Shown: positions 1 through 64,000 of the stretch, piece by piece | Layout: the number at the start of each line of letters is the position of its first letter | How positions within the stretch are numbered: the stretch's first letter is position 1 | Source of the DNA: Methanolobus chelungpuianus | GTDB lineage: Archaea > Halobacteriota > Methanosarcinia > Methanosarcinales > Methanosarcinaceae | DNA length: 64,000 nucleotides | Assembly: GCF_024500045.1 (NCBI RefSeq) | Contig: NZ_JTEO01000002.1 | Span: 558,001 to 622,000, forward strand | Reading direction: 5' to 3' | Notes under the pieces: generated by a model | The model's input: only the letters and a program-made list of their open reading frames with translations | Told to the model about the DNA's origin: nothing | Databases searched by the model: none | Made by a program: the position numbers and the translations under genes

Positions 1-73
1 AGGAATAGTTCTAATATACTGATACTTGCATATTTATTATTCCTTTATCCTGATAGTGGAGCTGGTTGGCAGG

Positions 74-718
74 ATGGAGAGCGATACACCGGAAGAATGG
101 TTCAAACTGGCTTTTGACTCGGATGAGCCGGAAGAGAAAATAGAGTATTTAGACCTCATACTCGAATGTGAGACAAGGGACCCTGCTCTCTGGAGCGATG
201 ATGCTATTGCTCTTGTATGGAACAATAAGGGAATTGCTCTCACTTTTATGGGAATGTATGCAGAATCACTGGACTGCTTCGAGAGGTCCCTGAATCTTAA
301 CAGGAACGATACTGACGTATGGTACAATATGGGAGTTGCCTTTTTTAATCTGGGACTATTCGAGGAAGCCATTGATTGCTATAACAGGATCCTGCGCATC
401 GATCCGCGCAATGACAATGCATGGATAAACAAGGGTGATGTCCTCGTATACATTGGCAGGCATAACGAGGCTCTGGATTGTTACACCAAGGTTCACAAGG
501 AAATAGAGCTTGACAACAAATTCGCGATAGTGTGGAATAAAAAAGGGATGGTCTATCTCGACCTCTGCCTTTACGAGAATGCTGCCGAATGTTTCTCAAA
601 GGTGCTCTCAATAGATCCTGAACATGAGAGCGCCATCGAGAATCTGAGGCTTGCCATGGAAGAAGCTAAAATGAAGAACAGCCTCGTGATCCATGCGCAG
701 ACACAGACATTCAGATGA
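74..718 (+). CDS. TPR-repeat protein
   Basis: A 214-residue protein made of tetratricopeptide repeats, which are helical scaffolds for protein-protein contacts. About four to five repeats are visible; each carries the usual pattern of W-x2-G/K-x2-A, a central Y/F and a Pro near the end (for example WYNMGVAFFNLGLFEEAIDC and the related block before it). No enzymatic domain or signal peptide is seen, so it is probably cytosolic. The reading frame is open upstream to a TTG at 26, but the ATG at 74 starts just before the repeats and is preferred. Its last 8 bases overlap the end of the convergent nuclease gene. The partner protein is unknown. Confidence 0.85.
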   Translation: MESDTPEEWFKLAFDSDEPEEKIEYLDLILECETRDPALWSDDAIALVWNNKGIALTFMGMYAESLDCFERSLNLNRNDTDVWYNMGVAFFNLGLFEEAIDCYNRILRIDPRNDNAWINKGDVLVYIGRHNEALDCYTKVHKEIELDNKFAIVWNKKGMVYLDLCLYENAAECFSKVLSIDPEHESAIENLRLAMEEAKMKNSLVIHAQTQTFR

Positions 719-1949
719 TGAAACTATCACCCAGCTCAGGTGCGTATGCGTCTACGCCGGTCTCATTGCTGACCCATTCTGCAAAAGCCACTGTGTCTTC
801 CCCGTGCATGGTGAACACATGCTCAGTGCCCCTGTCACAGAAATCCTTCACAATTCCCTTAAGCTCCCTGTCTCCGCAATGAGCCGAGAAATCATACTGC
901 TCGACCTTTATTGCAAGCTGCTGGATGACCCCATCATTATCTATTATGCCGTTATCAAGGGCCATCCTGCCATTGGTGCCCTCAACCTGGTATCCGGTTA
1001 TCAGGATCTTTGATTTCGGGTCCTTGTACAGCCTTTTAAGGTAATGGAGCACCGGTCCTCCGTTCAGCATTCCTGCGGTGGTCACTATCACTGAGGACTC
1101 AAGCTGCACTTTGTCCCTTTTGCTCCCGTCCACCGCAATGGCATTTGTAAAGGCCCTTCTCAGGTGCGTGGGGTTGCGCAGGGCCTCAGGGTGCTTGATC
1201 ATTATCTTGTAGGCGGAAACCCCAAGTCCGTCGACATAGGCTGTAATGCCGTGCGCATCCAGGAGCATGAGTATCTCCTGTGTCCTTCCTATGGCGAAAG
1301 CCGGGATTATCACATTTCCTCCCATGTCGATTGTGTCCGTGAGCGAGTCCATGAACGCCTTTTCTATCTCTTTCCTCGGAGGGTGATCTTCCCCGAAATA
1401 AGTACTTTCAATGATCAGCGCATCCGCATCCGGGAAATCGGTGGCACCTGACACAAGTCTAGTATCTATCGTGTTAATGTCCCCCGTATAGAATACGCTC
1501 TTCCGGCTCCTGTCCTCTATATGGATGGCTGCGGCGCCGGGTATATGACCGGCATCATAGAACTGCGCCCTGTAGCCATGTACATGGAATTCCAGGCCTG
1601 GTTCGATACGACGTGTGTTCTCTACGAATCTTGAAAGATCGGTGCTGTCGTATGCGGCAATCTCTCCGCTTCTCTCCGCGATCCTCAGGGTATCCCTGGC
1701 AAGCATGCTTGAAAGATCGAATGTGAGTGGCGTCATATAGATGTCAGGTGCAATGTCCATCAAACTGGGAACTGCGCCCGAGTGGTCAAGGTGCGCATGC
1801 GAGACGAGCACAGCCTCAGGCCGTGCGCCGCTCACCGGGTACTGGGCGACCTCGCCGGGTTTTATGCCGTAGTCCATCATTATCCTGTCATCGACCAGGA
1901 CGGCCGAGCGTCCTACTTCCCTGCATGCTCCTTTGAATTCCAGTTTCAT
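711..1949 (-). CDS. beta-CASP family metallo-beta-lactamase-fold RNA nuclease
   Basis: A 412-residue member of the Ysh1/CPSF-like beta-CASP nucleases (COG1236 type), which cleave or trim RNA. The zinc motif HAHLDH is at residues 51-56. The beta-CASP region holds the TGYQVEGTNGR element (near 315-325) and a late TMHGE histidine motif. No N-terminal KH domains are present, unlike aCPSF1, so it belongs to the shorter aCPSF2-like or aRNase-like group; exo- versus endonuclease activity cannot be told by eye. An AGGTGA ribosome site precedes the ATG. It starts 19 bases after the end of topA on the same strand, so the two are probably co-transcribed. Confidence 0.88.
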   Translation of the reverse strand: MKLEFKGACREVGRSAVLVDDRIMMDYGIKPGEVAQYPVSGARPEAVLVSHAHLDHSGAVPSLMDIAPDIYMTPLTFDLSSMLARDTLRIAERSGEIAAYDSTDLSRFVENTRRIEPGLEFHVHGYRAQFYDAGHIPGAAAIHIEDRSRKSVFYTGDINTIDTRLVSGATDFPDADALIIESTYFGEDHPPRKEIEKAFMDSLTDTIDMGGNVIIPAFAIGRTQEILMLLDAHGITAYVDGLGVSAYKIMIKHPEALRNPTHLRRAFTNAIAVDGSKRDKVQLESSVIVTTAGMLNGGPVLHYLKRLYKDPKSKILITGYQVEGTNGRMALDNGIIDNDGVIQQLAIKVEQYDFSAHCGDRELKGIVKDFCDRGTEHVFTMHGEDTVAFAEWVSNETGVDAYAPELGDSFII

Positions 1950-1968
1950 ATGATCACCTTTTCAGTGT

Positions 1969-4194
1969 TCAGGCAACGGCATCCTGCCAGCTCCTGATCT
2001 TCTTTACCGGAATATTCGTAGTTCTTGAAAGTTCCAGTGGATCGATACTGACCAGGTCCTTGACATCGGATACTCCCGCCTCGGTAAGTTTTTCGGCGGT
2101 AACCTTCCCTATACCTGATATGTCGGTTATCTTTTTAGGTTTTATCTTACCGTTGTTATTCTTCTTCTCCTCTTCCTGCACTTTCTGCCACTCAAGGAAA
2201 TTACATTGCGGGCATCCCAGGTTCCAGGGTCTTTTGCCGGAGTTGATGATGCTGATATGGTAGAGGTCATGCTGGTCGCATGTCTTCTCGGTCACTATCA
2301 CTTTCCCGCCACGGGGCAGGGGCAGTGAGAAATTGCACTCCGGGTACCCTTCACAGCCTATGAAACGTCCTCCTTTCTTTGAGCGCATGACCATAAGCTT
2401 GGAGCCGCATTCAGGACATACTCCTATTATCTTGTCCTCTCTCAGGCCGGCACGCAGTGACTCACTTATATTGTCCCTGTTCTCGGCAAGGTCCCTGAAG
2501 ACCGAGAACAGCATCTCCCTAGATTCATTGAGCACCTCTTCCTCAGGGATCTCACCTTCCGCTATCCTGTCCATATCTGCTTCCAGCTTGCTTGTCATGT
2601 CGGGTTTTGATATGGTGGGTGCGAACTTTTCAAGCGACTCGACCACGGCAAAGGCTGTCTTGGTAGGCTGGAGAGGGTTCCCATGTATATATGCCCTGGA
2701 GTATAGCTTGCTGATGATCTCGTGGCGTGTGGCCTTTGTTCCGAGGCCGAGTTCCTCCATGATCTTGATAAGCCTGCCCTGCCCGTATCTACCCGGGGGC
2801 TGCGTCTCCTTCTCTGCGACATCCTTGCTCAGGACCGCAAGCTGATCGCCCTCCGTGAGTACCGGGAGCAGCCGGTCCTCCGGCGCGTTGTAGGGATAGT
2901 ACCAGCGCCAGCCGGGGACCACAAGCCTGGCCCCGTTGGCCTTGAACTCCTCTCCGCTGATATCGAAACGAGCCTTTATGGTCTCCCACTCTGCAGGCTC
3001 GGCAAATGTTGCGAAAAAACGCCTGACAACAAGTTCGTAGACTTTCCATTCCTGCTCGCTCAGCTCTGATTTCTTTGCAAGGGATGCAGGATAGATAGGC
3101 GGGTGGTCTGTTGTTTCCTTCTTGCCCCTGGTGGGCACGAGTTCCTTCTTTGCAAGGAGCTTCTCAGCATACTCCTTGAAAGGACCTTTGGCGAATATCT
3201 CGATCTGCGCCCTAAGGTCGATACTTTCAGGATAGACAGTATTGTCAGTCCTTGGATATGAGATAAAACCGTTCATGTAGAGTGATTCTGCAATGTTCAT
3301 CGCACTTGAGGCAGTGTAACCCAGGGCACTTGCCGCACTGATGAACTCGGTGGTATTAAAGGGCGTGGGTTGCTTGTCAGTCTTGGTGGATGTCGTTATG
3401 CTTGAGACCAGTGCAGTGTCTTTAAGTTTCTTAAGGATACTGTCAACCTCTTCTTTTTCCCAGAAGCGGCTGGTCTTATGCTCTGCCTGGAAGATCTCTC
3501 CTTTCTTTGTCTGCAGGCTTGCTGAGAGTTCCCAGTACTTCTTAGCCACGAAGGCGTCCCTCTCCTTCTCACGTTCCACTATGAGTGCAAGCGTGGGTGA
3601 CTGTACCCTGCCCACGGACAGGAACATGTTGCCCAGGCGTCCGGCGGCAAGGGAGATGTACCGCGTGAGGGAAGCACCCCATACAAGGTCAATGACCTGC
3701 CTTGAATGTCCGGCATCAGCGAGGTTGAAGTCTATCCGGGAAGGGTTCCCGAAGGCATCATGTATCTCCTTGGGTGTGATTGCACTGTAGTGAACCCTGT
3801 CGAATTCGATATCGGGGTTGACACTTTTAAGTATGTCCACAGCTTCGACACCGATAAGCTCTCCTTCCCGGTCGTAATCAGTGGCTATTGTCGCTTTTGT
3901 TGTTTCCTTACCCAGTTTCTTGAGTGCGGACACTATCTTGACCTGTGTGGATGTGGTGATCACCTGGGCATCTATCAGCTCTTCTGCCTCGACCTTCTGC
4001 CAGTTGTTGTATGCCTTGGGAAAGTCAAGCTTTACAATATGGCCGCTCAGGCCGATGAATACCTTTCTCTCTTCTCCGCTACCGAACTCATAGGTGTCGA
4101 CCCCGCTTACCCTTATCTGTTTCAGTTTGTCCTGGGAAAGGATGCTTGCTATCCTTTTCGCCGCTATATGTTTCTCTGCTATGATGAGATGCAT
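1969..4194 (-). CDS. topA: DNA topoisomerase I (type IA)
   Basis: Type IA topoisomerase of 741 residues that relaxes negatively supercoiled DNA by transient single-strand cleavage. The N-terminal Toprim domain begins MHLIIAEKHIAAKRIASIL. The active-site tyrosine lies in FISYPRTDN. The C-terminal part has a four-cysteine zinc ribbon (CPECG...CEGYPEC), a second ribbon (GCPQCNF) and a helix-hairpin-helix segment (DISGIGKVTAEKL). The frame is open for 32 more codons upstream, but the ATG at 4194 has GGAG five bases before it and matches the family N-terminus. A TATA-like CATTTAAAAG lies at 4291-4300 on this strand. First gene of a probable two-gene operon with the beta-CASP nuclease. Confidence 0.95.
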   Translation of the reverse strand: MHLIIAEKHIAAKRIASILSQDKLKQIRVSGVDTYEFGSGEERKVFIGLSGHIVKLDFPKAYNNWQKVEAEELIDAQVITTSTQVKIVSALKKLGKETTKATIATDYDREGELIGVEAVDILKSVNPDIEFDRVHYSAITPKEIHDAFGNPSRIDFNLADAGHSRQVIDLVWGASLTRYISLAAGRLGNMFLSVGRVQSPTLALIVEREKERDAFVAKKYWELSASLQTKKGEIFQAEHKTSRFWEKEEVDSILKKLKDTALVSSITTSTKTDKQPTPFNTTEFISAASALGYTASSAMNIAESLYMNGFISYPRTDNTVYPESIDLRAQIEIFAKGPFKEYAEKLLAKKELVPTRGKKETTDHPPIYPASLAKKSELSEQEWKVYELVVRRFFATFAEPAEWETIKARFDISGEEFKANGARLVVPGWRWYYPYNAPEDRLLPVLTEGDQLAVLSKDVAEKETQPPGRYGQGRLIKIMEELGLGTKATRHEIISKLYSRAYIHGNPLQPTKTAFAVVESLEKFAPTISKPDMTSKLEADMDRIAEGEIPEEEVLNESREMLFSVFRDLAENRDNISESLRAGLREDKIIGVCPECGSKLMVMRSKKGGRFIGCEGYPECNFSLPLPRGGKVIVTEKTCDQHDLYHISIINSGKRPWNLGCPQCNFLEWQKVQEEEKKNNNGKIKPKKITDISGIGKVTAEKLTEAGVSDVKDLVSIDPLELSRTTNIPVKKIRSWQDAVA

Positions 4195-4757
4195 ATTATC
4201 TCCAAAGTCCCTCATGAGATGAATGAATTCTAGAACGTTGTTCAAGCCTGAAATCCGCAAAAAGGTTTTTTGTTTTGAGCGGTTTTCCAACTTTTAAATG
4301 TAAAAATCATTCTGCTAAATATAGTTATCGCAAAAATGATCGCGACAGGAGATATGAGACGGTCATCAGGTGATTGATAATACAGGATTGCGCATCCTCT
4401 CAGGATCATAGCCCGTAAGAAGGAATGGCCGGGTAAGTCCATTCCGGGCCATATCATTTATCTTTACTGGAAAGGTTCGATGTCTTCGAGAATTGCTTGG
4501 AGGTCATATTCTCATATTTTGTCATATTATCGCAGTAAACGATTTAAGATTGTTTCATTATTAATTAATAATAACTTATTTTCTTGAAGGAACACCAATT
4601 CCTCCGGTTTACAGTAAGGACCGGGTCAGCGCCGGATCAGAAGCAGACCAAGGCTTTTATAGGAAAGTTGCAGGAAAGTAGAGCCATTAGCAGGGCTGAA
4701 AGAATGTTATCAGGTCTGAATATAAAAGGGATAAGGACAGACACCACCAGTGCAGAT
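4195..4757. other. Intergenic region between topA and the permease gene
   Basis: This 560-base stretch holds the topA promoter (TATA-like box at 4291-4300, minus strand) and otherwise AT-rich sequence around 4500-4580. Short open frames are present (for example 4584-4787 plus, beginning at TTG), but none has both a sensible ribosome site and recognisable protein character. I see no RNA gene, repeat array or insertion sequence. Confidence 0.6.
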
Positions 4758-7016
4758 TCAGAGGCCCGGCAGGCCATTATCCTGTGACTCCTTCTTTCTG
4801 TTCACTCTGGCTCTGTACCTGCGGATGTACTTTTTGAGCATGTAGTTGAGACTTTCCTTGGATATTGGCTTGGACCTCTTGACTATAAGTACAGGTTTCT
4901 TGGAGTGCCTGGCAATTCTCTGGGAAAGTGTCCCGAGAAGAGATATCTTGAACCTCTGGCTGGAATCCCCGATAATTGTCAGATCGTTGCTTTCAGCAGC
5001 TTCCAGTATGGCATCCTCGATCGAGTACCTTTCCAGTATCCTGCACTCAAGAGGTATTGTGTCCTCCTTCGTTGACAGTTCCGATATCCTGGCAGTGATC
5101 TCTTCCTTCATATCCGGTTCCATATCGGGGCTGATGACTGCCATTACAACGATCCCTGCTCCTGTATTGGCAGCCAGTCTCTTTGCAAGATGGAGGCCGT
5201 ATACAGCATTTTCCTTCCCATTGTATGCGACTAGGATCTTGCTGATCCTGTCAGGCAGGTATCCTTTCATAAGGAGGATCTGCTTTTTAGAGTAAGTGAG
5301 CACTTCGCTTGCGACCTCGCCAAGGGAGTACTGGAATCTGCTTGACTCGTGCCATCCCATAATTATGCTGTCAACGTTCTCGATCTCTGCCTGCTCTATT
5401 ATCGAGTTTGCGACGTCATGGTCAAAAGCAACGATGTAGTCCCTCTTGTGACCAAGGATCGCAGGATATCTGTCAAATTCCCTCCTGAAACTGAAATCCA
5501 TTTCCATATGCCTGTCATGGTATGTCTCGCGGGCCACCTGCAGGCTTGTCTGGCTCGGCACTTTGATCACGTGAAGTCCTATCATCTCACTTCCCAGGCA
5601 GTCAGCCAGTTTAAGCAGATCACGTTCGTGCCTGGGGTTGGATATGGGTACAAGTACCTTGGCAAAAGGCCCGGTCTTTATAGTAGGTTGATCGATTGTG
5701 TTTTCCAGCAGATCGAACAGGTTGTACCTGGGCATGGCCTTCCCTCTTCCGTAGTACCTGAACCAGCCCGCCCCTGCGAACACCATGATCAGTGCGAAGA
5801 ACAGGGGCAGCATCCCAAGAAGCGGTAGCAGTATAAGGCTTCCTGCGATCCCTATGATCTGGGTCAACGGGAAGAAGGGATCCCTGAAAGTAGGCTCATA
5901 TCCCGGCAGGGTGCGCTTCCTGAGTATTATCACAGCCACATTGAGCAGCACAAAGATAATTATGTTGAAAGCGCCCCCGAGCCTTGCCAGCTGCTCTATG
6001 TCGAACAGGAACAGAAGAAGGATCATAATGATACCCGTGACAAGTATTGCATTGGAAGGCGTTTCGAATGTCCTGTGGATCCTTATGAACCACTGCGGCA
6101 TGAGCGCATCCCTGCTCATGGCAAAAGGGAATCTCGAGGACGACAGGATGGCCCCGTTGGCTGTGGAGAGCGTGGCAATGAATGCAGCAAATATAAGCAT
6201 AATCCTTCCTGTGTCTCCTGCCAGGGTATTTGCGATATCTGCAAGAGGGGTGACGCTGGATGCAGATGCTCCAGGGGTGGCTACTCCGACCACCACTGCC
6301 ATTATGCCTACATAGAACAGGGTAACTGTCACTGCAGAGGCAATGAATGCAAGCGGAAGATTCCTTGATGGGTTCTTGACCTCTTCCGAGACCGCAGAGA
6401 TCTCTGCAAGCCCGAGATAGGATATGAAGATCATCCCGGTGGTGGTGAGTACGGACACAGGTCCGTAAGGCACTGCAGGCCTGAAGTTATCCGGTTCTAC
6501 GAAGAGTGCAACTTCGTATATGAAGGCAAGAAGGATAAGTATCAGCAATGCAACAATAACGTTTTGCAGCGAACCGCTGCTTTTTGCACCGCGGTAATTG
6601 ATCACAAGCAGGATGATGCCTGCTGCGACTGCAATGAGGTATAGCGGGAGATAATAGAATAGCTGGAAATACTCTGCAAGCCCGATAAGGGCAAAGGAGC
6701 CTTTGAATATCAATGCCAGCCAGGAGCCAAGGCCGATGACCGTGCCAAGTACAGCTCCCATTGTGCGGCTTATATAATAATAGCTCCCGCCCGCAGAAGG
6801 CATCCCGGTTGCCAGTTCCGCCATGCTGATGGCTGTAGCGATCGATATGATGCCACCCAGCAGGAACGATAGTATCGCGCCCGGGCCAGCGTTTGCCATG
6901 GCGATGCCCGGGAGGATGAATATCCCTGCGCCTATCATCGTGCCGGTGCCAATGGCAAAGGTCGAGAAAAAGCCCAGGCCACGTCCCAATCTTTCCTTAG
7001 TTTCCACTGCGGCCAT
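4758..7016 (-). CDS. APC-family amino-acid permease fused to two universal-stress (UspA) domains
   Basis: A 752-residue fusion. Residues about 10-430 form an APC-superfamily transporter with some 12 hydrophobic helices; the first contains the family signature around GTGTMIGAGIFILPG. Residues about 455-730 hold two UspA-like domains (VLVPISNP... and KILVAYNGKENA...), each ending in a nucleotide-loop-like stretch (IIMGWHESSRF; TIIGDSSQRFK). The transporter imports amino acids or related cations across the membrane, and the cytosolic Usp pair probably senses nucleotide or energy state. Substrate cannot be assigned. A strong GGAGGGAGGGTG ribosome site precedes the ATG. Gene appears intact and monocistronic. 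Confidence 0.9.
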   Translation of the reverse strand: MAAVETKERLGRGLGFFSTFAIGTGTMIGAGIFILPGIAMANAGPGAILSFLLGGIISIATAISMAELATGMPSAGGSYYYISRTMGAVLGTVIGLGSWLALIFKGSFALIGLAEYFQLFYYLPLYLIAVAAGIILLVINYRGAKSSGSLQNVIVALLILILLAFIYEVALFVEPDNFRPAVPYGPVSVLTTTGMIFISYLGLAEISAVSEEVKNPSRNLPLAFIASAVTVTLFYVGIMAVVVGVATPGASASSVTPLADIANTLAGDTGRIMLIFAAFIATLSTANGAILSSSRFPFAMSRDALMPQWFIRIHRTFETPSNAILVTGIIMILLLFLFDIEQLARLGGAFNIIIFVLLNVAVIILRKRTLPGYEPTFRDPFFPLTQIIGIAGSLILLPLLGMLPLFFALIMVFAGAGWFRYYGRGKAMPRYNLFDLLENTIDQPTIKTGPFAKVLVPISNPRHERDLLKLADCLGSEMIGLHVIKVPSQTSLQVARETYHDRHMEMDFSFRREFDRYPAILGHKRDYIVAFDHDVANSIIEQAEIENVDSIIMGWHESSRFQYSLGEVASEVLTYSKKQILLMKGYLPDRISKILVAYNGKENAVYGLHLAKRLAANTGAGIVVMAVISPDMEPDMKEEITARISELSTKEDTIPLECRILERYSIEDAILEAAESNDLTIIGDSSQRFKISLLGTLSQRIARHSKKPVLIVKRSKPISKESLNYMLKKYIRRYRARVNRKKESQDNGLPGL

Positions 7017-7229
7017 TTACACCCTCCCTCCGGTTATCTCTGATCATATCTCTGTGTGTGCTAAATACAACACGGTCATGGGCGTATTACATGCAAGAGG
7101 TATATGAGTTTAATGTATATAGATGAAGGCAGTCCGGGCACGGCATATAGGCACTTGCACGCCAGGGAGAGTTGCAATCTATCTGTAAGCTGCAAGAGAG
7201 TCACTAGTTCGTCTTTATCAGACACACTT

Positions 7230-7445
7230 CATTGTGCGGATATTAAATTGGTCAGTTCATAGCTGTCATCGATCCTTCGTACAAGATGCCTTTCATTCAA
7301 TAATCTTCATCTGAGGAAGTAGCACCTGTCTGGACGTATCCAGTGCTTCCATAATGGCCGTTGTTTCCTGCGGCCCCTCCTGTAGCATTAAAAGCGCATT
7401 CATTCTCTTCTCAGATGCAAATATCAGATCGATCAAAGGTCTCAT
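7230..7445 (-). pseudogene. Frameshifted remnant of a FilR1/Msr-type winged-helix regulator
   Basis: Reading from the ATG at 7445, 50 codons give MRPLIDLIFASEKRMNALLM and onward to LLPQMKIIE, then a TGA at 7293-7295. Shifting frame by one base continues the similarity as NERHLVRRIDDSYELT before more stops. This matches the N-terminal winged helix of the intact regulator at 8713-9498 (MRKALLDVIFMSEKRKNTLL; LLPQIRVLEEHYLVSH), so it is a decayed paralogue retaining only the DNA-binding part. The FilR1-type ligand domain is absent. Nothing coding is seen between here and the permease start. Confidence 0.7.
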
Positions 7446-7559
7446 TAACTGCCCACTCAGGAAACCATTCTACACTATACAGTTTTTAGTAGCGGGTTAT
7501 TTAGTGGAAAGAAACTTTGATCCTGAAGCAAAAGTAAAAAGGAAATCACGTTTTTTATC

Positions 7560-7700
7560 TCAGTAGTGAATTAACTCAAAGTTACTTACGTTCGGAAAGT
7601 CGTGTTGGAATACATGTTTAGCCTCTGCCTCCGTGTCTGCATGCACGGGCACCTCTCGAAATGTGTTTTCATCCTGCCTGAACTTTATCCAAAAGCACAT
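7560..7700 (-). CDS. Small protein of unknown function (46 aa)
   Basis: A 46-residue frame beginning MCFWIKFRQDENTFREVPVH and ending FPNVSNFELIHY. It is supported by an excellent ribosome site (AAGGAGA, eight bases before the ATG) and by protein-like composition: an ADTEAEAKHVF helix typical of small archaeal proteins. No family is recognised. It is the last of three small same-strand genes (8050, 7920, 7700) that could form one operon, about 60 bases after the second. It lies in the accessory patch between the decayed regulator and the structured RNA. Confidence 0.6.
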   Translation of the reverse strand: MCFWIKFRQDENTFREVPVHADTEAEAKHVFQHDFPNVSNFELIHY

Positions 7701-7761
7701 GTAACAAATCTCCTTAATCTATACGGGTATTCTACTTGATACGTAAGCAATGTTCTTTGCA

Positions 7762-7920
7762 TTACAATTCGATACACATTCCATCATCAGGAGACGAATG
7801 GCACTCACAATCCGAGCAGCGATAGAGTGTGTTCGGGCCCACTATCTCTTTTGTAAGGATTGCCTTACACCTGCTGCAAGATCCTATTTTTTGTTCTCTT
7901 ATACTCCCACCTCTATGCAA
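7762..7920 (-). CDS. Possible small zinc-ribbon protein (about 52 aa)
   Basis: This frame encodes two CxxC knuckles, CSRC and CSDC, about 17 residues apart, then CHSSPDDGMCIEL before the stop, consistent with a small zinc ribbon. The start is uncertain: there is no ATG, and the best candidate is TTG at 7920, overlapping the stop of the preceding zinc-ribbon gene by 8 bases. The GAGGTGGGAG sequence just inside could serve a non-canonical start. It may be translationally coupled to the upstream gene or be a fragment. Function unknown. Confidence 0.4.
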   Translation of the reverse strand: MHRGGSIREQKIGSCSRCKAILTKEIVGPNTLYRCSDCECHSSPDDGMCIEL

Positions 7921-8050
7921 ATACCATCAAGGAATCCAGTCTGGCTGTCCCCTTACGGGTCCAGTATCCGCATATTGCGCAATGCTGCAGGTTCTGGTAA
8001 AGGTCACGCAGACGTGCTTTACACTCAGGACATTCATTTAATTGCTTCAT
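7913..8050 (-). CDS. Small zinc-ribbon protein (45 aa)
   Basis: A 45-residue protein starting MKQLNECPECKARL with cysteines at 7, 10, 24 and 27 (CPEC...HCAICGYWTRK). Cysteine spacing and the QHC-x2-CGYWT+K core are the same as in the 38-residue protein at 52829-52945, so the two are paralogues. A GGGGTGA ribosome site lies about five bases before the ATG. The fold should bind one zinc; a role in nucleic-acid or protein contact is typical of such ribbons but is only inferred. First gene of a likely three-gene small-protein cluster. Confidence 0.7.
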   Translation of the reverse strand: MKQLNECPECKARLRDLYQNLQHCAICGYWTRKGTARLDSLMVFA

Positions 8051-8183
8051 TTATTCACCCCACTTTTAACAGGAATCATTTCTCAACCCACTGCTGAGGA
8101 ATCATCCTGACTTCTCTTGTCAATTACATATTCCTACTTAACATAACCCGTCCTGAATTTCACAAGCGCGGTTATAATCATAA

Positions 8184-8441
8184 GACGCTGGAATATGCGA
8201 TAACAAACGATTTGCATGGATCGTAAAATATCTCCCATCCCCTGAATTTTCAACAGCATTGAATCTTATGTTACCGCGGGAATATGATCTGATACACTCA
8301 TTTCTGATTCTGGCTGAAAAACATGGCCCTGCCAAAAAGAACCTCATGTCAGATATTAAACCGGGTTCAGGTTATATAAAAAAAGCAACTACTAGGTATT
8401 ACGGGTCGTGGGGTAAAATGAGCCGCAAGGGAGCGGAGTAG
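8184..8441 (+). pseudogene. Decayed reading frame, possible homing-endonuclease-associated repeat remnant
   Basis: An 85-codon open stretch with no ATG until 8268. Its end, from FLILAEKHGPAKK to RYYGSWGKMSRKGAE, resembles the homing-endonuclease-associated repeat (alpha-helical unit ending in a GSW motif followed by an A/G-rich helix). Upstream translation (NKRFAWIVKYLPSPEF) is protein-like but starts after a stop with no start codon. A TATA box and the 5' end of a structured RNA lie inside its 3' part, so it is unlikely to be an intact gene. The family assignment is tentative. Confidence 0.3.
8371..8381 (+). promoter_or_regulatory. TATA box of the structured RNA
   Basis: GTTATATAAAA fits an archaeal TATA box. 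Transcription would begin about 25 bases downstream, near 8402, just before the first hairpin of the tandem RNA element. Confidence 0.5.
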
Positions 8442-8660
8442 GAAAGAGATGTTGGGGAACATCCCGGATTCGTAAGGAGAGAGGCGCCTTAAAGCGTGGT
8501 GGTTTATCGGCGCCTCATTCTATCCAACTTGGTAAGCCATTAAGACGGCTTGAGGGATATTGGGGAATATCTCGGATCCGTAGGGAAGAGTGGTGCTTCA
8601 AAGAGTAGTGGCTTCAAGCACCTCTCCTTACTTATCAACTAATCCAGAAAAGGTTTTTTT
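8402..8660 (+). ncRNA. Candidate structured RNA with two tandem three-hairpin units
   Basis: Two related units follow one another. Unit A: P1 8423-8426/8433-8436; P2 8448-8453/8458-8463 (GATGTT-GGGG-AACATC); P3 8481-8488/8509-8516. Unit B: P1 8534-8538/8547-8551; P2 8556-8561/8566-8571 (GATATT-GGGG-AATATC); P3 8592-8598/8616-8622. The helices differ in sequence but keep pairing: P2 changes G-C to A-T, and P3 changes two C-G pairs to T-A. Between P2 and P3 both units keep CGGATNCGTARGGA, and the P3 loops share AAAGNGTRGTGGYTT. A TATA box lies upstream and a T7 run at 8654-8660. No protein is encoded across the units. I do not recognise the family. Confidence 0.65.
8654..8660 (+). terminator. 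Oligo-T terminator of the structured RNA
   Basis: A run of seven T follows 32 bases after the last helix of the tandem RNA, as expected for archaeal termination. The convergent regulator gene ends 53 bases further on. Confidence 0.5.
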
Positions 8661-8712
8661 AGTATAAAACAGTCTCGTAGTCGAAAATATTTTCACGCGG
8701 GGAATATTTTGA

Positions 8713-9498
8713 TCAAAGTTCTGTGGCCGGTATTGAAGCCTTGAGATAATGGTCATATAATTCAGTTGTCCATTCTACTGCGCTGGAACTGAAGCAAATC
8801 AACTGTTTGTTGTCATATTCGCCAGTTTTCGACAGCAACCTGAAAAAGGCACAGTAGTCATTATAACCGAAAGAAACAAAATTCGTGTCATGATTATAGA
8901 CAAACAGGTCAAACTTCCCTGTACTGATATATCTGTTAAACTCATCCTTATAATTAGAGCTTATCCTTTCAAAGAGCTCCTTGCTGGCAATATACTTTAT
9001 GCGGTCCACGTTATCTATCCATTCGCTGTAGATCTCGGGGAAATTAGGATAGAGGAATGTGAAAAAAAGGGACAGTGCCTTTGATTCCACAGAAGTCTTG
9101 TGAAAATCTTTATTAATATCATATAACTCCATCAAAGGAGGATTTATTATACTGCAGGGACGCAAATGATCCAACCGGTTGACCAAATGAGGCGGGATAA
9201 AACCAAGGTTATGTGTTCCCCAGTAATCAATATCATTATCCAGGACATCCACTGTGCTTGTTAGAGGAGCCATGTCCTTAACGATCAATTTTCCAATGGG
9301 CGTCAGCTCATAAGTCTCTTTGTTGTGAGAAACAAGATAATGCTCTTCCAGTACTCTTATCTGCGGAAGCAGTGCCTGTCTAGTGGTGTCAAGAGAGCCG
9401 AGAAGATATTCCATTTCCTGAGGTCCGTCTTTCAATAATAAAAGAGTGTTCTTTCTCTTCTCTGACATAAAAATAACATCAAGTAACGCCTTCCTCAT
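8713..9498 (-). CDS. Winged-helix transcriptional regulator with FilR1/Msr-type domain (DUF1724)
   Basis: A 261-residue regulator. Residues about 1-80 are a winged helix-turn-helix (SEKRKNTLLLLKDGPQEMEYL; TTRQALLPQIRVLEEHYLV). Residues about 120-255 match the FilR1 middle domain family (DUF1724), found in methanogen regulators such as FilR1 and the Msr proteins that control methyltransferase genes in Methanosarcina. Ligand and targets are not known here. A TATA box (GGTTATATACTTATTC) lies at 9531-9546, giving a leader of about 15 bases. A decayed paralogue lies at 7230-7445 on the same strand, suggesting gene duplication followed by loss. Confidence 0.85.
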   Translation of the reverse strand: MRKALLDVIFMSEKRKNTLLLLKDGPQEMEYLLGSLDTTRQALLPQIRVLEEHYLVSHNKETYELTPIGKLIVKDMAPLTSTVDVLDNDIDYWGTHNLGFIPPHLVNRLDHLRPCSIINPPLMELYDINKDFHKTSVESKALSLFFTFLYPNFPEIYSEWIDNVDRIKYIASKELFERISSNYKDEFNRYISTGKFDLFVYNHDTNFVSFGYNDYCAFFRLLSKTGEYDNKQLICFSSSAVEWTTELYDHYLKASIPATEL

Positions 9499-9530
9499 TA
9501 TCTCTGCTTCCTTCAGAATACTGAATCATA

Positions 9531-9546
9531 GAATAAGTATATAACC
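9531..9546 (-). promoter_or_regulatory. Promoter of the FilR1/Msr-type regulator
   Basis: On the minus strand the sequence reads GGTTATATACTTATTC, a clear archaeal TATA box whose predicted start lies about 15 bases before the regulator's ATG. The rest of the 9499-9762 gap shows only the exonuclease promoter (GGTTTTAATAG near 9725-9735, plus strand). Confidence 0.6.
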
Positions 9547-9762
9547 ATATTTGTGTGACTGATTCTATTTATAGTGTTTTAAGGTAAATCCTCTGAAAAC
9601 TGGAAATTCGCCATGAATAAGGTTGAATAAAAAGTCCAGAATCAGATGTACAACACAAGTCTGTTGCAATCTGTGAAAAATCCATTCCTTTGTTCTGTGC
9701 CTATATGGTGCATCCTTTCCCATCGGTTTTAATAGATGAGGCCCATTTGTACATGGGTCACT

Positions 9763-10536
9763 ATGGAAAAAATGAAGATCATCTCATGGAACGTCAATGG
9801 AATCCGGTCCGTGCAGAAAAAAGGCTTTTTTGAATGGATGCGGCAAGAGCAACCTGATATCCTGTGCATCCAGGAAACAAAGGCCCAGAAGGGACAGCTG
9901 GGTTCCGGGTTCACTGAAGTGCAGGGTTATCACAGTTATTTCTCCTCTGCTGAAAAGAAAGGTTACAGCGGTGTGGCCATATACACCAAAAGGGAGCCCT
10001 TAAGTGTGAAGTGCGGTTTCGGTATCCCCAAATTCGATACTGAGGGCCGGGTCCTGATAGCAGATTACGGGCAGTTCGTGCTGTTCAACATATATTTCCC
10101 CAATGGCAAGGCCTCCCGGGAAAGGCTTGATTACAAAATGGAGTTCTATGATGCTTTCCTGGAATATGCCCGCGAACTGAAAGGGCAGGGGCGCAAGCTC
10201 ATAATATGCGGCGATGTGAACACGGCCCACAGGGAGATCGACCTGGCCCGCCCGAAGGAGAACGAGACCATATCAGGCTTTTTGCCGGAAGAGAGGGCAT
10301 GGATAGACAAGTTCCTCTTACAGGGATATGTGGATACCTTCAGGTTCTTCCACCCGGAGCCGGGCCAGTATACCTGGTGGAGCGTCAGGGCGGGGGCAAG
10401 GGCACGCAACGTGGGCTGGAGGATAGACTATTTCTATGCAAGCGAGAACACCATGGAGAACATCCGTGACTCGTTCATAATGCCGGACATCCAGGGTTCC
10501 GATCACTGTCCGCTGGGGATCATAGTGGAGTTCTGA
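9763..10536 (+). CDS. xthA: Exodeoxyribonuclease III / AP endonuclease
   Basis: ExoIII-family DNA repair enzyme that incises at abasic sites and trims 3' ends. The family N-terminus [12 protein letters not shown] is followed by the metal-binding glutamate in CIQETKAQ, the GDVNTAH block, and the C-terminal WRIDYFYAS and SDHCPLGI motifs with the catalytic Asp/His. About 257 residues, the usual length. Two starts are possible: ATG at 9763 (MEKMKII) or ATG at 9772 (MKII), the latter with a GGA four bases before it. A TATA-like TTTTAATAG at about 9728-9736 places the transcript start just upstream. Convergent with the TIGR00725 gene. Confidence 0.93.
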
Positions 10537-10574
10537 CCGTCACATGTAGTGGAAACTATCAGAGTATGCGCCGA

Positions 10575-11030
10575 TCAAACACCAAGGCCATTCATTGCCA
10601 GCTCGACAGCCTCTGCGGGACTGCAGGCTTTTACAGTCCCTTCTATTTCCCATTTTGACCGGAATGTAACTACCTTTTTACCCATTTTCAGGGCAAGCGC
10701 TATCTCTGAAAGTGTTCCGTACTCCCCTCCTATAGCTATCAGCACATCGCATGACTGGGCTATGATGGCATTGCGGGCATGTCCCATATTGCTCAGTATG
10801 AAAATATCTATGAATGGGTTTGCGCCATGGCGGCTATCTCCGGGAAGTATACCTATGGTGGTCCCACCCTCCATTTTCGCTCCCCTCGCAGCAGCTTCCA
10901 TCACGCCGCTGCGTCCTCCACATATAAGGGAAGCGTTCCTTTTTGCTATCTCTCTTCCCACTTCCTCTGCTGCCTTCCCGACTGACTCCTCACAGGCACC
11001 CGCACCTATCACTCCTATCTGCGGTCTCAT
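10575..11030 (-). CDS. TIGR00725 family (LOG/SLOG-like) protein
   Basis: A 151-residue Rossmann-like protein of the TIGR00725 family, related to LOG and molybdenum-cofactor carrier-like proteins. It begins RPQIGVIGAG, carries LICGGRSGVMEAAARGA, and has GGEYGTLSE in place of the PGGxGT-x2-E motif of LOG proteins. These suggest binding of a nucleotide or nucleotide-sugar, but substrate and reaction are unknown. The start at 11030 has GGAAGA nearby and leaves a 19-base gap to tsr3, so the two are probably co-transcribed. Confidence 0.8.
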   Translation of the reverse strand: MRPQIGVIGAGACEESVGKAAEEVGREIAKRNASLICGGRSGVMEAAARGAKMEGGTTIGILPGDSRHGANPFIDIFILSNMGHARNAIIAQSCDVLIAIGGEYGTLSEIALALKMGKKVVTFRSKWEIEGTVKACSPAEAVELAMNGLGV

Positions 11031-11049
11031 GGGTCTTCCAGTCCTCTTA

Positions 11050-11571
11050 TTACATGTACTCGCTCTGGATCCGCAGTATTTCCTTACTGTCCTTTGCCCG
11101 GGAGTATTCCTCAAGGGGCTCGTGGTTAAGCTCAAGGAAGGTATGTCCCCAGTTGAACTTGTCCATCACTGCCTGAGCCTGTGTTTTGTTGCCAAGGATG
11201 TACAGGGCGGCGGCAAAGGCTTCTGCAGACGTGAGCTTGAATGGCCTGCCAAAATTCACGGGGTTACCTGCAACCAGGTAAGGCAGTGCACGGTGCTGGA
11301 GGTTGAGCCTGACCAGCTGGGGGAAGACCTCCTCCACGTGCTCCCATGAGCAATCAAGTACAGTTATTCCCTTTCTGGCATTATCTTCGGGAGAGAGCGC
11401 TTTCTCTGCCATGGGGTCCAGTAAAATGGATTCCCGTGGTATCCTGTTCACCTGTTCAAAAAGGCGGGCAAGTTCAAAACGTGCCATTTTCTTTCCTGTG
11501 CATTTCTTCGGATCACACTGGCTTGCATGATAAATGAAGAGCCTAACATCCTTCCCATTCTTTTCTTGCAT
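11050..11571 (-). CDS. tsr3: Tsr3-type 16S rRNA aminocarboxypropyltransferase
   Basis: DUF367/Tsr3 family, 173 residues. Tsr3 transfers the aminocarboxypropyl group of S-adenosylmethionine to a modified uridine in small-subunit rRNA during ribosome maturation. The N-terminal RLI-like part has [16 protein letters not shown]. The catalytic SPOUT-like part has [30 protein letters not shown] and [13 protein letters not shown], all family hallmarks. Length is normal. Followed 19 bases later by the TIGR00725 gene. A TATA-like sequence (AAATATAAAAAG on this strand near 11668-11680) lies upstream. Confidence 0.93.
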
Positions 11572-11774
11572 GATTCTCCTTCTTTTATCATAGTATAATA
11601 CTGCTTGTGTTGCTTAGTCTGCTGAAAGTGCTCCTTTATAAATCCTGATGCTTGCATAGGTATCTTTTTATATTTACACTACCTTATTTTAATAAATATA
11701 TTTATATTTGAGATATGCTGGCCTGTCAGGTCGGCACAGAAAACAACTCACTAATATTTATAAAGGGGTGCTCA

Positions 11775-12569
11775 ATGACTGCAAAGATATATACTGCCAT
11801 CTCCGGAAAAGGTGGTACCGGTTCGACTACTGTTTCAATAAATGTTGGCGCTGCGATCGCAGGTTTTGCCAAGAAGACACTTCTCATTGATGCGGATATA
11901 GGAATGCCCACAGTCGGGCTCATGCTTGGCATTGAAACCTCCGGAGCCACACTGCACGATGTCCTTGCAGGTAACGCTGATGCCAGAGAAGCCATATATG
12001 ATGGGCCGAACAACATGAAAGTGATGCCTGGCAGTATATCCCTGCAGAGCTTTCTTAACACGGATCCCGATAGGCTGGCTGATGTAGTGGAAAGTCTCAG
12101 GGAAGGCTATGATTTTATCATAATTGATTCTCCCACGGGTATCACCAAGAATTCCATTTCAGCGATATCCCTCGCAGATGAACTTATACTTGTCATGAAT
12201 CCTGACATTGCTTCCCTTGCAGGTGCAATGAAGGTAAAGACCATTGCCGAATCCATGAACAAGCCCTTCCTTGGCTTTTTCCTGAATCGAAGCGCAGTAA
12301 CCTCCAATGAACTTAACGCAGAAAGGATAGAGGGTACCCTCGGTATCAGACTACTTGAGAATCTGCCTGAGGATATCAGTGTCAAGAAGTCCCTGGCTTT
12401 CAAGGCCCCTGTTGTGGTGAAATACCCGGGCTCCCCCGTCTCAGTGGGATTCAATCGCCTTTCAGCATCAGTGGCAGGGCTAAAAGTACCTGCAGTTGAA
12501 ACATATCAAGAGGGCAAGAAAGGAAAGAAAGGCAAGAGACTCTCTTTGTCTAAGAGCAGAAGCTCATGA
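11775..12569 (+). CDS. MinD/TadZ-like ATPase of the pilus operon
   Basis: A 264-residue ParA/MinD-superfamily protein. The deviant Walker A reads GKGGTGSTT at residues 11-19: the signature Lys12 is kept, but the P-loop Lys is replaced by Ser17, a change also known in CpaE/TadZ proteins of Tad pili. DADIGMPTVGLMLG and the IIIDSPTGI Walker B segment follow. The C-terminus is Lys-rich. It leads an operon encoding a secretion ATPase and two membrane platform proteins, so it probably localises the pilus machine. Start chosen at the ATG preceded by GGGGTG, dropping 20 codons of open frame upstream. Confidence 0.85.
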   Translation: MTAKIYTAISGKGGTGSTTVSINVGAAIAGFAKKTLLIDADIGMPTVGLMLGIETSGATLHDVLAGNADAREAIYDGPNNMKVMPGSISLQSFLNTDPDRLADVVESLREGYDFIIIDSPTGITKNSISAISLADELILVMNPDIASLAGAMKVKTIAESMNKPFLGFFLNRSAVTSNELNAERIEGTLGIRLLENLPEDISVKKSLAFKAPVVVKYPGSPVSVGFNRLSASVAGLKVPAVETYQEGKKGKKGKRLSLSKSRSS

Positions 12570-12591
12570 TCTGTTTGCACGAGGAGATAAA

Positions 12592-14658
12592 ATGGATCAT
12601 CATTCTGATAAGGATATATCCGATAAAGCGGATCCTGCTGTGCGTTCTGACCAGGAGCAGGGTAGTGAGCACGTACAGCATGCTCAGGGAATGAAAGACA
12701 ACCAGCTAACTGAAAAAGAAAAGCTGGGCTCCCGGCTGTCGGCCTTAAGGGGTAACACTTCAGAAAGCAGCGGGCAGGAAATATCTGCTGATGACCGGCC
12801 TTCTGAAGATCTGGCAGACGATAACACAAGTGAGATCATCCCCCGTATCAATGAAGACTCTTTTGTGGATGAGCTTGCAAATCTCATACTTCCTGAGGAT
12901 GAGACTGTAAGCGTCGAGGAGCTTAAAGGTAAGATAGATCTTCCCTACGAGGACATTTTCGAGGATGATGTCCCCGAAGAAAAAGAAACCTACTGGGGAA
13001 TGATACTCAAGGAGATCTTCGAGCTGCCTGTCATTGATGAGGAGGATATTGAAGAGGAAGAAGAGAAGGAAGGCCTTAAGGACCGCATGAACAAGCTCTT
13101 CTCAAGGAAGAAGATCAACAGCGATCCTTACGATATGATAGAGCACGGGCCGGTGGTTGATTTTACCATTCCTGCAGACAGCCCTTACAAGGAAGTGGAG
13201 CTGTACGATGTAAACGCGCCTTATGCTTATGTAAGGATAGCATACAACCCGGAATCACACGAGTTCCAGTACCAGGCGCTGGAGCCCCGGCTTTCCCCGA
13301 AGGAACAGGAACTGCTGGATGCTATAAAGATCAGGTTCATCGAGTCCCTTGATATAAATCTCAAGGAAGTGTCCCGGCAGAACGCAGAGAGTTTCCTCAG
13401 GGAAAAGACAATGGATTATCTCCAGGAGTACCAGATCGATATCTCTCCTAAGAAACGTGAAAAGATAATGTACTACATCGTCCGTAACTTTGTAGGCTAC
13501 GGAGAAATAGACGTGTTCATGAGGGACCCCAACCTTGAGGATGTGTCATGTGACGGCCCCAACACGCCTATTTATGTCTATCACAAGGTTTACAACTCCA
13601 TTCCCACCAGCGTGGAGTTCGCAGACGACGAAGAGGTCGACTCCTTTGCCATCAAGATCGCCCAGATATGCGGAAGGCACATTTCCATAGCGAACCCGCT
13701 CCTGGATGCAACCCTGCCGGATGGTTCCCGTATACAGCTCACACTCGGGCGTGAGATAACCACCCGTGGGAGTACCTTCACCATCAGGAGGTTCAAGGAC
13801 AACCCCATAACACCTGCAAACCTGATAGACTACCATACATTCTCAACGGCAATGCTGGCTTACCTGTGGCTGGCTGTGGATTCAAGCAAGAGCCTGATAT
13901 TTGCAGGAGGCACTGCATCAGGAAAAACGACCGCAATGAATGCCGTATCCCTCTTTATCCAGCCTGAAATGAAAATAGTGTCCATAGAGGATACAAGGGA
14001 GCTTAACCTGTCCCACCCCAACTGGATCCCCGGTGTCACAAGACAGTCCTTCGGAGGCGCTGACAAGGGTTCGATCGAGATGTACGAGCTTCTAAGGGCT
14101 TCCCTGAGGCAGAGGCCCGAATACATACTTGTGGGTGAGGTGCGCGGAGTAGAGGCATTGACACTCTTCCAGGCAATGTCCACAGGACATACCACTTTCT
14201 CGACAATGCATGCAGACTCGGTTGCCTCGGCCATCCACAGGCTGGAAAACCCGCCTATCAATGTTCCAAGGATAATGATCCAGGCGCTTGATCTTATAGC
14301 TATCCAGGTTCAGGTCAAGGTAGGAGATAAGCGTGTCAGGAGATGCAAGACGCTCACGGAGATCGTAGGCGTTGACCCAAGGACCGGCGAACTGCTGACA
14401 AATGATGTGTTCTCATGGGATGCAGCAAGGGACATGTTCCATTACTCCGGCAGATCCTATGTTATTGAAAGTGTGATGGAGAGCAGGGGATGGACAGAGG
14501 AGAGGGTACGTGATGAGCTGAAGCGTCGCCAGGAGATCCTTGAGTGGACCAAGAGCAAGAAGGTTGCTCACTTCAGGGACTTTGCCAAGATAGTGGTTGC
14601 ATACAACCGTGAACCGGAAACAGTAATGAAGATGGTGAGGCAGGATATGTATGTCTAA
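12592..14658 (+). CDS. Type II/IV secretion-system (TadA/GspE-like) ATPase
   Basis: A 688-residue hexameric secretion ATPase that powers pilus assembly. The first ~190 residues are acidic and low in complexity, probably disordered. The N-terminal domain follows, then the motor domain with Walker A GGTASGKTT near residue 440, an Asp box near IEDTRELNLSH, Walker B YILVGEVRG near 511, and a His box in STGHTTFSTMHADS. The ATG at 12592 has GAGGAGATAAA directly upstream and is preferred over starts inside the preceding gene. Its last codons overlap the next gene by 8 bases, indicating translational coupling. Confidence 0.93.
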   Translation: MDHHSDKDISDKADPAVRSDQEQGSEHVQHAQGMKDNQLTEKEKLGSRLSALRGNTSESSGQEISADDRPSEDLADDNTSEIIPRINEDSFVDELANLILPEDETVSVEELKGKIDLPYEDIFEDDVPEEKETYWGMILKEIFELPVIDEEDIEEEEEKEGLKDRMNKLFSRKKINSDPYDMIEHGPVVDFTIPADSPYKEVELYDVNAPYAYVRIAYNPESHEFQYQALEPRLSPKEQELLDAIKIRFIESLDINLKEVSRQNAESFLREKTMDYLQEYQIDISPKKREKIMYYIVRNFVGYGEIDVFMRDPNLEDVSCDGPNTPIYVYHKVYNSIPTSVEFADDEEVDSFAIKIAQICGRHISIANPLLDATLPDGSRIQLTLGREITTRGSTFTIRRFKDNPITPANLIDYHTFSTAMLAYLWLAVDSSKSLIFAGGTASGKTTAMNAVSLFIQPEMKIVSIEDTRELNLSHPNWIPGVTRQSFGGADKGSIEMYELLRASLRQRPEYILVGEVRGVEALTLFQAMSTGHTTFSTMHADSVASAIHRLENPPINVPRIMIQALDLIAIQVQVKVGDKRVRRCKTLTEIVGVDPRTGELLTNDVFSWDAARDMFHYSGRSYVIESVMESRGWTEERVRDELKRRQEILEWTKSKKVAHFRDFAKIVVAYNREPETVMKMVRQDMYV

Positions 14659-15574
14659 CCTGTATTTTACGTTTGCATTCAACATCTTTGGCAAGTACTA
14701 TACAAAGAGAAGAGTGGAATACTTCGGTCTTCGCTATAACCTGATGAAGAACAGGATGGACATGGCATATGATACCTATATGTCAGGTGCCTTGCTTAGT
14801 TCCCTCCTCTGCTCGGTGATATCTCTTATTGGCTTTACGGCAATTCTTATGTTGCTGGGAGTGCCTGAGATACGGGCCTCGCGCCTGATGCTTCCTGCCT
14901 GGACTGCTCCTTACATGGTATACAAACCCCTGCTGGTCGCTCTGGTTGGTAGTATACTTCTTGTGGTCCTGGTATTTATTGTGGTCTACAAGACATTCCT
15001 GCTGTACCCGCTAATAATGGCCGGTGACAGAAAGAGGAACATCGATACGATGCTGCCCTACGCTGTGAACTACATGTCTGCAATGTCAGGTGCAGGTGTG
15101 CTTCCTGTGGATCTTTTCCGTTCTCTTGCCAATAACAGCATATATGGGCAGGTATCAGTTGAATTCAGATACCTTGTACGTGATCTCGAAGTACTTGGCC
15201 ACGATCTTGTTACTGCTATGAAGAACCTCTCGGCGACGACCCCCTCCTTAATGCTGCAGGATTTCCTGCAGGGGGCAATAACCGTTGTTACTTCAGGAGG
15301 TCAGATCGAGACCTATTTCCAGGTTAAGGCAGACCAGTACCTGCAGGAGAACAGGCAGAACCAGAAAGAGTTCCTTGAAACCCTGGGTCTGCTGGGGGAG
15401 ACCTATGTGACTGCTTTTGTGGCAGGTCCGTTATTCCTTATAGTAGTGATGTCGATCATGTCGATCATGGGCAGTGCACAGCTTATATTCCTCTACCTGA
15501 TCATCTATGCATTGATCCCTGTTGGAAGTATCATGTATGTTATCCTTATAAGCAGTCTGACCCCGGAGGCATAA
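14651..15574 (+). CDS. Pilus platform membrane protein (TadB/C, FlaJ-like), first
   Basis: A 307-residue type II secretion F-family membrane protein. Hydrophobic segments are at about 45-70, 90-120 and two near the C-terminus (TYVTAFVAGPLFLIVVMSI; IFLYLIIYALIPVGSIM). The cytosolic region between carries the T2SSF fold (MLPYAVNYMSAMSGAGV; FRYLVRDLEVLGHDLVTAM). It is the inner-membrane platform on which the ATPase works. It overlaps the ATPase gene by 8 bases and is followed one base later by a second paralogue. Confidence 0.9.
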   Translation: MSNLYFTFAFNIFGKYYTKRRVEYFGLRYNLMKNRMDMAYDTYMSGALLSSLLCSVISLIGFTAILMLLGVPEIRASRLMLPAWTAPYMVYKPLLVALVGSILLVVLVFIVVYKTFLLYPLIMAGDRKRNIDTMLPYAVNYMSAMSGAGVLPVDLFRSLANNSIYGQVSVEFRYLVRDLEVLGHDLVTAMKNLSATTPSLMLQDFLQGAITVVTSGGQIETYFQVKADQYLQENRQNQKEFLETLGLLGETYVTAFVAGPLFLIVVMSIMSIMGSAQLIFLYLIIYALIPVGSIMYVILISSLTPEA

Positions 15575-15575
15575 G

Positions 15576-16580
15576 ATGAAAGTAATTGACTTGATCCGGA
15601 AAGACCTGGTCCGGCGTGAACCTCCTTCTGACGAGCTACTGAGCGAGGAAGAATTATGCATGCTGGAAGACGGCCTGATAAATTCCAGGATGGAAGAAGC
15701 AAAGAAGAATGTAACTATCAAGGAATTCCTGAAAAACCCTGGCAGCACTTTCTATGCTCATCCGGAATACACTCTTGTGATCAGCCTGCCGGTGGCCTTG
15801 ATCGTCTTCTTGCTTGGGTTGAGAATGACCTGGGGCACCCCTCTCATAGATGATGTCATGATCTTCACGGTCCTGATCATTGTCACCCCGCCAGCAATCG
15901 CTTTTCATAAAAAGTTCACGAATATAGACAAAGTAGAGGAATATCTGCCGACCTTCCTCAGGGACCTTTCCGAGCTCAGCAGGGCAGGACTTACTCTTTC
16001 AAAGGCTGTGGGCACGGTTTCGAGAGGAGAGTATGGCGCCCTCACGAAGGAGGTTCAGCAGATGGACAGGTCCATGTCATGGGGTATCTCCTTTGAGCAG
16101 ACGCTGAAGAACTTCTCAAAAAGGGTCCCTACTCCTGTAATCGTGAGGTCGGTCTCGCTTATCAATCAGGCAAGCAGGGCAGGAGGACGTGTGTCCTCTG
16201 TGCTGGAAGCGGCTGCCCGGGATGCCAGGGAGGTCAAGCTGCTTGAACGTGAAAGGCGCGGGAACATGATGGTGTATGTGGTCATCAGCTACATGTCCTT
16301 CTTTGTCTTCATTTTCGTCATAGCGATGCTGACATCCACCTTCGTCCCGACCATGGCAGAAGCTGCAAAAGCGGCGCAGGGTTCAGGAGCAGGCTCAAGT
16401 TTTATAAGGGGATTTGACCCGGCCCAGTATACAAGGCTCATGATGCATGCGGCCGTAATTCAGGGTTTCATGAGCGGGCTTGTTGCAGGACAGATGGGTG
16501 AAGGGGCTGTGACCCAGGGACTGAAGCACTCTGTTATCATGACAATGATAGCATGGACGATCTTCACATTCCTTATCTGA
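15576..16580 (+). CDS. Pilus platform membrane protein (TadB/C, FlaJ-like), second
   Basis: A 334-residue second T2SSF protein. It has two membrane segments at about 65-100, a cytosolic domain ([43 protein letters not shown]), and C-terminal segments ([19 protein letters not shown] and a last helix at the end). Two successive platform proteins are typical of Tad-like and archaeal pili. It ends the operon and overlaps the convergent fumarase beta gene by 8 bases. No pilin or prepilin peptidase is encoded nearby, so these subunits must come from other loci. Confidence 0.9.
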
Positions 16581-17151
16581 GGCCGGAGAACACCTTCCTG
16601 GCCCTCTCCTCTATTTTTGCGAACAGATCGTTGCCCTTTGCATCTATGCCGACTATGAGCGGTCCGAAGTTCTCGACCCTGAGCACCCATACGGCTTCCG
16701 GCATTCCCAGGTCAGGCCAGTGCACAGTCTCTACCTCACGGATGTTCTCTGCAGCAAGGGCGGCACATCCACCCGTAAATGCAAGGTAAACGCATTTTCC
16801 TTTTAGCGAACCTGCGACATTGTCCATCCCGCCTTTCCCTATAAGGGCGGTGACATTATACTTGTCAAGAAGCCGGGGTGTCATCTTTGACATACGTGCG
16901 CTGGTGGTGGGACCTGCGGCAACGACTTCCCATCTGTCATCCTTTTGCCGCATCAGGGGCCCGCAGTGATAGATGGCAGCGCCTTCCAGGTCGAAGGGAA
17001 GCTCTTCTCCCTTTCCGGCAAGCTCGAGTATCCGGGCATGAGCTTCGTCCCTGGCTGTGAGGACCGTGCCTGTAAGATACACCACATCCCCTGTCGAGAG
17101 CTGCTCAAGTTCTTCTTTCTTCAGAGGCATGCTGAGATGGAACTCGGTCAT
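16573..17151 (-). CDS. fumB: Fumarate hydratase, class I, beta (C-terminal) subunit
   Basis: A 192-residue beta subunit of the Fe-S dependent class I fumarase, which interconverts fumarate and malate. Family landmarks are [47 protein letters not shown] and the closing [13 protein letters not shown]. The ATG at 17151 overlaps the alpha-subunit stop as ATGA, showing translational coupling; open frame further upstream belongs to the alpha gene. The split two-gene arrangement is usual in archaea. It could in principle act on tartrate, but fumarase is the normal assignment in methanogens. Confidence 0.92.
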
Positions 17152-17987
17152 TCGCCACCTCCCAGTGTAACCGAAGCATGCCGGTTGGCCCAGCATTGTA
17201 TATTGACAGCCACAGGCAGGGATGCTGTGTGGCAGCAGGCCTTTTTGATGTGTACCGCAAGTGCCGTGGTGTCTCCTCCAAGTCCCATGGGGCCGATACC
17301 CAGGGCGTTTATATCTTCCAGCAGGCTCTTCTCAAAATCATCCATCTTGTCCGTGTCCTCCAGCAGGGCGAGCTTTGAAAGTCTTGCTGCCTTGTCAAAA
17401 GAACCTCCGATGCCTATACCTACAATGATCGGAGGGCAGGGCTTGCCGCCTGCCTTAAGTATGGTCTCAAGCACAAATTCACGGATGCGGTCTGCCTCAG
17501 TGGGATTGAACATCCTTATCGCGCTCATGTTCTCAGACCCCGCTCCCTTTGGAGCCGCAGTGATCCTTATCATGTTACCCTCAACGAACTCGTACTTTAT
17601 GTCCGGGATCCCGTTGCCTGTATTGGTTCCGGTGTTATGGCGCGTGAGCGGGTCCACTGCGTTGGGGCGGAGAGGAATGGTCTTTGTGGCTATCTGCGCT
17701 CCCTCGATGATGGCTGCCTCAAGGTCGAAATCAAGCTTAACCTCTCGCCCGATCTCTACAAAAAAGATGAGTATTCCCGTGTCCTGGCAGACAGGCACCT
17801 GCTTTCGGGATGCTATGTCAATGTTCTTCAGAATGGCCCCGATCTGCTCCCTTGCGATATCCGAGGACTCCTGCGATGCGGCCCTTTTCAGGGCATCGGT
17901 AACATCCTGTGGCAGGCCTGTCTGGGCTTTCTTCAGTATCTCAACGACAGAGTTCACCACAGTATCATATGAAATGTCTGCTGCCAA
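17148..17987 (-). CDS. fumA: Fumarate hydratase, class I, alpha (N-terminal) subunit
   Basis: A 279-residue alpha subunit that carries the [4Fe-4S] cluster. Candidate cluster cysteines lie in [24 protein letters not shown] and KKACCHT. The start is TTG at 17987 (reading [17 protein letters not shown]), preceded by AGGTGA; no ATG fits. The gene begins 15 bases after the encoded CCA end of tRNA-Leu on the same strand, and the T6 run that would terminate the tRNA touches the TTG. Transcription by read-through from the tRNA promoter is therefore possible. Confidence 0.92.
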
Positions 17988-18002
17988 AAAAGATCACCTG
18001 TA

Positions 18003-18088
18003 TGGTGCGGGAGAAGGGATTCGAACCCCCGAACGCCTGCGCGAGAAGATCTTGAGTCTACCACCGTTGGCCGCTTGGTTACTCCCGC
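18003..18088 (-). tRNA. tRNA-Leu (anticodon CAA)
   Basis: The minus strand folds as a class II tRNA. The acceptor stem GCGGGAG/CTCCCGC is perfect, the anticodon loop CTCAAGA gives CAA, a variable arm is present, and the T arm contains GGGTTCGAATCCC. The discriminator A is followed by an encoded CCA (18003-18005), unlike the other tRNAs here. A TATA box (ATTTATAATAAA) lies at 18121-18132. A T6 run begins about 11 bases after the CCA. Confidence 0.93.
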
Positions 18089-18350
18089 AATATGAGATTT
18101 TCGACATTTCTACATCGGTATTTATTATAAATCTATCTGTTACATGCCCGATGGTGAATATAGCTGCGCTGAACGCTGTTATTGCGTTTATATAAAAAGG
18201 TTTTTTGTTCTTTAATGGTATTTGCAAAGAATATTCCAAAACGATTAGGTTAAATATTTGTGACTCAATATTCATTTATCAGCCCGAAATACTTAATCGG
18301 GGCTTACTGTATAAAAGAAGCTGGGGGGCATTCTTATCAGAAGAAGTAGA
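18089..18350. other. Intergenic region between tRNA-Leu and the winged-helix gene
   Basis: It contains the tRNA-Leu promoter at 18121-18132 (minus). TATA-like plus-strand sequences TTATATAAAAAGG (near 18186-18198) and GTATAAAAG (near 18309-18317) could serve the winged-helix gene. No further gene is seen. Confidence 0.6.
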
Positions 18351-18563
18351 TTGGACATTACGCTTGCGATTTTGAAGATTGCTATGAACGGCGCCAAGAA
18401 GACGCAAATCGTATATGGCGCCAACCTTAATTCAACGATAGCGAACAAATATCTGGAACGACTTGAAGACAAGCAGCTCATCGAACAAAAGGGTAACCTG
18501 TTCGTGACGACTGACAAAGGCCGTGTGTATAAAGACCTTGCCAGCGAACTTGATGTTCGCTAG
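18351..18563 (+). CDS. Small winged helix-turn-helix protein
   Basis: A protein of about 70 residues forming a single winged helix-turn-helix (ITLAILKIAMNGAKKTQIVY, STIANKYLERLEDKQLIEQ, then the wing FVTTDKGRVYKDL), like archaeal HTH_45-type regulators. The protein-like frame extends upstream (RRSRL) without an ATG. TTG at 18351 is the only standard start, while a GGGGGG run at 18323-18328 would suit an unusual ATC or ATT start a few codons earlier. A TATA-like GTATAAAAG near 18309 favours a short leader and TTG. A T8 run follows at 18571-18578. Confidence 0.7.
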   Translation: MDITLAILKIAMNGAKKTQIVYGANLNSTIANKYLERLEDKQLIEQKGNLFVTTDKGRVYKDLASELDVR

Positions 18564-18570
18564 GTGCAGG

Positions 18571-18578
18571 TTTTTTTT
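18571..18578 (+). terminator. Oligo-T terminator after the winged-helix gene
   Basis: Eight consecutive T start eight bases after the stop codon, matching the archaeal oligo-T termination signal and separating this gene from the PolD gene. Confidence 0.5.
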
Positions 18579-18729
18579 GCAGCTGTAAAAACGACTTGTA
18601 TTTTATAGTAACTGCTTCTCATAGTAACTCCTGAACTATCTATCACCGGTTCTCTTTTTGCAGGACAATACTTTTTATCCTCAGGCACAATAGGGAATAG
18701 GTAAAACAGGTCATGTGCAGAGGTTGTAA

Positions 18730-21700
18730 ATGGGCGAGATAGTTGTAAGCGACTCCATGAGGGCTTATTTTGAGACTCTTGAGTCGGAGTTGAAACACGA
18801 GATCGAGATTGCCAACAGGGCGCGCTCCAGGGGCAAGGACCCAAAGCCCTGGGTGGAGATACCTCTCGCAAAGGACCTTGCGGACAGGGTGGAGAACCTC
18901 ATCGGCGTAAAAGGCGTGGCAGCCCAGATACGCATATTCGATGAGACGATGTCCCGTGAGGAAGGCGCACTTGCTATCGGTAAGGCAGTGGCCGAGGGTG
19001 TTGTAGGTGAATTCCCTTCCCGGGCCGCGGCCATTGAAGCTGCTATCCGTGTTTCGGTTGCGATGCTCACCGAGGGTGTGGTTGCGGCGCCCATTGAAGG
19101 TATAGACCGTGTTGACATAGGCAAGAACGACGACGGTTCCGAGTATATAAGTATTTTTTATGCAGGCCCCATACGCAGTGCGGGAGGCACGGCCCAGGCC
19201 CTGTCCGTGCTTGTGGGGGACTATGTAAGGCGCGCTGTGGGCATTGACAGGTACAAGCCGCGCAAGGAAGAGGTTGAAAGGTACGTTGAGGAGATTCTGC
19301 TTTACAGGCGTGTGGCTACGTTGCAGTACACTCCCAGTGAGGATGAGATCAGACTGATAGTCGAGAACTGTCCCATATGTATAGACGGGGAGCCCACCGA
19401 GGCTGAAGAGGTGGAGGGTCACCGCGACATGGACAGGATAGAGACCAACAGGATACGCGGAGGCATGGCCCTTGTGCTTGCCGAGGGCCTGGCCCTGAAA
19501 GCACCCAAGGTCCTGAAACATGTAAATAAGCTGGAGCTTGACGGCTGGGACTGGCTCAACAAGCTCATCTCCGGTACAAAGGGCGGCGAGAGCAAGGACG
19601 AGACAAAAGGTATCAAGCCCAAGGAGAAGTATCTCACCGACCTGATAGCAGGCAGGCCTGTGTTCTCTCATCCAATGCGGCCGGGAGGCTTCAGGCTGCG
19701 GTACGGAAGATCCAGGAACACATCATTTGCCGCGGCCGGAATAAGCCCTGCCAGTATGGTAATTCTGGACAGTTTCATTGTCGCGGGCACGCAGCTTAAG
19801 GTAGAGCGCCCCGGCAAGGCAGCGGGCATGGCCCCGGTGGATTCCCTGGAAGGGCCGACGGTAAGACTGAAGTCCGGAGACCTGCTCAGGATAGATGATG
19901 AAAAGACTGCCTATGAGCTGCACCCTGAAGTGGAGTATATTATCGACATAGGCGAGATACTTATAAATTACGGTGACTTCCTGGAGAACAATCACCCTTT
20001 GATCCCCGCATCATATTGTTTTGAATGGTGGATACAGGAATTCCATAAAATCGCTCCTGATAATGGTCTGGATGTCTCTGTCCTGAAGGACCCGTCACAG
20101 GAGTTCGCACTTGAACTGTGCGAGGCCTATGGAGCGCCCCTGCATCCGAAGTTCACTCATCTCTGGCACGATATTAATGCGGAGGATTTTGCCAGGCTGT
20201 CGGCATTCGTGTCCGGGCATGGTTCGCTCAATAAGGAAGAGGGCTGTCTGGAACTCCCGTTCGACCTCGCATGTTCTGCTGGCATTAAGAATATCCTTGA
20301 AGTGTTGCTTGTGCATCACAGGATCAGGGGCGAAAAGATAACAATTGTCGATCCGAAGCCTTTCATACGCTGCCTCGGACTGAATGAGGAACTTGGCAGG
20401 TGTTGGGAGAATCTTCAGTCCGGGGACGCCCTTGAGGCTGTCAACCAGGTGAGCGGCCTCATAGTCCGCGCACGTGCTCCCATGAGGATAGGCGCAAGGA
20501 TGGGAAGGCCTGAGAAATCCAACAAGAGGAAAATGTCCCCTGCTCCCCATGTGCTGTTCCCGATAGGCGATACGGGCGGGAATACCAGGAAACTGGAGAG
20601 CGCTGCCAGCTATAAGGAGTCTATGAACGACAGGATAGGTCTCATAAAAGTGGAGCTCGGCAACAGGGTATGTCCCTCATGCGGGACCCAGACCTATGAA
20701 TACCGCTGCGGCTGCGGGGAATTCACCATCCCCAAGCTGTCCTGCCCGAGATGCGGCATATCGGTGCAGAAAGAGGAATGCCCGAAATGCGGCACCAAGA
20801 CCACATGTGTTAAGATCCAGGCGATCGACTTCAAAAGCATCTACCAGGGAGCTTTTGAGAGGCTTGGCGAGCGCGATAGCAGCATAGAGCTCAAAGGCGT
20901 CAAGCGCATGATGTCCAGGGATATGACGCCGGAGCCCCTGGAAAAAGGTATATTGAGGGCCAAGTATGATGTATTCACTTTCAAGGACGGGACTGTCAGG
21001 TACGATATGTCCGACATCCCCCTGACACATATCCGGGCCGATGAGCTTGGAATAACTGTGGACATGCTGCACGGGCTGGGATATTACGAGGACGCCTATG
21101 GAAAACCCCTTGAGAGGGAGGATCAGGTAGTGTGCCTGAAGGTCCAGGATATTGTGGTCTCCTATGACTGTGCAGAGTACCTGCTGCGTACAAGCAAGTA
21201 TATCGATGACCTGCTTGTGAAGTATTACAGGGAGGAGGCATTCTATAAGGCCGAGCATATCGAGGATCTGGTAGGCGCGCTAATTATGGGACTTGCTCCC
21301 CATACATCTGCTGGAGTGCTGGGCCGGCTTGTCGGTTTCACGAAAGCTTCGGTGGGCTATGCACACCCTTTTTTCCATGCTGCAAAGAGGCGTAACTGCG
21401 ACGGTGACGAAGACTGCGTTATGATGCTCATGGACGGGCTTTTGAACTTCTCCCGTGACTATCTTCCTGAGAAGAGGGGAGGCAAGATGGATGCTCCCCT
21501 CGTGCTGACCACAAGGCTCGATCCCAGTGAGGTGGACAAGGAGGCGCATAATATTGACGTGTGTGATCATTATCCGCTGGAGTTCTATGAGGCAACCCTT
21601 GAGTACCCAAACCCAAAGGACTTCGAGAAGGTCATAGACCTTGTAAGCCGCAGGCTTGGCACGCCCCTCCAGTATGATAATTTCATGTTCACCCACGATA

Positions 21701-22149
21701 CGACTGACATCGCTGCAGGACCCCTGAACTGTGCCTACAAGACACTGGGCAGCATGGTGGAGAAAATGGACGCCCAGCTTGCCCTTGCAGATAAGCTGCG
21801 CGCGGTCGATGCTGCAGATGTCGCGGAACGGGTGCTGATATCCCATTTCCTGCCGGATATGTTCGGTAACCTCAGGGCATTTTCAAGGCAGGGTACACGG
21901 TGCATGAAATGTGCCGCCAAGTTCAGAAGGCCGCCACTGACGGGAATATGCCCCAAGTGCGGTGGGAACGTGATACTCACAGTCCACGAAGGCGCTGTAA
22001 AAAAGTACCTTGAAGTCTCAAAGAGGGTTGCTGAGAAGTATAACGTATCGAATTATACGAAACAGAGGATTGAGCTGCTGGGTCTGGACATGAAATCCCT
22101 CTTCGAGAACGACAAGTCCAGGCAGCTGGGGCTCTCCGAGTTCATGTGA
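18730..22149 (+). CDS. polC: DNA polymerase II (PolD) large subunit DP2
   Basis: The 1139-residue catalytic subunit of euryarchaeal PolD, which replicates DNA together with the DP1 small subunit (not in this window). Visible landmarks are the N-terminal block [18 protein letters not shown], the [20 protein letters not shown] region, catalytic acidic residues in [20 protein letters not shown], and zinc-finger groups (CPSCG...CGCGEF...CPRCG...CPKCG, and CMKCAAKF...CPKCGG near the end). Length is standard, and no intein interrupts the usual insertion sites. GAGGTTGTAA precedes the ATG. The end is convergent with mmp10. Confidence 0.96.
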
Positions 22150-22170
22150 TCATGATATTATATGGGTATG

Positions 22171-23406
22171 TTACTTTCTGACCGGAAGCCCTATGGCATT
22201 GATCTCACGGATCAGCTCGGTGAACTGTTCGATCTCGAAAGCGAGAACTTCCTCTTTGCTCATCCCGATGGACATCTCGCCATCATAGCTTAGCATATCA
22301 GGACCCCTGCGCACGAACCTGTCGATACCGTCCCTTGAGAGCACCTTCTTCGCCTCGGGATCATGTACGAAGGCCCTTCCGGGAATTATCACCGTTTCCT
22401 TTACATCATTAAGGTCCAGGGCTTCCAGGTCCTCTATGGTGATGAGGCATCCTATGTCCTTTCCAACCGCAACCACGTTGACACTGCTATTGAGCCTGGT
22501 AAAGACTTCAGAAAGGCGATCTGCCGCAGCCCTGCTTGTCAGCAGTGTCGCATCCTTGATGACCGCGGGAAGCTGTGCAAGCGCCTCATCTTCCTTCCTG
22601 ATGGCAAAGGGTGAGCCGATAAGCGGGTCCCCGAGGGGCGTACCGGTTATTCTCATGTCGTATTTCCCGGCAGCCTGGTGTACAATGCCTGCAAAATCCT
22701 CTATGCTTTGGCTATCTATTCCTTCCATGACCGGTGCGTTGTCGAGTATAAGCCCTTCCTCGCGTCTGTTGGCAAAACGCATGAGTATGGCTCCCTTCGC
22801 CCCCATGGACTCCAGATCACTGAGTGTTTTTTCAAGGGCTTGTCCGTCGTTGACTCCGGGTATGAGCACAATGGCTGCATAGACATCGCAGCCGGCGCAG
22901 AGATCCCTGAGCACCTGCAATGATTGCTCAGGATGCGGGTCATGCATGTATTTTCCACGCAGGGCGGGGTTCGTTGAAAAAACCGTGAATGAGACTTCAG
23001 TAACTCCGTATCTCAGGAAGAACTCTGCTTCGTTGCCTTCGATAAAGCCTTTGCCGCTGGTGTATCCCAGGTGGATGGGCAGACCGAACTGGGAAAGGTT
23101 GGCCACCAGTGGCATAAGCTCCGGGTAACAGCTTATATCTCCTCCTCCGCTGATGGTTATCTTGTCGATATCCTCCTGGCTGAAGCGTATCTTCTGGTAG
23201 GTTTCCTGGAATACGTACTCTGCAGGCTTGAACCCGGAGTATGATTCACGCACGCCTCTCGTACAGTAATCACAACCTTTCAGGAAAGGAAAACAATGTT
23301 TGCATCCAAAGGGCTGCACTTCCTTTACCTTCTTGAAATAGCAATAGGCACAGAATCCCTTGCAATCGACACCGGGATTCCCCCCCACATCTGCGATGAT
23401 TTCCAT
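22171..23406 (-). CDS. mmp10: Methyl-coenzyme M reductase arginine methyltransferase Mmp10 (radical SAM)
   Basis: A 411-residue B12-dependent radical-SAM enzyme that C-methylates an active-site arginine of McrA. The cluster motif is C15-x3-C19-x2-C22 (CKGFCAYC), followed by the Cys-rich [15 protein letters not shown] typical of this family. [12 protein letters not shown] and LGYTSGKGF mark the radical-SAM core. It is divergent from mcrBDCGA, matching the synteny I recall for Methanosarcina, and its expected target arginine is present in the McrA encoded here. An AAGTTTAAGTAG TATA-like box at about 23431-23444 suggests a nearly leaderless mRNA. Confidence 0.95.
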
Positions 23407-23489
23407 AGTGTTTTTTAGACACTATATGTACTACTTAAACTTTTGCGATAGATTCTTATCTGTCCTCAGGGGGACCCTGCCGGAGTGTA

Positions 23490-23508
23490 AATGAATATAT
23501 TATTCATT
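23490..23508. promoter_or_regulatory. Perfect palindrome in the mmp10-mcr intergenic region
   Basis: AATGAATA-TAT-TATTCATT is a perfect inverted repeat with 8-base arms. Its AT-rich centre could also act as a TATA element. It lies between the divergent mmp10 and mcr genes, so it is a candidate operator for one or both. No protein is assigned to it. Confidence 0.4.
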
Positions 23509-23597
23509 ATAATTGGAGGGTCTTATCTCAAAAGTATTTTACATTAATGTCCGGTGATTACGTGATTGGGAACAGTATGATGCAAAAGGTTTAAACA

Positions 23598-23695
23598 CCA
23601 TCGTTACTTAATAGTTCCGAGAATTCCCGATGGAAAATTTTCGTACAGGACATATGTGGTACAGAGTAATTGTTCATCAGTAACTCGGACTGTAC
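23598..23695 (+). promoter_or_regulatory. Hairpins in the probable mcr leader
   Basis: Two pairings are visible before mcrB. One is CCATCG at 23598-23603 with CGATGG at 23628-23633. The other is GTACAG-AGT at 23659-23667 with ACT (23683-23685) and CTGTAC (23690-23695). GGTTTAAACACC at 23589-23600 is a TATA-like alternative to the upstream palindrome. If it is used, the leader begins near 23620 and only the second hairpin is transcribed whole. Confidence 0.35.
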
Positions 23696-23743
23696 ATTTC
23701 CAGCTGGGTGATTTCTGAATAAGAACATAGGAGGAAAATACAC

Positions 23744-25048
23744 GTGTCTGATAAAATAGACATTTACGACGATAGAGGTAAATTGCTGGAAAGTGGTGTC
23801 GATCTTATGGATATTGCGCCAACAAGGAATGCAGCAATTCAAAACATCATTAAAGACACCAAGAGAACCGTTGCAGTCAACCTTGCCGGTATCGAGAAGG
23901 CTCTCGAGAGCGGAAAGATGGGCGGCCTCGGACGTAAGATCCTTGGAAGAGAACTCAAGTACGATGTCGTTGCCAATGCAAGCGCAATCCAGGATGCTGT
24001 CAAGAAATTCGTGATGGCAAAAGAAGGCGATGACACTCAGGTAAAGGTGCTCGCAGGCGGAAAGCAGCTCCTTGTACAGGTACCAAGCGTAAGGGCACTT
24101 GTAGGCGCTGACTATGTATCTGCAAGCACTGTGACCGGTGCAGCAGTCGTTCAGGCAATCATCGACATGTACAAGACCGATATGTTCGATGCACCAATCG
24201 TCAAGTCCGCTGTATGGGGAAGCTACCCGCAGACCATGGACATGATGGGCGGAAACATTGCATCAATCCTCAGTATCCCACAGAACAACGAAGGTCTCGG
24301 ATACTCCCTGAGGAACATCACCACCAACCACATCGCAGCCATCACCGGCAAGAAGGCAATGAATGCAGCAGCACTCTCATCCATCTTCGAGCAGGTAGGC
24401 ATGTACGAGATGGGTAACGCTGTCGGTCCTTTCGAGAGGCACCAGTTACTTGGTCTTGCATACCAGGGTCTCAACGCAGGCAACTTCGTCTACGAGATCG
24501 TCAAGGAGAACGGTAAGAACGGTACAATCGGTACTGTCGTCCAGTCAACAGTCGAGAAGGCACTTGAGGCAGGTATCATCTCCGTTGACAAGACCGCACC
24601 ATCCGGATACAAGTTCTACAAGGCAAATGACGTTTCCATGTGGAACGCATGTGCAGCAGTAGGACAGCTTGCAGCAACCATGGTAAACTGTGGTGCAGGC
24701 AGGGCGGCACAGAACGTTTCATCAACTCTCCTGTACTTCAACGACATCCTTGAGAAGGAAACAGGCCTTCCAGGCTGTGACATGGGAAGGGCACAGGGTA
24801 CCGCAGTCGGATTCTCCTTCTTCAGCCACTCAATCTACGGCGGCGGCGGACCGGGTATCTTCAACGGTAACCACGTTGTGACCAGGCACTCCAGAGGTTT
24901 CGCAATTCCATGTGTTTGTGCAGCAGTATCACTTGATGCAGGCACACAGATGTTCTCAGTCGAGAAGACATCAGCACTCGTGGGCAGCGTGTTCGGATCA
25001 ATACCAGAGTTCAAGGAGCCAATCAAGGCAGTAGCAGGAGCTCTCTAA
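23744..25048 (+). CDS. mcrB: Methyl-coenzyme M reductase, beta subunit
   Basis: A 434-residue beta subunit of the alpha2-beta2-gamma2 enzyme, which makes methane and the CoM-CoB heterodisulfide from methyl-CoM and coenzyme B using nickel factor F430. Landmarks include [41 protein letters not shown] and the glycine-rich [17 protein letters not shown] loop. The start is GTG at 23744 with AGGAGG ten bases before it. First gene of mcrBDCGA. Codon choice is strongly biased, as expected for very high expression, in contrast to flanking genes. Confidence 0.98.
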
Positions 25049-25087
25049 GACACAAAACCCAGTCAGGATATCAAAGGTTAAACAGAT

Positions 25088-25582
25088 ATGTCAGACCCTT
25101 CAACAGATACAGATTACCTGCAGCTTGAAATATATCCGGGCAGGCTGTTAAACCCGGATACTGCCGAGGCACTGCTCAATGAGATCGCAGAGCTGGAAGG
25201 TGTTATCAGGTTCTTCGTCCACGGACCGAGGATACCCAAAACAGTACCCTACGGCCCTGCTACCGGCGAAACGGTGAATCATCCCGCAAGGAGGATTATC
25301 ATGGTTGCCGGCCAGGAAATGGATCTTGAAGTGAGCGTAGGTGGTATTCGTCTGGAAGTCGCCGATGCCGATGTAAAGGAGAACGTCAGGGAAATCTGTG
25401 ACCGGCTGCTTCCGTTCTCATATGAGTTCAGGGAAGGCCTTTTCATACCAACCACACAGACCGTAACCGACTACGCAAAACGCGGACCGGATGCGGATCC
25501 TCTCTTACTTGGAATGACCGATCCGAAGGGCAAACTGAGAAATAAGCCCGTATGTATCCTTAAAAAGAAAGACAGCGAGTGA
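25088..25582 (+). CDS. mcrD: Methyl-coenzyme M reductase operon protein D
   Basis: A 164-residue McrD. It is not part of the finished enzyme; the family is thought to act in Mcr assembly or F430 handling. Typical segments are LEIYPGRLLNPDTAEALLNEI, FFVHGPRIPKTVPYGPATG and the C-terminal FPIP-like FIPTTQTVTDYAKRG. It sits in the conserved place between mcrB and mcrC; its stop is four bases before the mcrC start. Codon bias is visibly weaker than in mcrB, mcrG and mcrA. Confidence 0.95.
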   Translation: MSDPSTDTDYLQLEIYPGRLLNPDTAEALLNEIAELEGVIRFFVHGPRIPKTVPYGPATGETVNHPARRIIMVAGQEMDLEVSVGGIRLEVADADVKENVREICDRLLPFSYEFREGLFIPTTQTVTDYAKRGPDADPLLLGMTDPKGKLRNKPVCILKKKDSE

Positions 25583-25586
25583 TTAA

Positions 25587-26189
25587 ATGTTCGACCGGGA
25601 GACACAGGTTGTTGATTGCAGGCACGGCATGGGCCTTGGCAGAGGAGGAGGGCTCGCCCAGCGCGGGACTTTGTCCGAGACCGGAAGGGCCGATGTGATC
25701 GCCATAGCAATGAGTCCCGGAAGAAGGCACATCACAAAGCCGGTATGTGAGCTCACATACGGCATGCGTCGTGAAGAGATACAGGTCAGTGTAATGGTCC
25801 TGAACACGGGTTCAGGGGTTCCGGACACCAACATGGGCTCCGGTTCGTTCGGGATAAGTCCCGAAGAGATTGCACAGATCAACAGGCACAAGGTCGCGGT
25901 GATCCACACCGGTAATATAAGAGAGCACGTTGTAAGAAAGGTAAAGGCAATTCTGGAAGAAGCGAACGTTCCTGCAGTAGTTGTCTGCCAGACCCTCGTG
26001 GATTTTGAGGATTTTGCAGAGGCAGGAGTCAAGACAAAGATCGTAAAACCCAAAGATAGTGATATTCTGACAAAAGGAAGGGTTATGGAAATTGTGACAG
26101 GAGTTACACGAGGAGAATCATGTTCAAGGGAAAAACTGAACGAACTCGTGAAAGCTGTAAAGATCACAATGAGATCATTAGAGAATTAG
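25587..26189 (+). CDS. mcrC: Methyl-coenzyme M reductase operon protein C
   Basis: A 200-residue McrC, known as a component of the ATP-dependent activation complex that reduces Ni in F430 to Ni(I). Landmarks are DCRHGMGLGRGGGLAQRGT, VIAIAMSPGRRHITKPVC, a glycine-rich LNTGSGVPDTNMGSGSFGI stretch and VVCQTLVDFEDFAEAGV. GAGTG precedes the ATG closely. It follows mcrD by four bases and precedes mcrG by about a dozen, so the five genes should be one transcript. Confidence 0.95.
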   Translation: MFDRETQVVDCRHGMGLGRGGGLAQRGTLSETGRADVIAIAMSPGRRHITKPVCELTYGMRREEIQVSVMVLNTGSGVPDTNMGSGSFGISPEEIAQINRHKVAVIHTGNIREHVVRKVKAILEEANVPAVVVCQTLVDFEDFAEAGVKTKIVKPKDSDILTKGRVMEIVTGVTRGESCSREKLNELVKAVKITMRSLEN

Positions 26190-26201
26190 GAGTGAATGAT
26201 T

Positions 26202-26954
26202 ATGGCATATAAACCCCAGTTTTATCCAGGAGCAACATCCGTTGCAGAAAACAGAAGGAAGCACATGTCAGGTAAAGTGGAGAAACTCAGAGACATCTCC
26301 GATGATGACCTGACACTCGTACTCGGGCACCGCGCACCGGGAAGTGACTACCCAAGCACCCACCCACCACTCGCAGAGATGGGTGAGCCGGATGATTCTA
26401 TCAGGCAGCTTGTCGAAGCAACACCAGGAGCAAAGGCTGGTGACAGGGTAAGGTACGTACAGTTCGTTGACTCAATGTACAACGGTCCGTCAGTACCATA
26501 CTTCAGATCCTACAACGCAGCAATCAACTTCAGAGGTGTCGACCCGGGAACACTCTCCGGTCGTCAGGTCGTTGAGGCACGTGAGAGGGACATGGAACAG
26601 GTTGCAAAGTTCCAGCTGGAAACAGAGATGACCTGCCCGGCACTGTCAAGCCTCAGGGGCGCAACAGTCCACGGTCACTCCCTGAGACTCCCTGAAGACG
26701 GCGTGATGTTCGACATGCTCGACAGGGCAAGGAAGGAAGGCAACAACATCATAATGCACAAGGACCAGGTAGGCAGGCCCATAGACAAGAAGGTCAACCT
26801 CGGCAAGCCAATGTCAGATGCAGAGGCCGCAAAGAGGACCACTATTTACCGTGTCGACAATGTCGCATTCAGAGATGACAAGGAAGTCATTGAGTGGGTC
26901 CACAGAGTATTCGACCAGAGAACCATCTACGGCTTCAAGCCTTTGAACAAATGA
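26202..26954 (+). CDS. mcrG: Methyl-coenzyme M reductase, gamma subunit
   Basis: A 250-residue gamma subunit. It begins [20 protein letters not shown], matching the family N-terminus, so the ATG at 26202 is chosen over the in-frame ATG at 26196; GGAGTG lies just upstream. Conserved blocks include [33 protein letters not shown] and [19 protein letters not shown]. It contributes to the F430 and coenzyme B binding channel. Codon use is highly biased. McrA begins 10 bases after the stop. Confidence 0.97.
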
Positions 26955-26964
26955 GGTGATGATA

Positions 26965-28683
<1,719 letters not shown>

Positions 28684-28698
28684 GTTCAATAAGACCAG

Positions 28699-28733
28699 AG
28701 TAGGCTTCATGCCTACTTCTCTTCTCTTTTTTT
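28699..28733 (+). terminator. Terminator of the mcr operon
   Basis: AGTAGGC (28699-28705) pairs perfectly with GCCTACT (28711-28717) around a TTCAT loop and is followed by a pyrimidine tract ending in T7 (28727-28733). It lies 16 bases after the mcrA stop. Confidence 0.75.
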
Positions 28734-28872
28734 ATCATTCGTTTTCATAGCTCTTATTCTGGCTTTTTTCTTATCCTGCGCTATTGATAATGCTTAAATA
28801 TTGCAAAACCATTGTTTTTAGCATACTTCCTAAATTCAACTTATCATATTTATTTTCGAAGGAGAGCGCAAC

Positions 28873-30924
28873 ATGCAATACAGTCTGGGAATAGATGCCG
28901 GTGGAACGTTTACAGACGCAGTTATCGTTCGTGATTCGGATGGCGTGATAGTGGAGTCTGCCAAGGTGCTCACCACATATCCTGACCCCATAGCCGGCAT
29001 TAAAGGTGTCATTGATAAGCTGTCGCCCGAGTATGTGAAGGATGTCAAACTGGTTTCCGTCTCAACGACCCTGTCCACGAATACCATACTTGAGGATACG
29101 GGTTTTCCGGTGGGTGTGATTCTGGTAGGGGATTATGTCATCCCGAAGGAGGGTTTCCCTGCGAAGTACTACGTCCGGCTCAGCGGAGGGCACACCAGTA
29201 ACGGCGAGGAGGCTGCGCCTCTTGACGAGGAAGGGGTCAGGAAGTTCGCAATGGAGATAAAGGACCATGTGGCCGCGTTTGCAGTATCCTCCTTCTTCAG
29301 TAACAGGAATTCCGAGCACGAGCTTCGGGTCAAGAAGATGATCCGTGACCTTACCGGCTTGCCTGTGGTATGCGGACACGAGCTCTCCCAGGAAGTGGGA
29401 GCATATGACCGCTCCATAACAGCCTATCTTAACGCACAACTGCTTCCTATCACGCACAAGTTCATCCAGTCCATCATGCAGGACATCCGTTCAAGAGGTA
29501 TCGATGCCAGCCTCCTCATGCTCAAGTGTGACGGCTCGGTAGTAGGCATGGAGGAAGCCCTGGAAAGGCCCATAGAGTCTATCTTCTCGGGGCCGGCTGC
29601 CAGTCTTGTGGGCGCAGCCTATCTCACAGGATATGATACGTGCGCCATGGTGGATGTGGGAGGTACAAGCACCGACGTGGCGCTTATACGCAACGGCATC
29701 CCGGAGCTGAGCGACCAGGGAGCCGTCGTGGGCGGCTGGAAGACAATGGTAAAGGCCATCAGGATGGAAACATCTGCTACCGGCGGCGATAGCCATGTGT
29801 GGGTACACGATGAGAAGATGTTCATCGGTCCCAGGAGGGTAATTCCATTATGTCGCGCCGCAGTGGAGTACCCGGGTTTCATGGCCAAGCTCCAGGAGTG
29901 CAAGGCGCCTTCCCGGAAGCTGTTCTGTGAGAATGTACAGCCAACTAAGTTCTTCGTGAGGACGGCCAGCAGGCCTCTGGAGCTGAGCAGGTTCGAAGAG
30001 GAGATATACGATGCCATACAGGGCGTACCCGTATCCTACCACGAGCTCTTCATCAGGCTCAAGAAACAGCCCAGTGTCAGGTCGCTGGACAGCCTTATCC
30101 AGAAGCGCCTGGTGCAGGCCATTGCATTCACTCCCACAGATGCATTGCACGTGCTCGGCGAGTTCAGGCTATGGGATGCCCAGGCATCCAGGATAGGAGC
30201 TGAGAGGCTTTCCAGGTTTGTCAAAATGGCACCGGAGGAGTTCTGTTCCGAAGTGCGGCGCAAGGTTGCAAGGAACATGGCCCATGACCTGATATCCTAT
30301 CTGATAGAGGGCATCCCGGAATCCGTGGTTGACAGGATACTGTCAGGTGAGAACTTCACACGTTTCAAGATCGAGACTCCTGTAGTGCTGCTTGGTGGCC
30401 CGGTGGGCGCTTTCAGGGAGGAGATGGGCAGGCTCATAGATGCGCAGATCATAGTCCCGGAATACTCAAGCGTCGGCAATGCAGTGGGTGCCCTCGTAGG
30501 TAAGGGCATCAAGCGGGTGGAGATACTTGTGAAGAGGGACTTCGCCCCTATAACAGGTGAGGATGTCACTCTAGAGGAACTGAAGACCGCGAAAGAGGTC
30601 GTGAAGTACTTTGTGTTCACGCCTGAAGGAAGGTACATCTTCTCCGAGCATCTGGAAGCCATTGATTTTGCGATCAGCACCGCGAAGAAAATAGTAGCCG
30701 ACTACATGCAGTCAGCAGGATATTCTCCCGGTGACGTGGATATAGAAGTCACAAGGAAGGAACTTTCCATCAGGGAAGGAGAAGAGCCTGTTGAGACCAA
30801 GGTGATTGTTGTGGGTGTTGGAACATCAAGGGCGGTGGTCGAGAAGGATGTTATCCCTGACTATATGAGAAAGAAGGCTATCAGTTCACGCAAGGCCTCA
30901 GAGTATTCGTATTCAGGAAAATGA
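28873..30924 (+). CDS. Hydantoinase/oxoprolinase family protein (HyuA-like)
   Basis: A 683-residue ASKHA-fold ATPase of the hydantoinase A/oxoprolinase family, members of which open cyclic amides such as hydantoins or 5-oxoproline with ATP. The N-terminal phosphate loop is GIDAGGTFTDAV, the second nucleotide motif is MVDVGGTSTDVALI near 255-268, and VVLLGGPVGAF and SVGNAVGAL are C-terminal. No HyuB-like partner is encoded beside it, so the classical activity is uncertain. GGAGAG precedes the ATG. It lies just after the mcr terminator, so it is a separate transcript; a link to methanogenesis is only positional. Confidence 0.8.
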   Translation: MQYSLGIDAGGTFTDAVIVRDSDGVIVESAKVLTTYPDPIAGIKGVIDKLSPEYVKDVKLVSVSTTLSTNTILEDTGFPVGVILVGDYVIPKEGFPAKYYVRLSGGHTSNGEEAAPLDEEGVRKFAMEIKDHVAAFAVSSFFSNRNSEHELRVKKMIRDLTGLPVVCGHELSQEVGAYDRSITAYLNAQLLPITHKFIQSIMQDIRSRGIDASLLMLKCDGSVVGMEEALERPIESIFSGPAASLVGAAYLTGYDTCAMVDVGGTSTDVALIRNGIPELSDQGAVVGGWKTMVKAIRMETSATGGDSHVWVHDEKMFIGPRRVIPLCRAAVEYPGFMAKLQECKAPSRKLFCENVQPTKFFVRTASRPLELSRFEEEIYDAIQGVPVSYHELFIRLKKQPSVRSLDSLIQKRLVQAIAFTPTDALHVLGEFRLWDAQASRIGAERLSRFVKMAPEEFCSEVRRKVARNMAHDLISYLIEGIPESVVDRILSGENFTRFKIETPVVLLGGPVGAFREEMGRLIDAQIIVPEYSSVGNAVGALVGKGIKRVEILVKRDFAPITGEDVTLEELKTAKEVVKYFVFTPEGRYIFSEHLEAIDFAISTAKKIVADYMQSAGYSPGDVDIEVTRKELSIREGEEPVETKVIVVGVGTSRAVVEKDVIPDYMRKKAISSRKASEYSYSGK

Positions 30925-30926
30925 GT

Positions 30927-30944
30927 GAAGGGTATTCACCCTTC
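30927..30944. terminator. Hairpin between convergent hydantoinase-like gene and aroA
   Basis: GAAGGGT (30927-30933) pairs with ACCCTTC (30938-30944) around ATTC. It sits between the two convergent stops and includes the last aroA codons, so it could help end transcription from both sides; no long T run is attached. Confidence 0.4.
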
Positions 30945-32222
30945 AAGCATGCTCAGGTTTGCCCCGAGTCTTTTCATATCATCAAAGAATCCGGGATAGG
31001 ATATGTCCACGGACTCAACCGTATCGACAGTGGTATCTCCTGCCACCATGCCCGCTATTGTAAGTGACATGACTATCCTGTGATCGTGCCATCCGTGCAC
31101 CTCGGCACCCTGCAGTTTTCCTCCTGTAATGGTGAGGCTGTCCCTTTCTTCTTTTACGCTGATACCCATCTTTGCAAGTTCCACTGCCATGGCGTGCAGC
31201 CTGTCTGTCTCCTTGTAGCGCACATGCTCGGCATTCTTGATATGGGTGACACCTTCGGCGCACGCAGCAAGTACCGCAACGGTCGGCACAAGATCAGGAG
31301 TGGCGCCTGCATCAAATGTTATTGCTTCCAGTTTTCCTTTTCCTGTTATCTTCACAGTACCTTCTTCCATGTCCCATGTTATGTCGGCACCCATACGCCT
31401 GAGCACGTCAATTATTTCTACGTCTCCCTGTTTTGAAGGGAACAGGTTCTTCACAAAGACTGTGGACCCCGTCATGGCTGCGGTTGCAAGAAGGTAAGAG
31501 GCTGATGAGAAATCCCCCGGCACGGTGTACTCCCTGAGGTCGTAGACCTGGTTTGCGGGGATAACGAAACTGATACTGCCGTTCTCTTTCGTGATTATTT
31601 CCACGCCTGCCTGCCTGAGCATCTCTATGGTGACATCCACGTATGGCCTGGACTTAAGATCGCCTCTTATCGAGATAGTGGTGTCCCTTCCTGTGAGGGG
31701 AGATGCTATGAGCAGGGCGGAGATGAACTGGGAACTGATGGAGCCGTCTATCGTGGCATTGCCGCCGTTGAACCCGCCGCGGACCACAAGAGGTGCACAC
31801 CCGTTGCCACGGGTAGAGAATGCCTCAACCCCCAGATCGTTGAGCACTTCGAGCAGAGGTTTATTGGGACGCGTCCTGATGGAACTATCACCTGTCAGTA
31901 CTGTGCTGCCTTTTGCCAGTGCGGAGATGGCTGTCATGAACCTTAACGTCGTGCCGGAGTTGGCGACGTCTATAACATTATCAGGCACATTCAGCTTTCC
32001 CCGGAACCCGTGGACCACCAGCCTGTCATGCTGCTTCTCAATGCGTGCACCAAAGGCCTCGCAGGCCCTGACCGTTGCAAGCGTGTCAGCTGACAGAAGT
32101 GGCCTGTAGACGATACATTCTTCCGAGAGTGAGGCTATAGTGATGGCCCTGTGTGTATAGCTTTTTGAAGACGGTGCAAATACTTCACCATTGATCCTGG
32201 AGATGCCGGCAGATACTTTCAT
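30936..32222 (-). CDS. aroA: 3-phosphoshikimate 1-carboxyvinyltransferase (EPSP synthase)
   Basis: A 428-residue EPSP synthase, sixth step of the shikimate pathway, joining phosphoenolpyruvate to shikimate 3-phosphate. It shows SKSYTHRAITIASL near the N-terminus, DVANSGTTLRFMTAI, TGDSSIRTRPNKPLL, SSQFISALLIASPL, YTVPGDFSSASYLLA and the C-terminal HVRYKETDRLHAMAVEL and WHDHRIVMSL. Two inverse alpha/beta domains of normal length. It stands alone here, with no other shikimate gene in the window. Confidence 0.96.
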   Translation of the reverse strand: MKVSAGISRINGEVFAPSSKSYTHRAITIASLSEECIVYRPLLSADTLATVRACEAFGARIEKQHDRLVVHGFRGKLNVPDNVIDVANSGTTLRFMTAISALAKGSTVLTGDSSIRTRPNKPLLEVLNDLGVEAFSTRGNGCAPLVVRGGFNGGNATIDGSISSQFISALLIASPLTGRDTTISIRGDLKSRPYVDVTIEMLRQAGVEIITKENGSISFVIPANQVYDLREYTVPGDFSSASYLLATAAMTGSTVFVKNLFPSKQGDVEIIDVLRRMGADITWDMEEGTVKITGKGKLEAITFDAGATPDLVPTVAVLAACAEGVTHIKNAEHVRYKETDRLHAMAVELAKMGISVKEERDSLTITGGKLQGAEVHGWHDHRIVMSLTIAGMVAGDTTVDTVESVDISYPGFFDDMKRLGANLSMLEG

Positions 32223-32476
32223 TTTGACCTCTTGTCCCGGAACCTACAGTCCCGGTTTGTTCCGGTTCGTTTTCATAAACAGCGACGCATGTGTTCTTTT
32301 TGCTGTCAAGCAGGAAGCGATGTTATATATACGTATCTGTTTCAGAACTGACTGGATCCCACAAAGCAGTATCTTTAAGATAAAGGATATTTGGCTGCCT
32401 GTCCAGTTTCTTCATTTGCAGGTATTGCATTCATGATAAGGGCACTATTCTTGACTGTAACCAGAGCCTTGCGGAA
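32223..32476. other. Intergenic region upstream of the small protein at 32477
   Basis: A plus-strand TATA-like GTTATATATACG lies at about 32321-32332. The rest shows no gene, repeat or strong hairpin that I can support. Confidence 0.5.
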
Positions 32477-32677
32477 ATGTCAGAGTATACTGTCGGGGAG
32501 CTGACAGGCATGAAAGGATTGCTGCTTATAGCAGAGGATTTTCATGATGATGTAATGAAAGATATATTATGCTGTCTCGAAGAACCATATGAAGTGATGG
32601 CTCGGGTGGAAGCCCGAGGAAGGAAAGGGAGCACTTTCATATCCGTTATTGTGGATCAGAAGCCTGATTTGCGTTGA
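32477..32677 (+). CDS. Small hypothetical protein
   Basis: A frame of up to 66 residues (start ATG 32477), possibly beginning at the second ATG, 32510 (KGLLLIAEDFHDDVMKDIL), which has GGGGAG about nine bases upstream. Composition is protein-like, with an acidic helix followed by a beta-rich end (STFISVIVDQKPDLR). No family is recognised. A TATA-like box lies about 150 bases upstream. It may be real but support is limited to composition and position. Confidence 0.4.
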   Translation: MSEYTVGELTGMKGLLLIAEDFHDDVMKDILCCLEEPYEVMARVEARGRKGSTFISVIVDQKPDLR

Positions 32678-32737
32678 CAGGTCAAAAGCCTTTCCTTTCG
32701 AAGTATTCAATAACATTAACGCCAATCAATATTACTG

Positions 32738-33184
32738 ATGGTGCGAAAAACTAAATGCTACAGCATAGGATATGGCAACCGGTCCTTTAATGATTTTGTG
32801 TGGATGCTTATGCAGAACGGGATAACAAACCTTGTGGATATCAGGAGGTATCCACAGTCAACTTTTGATGAATTCAACAAGGAGTCTCTGGAAAAATCCC
32901 TTCCCCTGCACGATATAATCTACAGTCACTGCGAAGGTGTCGGGGGAATGCGTGAGTCTCCATATGTCGAATATATGGGCACCGACGAGTTCAGGAGTAG
33001 TTTTTCAAAGCTACTGGCATATATAGCCAGAGTTAACGAAGCCGGTGGAAAAGTAGTGCTCATGTGCGCGGAGAAAAGCCCAAAGGGATGCCACAGGCAT
33101 TATCTTTCCATAAAGCTGGAAGAAAACGGAGTAGAGGTCATTCACCTGATCGAGCCCGGCCAGGTGAGCCTCTTTGACTTCTAA
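32738..33184 (+). CDS. DUF488 family protein
   Basis: A 148-residue DUF488 protein. Family marks are the N-terminal SIGYGNRSFNDFVWML, the VDIRRYPQS motif, and the C-terminal LMCAEKSPKGCHRHYLSIKL with paired Cys and His residues that could bind a metal. Its biochemical role is not established; DUF488 proteins are widespread in bacteria and archaea. The ATG at 32738 lacks a clear ribosome site, so the mRNA may have a short leader. It is convergent with htpX, 17 bases away. Confidence 0.85.
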   Translation: MVRKTKCYSIGYGNRSFNDFVWMLMQNGITNLVDIRRYPQSTFDEFNKESLEKSLPLHDIIYSHCEGVGGMRESPYVEYMGTDEFRSSFSKLLAYIARVNEAGGKVVLMCAEKSPKGCHRHYLSIKLEENGVEVIHLIEPGQVSLFDF

Positions 33185-33201
33185 TTCCGGATATATCTTG
33201 T

Positions 33202-34059
33202 TTACATTGCGCGGAGGCGCTTGATGCGCTCCTCGGTCACGGGGTGTGTCCTGAACAGGTTCATAAGCGAGCTTCCCTTGAGCGGGTTCACTATGAACAT
33301 ATGCGCAGTGCTCTCGGATGCATGCACATCCCCTCTCCTCTCCACATAATGCGCAGAGCCGTACTCAAGTTTCTCAAGCGCGCTTGCAAGCGCCCATGGT
33401 TTCTGTGAGATGCGTGCTCCTTCAGCGTCTGCGGCGAACTCCCTTGATCGTGAGATGGCAAGCTGGATTATTGTGGCTGCAATGGGTGCTACGACCGCCA
33501 GCGCGATGAATCCGATTATATTGCTGCTGCCTTCATCATCCCTTCCGCCGAGACCACCGAAAATGGCCGCCCACTTCACCCAGGTAGCTATCATTGTGAT
33601 AACACCTGCTATGGTTGCGGCAACTGCACTGATCAGTGTGTCACGATTCCTTACATGTGCCAGTTCGTGTGCCAGCACGCCTTCCAGTTCTTCTGCATTG
33701 AGAAGGCTGAGTATGCCTGTGGTTGCAGCTACCGCTGCATGCTGGGGATTTCTTCCTGTTGCAAATGCGTTAGGCATTGATGTGTGGACGATGTACACCT
33801 TAGGCATGGGAAGGTTTGCACGGAGTGCCAGCTTCTGCACGATCCCGTATAGCTGGGGATGGTCCGCAGCTGTCACTTCCTGCGCGCGGTACATTTTGAG
33901 GACTATCTTATCACTGTACCAGTAAGTACCAAAGTTCATGATAACTGCGAATATGAAGGCAATTATCATTCCTGAAGTTCCGCCAACCATCTGACCGACA
34001 ATGACCAGTAAGCCTGTAAGCGTGGCCAGCAGTAACGTTGTCTTAAGCATGTTCCCCAT
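33202..34059 (-). CDS. htpX: HtpX-like membrane zinc metalloprotease
   Basis: A 285-residue M48-family membrane protease that degrades misfolded membrane proteins. Two N-terminal membrane helices (about 7-27 and 30-46) precede the zinc motif HELAH at 131-135. Two more hydrophobic segments follow at about 145-165 and 180-200. The third ligand region is [13 protein letters not shown], and the C-terminal [15 protein letters not shown] is typical. GAGGT lies six bases before the ATG. Single-gene transcript by appearance. Confidence 0.95.
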
Positions 34060-34239
34060 TTTTACCTCGTAGAGATATTGTCATATTTACTCATAAGCAG
34101 GATTCAATTGTTTGTGCTTCTATATATGCTTTCCTATATAGTGGTTCTACAGGTAATCATATTTTCAAGAACTATATTTATCGTCTGCAACGGTATTTGT
34201 AAAAAGAAAAGCAAAAGAAGAGACATGAGCAATACTTGC

Positions 34240-34512
34240 TCATATCTCTTCGACGGATATATTTTCCCCTGTGCTCATCTCCACTAGGAGCGTTTCAAAC
34301 GCTGCCATCTCGGCCTCAAGCTGCACGATCTCAGGGTCGGTGACACCGATCCGCTCCTCACTTAACAATGCATCTGCTTCGGATAACTCCGCCCCACTTG
34401 CATCCCCGGATGAGGTGTCATCTCCTTTCACATCACTGTCCGTGCAGCCTGAAACTATAAGGCCCAGCAACATAATTCCGAGTATCAGAACGTACTTTTG
34501 TTTTAGCATCAA
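34240..34512 (-). CDS. Small predicted lipoprotein
   Basis: A 90-residue protein with a signal peptide and lipobox (LILGIMLLGLIVSGC, cysteine at about residue 22), followed by a short acidic Ser/Asp-rich mature part. It is probably anchored to the outside of the cell membrane. No domain is recognised. The start may be either of two adjacent ATGs. It lies 63 bases after a secreted protein gene on the same strand, so the two may be co-transcribed. Confidence 0.65.
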   Translation of the reverse strand: MMLKQKYVLILGIMLLGLIVSGCTDSDVKGDDTSSGDASGAELSEADALLSEERIGVTDPEIVQLEAEMAAFETLLVEMSTGENISVEEI

Positions 34513-34575
34513 TCATCATCCCCTTTATTAATATTTTTATATTACTATTCCCTTATATCAGATTAATGCTGCCGT

Positions 34576-35946
34576 TCAGATACCGGTCAGGTTGCCGGAT
34601 ACGGAGGAATTGCCTTCTGAGGTGTTATTGAAGGAGCTGTTCACGGACTCGTTCTCTGGATTCTCGTCATCCTCATCCATGTCAGACTCTTCGGAACCCT
34701 CATCAGATTCTTCCTCTTCATCATTTTCATCGTCATACTTTGCCCACTCTTTGGTGATACTTTCGAGCTCATAGGAGCCATCACCAGAGAGGACTGCTGT
34801 GCCTTCTCCGTCAACCGAGAGGGACATATCCTCTGAGCGGATCATCACTGTAAGGCGGCTGCCTTCAATAGTGACTGTTCCTGTAAGGTTGTGGAAGACA
34901 AATGCCCTGTTATTACTTTCACTGTTACCTGCATCTATGTTAGATAATGCGTAGGATGCATTGCCTGTGTTGATAACTGCATCTCCGGCCATATCCTTTA
35001 CCACGAGCTTTGCATCAGTTGCATTGAATTCCAGTGTAAGGTTGCCTGAAAGTACTGCAGTACCATTACCTTCAGCTGTAAGGGTGTTGTTCCCGGTAAG
35101 CACCACCAGTCCCTCACGGTGCTGCCTGAGGCCCTTGAGCATATCTTTCAGGAGGGCGTTTGCTTCTTTTATCTTCTGCCCTGCCATGTTCATGTTCCTG
35201 ATAAGCTCGGCCTTTTCATCTGCATCAGTAGCATTTGCTGCCTGCAGCTGGTATACTTTTGCCTCCGCGATCAGTGATCTGTATTCCTCAAGCATTGACC
35301 TGAGTTCCGCTACATTCTCACCGTTGCCTTCCAGGCGTGCAATCTCATTTTCAAGACGTAGTGCCATGTTTTCGGATGTCCTTATGACAGCACTCAGTTT
35401 ATTATCTGCAGATTTTGACGCGGATGCTGTTTTCTGCCTGTTTGCATCCTTCCAGATATCCCTTATGTCCCTGGCGCACTCCGCAAGTTCCTTCCTTGTA
35501 TCTGCTGCAGCCACATCCTCTTTTATCAGTTCCAGCTGTGTTATGTATTCCTCATCTTCAAGGGAAACGATCATATAATCTATGGTGCTGTTCAGGTAAT
35601 CCTTTGTGGCCTCAATAGCTTCTTCCGAATCAAGGTTCTTGTCATTGTTCTTCATTTTCACGAAGTTGTCCCTTGCATCAAGGTAACCTGCCTTCACATT
35701 ATTGTTCCCTTTAGCCCTGTTCATCAGGGTCGTATTATTCAGATCCTGAGTCGTGTTATTCAGGCCCTCTGCCTGTTTGCGCAGGGCATTCCCGTTAGCA
35801 TTGATCATGTCGCGGTCCCTGTCCTTGATCTGGAGTCCTGCCTTCTGTGCGTTGTCCGACGCAGCAAGAGCTCCTGTGGAAAGGATACTTGCCACCATAA
35901 GTACTATTGCAAGATATGTAAATAATTTAATTCCCATTTTTCTCAT
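34576..35946 (-). CDS. Secreted acidic protein with helical and beta-repeat regions
   Basis: A 456-residue exported protein of unknown function. A signal peptide (IKLFTYLAIVLMVASILSTGALA) is followed by a long, charged, probably coiled-coil helical region to about residue 280. Short beta segments repeat GNGTAVLSGNLTLEF and GEGTAVLSGDGSYEL. A tail of Asp/Glu/Ser and Asn-rich residues carries several N-x-S/T sites. The ATG at 35946 has GAGAGGG upstream and fits the signal peptide better than the ATG 27 bases earlier. Its 5' region holds a long inverted repeat (35998-36091). It is divergent from a membrane-tethered regulator. Confidence 0.75.
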   Translation of the reverse strand: MRKMGIKLFTYLAIVLMVASILSTGALAASDNAQKAGLQIKDRDRDMINANGNALRKQAEGLNNTTQDLNNTTLMNRAKGNNNVKAGYLDARDNFVKMKNNDKNLDSEEAIEATKDYLNSTIDYMIVSLEDEEYITQLELIKEDVAAADTRKELAECARDIRDIWKDANRQKTASASKSADNKLSAVIRTSENMALRLENEIARLEGNGENVAELRSMLEEYRSLIAEAKVYQLQAANATDADEKAELIRNMNMAGQKIKEANALLKDMLKGLRQHREGLVVLTGNNTLTAEGNGTAVLSGNLTLEFNATDAKLVVKDMAGDAVINTGNASYALSNIDAGNSESNNRAFVFHNLTGTVTIEGSRLTVMIRSEDMSLSVDGEGTAVLSGDGSYELESITKEWAKYDDENDEEEESDEGSEESDMDEDDENPENESVNSSFNNTSEGNSSVSGNLTGI

Positions 35947-36332
35947 GTGTTCCCTCTCGTTGGCGTTTTTCATGGAATTTCAGTAATCAGAACTGCTGGA
36001 TTCTTAGAATCTGAAGAATTCCCGTCAAGCAGGTACCTATGTACCAAGTTCCACCCAATATCTGCTTGCAGCTTACAGATTCTAAGAATCCGAGTTTTGA
36101 TCTGTCCGTTTTTGCCTTTGTTCTCAACGTTTTTTACAGGACATTGTGCTTAACTTACTGTCTCTGCACTTGCGCCTGCAATTTACTGATTGTCAGGCGA
36201 GCATATAAGCATACTTTACTTTACGTAATCTTTACTGAACTTTTTCATCAGATCTAAGCCCAATTATGGCTCCTTTTACTTGATGAAACTTTATATTTCT
36301 TCAGTTATCTTTTAGAAGAAAATATTATATGC
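35947..36332. promoter_or_regulatory. Divergent regulatory region with a large inverted repeat
   Basis: A perfect 16-base inverted repeat lies at 35998-36013 and 36076-36091, with an inner pairing AAGCAG (36027-36032)/CTGCTT (36062-36067). Each arm contains its own palindrome (GATTCT-T-AGAATC, or its complement), with centres 79 bases apart. A second hairpin lies at 36173-36199 (CGCCTG-CAAT/ATTG-CAGGCG with one bulge). A minus-strand TATA-like GCTTATATG (near 36201-36210) and a plus-strand ACTTTATATTTC (near 36286-36297) may serve the two divergent genes. Confidence 0.5.
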
Positions 36333-37184
36333 ATGTACTTAATAAATACACAGTTTGTGTCAACCCGAAAAACCCCGTGCATTTTAACTTTATTTATTCT
36401 CCTCCTGGCAAGCATCCATTTTGCTGCCGCTGCAGACATGGCAACTGTCCATGGTGTTATATATGAATGGGGCACCTTTGAACCTCTGGAGAATGTCATC
36501 GTGGAGGTCAATTCCACACCACCCCAGTCCATGCTTGCACGATATGGACTCTATTCATTCAATCTGTTACCGGGAGACTATGCTGTATCTGCGAGCTATT
36601 ATCGCAATAGCACGCTCATACGCTATACGCAGGAAGAGATAACAATAACCGGTTCAGGCGATTATGTCATTGACCTGATCCTTCTCCCTGCATATTATGA
36701 TGAAGGTCTGAATGAAGCCGAGTTCACCGAGCTCGATGAACTTGCCGACCTTGCAGAAGATGAAAGCAGTAACTCATTCTCATACGGCACTCTGTCCCTC
36801 CTGATACTGACAGCCCTGGCATTTGCTGCGGGTACATACCTGCTGTCAGTACGACGTAAGGCCAGTCCTGTACTGGCTGAAGATGATATCAGTCCTGCTG
36901 ATGAGACAATCCCTGATATTAATGCCGGATATACTGGCCTGCCTGATGACCTGCGGGAAATGGTAAGCGTAATCTCCCGTAACGGTGGCCGCATTACCCA
37001 GAAGGATCTCAGAGGGGCCCTGAAACATTCGGAAGCAAAGGTCAGCCTGATGATATCCGACCTTGAGGACCGCGGGGTTGTACGGAAATTCAAAAAAGGC
37101 AGGGGAAATGTCGTATTCCTGGTACATCCCGAAGAGAATGGTGCTGAGCGTATTCAGCCTGAAGGGACAAACCAAAATATATAA
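36333..37184 (+). CDS. Membrane-tethered winged-helix regulator with extracellular beta domain
   Basis: A 283-residue protein with three parts. An N-terminal signal or anchor helix (CILTLFILLLASIHFAAA) leads to an outside beta-sandwich resembling carboxypeptidase-regulatory or Cna-B domains (VHGVIYEWGTFEPLENVIVE... SFNLLPGDYAVSASYY). One membrane helix follows at about 151-168. The cytosolic C-terminus (about 205-275) is a MarR-like winged helix (ISRNGGRITQKDLRGAL; KVSLMISDLEDRGVVRKFKKG). It is probably a one-component system passing an envelope signal straight to DNA. Divergent from the secreted acidic protein. Confidence 0.85.
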   Translation: MYLINTQFVSTRKTPCILTLFILLLASIHFAAAADMATVHGVIYEWGTFEPLENVIVEVNSTPPQSMLARYGLYSFNLLPGDYAVSASYYRNSTLIRYTQEEITITGSGDYVIDLILLPAYYDEGLNEAEFTELDELADLAEDESSNSFSYGTLSLLILTALAFAAGTYLLSVRRKASPVLAEDDISPADETIPDINAGYTGLPDDLREMVSVISRNGGRITQKDLRGALKHSEAKVSLMISDLEDRGVVRKFKKGRGNVVFLVHPEENGAERIQPEGTNQNI

Positions 37185-37248
37185 CTGTATTTGATGCCTA
37201 AGGATACAGAAATCATCAGAGTATCTTATCGACTCTTACGAGGTATAT

Positions 37249-37749
37249 ATGCGAGTTTCTATGGACCTTGAACTGAAAGACATCCCGGGGCAATTAGTCC
37301 TTGCACTGAAGCCCGTTTCTGAATTTAAGGGCAATCTCATATCTGTCGTGCATCATCATGAGAAGAGGACGCCCCGCGGCAAGATCCCTGTGCAGCTTGT
37401 GTTCGAGATCAAGTCCGATCACCTTGACAACATAATCTCCCTCCTGGAGGAAAGCGGGATCAGCGTGGTGAGCGTAGACGAGAAGAGATATCTTGAGCAC
37501 GGTGCAGTGATACTTATAGGCCACATAGTACACACTGACATCAAGGATACCATTGATAAGATCGATAATACAGGGTATGCGGAAGTTGTTGACCTGAATC
37601 TGGCGATGCCGCGTATAAACAGGCCTTCCTCAGCCTCCCTGAAGATCGATGCTGTGAGCAAACAGCATATGAGCGCTGCGATAGAATTGCTGAAATCCAT
37701 TGCAAAGGAGAAGGATCTGCTGGTCATAGAGCCTATAGGTGTCAACTGA
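37249..37749 (+). CDS. ACT-domain regulatory protein upstream of homoserine dehydrogenase
   Basis: A 166-residue protein with an N-terminal ACT domain (MDLELKDIPGQLVLALKPVSEFKGNLISVVHHH) and a second, less obvious ligand-binding-like part (GAVILIGHIVHTDIKDTIDKI; SASLKIDAVSKQHMSAAIELL). ACT domains bind amino acids and confer feedback control. It precedes hom, with the hom start 11 bases after its stop, so it likely acts as a detached allosteric subunit of homoserine dehydrogenase, sensing threonine or methionine; the ligand is inferred. GAGGT precedes the ATG. Confidence 0.85.
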   Translation: MRVSMDLELKDIPGQLVLALKPVSEFKGNLISVVHHHEKRTPRGKIPVQLVFEIKSDHLDNIISLLEESGISVVSVDEKRYLEHGAVILIGHIVHTDIKDTIDKIDNTGYAEVVDLNLAMPRINRPSSASLKIDAVSKQHMSAAIELLKSIAKEKDLLVIEPIGVN

Positions 37750-37759
37750 GGGTGATATA

Positions 37760-38755
37760 ATGAAAACGATACGTGCATCAATAATAGGTTTCGGGGCTGT
37801 GGGTCAGGGTGTTGCAAAGGTGCTTCTTGACAAGCGTGACTACCTGCGCGGCATCGGCATAGATATGAAAGTGATCGCCATAGCGGATTCGAGGACAGCG
37901 GTCGTTGACGCTCAGGGTGTGGACCTTGCATCTGCACTGTCCAGGAAAAAAGAAACAGGCGCAGTGGGGAGCGATACCATTTCCGGTACTGAGATAATAA
38001 GGACCGTGGACCATGAGCTGGTGATAGAGACCACCCCTACGAACATCGAGACAGGTGGCGTGGGACTTGTCAATATGATGGCCGCCTTTGAGAGAGGTAT
38101 GGATGTCGTGACGTCCAACAAGGGCCCCCTTGCTCTCAAATATGGTGAGGTGATGGCGGCAGCTAAGAGCTCAGGATCTTACTGCAGGTTCGAAGCCACC
38201 GTGGGCGGTGCGATGCCTGTCATCAACCTTGCATGTGATGTGCTTGCAGGTAACAGAATGATCAGTATGGAAGGCATTTTCAATGGAACCTGCAACTATA
38301 TCCTCAGCCGCATGATGGAGGAACAAGCCCCTTACGAGCAGATGCTGGCCGAGGCACAGGAACTCGGGATAGCTGAAAAGGATCCTTCATATGATGTTGA
38401 AGGTATTGACACAGCATCCAAGCTTGTGATAGTCGCCAATTCCATCTTCGGCATGAACGTTTCTTATAAAGATGTAACAGTGACCGGTATCACCAGGATA
38501 ACTCCCGAGGCGCTCTCACTTGCGAACGCCGACGGCTTTGCCATCAAGCTCATAGGCGAGGTTAACGACAGCAGGATCAACGTCGCACCCAAACTGGTGC
38601 CGCTGAGCCATCCACTTGCAGTGGGAGGCACACTTAATGTGTTCTCAGTACAGACCGATCTCGCAGGTCCCATAACCATCACAGGAAGGGGCGCAGGCTC
38701 AATAGAGACAGCCAGTGCCATCCTGAGCGATATCATCAGCATCTACAGGAACTAA
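37760..38755 (+). CDS. hom: Homoserine dehydrogenase
   Basis: A 331-residue NAD(P)-dependent enzyme reducing aspartate semialdehyde to homoserine for threonine and methionine synthesis. It shows the Rossmann motif GFGAVGQGVAKVLL, VTSNKGPLALKYGEVM with the catalytic-region lysine, the FEATVGGAMPVINL block, EGIFNGTCNYILSRM and DPSYDVEGIDTASKL. It lacks the C-terminal ACT domain of many bacterial forms; the separate ACT protein upstream may replace it. The ATG at 37760 has GGGTGATATA before it. Confidence 0.95.
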   Translation: MKTIRASIIGFGAVGQGVAKVLLDKRDYLRGIGIDMKVIAIADSRTAVVDAQGVDLASALSRKKETGAVGSDTISGTEIIRTVDHELVIETTPTNIETGGVGLVNMMAAFERGMDVVTSNKGPLALKYGEVMAAAKSSGSYCRFEATVGGAMPVINLACDVLAGNRMISMEGIFNGTCNYILSRMMEEQAPYEQMLAEAQELGIAEKDPSYDVEGIDTASKLVIVANSIFGMNVSYKDVTVTGITRITPEALSLANADGFAIKLIGEVNDSRINVAPKLVPLSHPLAVGGTLNVFSVQTDLAGPITITGRGAGSIETASAILSDIISIYRN

Positions 38756-38770
38756 GGTTAACTGATCGAC

Positions 38771-40480
38771 ATGACAAGCTTCAGGGAATTTGCACAGGCC
38801 TGTAAGGTGATAGAGGCGACCCCGGGCTCCCTGGAGATGACCTCACAGGTTGCAGAACTGCTGAAAAAGGTAAGCCCTGAGGAACTTCCAATTGTCACTC
38901 ACTTTGTCATGGGTGAAGTGTTCCCTGCATGGAGCTCCCAGGAAGTGGGCGTAGGCGCAGGCATCCTGTATGCCGCGCTTGCCAGGTCTTCCGGGCTTTC
39001 GGTTGGTGATATCGAGAACCTTGTTAAGGAAACGGGAGATATTGGCAGGACCGCAGTGAAAGCACTGGCACGGAAATCAAAGGGCCAGGCAACGTTCTCA
39101 TCATTCCTCGAGGAAGCCCCTGAGCTTTCCCTCCATGAGGTCTTTGAGCGTTTCCAGGCCATTTCCAGATCGTCCGGTAAGGGTTCCCAGACATCCAAAA
39201 TCAAGAACCTGCAGTATCTTTTCAACTGCTCAGGCTCCGAAGAGGTCGGGTATATCGCCAGGCTTGCCGTGGAGGACCTCAGGATAGGGGTCGGTGAAGG
39301 TATTGTGCGCGATGCCATAGCCTCTGCGTTCAATGTTCCGGTGGTTTCCGTGGAGCGCGCCTTCATGCTCACCAATGACATGGGACTTGTAGCTTCCACA
39401 GCCCGGGAGGGAGGGACCGAAGCTGTGGAGGGACTTGGTCTTCAGCTGAACCGCCCTATCAGGATGATGCTTGCGCAGATCGCTCCCACCATCGAGTCAG
39501 CTATTGCGGAAGTAGGCGAAGCGGCCATCGAGTGGAAGTTCGACGGTGCAAGGGTCCAGATCCATAAGGATGGCGACAGGGTGACCCTGTACTCCCGCAA
39601 GCTTGAGGACATCAGCAGTTCCCTGCCTGATATTGCTGCATCTATCAGGAAATATGTTCATGCGGACTCGGCCATTCTTGACGGGGAGGCGGTTGCCCTG
39701 GATGAAAGGGGCCATCCCCGTGCCTTCCAGGACATACTCAGGCGCCTGAGGCGAAAATACGAGGTTGACTCCACTGCAAAGGAAATCCCTTTATCGATCA
39801 ACATCTTTGATATAATGTACCTCAATGGGGAGGATCTGATAGATCTGCCTTTGATAAGGAGAAGGGAAATGCTTGAAAACTGTGTGGAGAACGGCGATTC
39901 CATTAGTGTGGACAGGCAAGTGCTTACCAGTAATTATGAGGAGATCAGTGTGATCTATACTGAGGCTCTCAAGGCAGGTCATGAGGGTATCATGATCAAG
40001 AATCCCCAGTCCCCTTACTCTCCCGGGAAGCGGGGTAAGAACTGGCTCAAAAAGAAACCTGTCATGGAGACCCTGGATCTGGTTGTAATAGGTGCCGAAT
40101 GGGGTTATGGGAAGCGTACAAGCTTCATGGGGTCTTTCGCCCTCGCCTGCCATGATCCCAGGACGGGACGCTTCCTGCCGGTGGGAAAGGTGGCTACCGG
40201 ATTCTCGGACGAGCAGCTGGCTGAACTCACGGCCATCTTCTCGGATCTCATAGTAATGGAATCGGGTATCAGGATAGAGCTCAAACCCCAGGTCATCTTT
40301 GAAGTTGCCTTCGAGGAGATACAGAAGAGCACCAATTACGAATCCGGTTATGCTCTCCGCTTCCCCCGGCTTGTGAATGTGCGGGACGACAAGTCCCTGG
40401 AGGATGTTGAGACCCTGGGCAGGCTTGAAGAGATGTACCGCCTGCAAAGGGAAAGGGGAATCGGCCCCGATACTGCATAA
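38771..40480 (+). CDS. lig: ATP-dependent DNA ligase
   Basis: A 569-residue archaeal replicative-type DNA ligase that seals nicks using ATP. An N-terminal DNA-binding domain occupies about 1-230. The adenylation domain has the nucleophilic Lys256 in [41 protein letters not shown] and [24 protein letters not shown]-terminal OB domain ends in VEDVETL-like residues. Normal length for the archaeal family. It follows hom by 15 bases and may share its transcript, though a functional link is not evident. Confidence 0.96.
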
Positions 40481-40507
40481 GAGGCGGTAGACCATGAGAG
40501 GTGGCAA

Positions 40508-40873
40508 ATGAATACAAAGTTGATAACAAAGCTGATAACACTTACTCTTATATCAGGTTTCCTGATCCTTGCCGGCTGCCTGGAGAACCTGTATGAAAGG
40601 GATACATCCGTAAGCGATATAGAGCCTGGTGTAACGATAGTCTATATAGACAACTTCTCTTTCAATCCCGACTCCGTGACAATAGCAGAGGGTGAAACTG
40701 TAAGGTGGATAAGCAATGATACTGCCGCATCAGTCATAAGCGGCAGCTCATTCCAGTCGCCTGCTCTCAGAAGGGGTGACAGCTATAATGTCACTTTCAA
40801 TTCCCGTGGGACCTACAACTATTACCTGCTCTCACATCCCTGGACAGGGAGCGGGATTGTTATCGTGGAATAA
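40508..40873 (+). CDS. Cupredoxin-like lipoprotein with degenerate copper site
   Basis: A 121-residue exported lipoprotein (lipobox LILAGC, Cys24) followed by a plastocyanin-like beta domain (DNFSFNPDSVTIAEGETVRWISND; GTYNYYLLSHPWTGSGIVIVE). In blue copper proteins the ligands are two His, a Cys and often a Met. Here the first His position is replaced by Ala (NDTAAS), the Cys by Leu (YYLLSHP), and no Met follows; only His110 remains. It therefore probably keeps the fold but not type 1 copper. GAGAGGTGGC precedes the ATG. Confidence 0.8.
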   Translation: MNTKLITKLITLTLISGFLILAGCLENLYERDTSVSDIEPGVTIVYIDNFSFNPDSVTIAEGETVRWISNDTAASVISGSSFQSPALRRGDSYNVTFNSRGTYNYYLLSHPWTGSGIVIVE

Positions 40874-40963
40874 CGCTTTCTTTCATCTCGTGCCTCCCTC
40901 AGGCACAACGATTATTTTCTTTAAGGATTAATAAATATCCGGTTTAAAGGACATCATTGAGGA

Positions 40964-41821
40964 GTGGATATACTGACAGCTGTTGCCCTGATGACTGTAA
41001 TGGCTCCTGTAGTCGTTCTATTGAGCATCATAGCTTATTTCACGCTGATGCCAGAGGAGTACAGGCTGGGTATAAGACTACGTGATCGTGGAACGTCTAT
41101 GAATGTCGTTTCCGAGATGCTTCCTTATCTCGTACTGGTCTCTCTTGTATACATATTTGCCAAGTCCCAGGAGACCATCACAGCTGCCCTCGGGATAACT
41201 CCCACTCTGAGGTTAGCTGAGATTATTCTTTTACTGGAAGGCAGCACTGTTAGTGCATTCCAGACCATAGCAAGTCCTGCACTGACATATTTCAGTGCCT
41301 TCATCTACCTGTTCGGTTTCTCGTTCCTGCTAATCTTCACTTTCGTGGCTCTTATATGCAGCGGTAAGGTATCTGCACTGCAGGAATATGCAATTGCCAT
41401 AACGGTGGCTTATGTAGTTGCTTTCCCTTTCCAGGTACTGGCTCCGGTAAAGGTCACGGGTTATACACTTCCCAATGTGGTTCCCCTGCTTTATCAGTTG
41501 AGCCCTGTGATACTGGAAGGCTTAAGGAGCGTTGACCCGTATTTCGACAATTGCTTCCCGAGCCTGCACGCTGCGCTTTCCATCATAGCGATGCTGCTCG
41601 TTGTGCTGAGGACGGACCTGAGGAAATATAAAATAGTTGCTGTCCTGCTGACAATTGCCATACAGTTCACTATCTTCTACCTGGGCATACACTGGATAAC
41701 GGATTTCTTTGGAGGGCTGCTGCTGGCAGCCATAAGTTATGCTATTGCAGTCAGGTACAGGGACAGGATAGTAAGGACGATAAAAGCGGTCAGGAATACA
41801 GCACATCCTTCTTCGGAGTGA
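40964..41821 (+). CDS. PAP2-superfamily membrane protein
   Basis: A 285-residue membrane protein with about seven hydrophobic segments and the PAP2_3 (Aur1/inositolphosphotransferase-like) acid-phosphatase motifs FPSLHAALSII and LGIHWITDFFGGLLLA, carrying the catalytic His residues. These enzymes remove phosphate from, or transfer headgroups between, lipids; the substrate here is unknown. The start is probably GTG at 40964, though the nearest GGA-type ribosome site is weakly spaced. The following transporter gene begins within or just after its end, so the two are coupled. Confidence 0.85.
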   Translation: MDILTAVALMTVMAPVVVLLSIIAYFTLMPEEYRLGIRLRDRGTSMNVVSEMLPYLVLVSLVYIFAKSQETITAALGITPTLRLAEIILLLEGSTVSAFQTIASPALTYFSAFIYLFGFSFLLIFTFVALICSGKVSALQEYAIAITVAYVVAFPFQVLAPVKVTGYTLPNVVPLLYQLSPVILEGLRSVDPYFDNCFPSLHAALSIIAMLLVVLRTDLRKYKIVAVLLTIAIQFTIFYLGIHWITDFFGGLLLAAISYAIAVRYRDRIVRTIKAVRNTAHPSSE

Positions 41822-41844
41822 GGCCTGTCCGCAGGAAATTTAAA

Positions 41845-43074
41845 ATGAAAGGAATCCCGCAAAGGCCTGAAGAATTGACTGCCTCTCCCGCAAAGAACCT
41901 GGACCCCCAGCTTTACATCCTTTCCGTTTCCAAATTCTTTAAGGATCTGGGCACAGGAATGCTTGCCTTCCTGATCCCTCTCTACATAGTAGACCTCTAC
42001 AGCCCTTTCTTCGGATCGACTCCCGTTGTGGTGAAGGCAGGCATCGTCGCAACAGCCTATGGCATTTCCAACAGCATTTCACAGCCTTTTATGGGAAAGC
42101 TGTCCGATAGTCTCGATCGCAGGAAAGTATTTGTCCTTGCAGGCATGGCAGGTTTCACGATCCTGTCATTCATATATGCAAACACCAGCCGGTTCGAATA
42201 TGTGGTCTTCTTTCGATTTGTGCAGGGGATAACCGTAGGTGCGGCAGTTCCTGCAATTTTGGCGATGATAACACACTTTTCCACAAGCAGGACCCGAGGA
42301 AAGGCTATCGGGATATATTCTTCCCTGAGGGGACTGGGCTTTGGCAGCGGTCCCATCGTGGCGGGTGCTGTGGTGAACTACTACGGGTTCGGAACAGCTT
42401 TTTACGTGTGTGCTTCTCTGGGTATCCTGAGCACGTTCCTGGTCCTTTTCTTTGTACGTGAAACACATGGCAGTGCAGAGAAGAATGTATCTTCCGGTGT
42501 ATCGGTCTCAAGGGACCCGCAGTTCTTCGTCCTTGCCCTTGCAATGTTCATGATGATGGTGGGCATAATGATCATATTCGCTTTCCTGCCGGAATACAAG
42601 CTAAGACTGGGCGCAAGCGAGCTTTCCTTAAGCATTGCGGTGTCTGCCTATGTATTTGCAAGGGTGCTTTTCCAGACCCCCCTGGGTATCATCTCGGACA
42701 GGATGGGAAGGAAAAGAATGGTGGCTTACGGTCTGCTGCTGAATGTCCCCATAGTCATAGGACTTGCTTATGCCGGCAGCATAACAGAGCTCATCATCCT
42801 GCGTGCATTGCAGGGCATCTCCATGGCTGCAGTGGAAACCCCTGTCATGGCCCTGGCAGTGGAGCTGACAGGAGGAAGGGCTGTGAGCTCGCGGGTCAGT
42901 ATCATAACTGCGGCACAGGCCGGCGGCATGGCACTGGGGCCACTGCTGGGGGGGCTGCTTGCGGGATATGTATCGTTCCGAACCCCTTTCTACCTGTGTG
43001 CTGCGCTGATCCTTCTGTCCTTCTTCCTGATACTTGCAAAGGTAAAAGAGCCTGGCGCATTTAAAAATGCTTAA
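41845..43074 (+). CDS. Major facilitator superfamily transporter
   Basis: A 409-residue MFS carrier with 12 membrane helices. The loop 2-3 signature is GKLSDSLDRRKVFVLAG, and the second half repeats it as GIISDRMGRKRMVAYG, as in the drug/sugar exporter branches. Substrate is unknown. The frame is also open from a GTG at 41818 that overlaps the PAP2 stop, but the ATG at 41845 has AGGAAA well spaced before it. It ends four bases into the end of the convergent response-regulator gene. Confidence 0.9.
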   Translation: MKGIPQRPEELTASPAKNLDPQLYILSVSKFFKDLGTGMLAFLIPLYIVDLYSPFFGSTPVVVKAGIVATAYGISNSISQPFMGKLSDSLDRRKVFVLAGMAGFTILSFIYANTSRFEYVVFFRFVQGITVGAAVPAILAMITHFSTSRTRGKAIGIYSSLRGLGFGSGPIVAGAVVNYYGFGTAFYVCASLGILSTFLVLFFVRETHGSAEKNVSSGVSVSRDPQFFVLALAMFMMMVGIMIIFAFLPEYKLRLGASELSLSIAVSAYVFARVLFQTPLGIISDRMGRKRMVAYGLLLNVPIVIGLAYAGSITELIILRALQGISMAAVETPVMALAVELTGGRAVSSRVSIITAAQAGGMALGPLLGGLLAGYVSFRTPFYLCAALILLSFFLILAKVKEPGAFKNA

Positions 43075-43901
43075 TGGTTGACTGTCTGGCTGAGCCCTGG
43101 GCCTATAATGTAGTCCAGAAAAGACCTTTCAATATCCCTTCTTTCAGTTATGTCGCAGAAGACAATGATAGCCCCGATGGTCTCATTGTGGATATTCCTG
43201 ATAGGCGAGCCAATAACATCTACCGGTATGTGGTTCTGTTCTTTTGAGATAAGTACGGTTCCTTCACAGAGGCCATAAAAAGTTCCTTCCCTCAGGGCTT
43301 TCTTGGTAGGATTTGGAACGGCTTTTCCTGTAGTTTCGCATATTACCTTGAAGACACGATCAACTGGCTCTCCTATTGCCTCTTCAAGCCGGTAGCCGGT
43401 GAGCGCCTGGGCAAGGAGATTAATGTGCGTGACCCTTCCGCTGGCATCCGTGGAAATAACGGCATCTCCCACATTATCCATCAGCGAGTTGATCCAGCTG
43501 TCATTGTTGAAGAGCTTCTCCTGCTCCAGTGCTCTCTTGTGCAGGGCGATCTCTATATTGGTCCTGAGCTCCCTGTTATCAAAAGGTTTCAGTATGTGGC
43601 CGAAGGGCTCGGTCATCTTAGCCCTTTGCAGTGTCCTTTCATCGGAATAGGCGGTGAGATATACGACGGGGATCCTGCAGTTATTATGTATGACCGTAGC
43701 AGCCTCGATACCATCGATGTCGCCTTTGAGCACTATATCCATCAATACAAGATCAGGCTTGTATCTCTTCGCCATCTGTATGGCATCCTCTCCGGTTGAT
43801 GCCATGCATGGTACAACATAACCAAAACTTTCCAGGCTATGCTTGATGTCCAGGGCAACTATCCTCTCATCCTCAACAACCAGTATCTTTTCGTTTGCCA
43901 T
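43071..43901 (-). CDS. Response regulator with PAS domain
   Basis: A 276-residue protein. The receiver domain (1-120) has acidic residues in VVEDER, phosphoacceptor Asp55 in LVLMDIVL, Thr in YLTAYS and Lys in ILKPF. A PAS domain (about 130-255) follows (WINSLMDNVGDAVISTDASG; RVTHINLLAQALTGY; GAIIVFCDITERR). There is no DNA-binding or kinase output, so it probably works through protein contacts. Its ATG shares one base with the stop of the histidine kinase gene upstream, showing a tightly coupled two-component pair. Confidence 0.92.
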   Translation of the reverse strand: MANEKILVVEDERIVALDIKHSLESFGYVVPCMASTGEDAIQMAKRYKPDLVLMDIVLKGDIDGIEAATVIHNNCRIPVVYLTAYSDERTLQRAKMTEPFGHILKPFDNRELRTNIEIALHKRALEQEKLFNNDSWINSLMDNVGDAVISTDASGRVTHINLLAQALTGYRLEEAIGEPVDRVFKVICETTGKAVPNPTKKALREGTFYGLCEGTVLISKEQNHIPVDVIGSPIRNIHNETIGAIIVFCDITERRDIERSFLDYIIGPGLSQTVNH

Positions 43902-45937
43902 CAGCAGTCCCTTCTTACGTAGGAGAGTTCCTTGAAAGTTATTCTGAATTCCGTACCATTGTTCCTATAGAGCTCGATCTTCCCCTCTATCTGCTCCACA
44001 AGCGAGTTCACCAGTTGCATGCCAAGCGAATCTGTGTTCCTGAAATCTATATTCTCAGGGAATCCTTCTCCATCGTCACTGATACTCAGGATGAAACCGT
44101 CTCCTTCCGGGTATATCCCTATCGATATCTCTCCGCCGCCTTTATGGAAGGCATGCTTCAGGGAGTTCGAAACGATTTCATTTATTATCAGGCCAAGGGG
44201 AATGGACGTATCTATACCAAATATAACGTTTTTAATATTTAAATTGATTCGGACAGTATTTCTGGAAAAACCATAAGAACTGACAAGATATTCCACAATG
44301 CTCTTGATGTAGTCCTCAAGTTCCACTTTTTCGATGTCCTGCGACCTGCAAAGTCTCTCATGCGCCAGTGCCATGGATCTTACGCGGTGCTGGCTCTCCC
44401 TGAATGCCCCGACAACTTCGCCGTCGCTGAATTTCCTTGACTGGAGGTTAAGCAGGCTGGAAATGACCTGCAGATTATTCTTTACCCTGTGATGGATCTC
44501 CCTGAGCAGGATATCTTTTTTGTGGGCTTCTTCTGCCTTTTTGATATCCGTGATGTCCTTTACCACGGACATTACCTCGTCCTCTCCGCTTACAACTATG
44601 CGTGCCTCATAATCCCTCATCTCCCCTTTGACGGGAAGCTGGTATTGCATCGTCTGCATCTTCCCTGTGCTTAAAACTTCATTGATGATGCTGATTTCTT
44701 TTGCACCCAGTTCCGCAGGCAGTACGTCATCAATCCTTATGCCCGGGATGCCTTGCGGGGATTCATAGAGGCACTCCCCGGTGGAAAGCTTATAGTTGCA
44801 TATTGTCCCATCCCTTCTGATCCGGAATATCATATCGGGCATGGCCTGGATGATAGCTTTGAGCGTTGCATCCTTTTCCATGACCAGGTGCCTGGAATGT
44901 TCAAGCGATTCAAGCAGCAGGTTGATGGATCTGCAAAGCTCGGATATCTCATCCTTTCCCTCCTCATAGATACGCCGGGAGAGGTCCCTGCTTTCTCCGA
45001 TGTTCTTTATGCTGGTATTGAGGTCATTGAGCCGTGAGAAGAAAGAGTTCTCATAAAGGTGCAAAGTCACGGAGCCAAAAGTACCGGCCACGAGCAGCAG
45101 GATCATAAGGATATAGGTCATCGTGGCTTTACCCTGCAGGTGTATGCTGCGGTTTTTGTCTACCATGAGTGCAAGGTTGTCCTGTCCGTAGACATCCTTA
45201 AGAAAAATGCCTCCGGTGACCGTACTTTCGTTCACGGAGTTCAAGTAGACTTCCTCGCCGGAACTTAGACTCAGCCCGGTGTCTTCCCTCTCCCCGGCAG
45301 CTGCCTGTGAGGAAAGCAGTTCCAGTGACAGGTTTGATTTCTCACCAAGAAGTCCCTGTTCAGCCTCATCCATGAAACGTCCCATGAGGACGACCCCTCC
45401 GATGGTGCTGTCCCCGCTGCCTGTGACTATGGGCTGGGACGTGACCATGACCGGCATGTCCGCAAGATACAGCAGCCCTGTCTTCCGGCTGGCCGCATTC
45501 TCATGCTCCAGCAGGTACCTGTTACTCTCAAGATGCTCAATAAGGAATTGAGGTGGAGGTGTCTGCTTTTCGCCGGACAGGTCCATACCTTTTGAGTATA
45601 TCAGGGAACCGGAAGAGTTGTAAAACAGGGCGAAGTTCAGTCTCTGGTTAATGAAAGTCTCATCCATCAGGTAACTGCTGACATAGCTGCTGTTATTGTC
45701 AAGGACGAAATAATAGGTCTCATCCCAGACAGACCAATCCGCAGTTTTTCTTTCAAGGTCCTTCATGTCCCAGTAAAGGGTATTTCTTGCGTTCTGCACA
45801 TCGTTTTTCAGCTCTTCCTTTTCAAGATGGTCAAAACTGTTTATGATGATTATCTGAGAACCCAGAAAGAGCACTATGACAAGCCCGGCAAGCGTGGCAC
45901 CAAGGATAGCAAGTGTTTTTCTGCGCAGGGTCGTCAT
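43901..45937 (-). CDS. Sensor histidine kinase (CHASE4-HAMP-PAS-HisKA_2)
   Basis: A 678-residue membrane kinase. A membrane helix at about 9-32 leads to an extracellular CHASE4-like domain (NTLYWDMKDLERKTADWSVW onward), and a second helix lies at 271-292. HAMP (about 293-345) and PAS (about 355-465) follow. The phosphoacceptor region IHHRVKNNLQVISSLLNLQS (His 482/483) is of HisKA_2 type. The ATPase domain has NEIVSNSLKHAF and DDGEGFP. A TATA-like box (AAATATATATAAT) lies near 46022-46036. It is co-transcribed with the receiver-PAS protein. The stimulus is unknown. Confidence 0.93.
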   Translation of the reverse strand: MTTLRRKTLAILGATLAGLVIVLFLGSQIIIINSFDHLEKEELKNDVQNARNTLYWDMKDLERKTADWSVWDETYYFVLDNNSSYVSSYLMDETFINQRLNFALFYNSSGSLIYSKGMDLSGEKQTPPPQFLIEHLESNRYLLEHENAASRKTGLLYLADMPVMVTSQPIVTGSGDSTIGGVVLMGRFMDEAEQGLLGEKSNLSLELLSSQAAAGEREDTGLSLSSGEEVYLNSVNESTVTGGIFLKDVYGQDNLALMVDKNRSIHLQGKATMTYILMILLLVAGTFGSVTLHLYENSFFSRLNDLNTSIKNIGESRDLSRRIYEEGKDEISELCRSINLLLESLEHSRHLVMEKDATLKAIIQAMPDMIFRIRRDGTICNYKLSTGECLYESPQGIPGIRIDDVLPAELGAKEISIINEVLSTGKMQTMQYQLPVKGEMRDYEARIVVSGEDEVMSVVKDITDIKKAEEAHKKDILLREIHHRVKNNLQVISSLLNLQSRKFSDGEVVGAFRESQHRVRSMALAHERLCRSQDIEKVELEDYIKSIVEYLVSSYGFSRNTVRINLNIKNVIFGIDTSIPLGLIINEIVSNSLKHAFHKGGGEISIGIYPEGDGFILSISDDGEGFPENIDFRNTDSLGMQLVNSLVEQIEGKIELYRNNGTEFRITFKELSYVRRDC

Positions 45938-46130
45938 GTTGGCACGGTCCTTATATTGAAGGGTTAATGCAGTAGAGGTATCTCATTGATTGTGGTCCAT
46001 AGAATAATTGAACTTCCTTTATGGTATTATATATATTTTAACATTTACTTTAACAACAGTAGGTGTATATCCCGCAGTCCTCGGATCCTACCTTCAGTAA
46101 GATGGGTCAGGAAAACAGGATGAATTGAAG

Positions 46131-46137
46131 AAAAAAA
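46131..46137 (-). terminator. Oligo-T terminator after pmbA
   Basis: Seven consecutive T on the minus strand begin 10 bases after the pmbA stop, at the end of the lon-tldD-pmbA cluster. Confidence 0.5.
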
Positions 46138-46147
46138 GGTAATTGGC

Positions 46148-47461
46148 TCAGCCTACAACGCTCGTGTCGGGGAACCTTATCGATGGAGTGAGCACGCCTC
46201 CAACCTTGCGGATGTCCGTGCCCGCGCCGTTGATCCTGCCAAGCATCTCGAATATATTGCCTGATATCATAAGGGATCTCACCGGCTGGTCGATCTGACC
46301 ATCTTTTATTGTAAAGGCGTTTCTTGCCTCCACGGAGAAGTCCCCTGAGATCGAGTTGGCTGTATGGGCACCGATGACAGTGTTGACATAGATCCCCTTG
46401 TGTGTGTCCTCTATCACATCAGTGCCGGGATGATCTATGATGAAATTCCTGGGGCCGACGGAGGGCGTCGAGAAATATGAGCCTCTTGAGGCATTTCCGG
46501 TGCTTTTGACATTGTCCTTGCCTGCAGTATAAGTGTCATATAGGTATGATCTGAAGACGCCGTTCTCTATCACTTTTGTCCTTTGTGAGGGCACTCCCTC
46601 ATCATCCGACCTTCCGGTCTCGATGCCTCCTTCAAGCAATCCGTCATCTGTTATTGAGAGATTTGAAGTGGCTATCTGCTCCCCCAGCCTGCCTTTCAGA
46701 TTGGAGCGTCCTTTCTGGACATTATCCGCATCAATAGACGGTATAAAAGCGCTTCCCAGCAGGTCCGCAAATGCAAAGGGGTGCAGGATCACATCTGTCC
46801 GGTGCGGCTCAATGCTGATTCCGTGCTGTGAGCTGCGGGAAAGTTTAGCTGCATTCCTGCCGATAGCGGCAAAGTCGATATCATTTCTTCGGGAGATGGC
46901 AAAGTCATAAGCTGTGGATATGTCCCCTTTTGTGGTGATGACATCAGCAAAACCCGAGACGCCTGTGGAGCTTTCCTCAACCTCCACGCCGTTTGTATTC
47001 ATTATCACACGCTTTCCGGCACTGCGGGAAAAGCTACCCGAGGTTACAATAACGCCGGGGACTTCCTTTGCCCCTTCAACCATGTTAAGGGCCTGCAGGA
47101 TACAGGCATCCAGCCCCATATGCTCAAGTTCCGGGTCCATAATGCCGGATACTTTGGGATATTCACTTGCATAAGGTAATGACCTCCAGTCGGGATCCCT
47201 CTCGCGGACCTTGGCAGACCTGACCGCGCTCCTGGCTGCGTCTTCCGTGTGGCTCATGATGTTGGTGCTTGCAAAGCCGACAGCTCCGTTGACAATGGCA
47301 CGGATGCCCAGTCCCTGGGAGATGTTCTCCTTTGCACCTTCGATCTCATCCTTACGGATGTCCACTGAAGTCTTGTGGTCCTCAATGATAAGGATCTCAG
47401 CTTCATCGGCACCGGCGTCCACTGCGGCCTTAAGCCCCCTGCGTGCAAGCTCGTACAGCAT
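46148..47461 (-). CDS. pmbA: PmbA/TldE family protein
   Basis: A 437-residue TldD/PmbA-family protein, partner of TldD in a heterodimeric metalloprotease that degrades unfolded peptides and processes modified peptides. It begins LYELARRGLKAAVDAGADEAEIL and contains GLGIRAIVNGAVGFAST, a PmbA-type centre lacking the HExxxH motif, and FTIKDGQIDQPVRSLMISGNI near the end. The ATG at 47461 shares one base with the tldD stop. The frame is open further upstream, inside tldD, but starts there do not match the family. Confidence 0.92.
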   Translation of the reverse strand: MLYELARRGLKAAVDAGADEAEILIIEDHKTSVDIRKDEIEGAKENISQGLGIRAIVNGAVGFASTNIMSHTEDAARSAVRSAKVRERDPDWRSLPYASEYPKVSGIMDPELEHMGLDACILQALNMVEGAKEVPGVIVTSGSFSRSAGKRVIMNTNGVEVEESSTGVSGFADVITTKGDISTAYDFAISRRNDIDFAAIGRNAAKLSRSSQHGISIEPHRTDVILHPFAFADLLGSAFIPSIDADNVQKGRSNLKGRLGEQIATSNLSITDDGLLEGGIETGRSDDEGVPSQRTKVIENGVFRSYLYDTYTAGKDNVKSTGNASRGSYFSTPSVGPRNFIIDHPGTDVIEDTHKGIYVNTVIGAHTANSISGDFSVEARNAFTIKDGQIDQPVRSLMISGNIFEMLGRINGAGTDIRKVGGVLTPSIRFPDTSVVG

Positions 47462-48792
47462 CAGGCACCACCCACCAGGGCTTCTGAGACCATGAGATGG
47501 GGTGAACCATCTGTTACAGGCACCAGCTGTCCTCCCTTTCCACACCTGCCGGAGTTGAGTGTAAGGTCGTTGCCTACCATTCTTACGTTGTTGAGTATCT
47601 CAAGGGTATTGCCTGAAAGTGAAACGTCCCGGATCAGGGAGGTAAGTTGCCCGTTCTCTATAAGGTAGCCTTTTTCAGCATTGAACTGGAACACTCCTTC
47701 GCCGGTGTTGACCTGCCCGCCCCTGGAGCCTATGAGATATACGCCGTTCTTTATCTCTTCGAGCATCTCCTCGAACCTGGAGGTGCCGTTGTCGATATAG
47801 GTGTTGCTCATCCTCACAATCGGCTTTGCATGTCCCTGCGCCCTGCAGTGACCGGCCTGTCCGCCAAGCTTTGCAGCTGTCTCCCTGGAGTGCAGGTAGG
47901 AACTGAATATGCCATCCTTGATCAGGACAGTTTTCTCTGACTGTGTGCCTTCGTCGTCGAAGGGAAAGAAACCATATTCATGCAGTGTCGGGTCATCAAT
48001 GATATTCACAAGTGGTGAGGCTATCTGCTGCCCTATCCTGTTCTCAAGTATCGAGCTGCCTTCAAGCACAAGATCGGCTTCTGAAGCATGGCCGACGGCT
48101 TCATGAGCGAACACGCCTGCAAGCTCCGGATCCAGTATGACAGGCATTGTGCCACCTTTGGCGGGCTTTGCATCGAGCAGCTGGAGGGCTGTCTTTGCAG
48201 CAGACTCTGCAAGTTCGAATGCATTGTGCTTTTCAAATATCTCGTACCCGTTGACTCCGAACCTGCTTTCCCTGCCTGCCTGGTACATCCCTTCCCTTGA
48301 TGCCACGGCGCTGATCGCAAAGCCTGTCCTTATGAGCTCGTACTCTCCTTCGATGCCTGTGGAATCGGTATAAAGCACCTTGTACGAAGATTCGCTGTAG
48401 ACCGCGCTGGTGCTGGAGATACCTTCGATCTTTGCCCTTGCACCTATCTCTTTCAACAGCCCGACCTTCTCCTCAAGGGATATGTCCCTTGGATCGACCT
48501 TTATCCTGGGCATGTTCCTTGCGACGGGCTTTGAGATGTCGAGCATTTCCACCTTTTCCTTGTGTGATCTCTCGTCCATCCCCACCGCAAGCTCTGATGC
48601 TGCACCGATGGCCTTGTTAAGATCAAAATCCCCGTCCACGGAAGTGTATCCCCAGGACCCTCCGCTCAGGGCACGCACTCCGGCTCCCTTCGTGTAGTTC
48701 TCGGATACTTCCTTTATGTTACCATTATCGAGGACTATCGATGTTGTTGTCCCCTCAATTATCTTTGCATCGAAAAAGTCTACCCTGTACAT
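47461..48792 (-). CDS. tldD: TldD family metalloprotease
   Basis: A 443-residue catalytic partner of PmbA. The zinc-binding HEAVGH lies in AGVFAHEAVGHASEADLVL. Other family landmarks are GAGVRALSGGSWGYTSVDGD, FFPFDDEGTQSEKTVLIKDG and the Cys-containing end SGRCGKGGQLVPVTDGSPHL. GGGAG lies about six bases before the ATG. It is 32 bases downstream of lon, separated by a hairpin that overlaps the lon stop codon, and overlaps pmbA by one base. Confidence 0.93.
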   Translation of the reverse strand: MYRVDFFDAKIIEGTTTSIVLDNGNIKEVSENYTKGAGVRALSGGSWGYTSVDGDFDLNKAIGAASELAVGMDERSHKEKVEMLDISKPVARNMPRIKVDPRDISLEEKVGLLKEIGARAKIEGISSTSAVYSESSYKVLYTDSTGIEGEYELIRTGFAISAVASREGMYQAGRESRFGVNGYEIFEKHNAFELAESAAKTALQLLDAKPAKGGTMPVILDPELAGVFAHEAVGHASEADLVLEGSSILENRIGQQIASPLVNIIDDPTLHEYGFFPFDDEGTQSEKTVLIKDGIFSSYLHSRETAAKLGGQAGHCRAQGHAKPIVRMSNTYIDNGTSRFEEMLEEIKNGVYLIGSRGGQVNTGEGVFQFNAEKGYLIENGQLTSLIRDVSLSGNTLEILNNVRMVGNDLTLNSGRCGKGGQLVPVTDGSPHLMVSEALVGGA

Positions 48793-48815
48793 GATCTACT
48801 CCCAAAATAGCAAAA

Positions 48816-48837
48816 GGTCCCTGTTCACGCAGGGACC
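48816..48837 (-). terminator. Hairpin at the lon-tldD junction
   Basis: GGTCCCTG and CAGGGACC (8 perfect pairs) enclose CGTGAA, which includes the lon stop codon, and are followed by TTTT on the minus strand. It could terminate part of the transcripts between lon and tldD or protect the lon mRNA end. Confidence 0.5.
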
Positions 48838-50726
48838 ACATCTGGCATATCCAGATTGAATTTAAAGTTGGTTATACTCTGAAGCTTTTCCATGATACGG
48901 TTCTTTTCAGGACCGACCAGGCTGTGCTCAATTACTTCGATAATGCTTGTCACAGGCACTATCTGTATCCTGTCCCTGTAGGCCTCTTCTATAAGCACAT
49001 CATCCTCATTGGACTTGGGGATGATGACCTTCTTTATCCCTGCCTGTGCCGCAGCCTCTATCTTGTATGTCACACCCCCGATGGGCAGGACATCACCGCG
49101 CACGGAGAGCGATCCTGTCATCGCCACCGACTGGTCGATGGGTATGCCTTCCAGTGCAGATATCACGGCAGTTGCTATTGATATAGAGGCACTGTCGCCC
49201 TCCACTCCCTCATAGGTACCTATGAACTGGATATGGATATCGTGGTTGATGACGTTCTTCCCGGTAATGTTCTTGATGACCGCGGATACGTTCTGGACGG
49301 CTTCCTTTGCGATGTCCTTGAGCATGCCCGTGGCAATGACACGGCCTTCGGAGCTCGACTGGGAAGGTGTCACTTCAGCTATTATCGGCAGGACTATGCC
49401 CGAATCTCCTCCGAGGACCGCAAGACCGTTCACACGGCCGATGGCTCCTCCCTTCTTCTTGAAGAGCTGGTAGTCTTTCTTGCGCTCGAGATAGCTGTCA
49501 GCAAGCTGCTGCTCTATGGACCTTGCCATCTTCTTGGCTGCAAGCACATGCTTTGCAGTGGCTACAGGCACACCCTCTGAGTGTGCTATATCCCCTGCAA
49601 CCCTTACGAGACCGCCAAGGTCACGCAGCTTGAGAGTGAGGTGGCCTTTCCTGCCTGCCCTCCTCTGTGCCTCGCGTATGACTTCGTCCACTGCGCTCTT
49701 GTCAAAGGGCGGTATATGCCCGTCCCTCATGACTTCCTGCGCAACGAATCTCACAAGGTTCTTACGGTTCTCAGGTGTATCCTCCATGGACTCGCGCATG
49801 AACAGCTCGTACCCGTATCCCTTTATACGGGATCTCAGGGCAGGATGCATCTTTTCCATGGCATCCAGGTTACCTGCCGCCACCATGATGAAGTCACAGG
49901 GGACAGGCTCTGTCTTGACGAGGGCTCCTGAGCTCCTTTCGGACTGACCGGTGATCGGATACTCCTTTTCCTGGAGTGCAGTAAGCAGGCTCTGCTGGGA
50001 CTCGATGCTGAGTGTGTTGATCTCGTCAATGAAGAGCACACCTTTGTGTCCCTTATGGATGTCTCCGCTTTCCACCCTGTCATGGGCCGGCGTCTCAAGT
50101 CCGCCGGACTGGAAGGGGTCGTGCCTGACATCACCGAGCAGTGCACCGGCATGGGTTCCTGTTGCGTCTATGAATGATGCGTGTTCCTTCTGATAATTTG
50201 AGACGATCATTTTAGGGATCATCAGATCATCTTTCGGAAGGAACTGGCGGGTAAGCAGCAGTATCATTATGGCAGCAATAATACCCCAGAGCAACTGGCC
50301 GACGTAGAACGAGTAGATTATGATACCAAAAACCAGTATCATCATCAGCATGTTCCTGGACTGCACCTTCTTCTGTGCCTCCATCTTGTGGGCCATGACG
50401 ATCTCCCTGCCCTTTCCGGCGGGGACAGACCTTATCTTGGGGTTATTGTTGTCCTCCGGGTTAGGGTAGGCAAGTATGTCCTGAAGCTCCTCCTTTGGCA
50501 AAAGCTCTGCCATGGCCTTGGCCAGCAGGGACTTGCCAGTACCCGGGCTTCCTATCATCATTACATGTCTTCTCTGGCTGGCTGCCTTTTTGACAACCTC
50601 TACTGCATGTTCCTGCCCGATGATCTGATCGATCAGGAGCTTTGGAACATCAATGGAGTCCGTCGTATCAAAAGTATCACCATAGAGTTCTTTCTCATCG
50701 CCAGAAACGGTTATTTCATTCTCCAT
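48825..50726 (-). CDS. lonB: ATP-dependent Lon protease, archaeal membrane-anchored type (LonB)
   Basis: A 633-residue AAA+ protease for damaged or regulatory proteins at the membrane. Walker A is GSPGTGKS (59-66). Two membrane helices (about 125-163) are inserted within the AAA domain, a feature of archaeal LonB. Walker B is VLFIDEINTLS. The proteolytic domain carries the Ser512-Lys555 dyad (EGDSASIS; GGVTYKIEAA). First gene of a cluster with tldD and pmbA, another proteolytic pair. The stop codon lies inside a terminator-like hairpin. Confidence 0.95.
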   Translation of the reverse strand: MENEITVSGDEKELYGDTFDTTDSIDVPKLLIDQIIGQEHAVEVVKKAASQRRHVMMIGSPGTGKSLLAKAMAELLPKEELQDILAYPNPEDNNNPKIRSVPAGKGREIVMAHKMEAQKKVQSRNMLMMILVFGIIIYSFYVGQLLWGIIAAIMILLLTRQFLPKDDLMIPKMIVSNYQKEHASFIDATGTHAGALLGDVRHDPFQSGGLETPAHDRVESGDIHKGHKGVLFIDEINTLSIESQQSLLTALQEKEYPITGQSERSSGALVKTEPVPCDFIMVAAGNLDAMEKMHPALRSRIKGYGYELFMRESMEDTPENRKNLVRFVAQEVMRDGHIPPFDKSAVDEVIREAQRRAGRKGHLTLKLRDLGGLVRVAGDIAHSEGVPVATAKHVLAAKKMARSIEQQLADSYLERKKDYQLFKKKGGAIGRVNGLAVLGGDSGIVLPIIAEVTPSQSSSEGRVIATGMLKDIAKEAVQNVSAVIKNITGKNVINHDIHIQFIGTYEGVEGDSASISIATAVISALEGIPIDQSVAMTGSLSVRGDVLPIGGVTYKIEAAAQAGIKKVIIPKSNEDDVLIEEAYRDRIQIVPVTSIIEVIEHSLVGPEKNRIMEKLQSITNFKFNLDMPDVVPA

Positions 50727-50901
50727 AGTCTACTCACAAGTTTCTAGTTTGTTCACTGAAGTACGTACAAAATATATACTTGACGGTTTTTTATTAATTT
50801 GTGAATCACCTTATATCAAAGTACCTCAAACAAAACCAACATTTATTAATGCTGGCACCGTATAAGAATCTACTTATCCTAAATAATATGTCAGGTATAG
50901 C

Positions 50902-51348
50902 ATGAAGCAGGCTCTCTTGTTGCTCTTTGTCTTGATGTTTGCAGTCCTTTCCCTGTCCATGACCGGGTATGCTCTCAACGAGGAGGGACAGTATATACAT
51001 CTCACCCAGATGAACATCAGGTTCGAAGGCACAGATGCAGAGGTGACCTTTCACTATGACCTGGATATGTTCTCCAGGGTGTATGTGTTCCTTCTCGGGA
51101 GTTATAATCTCCAGCCTACCATCGAGAACGTCCTGTTCGACTTTGAACACGTGGAGGTAAGGGAAATAGGCCGTAATCATGCAGTGGTCCATGTGACCAA
51201 TATTTCCAGGCAGAACTCGGAATACTACCTGCACGACTCACGCGCGCTTGGGGCAAGGGTGGACATGCTTACGCTCCAGTATCCCGACGGTTCATCAAGG
51301 AACGTGCCCGGAGCCACGGCAACTCCTTACACCTTCTATGGCGGATGA
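50902..51348 (+). CDS. Secreted hypothetical protein
   Basis: A 148-residue protein with an N-terminal signal peptide (KQALLLLFVLMFAVLSLSMTGYA), then a beta-rich domain (IHLTQMNIRFEGTDAEVTFHYDLD; VYVFLLGSYNLQPTIENVL; NHAVVHVTNISRQNSEYYLHD). It is probably released or held outside the cell membrane. No catalytic motif or known domain is recognised. AGGT lies five bases before the ATG. Divergent from lon. Confidence 0.7.
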   Translation: MKQALLLLFVLMFAVLSLSMTGYALNEEGQYIHLTQMNIRFEGTDAEVTFHYDLDMFSRVYVFLLGSYNLQPTIENVLFDFEHVEVREIGRNHAVVHVTNISRQNSEYYLHDSRALGARVDMLTLQYPDGSSRNVPGATATPYTFYGG

Positions 51349-51774
51349 GGTCTTCAATCTGGTCTGCTTCCTGTATTCATGCACCCACCAGGCAGGCACT
51401 CAGGTGCCGCCTTTCTCAGTTGTATTCCCTCCGGCAGGGCATTGAATCTGTTATATGCCGGATGGCATGATTTGTTCCTCCCATGGGTTCCTATAATTAA
51501 ACTCTCTTATAGGTGCTTATTCTCTACTAAATCCCTCATAAAGGCATTTAATGCAAATAAAGGCATTCTAACAGCTGGTATTGTGGAAAAAACCTGTTAA
51601 AATGCTCTTATTACCTTGCGGTTTTCATGCGACGGTTTGCACAAAGACTGTCAGCCCAAAACCTTTATCAACAATAATGCATTATGAGGGTTGCTGTTAG
51701 GCGCCTGATGCTTGCGGTAATGTGCAGGGCACAATGCGATCATCGGGAGGGTGTGACAGCAAATCGAATGGCAT
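51349..51774. other. Gene-poor region upstream of the tRNA cluster
   Basis: About 425 bases without a supported gene. It contains a short imperfect direct repeat (ATAAAGGCATT twice, near 51538-51570), a TATA-like CCTTTATCAAC (near 51662-51672), and a nested hairpin at 51704-51747: CCTGATG with CATCGGG, enclosing TGTGC-AGG-GCACA. The hairpin may be the processed leader of tRNA-Val. Confidence 0.45.
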
Positions 51775-51848
<74 letters not shown>

Positions 51849-51874
51849 TCACGAATCCCCTCGCGGGACTCGAT

Positions 51875-51888
51875 AAGTTTAAATGCGA
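51875..51888 (+). promoter_or_regulatory. TATA box of tRNA-Phe
   Basis: AAGTTTAAATGCG between tRNA-Val and tRNA-Phe is a good TATA-like element with a predicted start about 12-15 bases before the Phe tRNA, suggesting that the second and third tRNAs have their own promoter. Confidence 0.45.
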
Positions 51889-51917
51889 AAACACCTATTA
51901 GGTGCAAGGACACTCAA

Positions 51918-51991
51918 GCCCAGGTAGCTCAGTTCGGGAGAGCGCTGCCCTGAAGAGGCAGTTGTCCCCGGTTCAAATCCGGGTCTGGGCA
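51918..51991 (+). tRNA. tRNA-Phe (anticodon GAA)
   Basis: Acceptor stem GCCCAGG pairs with TCTGGGC (one G-U). The anticodon stem CTGCC/GGCAG encloses CTGAAGA, giving GAA. The T arm is CCCGGTTCAAATCCGGG. The discriminator is A; CCA is not encoded. Confidence 0.94.
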
Positions 51992-52009
51992 CCTAGAAGT
52001 AAACGCAGG

Positions 52010-52081
52010 ACATCAGTAGTGTAGCGGTCATCACCTGGCGTTGCCAACGCTAGAACCCGGGTTCGAATCCCGGCTGATGTA
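52010..52081 (+). tRNA. tRNA-Gly (anticodon GCC)
   Basis: Acceptor ACATCAG pairs perfectly with CTGATGT. The anticodon stem TGGCG/CGCTA encloses TTGCCAA, giving GCC. The T arm is CGGGTTCGAATCCCG. The first base is A rather than the usual G, but its pair is T, so the stem is complete. CCA is not encoded. A T7 run at 52086-52092 ends the cluster. Confidence 0.92.
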
Positions 52082-52085
52082 CTTC

Positions 52086-52092
52086 TTTTTTT
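52086..52092 (+). terminator. Oligo-T terminator of the tRNA cluster
   Basis: Seven T begin five bases after tRNA-Gly. Confidence 0.55.
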
Positions 52093-52250
52093 AGTTTTCT
52101 CTTGATTGAATGCTTCTTGCTTGAGTAGTCTCGGTTTAGATTTATCTTTTCGCTTAGGTATAAGTATGATAAACTTCCCTTCTTCAAGTGAACAGGATGT
52201 AAGCAACATTTGAGGCTGCATTCTGCTCGCAGTCAGAGGGGGAATTTCGG

Positions 52251-52445
52251 ATGAAGCAGTCTTTCATTGAAAGGTACTATATGCAAAAGGAAGTTGAGAT
52301 CGACATCGGTGGAGAGGAAAATTACAGGGGTATAGCTGCAGAGTGCAATGACGGTATCCTCAGCCTTAAATGGGATATCGGTAAGGAAGGATACACTCAT
52401 ATCGATATAGATAGCATCAGAGCCATCTGGCTACAGCCCGAGTGA
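52251..52445 (+). CDS. Small conserved-type protein (DUF6897-like)
   Basis: A 64-residue protein (KQSFIERYYMQKEVEIDIGG to SIRAIWLQPE). It has the beta-rich, Sm-like pattern of small methanogen proteins: VEIDIGGEENYRGIAAECNDGILSLKW. I tentatively place it with the DUF6897 group, but the assignment is from memory of the pattern. A purine-rich GGGGGAATTTCGG directly precedes the ATG. Function unknown; a nucleic-acid or small-ligand binding role is speculative. Confidence 0.65.
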   Translation: MKQSFIERYYMQKEVEIDIGGEENYRGIAAECNDGILSLKWDIGKEGYTHIDIDSIRAIWLQPE

Positions 52446-52828
52446 GTATTCCTGCTCGCCTGAATGTTCTCAAGTGTCTGTTCTTGCTTAAAGGCATCAT
52501 AAGCTTCCAAAAACAGATCTATTTTTTATGTCCGTTTAACCGGGCATATTATTGAACGATAAGTGGTTCCAGTCTTAAACCTCCAGGTCCATGATATCGC
52601 CCGGCCCGGAATTGTTATTTTCTATATGGCCTGCTGATAGAAATTACAATGGCGTGTTATGTTCAGAGAGGTTTGTTTTATATCCCTCGGAGTACATCCA
52701 ACAGTCGGAGTTGGTGGAAGTAAATGGCAGCAGGTTGTGAAAACCTGCTCTTTGCGAATACAGGCTGTGTAATAGCCGAAGCTGTTCTTCCGGCCAGCTA
52801 TCGTCAAAAGGAGTGGAGGTGTCATCCC
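52446..52828 (+). promoter_or_regulatory. Promoter and structured leader of the zinc-ribbon gene
   Basis: A TATA-like GTTTTATATCC lies at about 52675-52685. Three hairpins follow before the start: CCAAC/GTTGG at 52698-52714, AGCAGGTT/AACCTGCT at 52729-52749, and GCCGAAG/CTTCCGGC (one bulge) at 52775-52794. The first 220 bases after the preceding gene show nothing supportable. Confidence 0.4.
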
Positions 52829-52945
52829 GTGGAAGTTTTAATAAACTGTCCCAGCTGTGGTATGAAGTTACTTAATGCCGCCAGAGGCGTTCAGCACTGC
52901 AACGAATGCGGATACTGGACAAAGAAAGTATGGGTCTACGCTTGA
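52829..52945 (+). CDS. Small zinc-ribbon protein (38 aa)
   Basis: A 38-residue protein starting at GTG 52829 with GGAGGT eight bases upstream. Cysteines at 7, 10, 24 and 27 (INCPSCG...VQHCNECGYWTKK) form one zinc knuckle pair, with the same spacing and CGYWT+K core as the protein at 7913-8050. The frame is open for 35 codons upstream, but that part covers the leader hairpins and is not protein-like. It is probably a regulator or a small RNA/protein-binding adaptor; the function is not established. Confidence 0.7.
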   Translation: MEVLINCPSCGMKLLNAARGVQHCNECGYWTKKVWVYA

Positions 52946-53159
52946 ATTAATTCCGTGAAGCGTTATCCGATTAACGAGGAAAGCTTAAAACACTTTGTAA
53001 CAGGATCCGATATCAAGAGCCGTTAAATGCAGGTCTCCCGAAGGCCCGAAAAAACATAAGTTTTCCCAATTCTATTTTTTTCTGGCATAATTGCTGCTCT
53101 CATATCCTGAAAGGTTAACCTGGTTAAATTCATATTGTTTGCCTGTAAAAACATCATCT

Positions 53160-53777
53160 ATGAAATATGAACGTGAGGTCATAGTTTCTTCTGTAGCGGT
53201 AGTGGTTGGGATAATGCTCTTCTTCCTGTACCAGGAAAGAAGCTCGGCTATTAATATCATTCTCAGGGCAGCAGCACTGTTTGGCTATCTATTCCTGTTC
53301 CTCGGGATACTGTCATCTGAGTACAGGGTCCGGATGAAGAAGGTCTTTGGCAGTCCTTTTCTGAATATCCATCATCATCTCGCAAGGGCAGGAGTCGCGC
53401 TTGTCCTGCTTCATCCCCTGCTTGTTGCCTACCGGTCTGGCCTAAGCTCTTTTCTGCCTGTGTTCTATCCTGTGATGGATTTCCTGATGCTTGCAGGAAG
53501 GCCTGCATTCTACATTATCCTGATAGCAGTGCTGGCTGGTGTTTACAGGAAGAGGATACCAAAAAAATGGAGGGACATCCATGCACTCAACTACCTGGGA
53601 TTCGTGCTTGTCTTCTTCCATGCATGGCTTATAGGCACGGACCTTCAGTATGCTCCGATGCAAGTCATCTGGCTTGCCATGGCACTGGCAGTACTTGCAG
53701 TCTATATACACAAGCATATCATGCCTGCACCGGTCCGAAAGAAGAATGCCGGGAAGGGCCAGGATAAGAGCGCATGA
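53160..53777 (+). CDS. Ferric-reductase-like membrane protein, possible di-heme cytochrome b
   Basis: A 205-residue protein with about six membrane helices. It has the ferric-reductase-like (FRD/MsrQ-type) layout of two histidine pairs: His72 or His73 with His85 (IHHHLARAGVALVLLHP) and His141 with His154 (HALNYLGFVLVFFHAW). This fits two heme b groups stacked across the membrane. No FAD/NAD domain is fused, so an outside partner must supply electrons. The start ATG at 53160 is chosen because the upstream frame is not membrane-like; no clear ribosome site is visible. Confidence 0.8.
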   Translation: MKYEREVIVSSVAVVVGIMLFFLYQERSSAINIILRAAALFGYLFLFLGILSSEYRVRMKKVFGSPFLNIHHHLARAGVALVLLHPLLVAYRSGLSSFLPVFYPVMDFLMLAGRPAFYIILIAVLAGVYRKRIPKKWRDIHALNYLGFVLVFFHAWLIGTDLQYAPMQVIWLAMALAVLAVYIHKHIMPAPVRKKNAGKGQDKSA

Positions 53778-53875
53778 TCATAAACACATTGCTATTGCTG
53801 AAAGCTGTGTCAGGGCCAATGTGAAACAAGAAGACAACGGTAACTTATTTATCATTTTGGCAATCTCTTTTTCCT

Positions 53876-56521
53876 ATGGCAGAAGAGCAGTGGTGCAGTA
53901 TACCTTCGGAAGATGTCTTTTCCTTGTTCAATAGCCACCCGGATGGCCTGAGCCGTGAAGAGGCTGAAAAGAGGCTTTCACGGGACGGCTATAATGAGGT
54001 GGAGTCTAAGAAGGAACATGGGCCTGTTTATAGATTTCTCCGGCAGTTCGCCAGTCCCCTGATATACCTCCTGCTCATAGCTGCTGCCATAACATTCTTC
54101 CTTGATCTGTATGTCGATACTATCGTGATCCTGTTCGTGGTCCTGGCAAATGCGGTCATAGGTTTCATCCAGGAAGGAAAGGCCCGGCATGCCCTGGAAT
54201 CCCTGTCAAAGCTGCTGGTGCCTGAAGCAAGGGTCCTGAGGGGTGGCATGAGTATCGTATTGTCAAGCAGGGAACTTGTGGTCGGTGATATCGTGCTGCT
54301 GGAAGCAGGCGACAGAGTGCCTGCTGATCTGCGCCTGTTCTATACCAAGAACCTGAGGGCGGATGAGTCCATACTGACCGGGGAATCAGTTCCCGTGGAA
54401 AAGAGCACAGCTGCTATTGCTACCGGCTGCGCGTCCTTTGGGGACCAGAAGAACATCTCCTTTGCGGGTACCCTGATAAGCCAGGGGCAGGGCAGGGGCA
54501 TTGTAGTGGCCACCGGCAACGGGACCCAGATAGGCCGGATATCCGAGTTCATCAGGGAGAGTAAGGAAATATCCACTCCTCTGCTGCGCAAGATGGCCCA
54601 GATGAGTGTCGTACTGTCTGTGGTCATCGTTGTCGTGGCAGCGCTCACCTTTGCCATAGGCCTGCTGAGGGGACTTGAGACCATCGAGATATTCATGGCT
54701 TCCGTCAGCCTTGCAGTTGCAGCTATCCCGGAAGGGCTTCCTGCGGTCATAACGATCTCCATGGCCATCGGCGTGAACCGGATGGCATCAAGGAACACTA
54801 TCATACGCACGGTTCCAGCAGTCGAGACCTTGGGAAGCGCCACTGTGATATGCACGGACAAGACCGGCACCCTTACCAAGAACCAGATGACGGTGACCCA
54901 GGTATACGCTGCAGGCAAGCTTTATGAGGTCACAGGCGCAGGTTATGATCCGGAAGGTGAGTTCCTGCTTAACGGAGCCCGGGTGGATCCGATTGCCGAC
55001 AGGGCCCTGACAGAAACCCTTAAAGCAGGAGTGCTGTGCAATGACGCATCTTTCCGGGGCGAGGACAACATTGACGGGGACCCCACGGAAGGTGCACTGC
55101 TGATCTCAGGCCTCAAGGCCGGAAAGTTCTACCTTCCGCGGGTGGATATCGTACCCTTTGAACCTGAAGAGAGATATATGGCCACTCTGCATGAAAACGG
55201 GGACGGCTCGAAGATAATTTACGTGAAAGGCTCTCCTGAAAAGATCCTCCAGCTGTGTGTCTCACAGTTTGATGGTGAACGCACGGGTCCCCTGGACATA
55301 CGGGGTGTCACCCAGACATCCGAACAGATGGCCTCTGATGCATTAAGGGTGCTGGGCATGGCCTACAGGCAGGTGCCTGCTGAGATGGACCGGATAGAAC
55401 CGGAAGACATAAAGGATCTTGTCTTCGTTGGTCTGCAGGGCATGATGGATCCCCCGAGGGACGGAGTGACCGAAGCTGTCCGGCAGTGCAAGACAGCAGG
55501 TATCAGGGTAATAATGATCACGGGAGACCACCTGAGTACGGCTTATGCCATTGCCACTAAGATCGGCATTGAGACCGAAGGTGGCCTTTCAGGAAAGGAT
55601 CTCGAGGTCATGCCGGACGAGCAGCTGAGGCAGCGTCTGAGGTCGGTCTCGGTATTCGCAAGAACCTCTCCCGAAGACAAGTTAAGGATAGTCAAGCTTC
55701 TGAAGGAAATGGGTGAGGTGGTGGCAGTCACCGGTGACGGCATAAATGACGCTCCTGCTCTCAAGACCGCCGATATAGGCATCTCCATGGGCATAACAGG
55801 CACGGAGGTTGCCAAGGAAGCCTCCAATGTGGTGCTTGCAGATGATAATTTCTCCTCCATCGTTGCAGCCGTCGAGGAAGGCAGGGATGTCTATAGCAAG
55901 ATACAGAAGATATTATTGTGGACCCTGCCAACCAACGGAGGACAGGGTCTGTCCATAGTGGTTGCAGTGCTGATGGGACTTACACTGCCCCTGGTTCCGC
56001 TCCAGGTCCTGTGGCTGAACACGGTCACGGCTGTCGGCCTGGGCGTCCCCATTACCATGGAACCAAAGGAGAGAGGTATACTCAGGAGACCTCCCAGGCC
56101 CCCAAAAGAGCCTATACTGACCGCGCTGATAAAAAGAAGGATCGTGTTCGTGTCACTGCTCATAGTTGCAGGCGCTTACTTCAATTTCTTCAGGAAACTG
56201 GAAGATGGGGGAGACCTGGATGCAGCGCGTACCGTTGCACTGAATACCATCATGTTCTTCCAGATATTCTTCCTGTTCAACTCCAAGTCCCTTTATGACT
56301 ATGTCTACAGGGATCTGTTCTCGAACAAGTTCATGTTGCTGGGTATTGCTATTGTGCTCTTCCTGCAGCTGTTGATAACCTATGAGCCGACAATGAATTC
56401 GGTGTTTTCCACCGCTCCAATCCTGCCGGCTGACTGGCTGGACATACTGCTCGTATCAAGTACGGTGTTCTTCCTGATAGAATTTGAGAAATACCTGCAA
56501 AAAAGGGGATATCTTCACTGA
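53876..56521 (+). CDS. P-type cation-transporting ATPase (P2 type)
   Basis: An 881-residue P2-type ATPase with an N-terminal cation-ATPase domain (DVFSLFNSHPDGLSREEAEKRL), TGES actuator motif, PEGLP in helix 4, phosphorylated Asp328 in CTDKTGTLTKNQ, KGSPE, DPPRDGV and TGDGINDAPALK. The C-terminal membrane block has LWLNTVTAVGLGVP. The family includes Ca2+, Na+/K+ and H+ pumps; the ion cannot be assigned by eye. A TATA-like TAACTTATTTATC about 28 bases before the ATG and the lack of a ribosome site suggest a leaderless mRNA. Confidence 0.92.
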   Translation: MAEEQWCSIPSEDVFSLFNSHPDGLSREEAEKRLSRDGYNEVESKKEHGPVYRFLRQFASPLIYLLLIAAAITFFLDLYVDTIVILFVVLANAVIGFIQEGKARHALESLSKLLVPEARVLRGGMSIVLSSRELVVGDIVLLEAGDRVPADLRLFYTKNLRADESILTGESVPVEKSTAAIATGCASFGDQKNISFAGTLISQGQGRGIVVATGNGTQIGRISEFIRESKEISTPLLRKMAQMSVVLSVVIVVVAALTFAIGLLRGLETIEIFMASVSLAVAAIPEGLPAVITISMAIGVNRMASRNTIIRTVPAVETLGSATVICTDKTGTLTKNQMTVTQVYAAGKLYEVTGAGYDPEGEFLLNGARVDPIADRALTETLKAGVLCNDASFRGEDNIDGDPTEGALLISGLKAGKFYLPRVDIVPFEPEERYMATLHENGDGSKIIYVKGSPEKILQLCVSQFDGERTGPLDIRGVTQTSEQMASDALRVLGMAYRQVPAEMDRIEPEDIKDLVFVGLQGMMDPPRDGVTEAVRQCKTAGIRVIMITGDHLSTAYAIATKIGIETEGGLSGKDLEVMPDEQLRQRLRSVSVFARTSPEDKLRIVKLLKEMGEVVAVTGDGINDAPALKTADIGISMGITGTEVAKEASNVVLADDNFSSIVAAVEEGRDVYSKIQKILLWTLPTNGGQGLSIVVAVLMGLTLPLVPLQVLWLNTVTAVGLGVPITMEPKERGILRRPPRPPKEPILTALIKRRIVFVSLLIVAGAYFNFFRKLEDGGDLDAARTVALNTIMFFQIFFLFNSKSLYDYVYRDLFSNKFMLLGIAIVLFLQLLITYEPTMNSVFSTAPILPADWLDILLVSSTVFFLIEFEKYLQKRGYLH

Positions 56522-56560
56522 GATAATACACGTGAACGGGTCAGGGCTGGCAGGCCCGGC

Positions 56561-57076
56561 CTATTTCTTGCGCAGGAAACTCTCGTCAATAGGGTAGTAT
56601 TCCGTAGCTGAGTTGATAAGCTCCGAGGCCGTGTTACGCTCGAAGGAGTATACTTCCACGCGCACACCGGAGGCTTTGAGATGGTTCACAAGGGCTGTGA
56701 AATCGCCATCCCCACTCACCAGTGCCACGGTATCGACCTTGCCTGAAATGGATATCGCATCGATTGCGATCCCCATGTCCCAGTCGCCTTTAGTGGAACC
56801 GTCAGGGCGGATCTTCAGCTGCTTTGTCCTGACCTCCCAGCCAATGCTTTTAAGCAGATACTTGAACCCGGACTGGTCTACTTCTTCTGTCTCTACAAGG
56901 TAAGCTATAGCTCTCACAAGCGGCCTGCCTTTCAGGACGGCAACAAGCAATTTCTCATAGTCCAGCCTGCTGTCGTAATAGTTGCTCCTGGCAGAATAGA
57001 ACATGTTCTGTACATCGGCAAATACAGCCACTCTCTGGTTCTTATATGGGGCGCTTCCGTTTTGAGAAGTGTACAT
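56561..57076 (-). CDS. NYN-domain (LabA/DUF88) protein
   Basis: A 171-residue PIN-like NYN protein, predicted RNase. Acidic catalytic residues are visible in AVFADVQNMFY, KGDWDMGIAIDAI and VALVSGDGDFTALV, the standard LabA/DUF88 set. No extra RNA-binding domain is fused. AAGGGAG lies about seven bases before the ATG. Its 3' end is convergent with the P-type ATPase gene. The target RNA is unknown. Confidence 0.9.
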   Translation of the reverse strand: MYTSQNGSAPYKNQRVAVFADVQNMFYSARSNYYDSRLDYEKLLVAVLKGRPLVRAIAYLVETEEVDQSGFKYLLKSIGWEVRTKQLKIRPDGSTKGDWDMGIAIDAISISGKVDTVALVSGDGDFTALVNHLKASGVRVEVYSFERNTASELINSATEYYPIDESFLRKK

Positions 57077-57369
57077 AGCTCAACTCCCTTATATTCTGGT
57101 AGTACATGTAGTTATTACTCTGTCATATATAAGCACCTTCTATTGTGCTCTATCTGTTCTATGCATGATATCAAGAACCCCTGTATTTCCACTGGAAAAT
57201 ACATATATTCTATGCATGTTTTATACTTATTAAAGTATATTATCTCTGCTAGAAGGATGTGCTGTATAGGAACATATCCAATGGCTATATAATAAGCGAT
57301 GTAACACCTATATATTTTTATTCAAGGATATCTATTTAAATTTAGGATGCATTACAGGTCTTAACCAAT

Positions 57370-58350
57370 ATGCAACTTAAAAACGGACGCTACTCCTATC
57401 TTGAGCTGGTCATAGCATGTACTATCTTTGGCTCAAGCGGTGTCTTTTTTAAGCATGTCCACGGAATGGGTGTGAGCTCTGTTATCTTTTACAGGCTCCT
57501 GTTCGGCTTTTCATTACTGGTGGCATACCTGCTCATTACAAAAAAGTATGAAGTTTTCCGGCTTGGAAAAAAGAAGCGGTATGTTTTGCTCATAGGTGCG
57601 TTCAATGTAATTACTGCATACGCCTATTTCAGCTCCATCACATATGCCGGATTTTCCACGGCTGTCCTTCTGCTATATACGGCACCAGTGTATGTTACTC
57701 TGATGTCGCCTCTTATCCTGGGAGACAGGATCACCAGGCGCGGTATGATGTCATTGTTCCTGTCGCTTGCAGGCATCCTGATGGTAGTGATGCCCGTGGG
57801 TGGGCTCTTAGGAAGCGGTAACCATCTTGCTATAGGTGTGCTGTTTGGTCTTGTTTCGGGCCTTTCCTACAGTGGCACTATAATGATTGTCAGCTATCTG
57901 AAGACAGACTATTCAGGTACATCCCAGCTCTTCTGGTCAGCACTCATAAGCCTGTTGATATTGATGCCCTTCGGGAGCAGGATTCCCGGTGAAGTTCTTG
58001 CGCCCAATCTCCCGGTGCTGATCGTTTTCGGTATCGTTACAACAGCATTTGCATCCCTGTTATATCTCAACAGCGCTGCGAAGATACCTGCCCAGACAGT
58101 AAGCGTGCTGGCACTGCTTGAACCTGTGAGCGGCATAATATTCAGTTCCCTTTTTCTGCATGAACCAATACTGATGAGGACCATGCAGGGGTGCCTGTTC
58201 ATTCTGCTTGGCGCCCTGATACTCGTCCTGGATGACCGGATGATATATATAGACAACATGAAAAAACCGGTTCCGGGCTTTCCTAATGTAACGAGTGCCA
58301 GATTTCCATATATTTCCAGGATAACTGCCTGGCTATTCAGGAAATACTGA
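57370..58350 (+). CDS. EamA/DMT-family transporter
   Basis: A 326-residue membrane protein with ten predicted helices in two EamA repeats (ELVIACTIFGSSGVFFKHVHG and AIGVLFGLVSGLSYSGTIMIV), each with the helix 3-4 signature (FSTAVLLLYTAPVYVTL; PAQTVSVLALLEPVSGIIF). This is typical of drug/metabolite exporters; the solute is unknown. A TATATTTAAATTT-like box about 30 bases before the ATG and the absence of a ribosome site suggest a very short leader. Confidence 0.92.
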   Translation: MQLKNGRYSYLELVIACTIFGSSGVFFKHVHGMGVSSVIFYRLLFGFSLLVAYLLITKKYEVFRLGKKKRYVLLIGAFNVITAYAYFSSITYAGFSTAVLLLYTAPVYVTLMSPLILGDRITRRGMMSLFLSLAGILMVVMPVGGLLGSGNHLAIGVLFGLVSGLSYSGTIMIVSYLKTDYSGTSQLFWSALISLLILMPFGSRIPGEVLAPNLPVLIVFGIVTTAFASLLYLNSAAKIPAQTVSVLALLEPVSGIIFSSLFLHEPILMRTMQGCLFILLGALILVLDDRMIYIDNMKKPVPGFPNVTSARFPYISRITAWLFRKY

Positions 58351-58384
58351 ACATCCACGGATTTCAGGAATGGTCACACGGACC

Positions 58385-58422
58385 AAAAATAGCATACAGA
58401 TGCCTGCTGTGGAACAGGCATC
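58385..58422 (-). terminator. Terminator of the S-layer gene
   Basis: GATGCCTG (58399-58406) pairs with CAGGCATC (58415-58422), and on the minus strand a T5 run (58385-58389) follows. It lies about 40 bases after the S-layer protein stop. Confidence 0.6.
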
Positions 58423-58462
58423 CATATTTACTCTGGTTTACTTTTTGCTGCTGTTGTCTGTT

Positions 58463-61072
58463 TCAGCTCCGCTTCCTCAGTATCCATACAGCTGCGATGA
58501 CCACTACAAGCAAGCCCATTGCAATGCCTGCTGCAGGTATGCCACGGCCCTCCTCTACTTCAAAAGTGCCATTGAGATTTCCTATGCTTGCATTATAAAT
58601 GCCTGCCTCATCCATGCTCACTGTGAAGTTAACGGTCTCTTCCTGTCCGGGATCCAGTATCACTTGTTCGGTTGCCATCACGTTCCCGTCGATGAGAAGC
58701 TGCACGTCCTCTTCCCCGGTCTCGGTACCTATGTTCCTTATACTTGCAGAGATCGTTACATCGTCTCCGGTCTCTGCAACAAGGGGCTCTATAGTAAGGT
58801 CAGAGTAGGAGTACCTGGCTTCCGGCCCCTGAACCTCTATGTTCAGTTCAGCTTCAAGGTACTGGTCTGAAGAAGTGCTTATCCTGTGCATGCCTGCATC
58901 CATTGCTGTGTGGTTGACCCTGCCCTCGGTACCTGTAGTACCCACCAGCCTGCCGTCATACAACACTTCCACGTCCCCTACAGGTCTTCCGTCTATCAGT
59001 GTCGTGACAGCTATGCTGATGTTGTCTCCCACGTTCACTTCAGAAGGTGATATATCTATAGCAAGCCTCCTGCTCAGGTCGTCGGGGGATATGACCTCAA
59101 CTTCGGTACTTCCGGGCGCGAATCCCTCTTTCTCTGCTGTAACAGTGAAGGTGCCTGCTTCTCCCGGAGTGAATGATATAGTCCCGTTGGCAGAGGTATT
59201 GCCCACTTCCGTGTTCCCGAACATCACTACTGCATTCTCCACTGCCGCTCCCCGTGAAGTGACCTCTATGCTCACGGACCTGTTCTGTGCGAGAGCCTTT
59301 GGAATGTTGATCTCGAGAGGATCGGCATCTTCTGCAGTTGTGACCGATACATATGGATAGAATCTCACAACACCGGAATCTGCAACCATGAACATCACGT
59401 TGTCCATGACCGATATACTGCTGTCTCTTGAAAGCGTAATGGAGCGATCGCTTGTCATGACTATCTCATCCGAGGAGACACTTGAGATCTCCATCCTTCC
59501 GAACCTCTCGCCGGATTCGATATCTATCACATTTTCAGATATCTGGAATATGCCTTCAACGAATACGGCGTTCGTTTCAGTGCCTCTGAATATCTCCCTG
59601 AAGTGTACGATTATTACGGGTATGCTGTCGGCGTCGCCAACATCTGCCTCATATACATAATCGCCTCCGGAGGAGATAACACCTGTATCGACCTCGCTGC
59701 CGTCCTTATCCAGCCTCACAAGCACCCTTGAACCGTCAAGATCGACCTCCTCGATCACCAGCCTGTATCCTTCGCCCAGCACAAGTGAGGAGCCGGTGTA
59801 AAGGGAGGCCCTGCTGTCACTATCTATAAGGACCCTGGAAAGCTGGCCGCCCGAGAGAAGGCTTTCGTTACCTGTGAAGCTGTTCTCCACATACCCTGCG
59901 AAGTACTTCTCTGCAAGGAAGCCGATCACACTGAAGCTTCCCCAGGGGCTGTATTCAAAGCTCACCTGCTGCGGCACGCTCCTGTAGACAAGATCCCCTG
60001 AACTGATAGTCCTGCCGTTGAGTTCGGTTATTTCCAGGGATTCGGTGCCTACTCCTTCGTCAATATTGTAGTAGAATCCTTCGAAGTTCAATGGTGTCCA
60101 TGTGTATGCCTCTCCTTCGACCACAGTCCCCCTGAGCTCATAGCTGCCGGGCTGTGATGTGTCCACTACAGGTCCGAATCTCAATATGCTGTCATCCGCA
60201 ACAACGAACTGCAGCTTCCCCATGACAGGTATGGTGTTTCCTCTTGTGAGGGATATGGAATTGGTGTTCTCCATGCTGATCTCGCCCTCACTGAACGAGC
60301 GGATCTCCATCCTTCCGAACCTGTCACCGGTCTCTATTTCCACATAGCTCTCGGATATCTGGAAGATACCCTGTATGAACACCGCATTGGTTTCCGTTCC
60401 CCGGAATATGTTGCTGAAATGGACAGCTATCAACGGGACATCCTGCTGCGTGCCCAGTTCAGCCTCGTAGACATAATCGCTGTTCCCGGAGATAATGGCA
60501 GTATCAACCACCTGTCCATCCTTCACCAGGTTAAGCAGCACACTGTCCCCGTTAAGGTCCACTTCCACAACGTTGAGCCTGTAACCTTCATTAAGGACTA
60601 TTGCAGAGCCGGCAAAAACAGACCTTCGTGTATCCTCATCCACAAGGACCCTTGTTAGCTGCCCGTTGGACATGAGGCTTACATCGTCATCCGCAAACTG
60701 TGAGTTATCGGTATAGCTGGCAAAATACCGCTCCGCCATGAACCCTATGACCTGGTAGGAACCCCAGTCGCTCCGATCGAAGCTGGTGTTGATGGGCGTG
60801 GTAGAGTATTCAAGCGCTCCGGCCGGTATGGTCCTGCCCGAGGAACTTTGCAGGCTGACTGTCAGTGTCTCCGATCCTTCGCCCGAGTCAAGGTCGAAGT
60901 AAAATCCTGAATAGCTCTGGGCCGTCCATGTATATTGCAGGGACAGGTTCTCATCTGCAGACCAGATGCGATTTCCCGTTGTATTGTTCTGAGCTGTGGC
61001 AGTTGCTGCCAGAAAGATTGCTGTTATTATCAATACACTTACCAGTAAAGATAGATTAATGTGTCTTCTCAT
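58463..61072 (-). CDS. S-layer protein with two duplication domains and C-terminal membrane anchor
   Basis: An 869-residue exported protein. A signal peptide (NLSLLVSVLIITAIFLAATATA) is followed by two related S-layer family domains (DUF1608), about 35-310 and 325-595; compare DWGSYQVIGFMAERYFASYT with PWGSFSVIGFLAEKYFAGYV. Then come Ig-like/CARDB beta domains (EVTSRGAAVENAVVMFGN; DLTIEPLVAETGDDVTISAS) and a final membrane helix with RKRS. Methanosarcinaceae S-layers use this duplicated domain; the added beta domains make it longer than the roughly 670-residue main S-layer protein. GGTCAGGGG precedes the ATG. Confidence 0.92.
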   Translation of the reverse strand: MRRHINLSLLVSVLIITAIFLAATATAQNNTTGNRIWSADENLSLQYTWTAQSYSGFYFDLDSGEGSETLTVSLQSSSGRTIPAGALEYSTTPINTSFDRSDWGSYQVIGFMAERYFASYTDNSQFADDDVSLMSNGQLTRVLVDEDTRRSVFAGSAIVLNEGYRLNVVEVDLNGDSVLLNLVKDGQVVDTAIISGNSDYVYEAELGTQQDVPLIAVHFSNIFRGTETNAVFIQGIFQISESYVEIETGDRFGRMEIRSFSEGEISMENTNSISLTRGNTIPVMGKLQFVVADDSILRFGPVVDTSQPGSYELRGTVVEGEAYTWTPLNFEGFYYNIDEGVGTESLEITELNGRTISSGDLVYRSVPQQVSFEYSPWGSFSVIGFLAEKYFAGYVENSFTGNESLLSGGQLSRVLIDSDSRASLYTGSSLVLGEGYRLVIEEVDLDGSRVLVRLDKDGSEVDTGVISSGGDYVYEADVGDADSIPVIIVHFREIFRGTETNAVFVEGIFQISENVIDIESGERFGRMEISSVSSDEIVMTSDRSITLSRDSSISVMDNVMFMVADSGVVRFYPYVSVTTAEDADPLEINIPKALAQNRSVSIEVTSRGAAVENAVVMFGNTEVGNTSANGTISFTPGEAGTFTVTAEKEGFAPGSTEVEVISPDDLSRRLAIDISPSEVNVGDNISIAVTTLIDGRPVGDVEVLYDGRLVGTTGTEGRVNHTAMDAGMHRISTSSDQYLEAELNIEVQGPEARYSYSDLTIEPLVAETGDDVTISASIRNIGTETGEEDVQLLIDGNVMATEQVILDPGQEETVNFTVSMDEAGIYNASIGNLNGTFEVEEGRGIPAAGIAMGLLVVVIAAVWILRKRS

Positions 61073-61193
61073 GTTAACCCCTGACCTCAATAATCCTTCG
61101 TTCTAATGTTTAATAAGTTTATTCCCGAAAAGGCTGCACATGTTTCTTTCCTTGAATAAGGGCCTAAAAGGCGTGAAAAGCAGTAAACCCAAG

Positions 61194-61208
61194 CATCTTT
61201 AAGCTTGC
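61194..61208 (+). promoter_or_regulatory. Promoter of the glucan phosphorylase gene
   Basis: CATCTTTAAGCTTGC is a TATA-like element that would start transcription near 61226, excluding the ATG at 61209 and supporting translation from 61272. The remainder of 61073-61193 carries the S-layer promoter (minus-strand AACTTATTAAAC near 61108-61120). Confidence 0.4.
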
Positions 61209-61271
61209 ATGCCCATGTTATTAAAGAGGACTGACAGTCTCTCGTCAGCAGTCAATCATGGGGGAGTTTAT

Positions 61272-62951
61272 ATGAGTGAGTTAGCGGAGATCTTGGGTAA
61301 GGACAGGATCGCTTATTTTTCAATGGAGATAGCGCTTGCTAAGAATATTCCGACGTACAGTGGCGGTCTTGGCATACTTGCAGGGGATACGATACGCAGC
61401 AGTGCGGAACTGAACCTGCCTCTGGTAGGGATTAGCCTGGTTAACAGCAGCGGCTATTTTCTTCAAAGGCTCGATGAGAACGGAATGCAATCAGAGGAAG
61501 CCCAGAACTGGTCTCCTTCTGAGCATATGGAGCTGCTGGGCGCTGAAGCAACAGTCCTTGTGGAAAGAAGGGACGTAAAGGTCAAAGGATGGCTGTATGA
61601 GCACAGGAGCTTTACCGGGGGGATGATACCTGTCATTTTCCTTGATACGGATGTTGAAGGCAACTCCCGGCAGGACAGGGAGATCACACGTTACCTGTAC
61701 GGAGGAGATGAAAGATACCGACTGATGCAGGAGCTCATACTCGGGACAGGTGGAGTGAGGCTGCTGGAGAAGCTCGGCTTTTCCATAATGAAATATCACA
61801 TGAATGAAGGCCACTCAAGTTTCCTGACACTTGAATTGCTGCAGCGTTACGGGGGAGACGAGGACCAGGTGCGCAGGACATGCGTCTTCACAACCCACAC
61901 ACCTGTCGCAAGCGGACACGATACCTTTCCTTTTGAGATGGTTGAAGGCGTTGTGAATGACCCCGGGCAGATGGAACTTCTCCGTAAGTTCGGTGAAAGT
62001 GAGGGCAGGCTGAACATGACTGTCCTGGCACTCAACCTTTCCGGCCATGTGAACGGGGTGGCCAAAAGACATAAGGAAGTATCTGAACAGATGTTTCCCG
62101 GCTATAAGTTCAATTCCATTACCAACGGGGTCCACTCATACACCTGGGTCTGCCCTCAGTTCAGGGAGCTCTACGATCGCTATATTCCCGGCTGGGCTAA
62201 TGAGCCTGAGCTTCTGGTGAGGGTCAGGAATATACCCAATGGAGAGATATGGAGGGCTCACAGGGATGCAAAGAAAGAGCTTATCGATTATGTCAACCGG
62301 GAAAAAGGTATTGGCCTGTCCCATGATGTACTTACCATCGGCTTTGGGCGGCGCATGGCTGAATATAAGAGGCCTGCTTTTGTGTTCTCCGACCTGAAAA
62401 GGCTGAGGAAGGTCAATGATGCCGGAAGGATACAGTTCATATTCGCAGGCAAGGCCCATCCCAGGGATGAGCGGGGGAAAGAGATCATCCGTGAGATATT
62501 CGGTTATATGCATGAACTCAGGGAAAGCGTAAAGATCGTCTTCCTGGAGAACTATGATATGGACCTGGCCCTGAAGATGATCGCAGGCGTTGACGTATGG
62601 CTCAATACCCCCAAGCAGCCCTATGAAGCCTCGGGTACAAGCGGCATGAAGGCCTCTCATAATGGCGTTGTGAACTTCAGCGTACTGGACGGCTGGTGGA
62701 TAGAAGGCTGCGTTCCGGGAGTTACGGGTTATGCCATAGGGCCGGCTCCGGGTATGGAGAGGTCTCCTGAAGAGGCTGAATCCATGGAACTTGACGACCT
62801 CTACTACAAACTGGAATATGTCATCATCCCGGAGTATTACAACAGGCGGGATGAGTGGATCAACATAATGAAGAACTCTATAGGAATGATAGCCTACTAT
62901 TTCAATACCCACAGGATGATGCGCAGGTATGTGACAGAGACTTACTTCTGA
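61272..62951 (+). CDS. glgP: Alpha-glucan phosphorylase family enzyme
   Basis: A 559-residue GT35 enzyme that releases glucose 1-phosphate from glycogen-like glucans. It shows RIAYFSMEIALAKNIPTYSGGLGILAGD, THTPVASGHDTF, NGVHSYTWVCPQF, FGRRMAEYKRPAFVF and the pyridoxal-phosphate lysine region YEASGTSGMKASHNG. It is the short archaeal type, lacking the N-terminal domain of longer homologues. The ATG at 61272 has GGGGGAG upstream and fits the family start; an ATG at 61209 is open but probably upstream of the transcript start. Confidence 0.93.
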   Translation: MSELAEILGKDRIAYFSMEIALAKNIPTYSGGLGILAGDTIRSSAELNLPLVGISLVNSSGYFLQRLDENGMQSEEAQNWSPSEHMELLGAEATVLVERRDVKVKGWLYEHRSFTGGMIPVIFLDTDVEGNSRQDREITRYLYGGDERYRLMQELILGTGGVRLLEKLGFSIMKYHMNEGHSSFLTLELLQRYGGDEDQVRRTCVFTTHTPVASGHDTFPFEMVEGVVNDPGQMELLRKFGESEGRLNMTVLALNLSGHVNGVAKRHKEVSEQMFPGYKFNSITNGVHSYTWVCPQFRELYDRYIPGWANEPELLVRVRNIPNGEIWRAHRDAKKELIDYVNREKGIGLSHDVLTIGFGRRMAEYKRPAFVFSDLKRLRKVNDAGRIQFIFAGKAHPRDERGKEIIREIFGYMHELRESVKIVFLENYDMDLALKMIAGVDVWLNTPKQPYEASGTSGMKASHNGVVNFSVLDGWWIEGCVPGVTGYAIGPAPGMERSPEEAESMELDDLYYKLEYVIIPEYYNRRDEWINIMKNSIGMIAYYFNTHRMMRRYVTETYF

Positions 62952-62971
62952 GCGCCGGTCAGAGCCTCAGT

Positions 62972-63469
62972 TCACTTATTTTGTTCCTTGTATCTGGACT
63001 TAGCTTCCCTGAGTATCTTCACGGCCGCGTCCAGGCCTTCCCAGCCGATGATCTCCACATGCTTATTTTCCAGGTGCTTGTATGTCTCGAAGAAATGCGG
63101 TATTTCCTTTAGCAGATGAGGCGGAACCTGTTCAATGCTCTCTATATGGTTCCACAGCGGGTCGCTCTCCGGGACACAGAGTATCTTCTCGTCCCGTCCC
63201 TTGTCATCCTCCATATCAAACAGTGCGACAGGATGAACATCTATGAGACATCCGGGAAATGTAGGCTCCCATGTAAGCACCAGGACATCAAGGGGATCAC
63301 CGTCAAGCGCCAGGGTGTCCGGGAAGAAGCCATAGTCGCACGGATACACCATTGAGGAGAAAAGCATCCTGTCAAACTTGACCATTTTCTTTTCCTTATC
63401 ATATTCATACTTATTCCGGCTTCCTTTCGGTATCTCGATGATCACGCTCTCGATCTGTCTTTCAGTCAT
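62972..63469 (-). CDS. ppa: Soluble inorganic pyrophosphatase (family I)
   Basis: A 165-residue enzyme that hydrolyses pyrophosphate and pulls biosynthetic reactions forward. Family I motifs are IEIPKGSRNKYEYDKEKK, VYPCDYGFFPDTLALDGDPLDVLVL with the metal-binding Asp residues, and DMEDDKGRDEKILCVPESDP. The length is normal. It follows the partial radical-SAM gene by 21 bases on the same strand, so they may be co-transcribed. Confidence 0.96.
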   Translation of the reverse strand: MTERQIESVIIEIPKGSRNKYEYDKEKKMVKFDRMLFSSMVYPCDYGFFPDTLALDGDPLDVLVLTWEPTFPGCLIDVHPVALFDMEDDKGRDEKILCVPESDPLWNHIESIEQVPPHLLKEIPHFFETYKHLENKHVEIIGWEGLDAAVKILREAKSRYKEQNK

Positions 63470-63490
63470 TTCAGCAATCTCCTCAGTAAT

Positions 63491-64000
63491 TTACTCTTTC
63501 AGGGCCATGGGCATTGGATCCTGTTCCGTACACTCTTCTTTGGCTGGTACGTAAGGTCTTGAGAACAGGGCTTCCACTCTTTCCCGGTGAAGCGTATTAT
63601 AGGTGCAGAATGGTATGACCTTGCCATCAGGTGTTGCATAGTGTATCCCGCACCTTTGTATCCTCTCCATGTCCAGGTTGTACATATCCTGGAAGTGCAT
63701 GGCACCCAGGAAGAGGCTCTCCCTGTGGAACTGCTTTACCACGCTTTCCCCGCCTTCCCGCAGGACGTTGAGCAGCATCCTCGTAACATTGACCGATCTT
63801 GGCTCTTTGTCATGATCTATGAAACCGGGCACCTTGCGCAGTACATTAGCCAGCACGAGCAGGTTCCGGCTGTCATGGTTAAGTTCATGGGAAGCTTCAT
63901 CGATCATCTCCATGAACCCTTCCACATCCACAAATTCAGTGATGGGGATGATATTGCCTTCATCCACGAAGATATAGGTAGCTGCCCCGCAGTGGGGATG
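63491..64000 (-). CDS. tes: Radical-SAM protein, C-terminal part (tetraether lipid synthase-like), cut by window edge
   Basis: The last ~169 residues of a gene that continues past 64000. The visible part starts HPHCGAATYIFVDEGNIIPI, has ITEFVDVEGFMEMIDEA, MHFQDMYNLDMERIQRCGIHY, and ends with PFCTYNTLHRERVEALFSRPY. The Cys-rich auxiliary-cluster style and the FCTYN end resemble the MJ0619/Tes branch of radical-SAM proteins, which join archaeol tails into membrane-spanning tetraethers. The radical-SAM cluster itself is outside the window, so the assignment is provisional. Confidence 0.7.
   Translation of the reverse strand, partial: HPHCGAATYIFVDEGNIIPITEFVDVEGFMEMIDEASHELNHDSRNLLVLANVLRKVPGFIDHDKEPRSVNVTRMLLNVLREGGESVVKQFHRESLFLGAMHFQDMYNLDMERIQRCGIHYATPDGKVIPFCTYNTLHRERVEALFSRPYVPAKEECTEQDPMPMALKE

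Follow-up and report, generated by a model that had tools for sequence, protein, structure and literature searches.

Long 5′ leaders with predicted RNA structure have been described in methanogenic archaea. The S-layer mRNAs of Methanosarcina carry leaders of 159 and 154 nt with predicted structures, and the sections of the 2012 report that deal with them called their role currently unknown (PMC3361143). For Methanolobus psychrophilus, the relevant part of a later study gives 51% of mRNAs as having 5′ UTRs over 50 nt and points to a previous study by its authors that credits long leaders with helping to stabilize mta transcripts at low temperature (PMC5378194). Further, 5′-to-3′ decay is present in archaea, as stated in the corresponding passage of PMC3792030.

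We analyzed a 64,000-nucleotide stretch of Methanolobus chelungpuianus DNA (hereafter the window), in which a secreted-protein gene and a winged-helix gene are divergent and a predicted hairpin lies between them (Table 1). Like slmA1 of Methanosarcina, as portrayed in those sections of PMC3361143, the locus combines a cell-surface protein gene, a long leader, an upstream TATA box, dyads, and predicted RNA structures, and the likeness extends to the Methanolobus box, which precedes S-layer-type genes in 2 genomes (G004 and G024). Unlike slmA1, the secreted protein here had no S-layer (PF07752) match in a profile scan, the big hairpin is found in 2 genomes only, and the leader is a predicted one. 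The M. psychrophilus leaders come from the same genus and are likewise long, with a stem-loop predicted in some, but the example given in that part of the study buries the ribosome-binding site, whereas the window's hairpin excludes it (PMC5378194). The neighboring protein shares a hydrophobic segment (seen by eye) and a winged-helix domain (DUF7343) with the archaeal transmembrane transcription regulators as outlined in PMC10269533, although nothing here ties it to the palindromes in the repeat.

Table 1. Features of the divergent intergenic region and its flanking genes (window coordinates)
Feature	Position	Strand	Remarks
Secreted-protein gene	34576..35946	-	Likely start 35946; listed open reading frame 34576-35973
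Shine-Dalgarno GAGAGGG	35952..35958	-	Sequence reading
Whole predicted leader hairpin	~35985..36102	-	Outer stem, 16-bp arms, and inner CAAGCAG/CTGCTTG stem
Hairpin 3′ arm (as transcribed)	35998..36013	-	GGATTCTTAGAATCTG; palindrome at 35999-36011 inside
Hairpin 5′ arm (as transcribed)	36076..36091	-	CAGATTCTAAGAATCC; palindrome at 36078-36090 inside
Ribosome-binding-site-like GAGAACAAAGGCAAAA	36110..36125	-	By eye; no start codon after it
Short 5′-terminal stem TTGCAGG/CCTGTAA	36134..36181	-	Begins at predicted start ~36182
Promoter box AAAGTAAAGTATGCTTATAT with TATA element	36203..36222	-	Points to secreted gene; genus-conserved
Conserved intergenic block TTTTACTTGATGAAACTTTAT	36274..36294	+	Multi-locus alignment
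Membrane-tethered winged-helix protein	36333..37184	+	PF24034 DUF7343, E 6.8e-17; hydrophobic segment by eye

Inverted repeat, predicted fold, and leader

On re-reading the sequence, we found the 2 arms to be perfect reverse complements over 16 bases, each with a 13-base palindrome inside, as the sequence-only reading had stated. Shuffling the window 100 times with dinucleotides preserved gave 0 perfect inverted repeats with 16-bp arms within 130 bp, against 1 observed, and 14-base arms occurred at a mean of 0.04. The palindrome, GATTCTNAGAATC, has 2 exact places only in the 2,598,553-base genome, both in this repeat. Odd palindromes of 13 bases are frequent in their own right (the window has 21, and 16.4 were expected), and with 2 mismatches allowed, GATTCTNAGAATC matched the window twice where 4.0 matches were expected. 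Since a palindromic arm forces a palindromic complement, the 2 palindromes represent one coincidence, not two.

Fold prediction carried the pairing past the 16-base arms, giving a hairpin larger than first described, with its outer and inner stems on one common axis. Minus-strand RNA of positions 35974-36110 had a minimum free energy of -49.0 kcal/mol (z -6.0), and 0 of 200 shuffles were as stable. Folding energy does not choose the strand because the plus-strand RNA of the same interval folds about equally well (-48.3 kcal/mol, z -6.3). With the arms fixed, better pairing of the window's outer flanks and loop than of shuffled ones was borderline on the minus strand (p = 0.056 and 0.068) and the plus strand (p = 0.048 and 0.050); for G023, a close relative and the other Methanolobus genome with the hairpin, the values were p = 0.006 and 0.002 on the minus strand and p = 0.078 and 0.002 on the plus strand. 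Rfam covariance models had 0 matches up to an E value of 1 over positions 35800-36500. A terminator was considered and rejected, as the minus strand has no U-run after the hairpin (by eye).

We conclude that the inverted repeat probably forms a lineage-specific hairpin in minus-strand RNA, within the 5′ leader of the secreted-protein mRNA. The earlier reading had offered a leader RNA hairpin and a pair of operators for the winged-helix protein as possible explanations, and we found the former better supported, given the position between a conserved box and the start codon, the co-axial stems, and the retention of pairing as G-U in G023, whereas the operator for that protein was left unsupported.

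In the secreted-protein gene, the listed start at 35973 has no ribosome-binding site, the ATG at 35946 is preceded by GAGAGGGA in the window and in G023 alike, and the first ATG in G023 is the counterpart of 35946; with the start placed there, the hairpin ends 39 nt 5′ of the likely start codon. The predicted leader is 232 nt long in the window, compared with 76 nt in G021 and G026, making it approximately 150 nt longer. Because GAGAACAAAGGCAAAA, upstream of the hairpin, resembles by eye the ribosome-binding site GAGAACAGAGGCAAAA of the secreted gene in G021 and G026, the translation start may have shifted downstream, beyond the hairpin, in the window's lineage. A separate idea, that the hairpin holds a remnant of a small secreted gene, arose from a 12-base match by eye (CCTGCkTGACGG) and was dropped, since aligning it locally with six small genes gave results that shuffled sequences could equal (p 0.13 to 0.96).

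We also rejected the idea that the hairpin masks the ribosome-binding site, as the site lies outside the hairpin and its predicted exposure is near-constant from 4 to 37 °C; the mean for the site and start was 0.58 to 0.61 across this range and 0.79 at 60 °C. When the leader was folded with the first codons, a local structure of its own was predicted to pair the start codon (unpaired probability 0.06-0.07), and coding bases paired with the 5′ end, which then did not form its own stem. Both predictions speak against the leader-hairpin reading, and we rest nothing on the pairing of the start codon. The same predictions bear on a temperature- or state-dependent RNA switch, in which the arms would fold locally before the long hairpin forms. 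Each palindromic arm alone can form a local fold of 5 to 6 bp (-3.7 and -2.4 kcal/mol), as such a switch would need, but the long hairpin greatly exceeds these folds in stability, and the ribosome-binding site and start are predicted to change little in exposure between 4 and 37 °C, so that we regard a switch as very improbable.

The hairpin in relatives and competing explanations

We compared 25 Methanolobus loci, our own included, each with a secreted-protein match beside a winged-helix gene; 2 of the 27 genus genomes (G018 and G020) yielded no locus in the protein search and stand outside this set. Apart from the window's own, G023 is the one locus of the 25 with the hairpin; its perfect arms are 14 bp long, and its winged-helix protein is 90% identical to the window's. 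A search of 185 genomes of the order found a match along the hairpin length only in our own genome and G023; the other 183 had no match along this length, and five of them had matches of 24-34 nt. Absence elsewhere rests on this 185-genome search, as some intergenic stretches are truncated by chance frames (for example, L016, L018, L019, and L024). A mobile repeat of the MITE or REP-like kind was rejected, with one full-length match each in our own genome and G023 and no further ones. At the locus, the exact palindrome is present in both copies in the window and one in G023, where the other copy lacks an edge base; elsewhere, 6 places in 5 other genus genomes have it, all away from this locus, and a reversed control pattern was found in 2 genus genomes. 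The hairpin is therefore young, its full-length match being confined to these 2 genomes and the palindrome being absent at the other loci.

The base pairs in which the window and G023 differ lean toward a minus-strand RNA, with counts too few for proof: on the minus strand, 6 were kept and 4 broken in the window structure and 7 kept and 2 broken in the G023 structure, and on the plus strand, 4 were kept and 4 broken and 3 kept and 3 broken, respectively. A two-base change in one arm of G023 retains pairing as G-U on minus-strand RNA. All retained changes are one-sided and none is two-sided, G023 being the single relative with the hairpin.

The repeat may instead lack any present function and be a fossil of template switching that made a local inverted copy. 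Its restriction to one lineage, the absence of further copies from 185 genomes except for short matches, and the longer leader relative to G021 and G026 all fit such an origin; the 14-bp perfect arms have nevertheless been kept in G023 despite an 11% difference between the 2 intergenic regions, and the inner stem there has 10 perfect pairs, which together make a functionless fossil rather unlikely in our judgment.

We consider it improbable, more so than a fossil, that the palindromes, 79 bp apart, serve as operators of a dimeric regulator, for example the neighboring winged-helix protein. Two dyads with a common core do lie near a divergent regulator gene, the palindrome is unique in the genome to this repeat, and the 11-base cores of both copies are retained in G023. 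Relatives of the regulator are present, however, in 56 of 60 related genomes, whereas among the loci compared the exact palindrome is confined to those of the window and G023, and one copy loses its edge base in the latter. Both palindromes sit on the downstream side of the secreted gene's predicted start, at a distance of >200 bp from the regulator gene, and by arithmetic, their center spacing of 79 bp amounts to approximately 7.5 helical turns, which does not favor binding on one face. Operators would also leave the co-axial outer and inner stems unexplained, and other intergenic blocks are far better conserved. The winged-helix protein had been named the obvious candidate to bind them, a view that our comparison does not bear out, as nothing appears to link it to the palindromes and its relatives lack them.

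Candidate sites for a regulator are better sought in those blocks. The conserved blocks in a 23-locus alignment (G014 and G015 were missed by the anchor pattern) were the promoter box, TTTTACTTGATnAnACTTTA (36274-36294), and a TATA-like element at the winged-helix gene, and on sequence grounds such blocks, including 36274-36294, appear to be better operator candidates than the palindromes. The listed winged-helix ATG (36333) is not ATG in most relatives, and in-frame stops follow its position closely in G013, G007, and G014. An in-frame GTG at 36357 lies approximately 30 nt from the center of the TATA-like element at 36323-36331; it may be the true start, compatible with leaderless translation. 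At G000:C2:108495-110261, a region beyond the window, a secreted-protein paralogue directly precedes a winged-helix paralogue on the same strand, and this pairing is repeated in other genus genomes, including G004, G005, and G019. The recurrence of paired paralogues suggests that the secreted protein and the membrane regulator are functionally linked.

Promoter box, 5′ stem, and surface-protein genes

The box pattern RAAGTAAAGNATGNTTATAT was identified 27 times, spread over 21 of the 27 Methanolobus genomes, with one to three copies per genome where present, and its reversed control gave 0 copies in all 27. Our own genome has one exact copy (36203-36222); with 2 mismatches allowed, two further weak matches appeared, against 5 for the reversed-pattern control. 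Variants outside the pattern occur at some loci, such as G021 and G026. Transcription in archaea is expected approximately 20-22 nt after such a box, and this spacing would place the start of the secreted gene at ~36182 on the minus strand, with the box at 36203-36222 presumably acting as its promoter.

At many loci, TTGCAGG-, TTGCAAGTGCAGG-, TTGCATATACAG- or similar sequences lie approximately 20-22 nt past the box, with a complement further on. A duplex test allowing bulges gave p < 0.05 in 18 of 24 leaders (own p = 0.133, G023 p = 0.020), and a stricter ungapped test gave p ≤ 0.05 in 16 of 32 (own p = 0.396, G023 p = 0.010), the p-values within each test not being independent, as the loci are related. 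The set of 32 consists of the 24 leaders plus 8 from other box copies; G014 was left out of the former, and its later-found box entered the latter as G014_b. In G023, an 8-bp stem occupies the place corresponding to the window's weak 5′ stem. In the 16 significant leaders, the stem spans 44-110 nt, and own pairs match at 98%, compared with 80% for swapped partners. An alignment of nine chosen leaders has 13 consensus pairs, two of which are changed on both sides. By eye, ACyACCAwG-like and GACAATGTCA-like motifs occur twice inside the 5′ stem-loop in most of G001, G005, G006, G009, G019, and G025; these repeated motifs could be a binding site.

Other box copies precede small secreted proteins in G014, G024, G022, G004, and G016 and S-layer-type proteins in G004 and G024, and a copy in G010 has no clear secreted frame after it. 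The S-layer assignment was checked by profile match for the G004 copy (PF07752, E 1.4e-132; TIGR01567, E 1.4e-95), and the call for G024 is based on likeness to that copy. Several of the small secreted proteins (L111, L115, L121, L123, and L124) are Cys- and Asp-rich by eye, with DGxCDN and RLRDGSC-like repeats; the two that were scanned, L111 and L121, had no Pfam match over the cut-off. The window itself encodes two S-layer duplication domains (TIGR01567) at 59348-60934 on the minus strand in one 879-aa open frame, and this S-layer gene (start ~61072, minus strand) has no box copy upstream by eye, unlike those of G004 and G024.

Some relatives have a small secreted gene ahead of the large secreted-protein gene, and in 8 of the 9 that could be compared, the interval between the two outperformed its shuffles in folding (p ≤ 0.05), the exception being G011 (p = 0.741); G014 was set aside because its second frame is an internal fragment, and G002, G019, and G025 have no testable frame pair. 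By eye, approximately 33 to 46 nt separate the end of the hairpin from the large gene in G010, G013, and G007, much as in the window; in others, the hairpin is further away.

Under the leader-hairpin reading, transcription would start near 36182, behind the box, and the transcript would open with the short stem at 36134-36181, followed by the large hairpin at 35985-36102, with translation starting from 35946 at a ribosome-binding site outside the hairpin. Provided that the hairpin folds in the cell, as the energy predictions would have it, it would block 5′-to-3′ nucleases upstream of the ribosome-binding site. By analogy with the structured S-layer leaders of Methanosarcina (as covered in PMC3361143), the long 5′ UTRs of M. 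psychrophilus (in the part of PMC5378194 on leaders), and archaeal 5′-to-3′ decay (the passage in PMC3792030), its role is likely to be the stabilization of an exported-protein mRNA or the marking of a processed end.

More tentatively, and with the balance somewhat against it, we propose that the hairpin was added, in this lineage, onto a hitherto undescribed Methanolobus leader RNA, defined by a highly specific box and by a start at, or a few bases from, a stem-loop that retains its pairing despite changes in sequence. Such a leader would mark a regulon of surface proteins, comprising this secreted protein, small cysteine-rich secreted proteins, and S-layer-type proteins, controlled at the box and leader. 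We found no report of this leader element in the open-licence literature searched. The hairpin itself is modest, and it is its setting, the box together with a variable stem, that makes it useful: a box followed by a stem that often keeps its pairing offers a testable handle on the expression of exported and S-layer-type proteins in methanogens.
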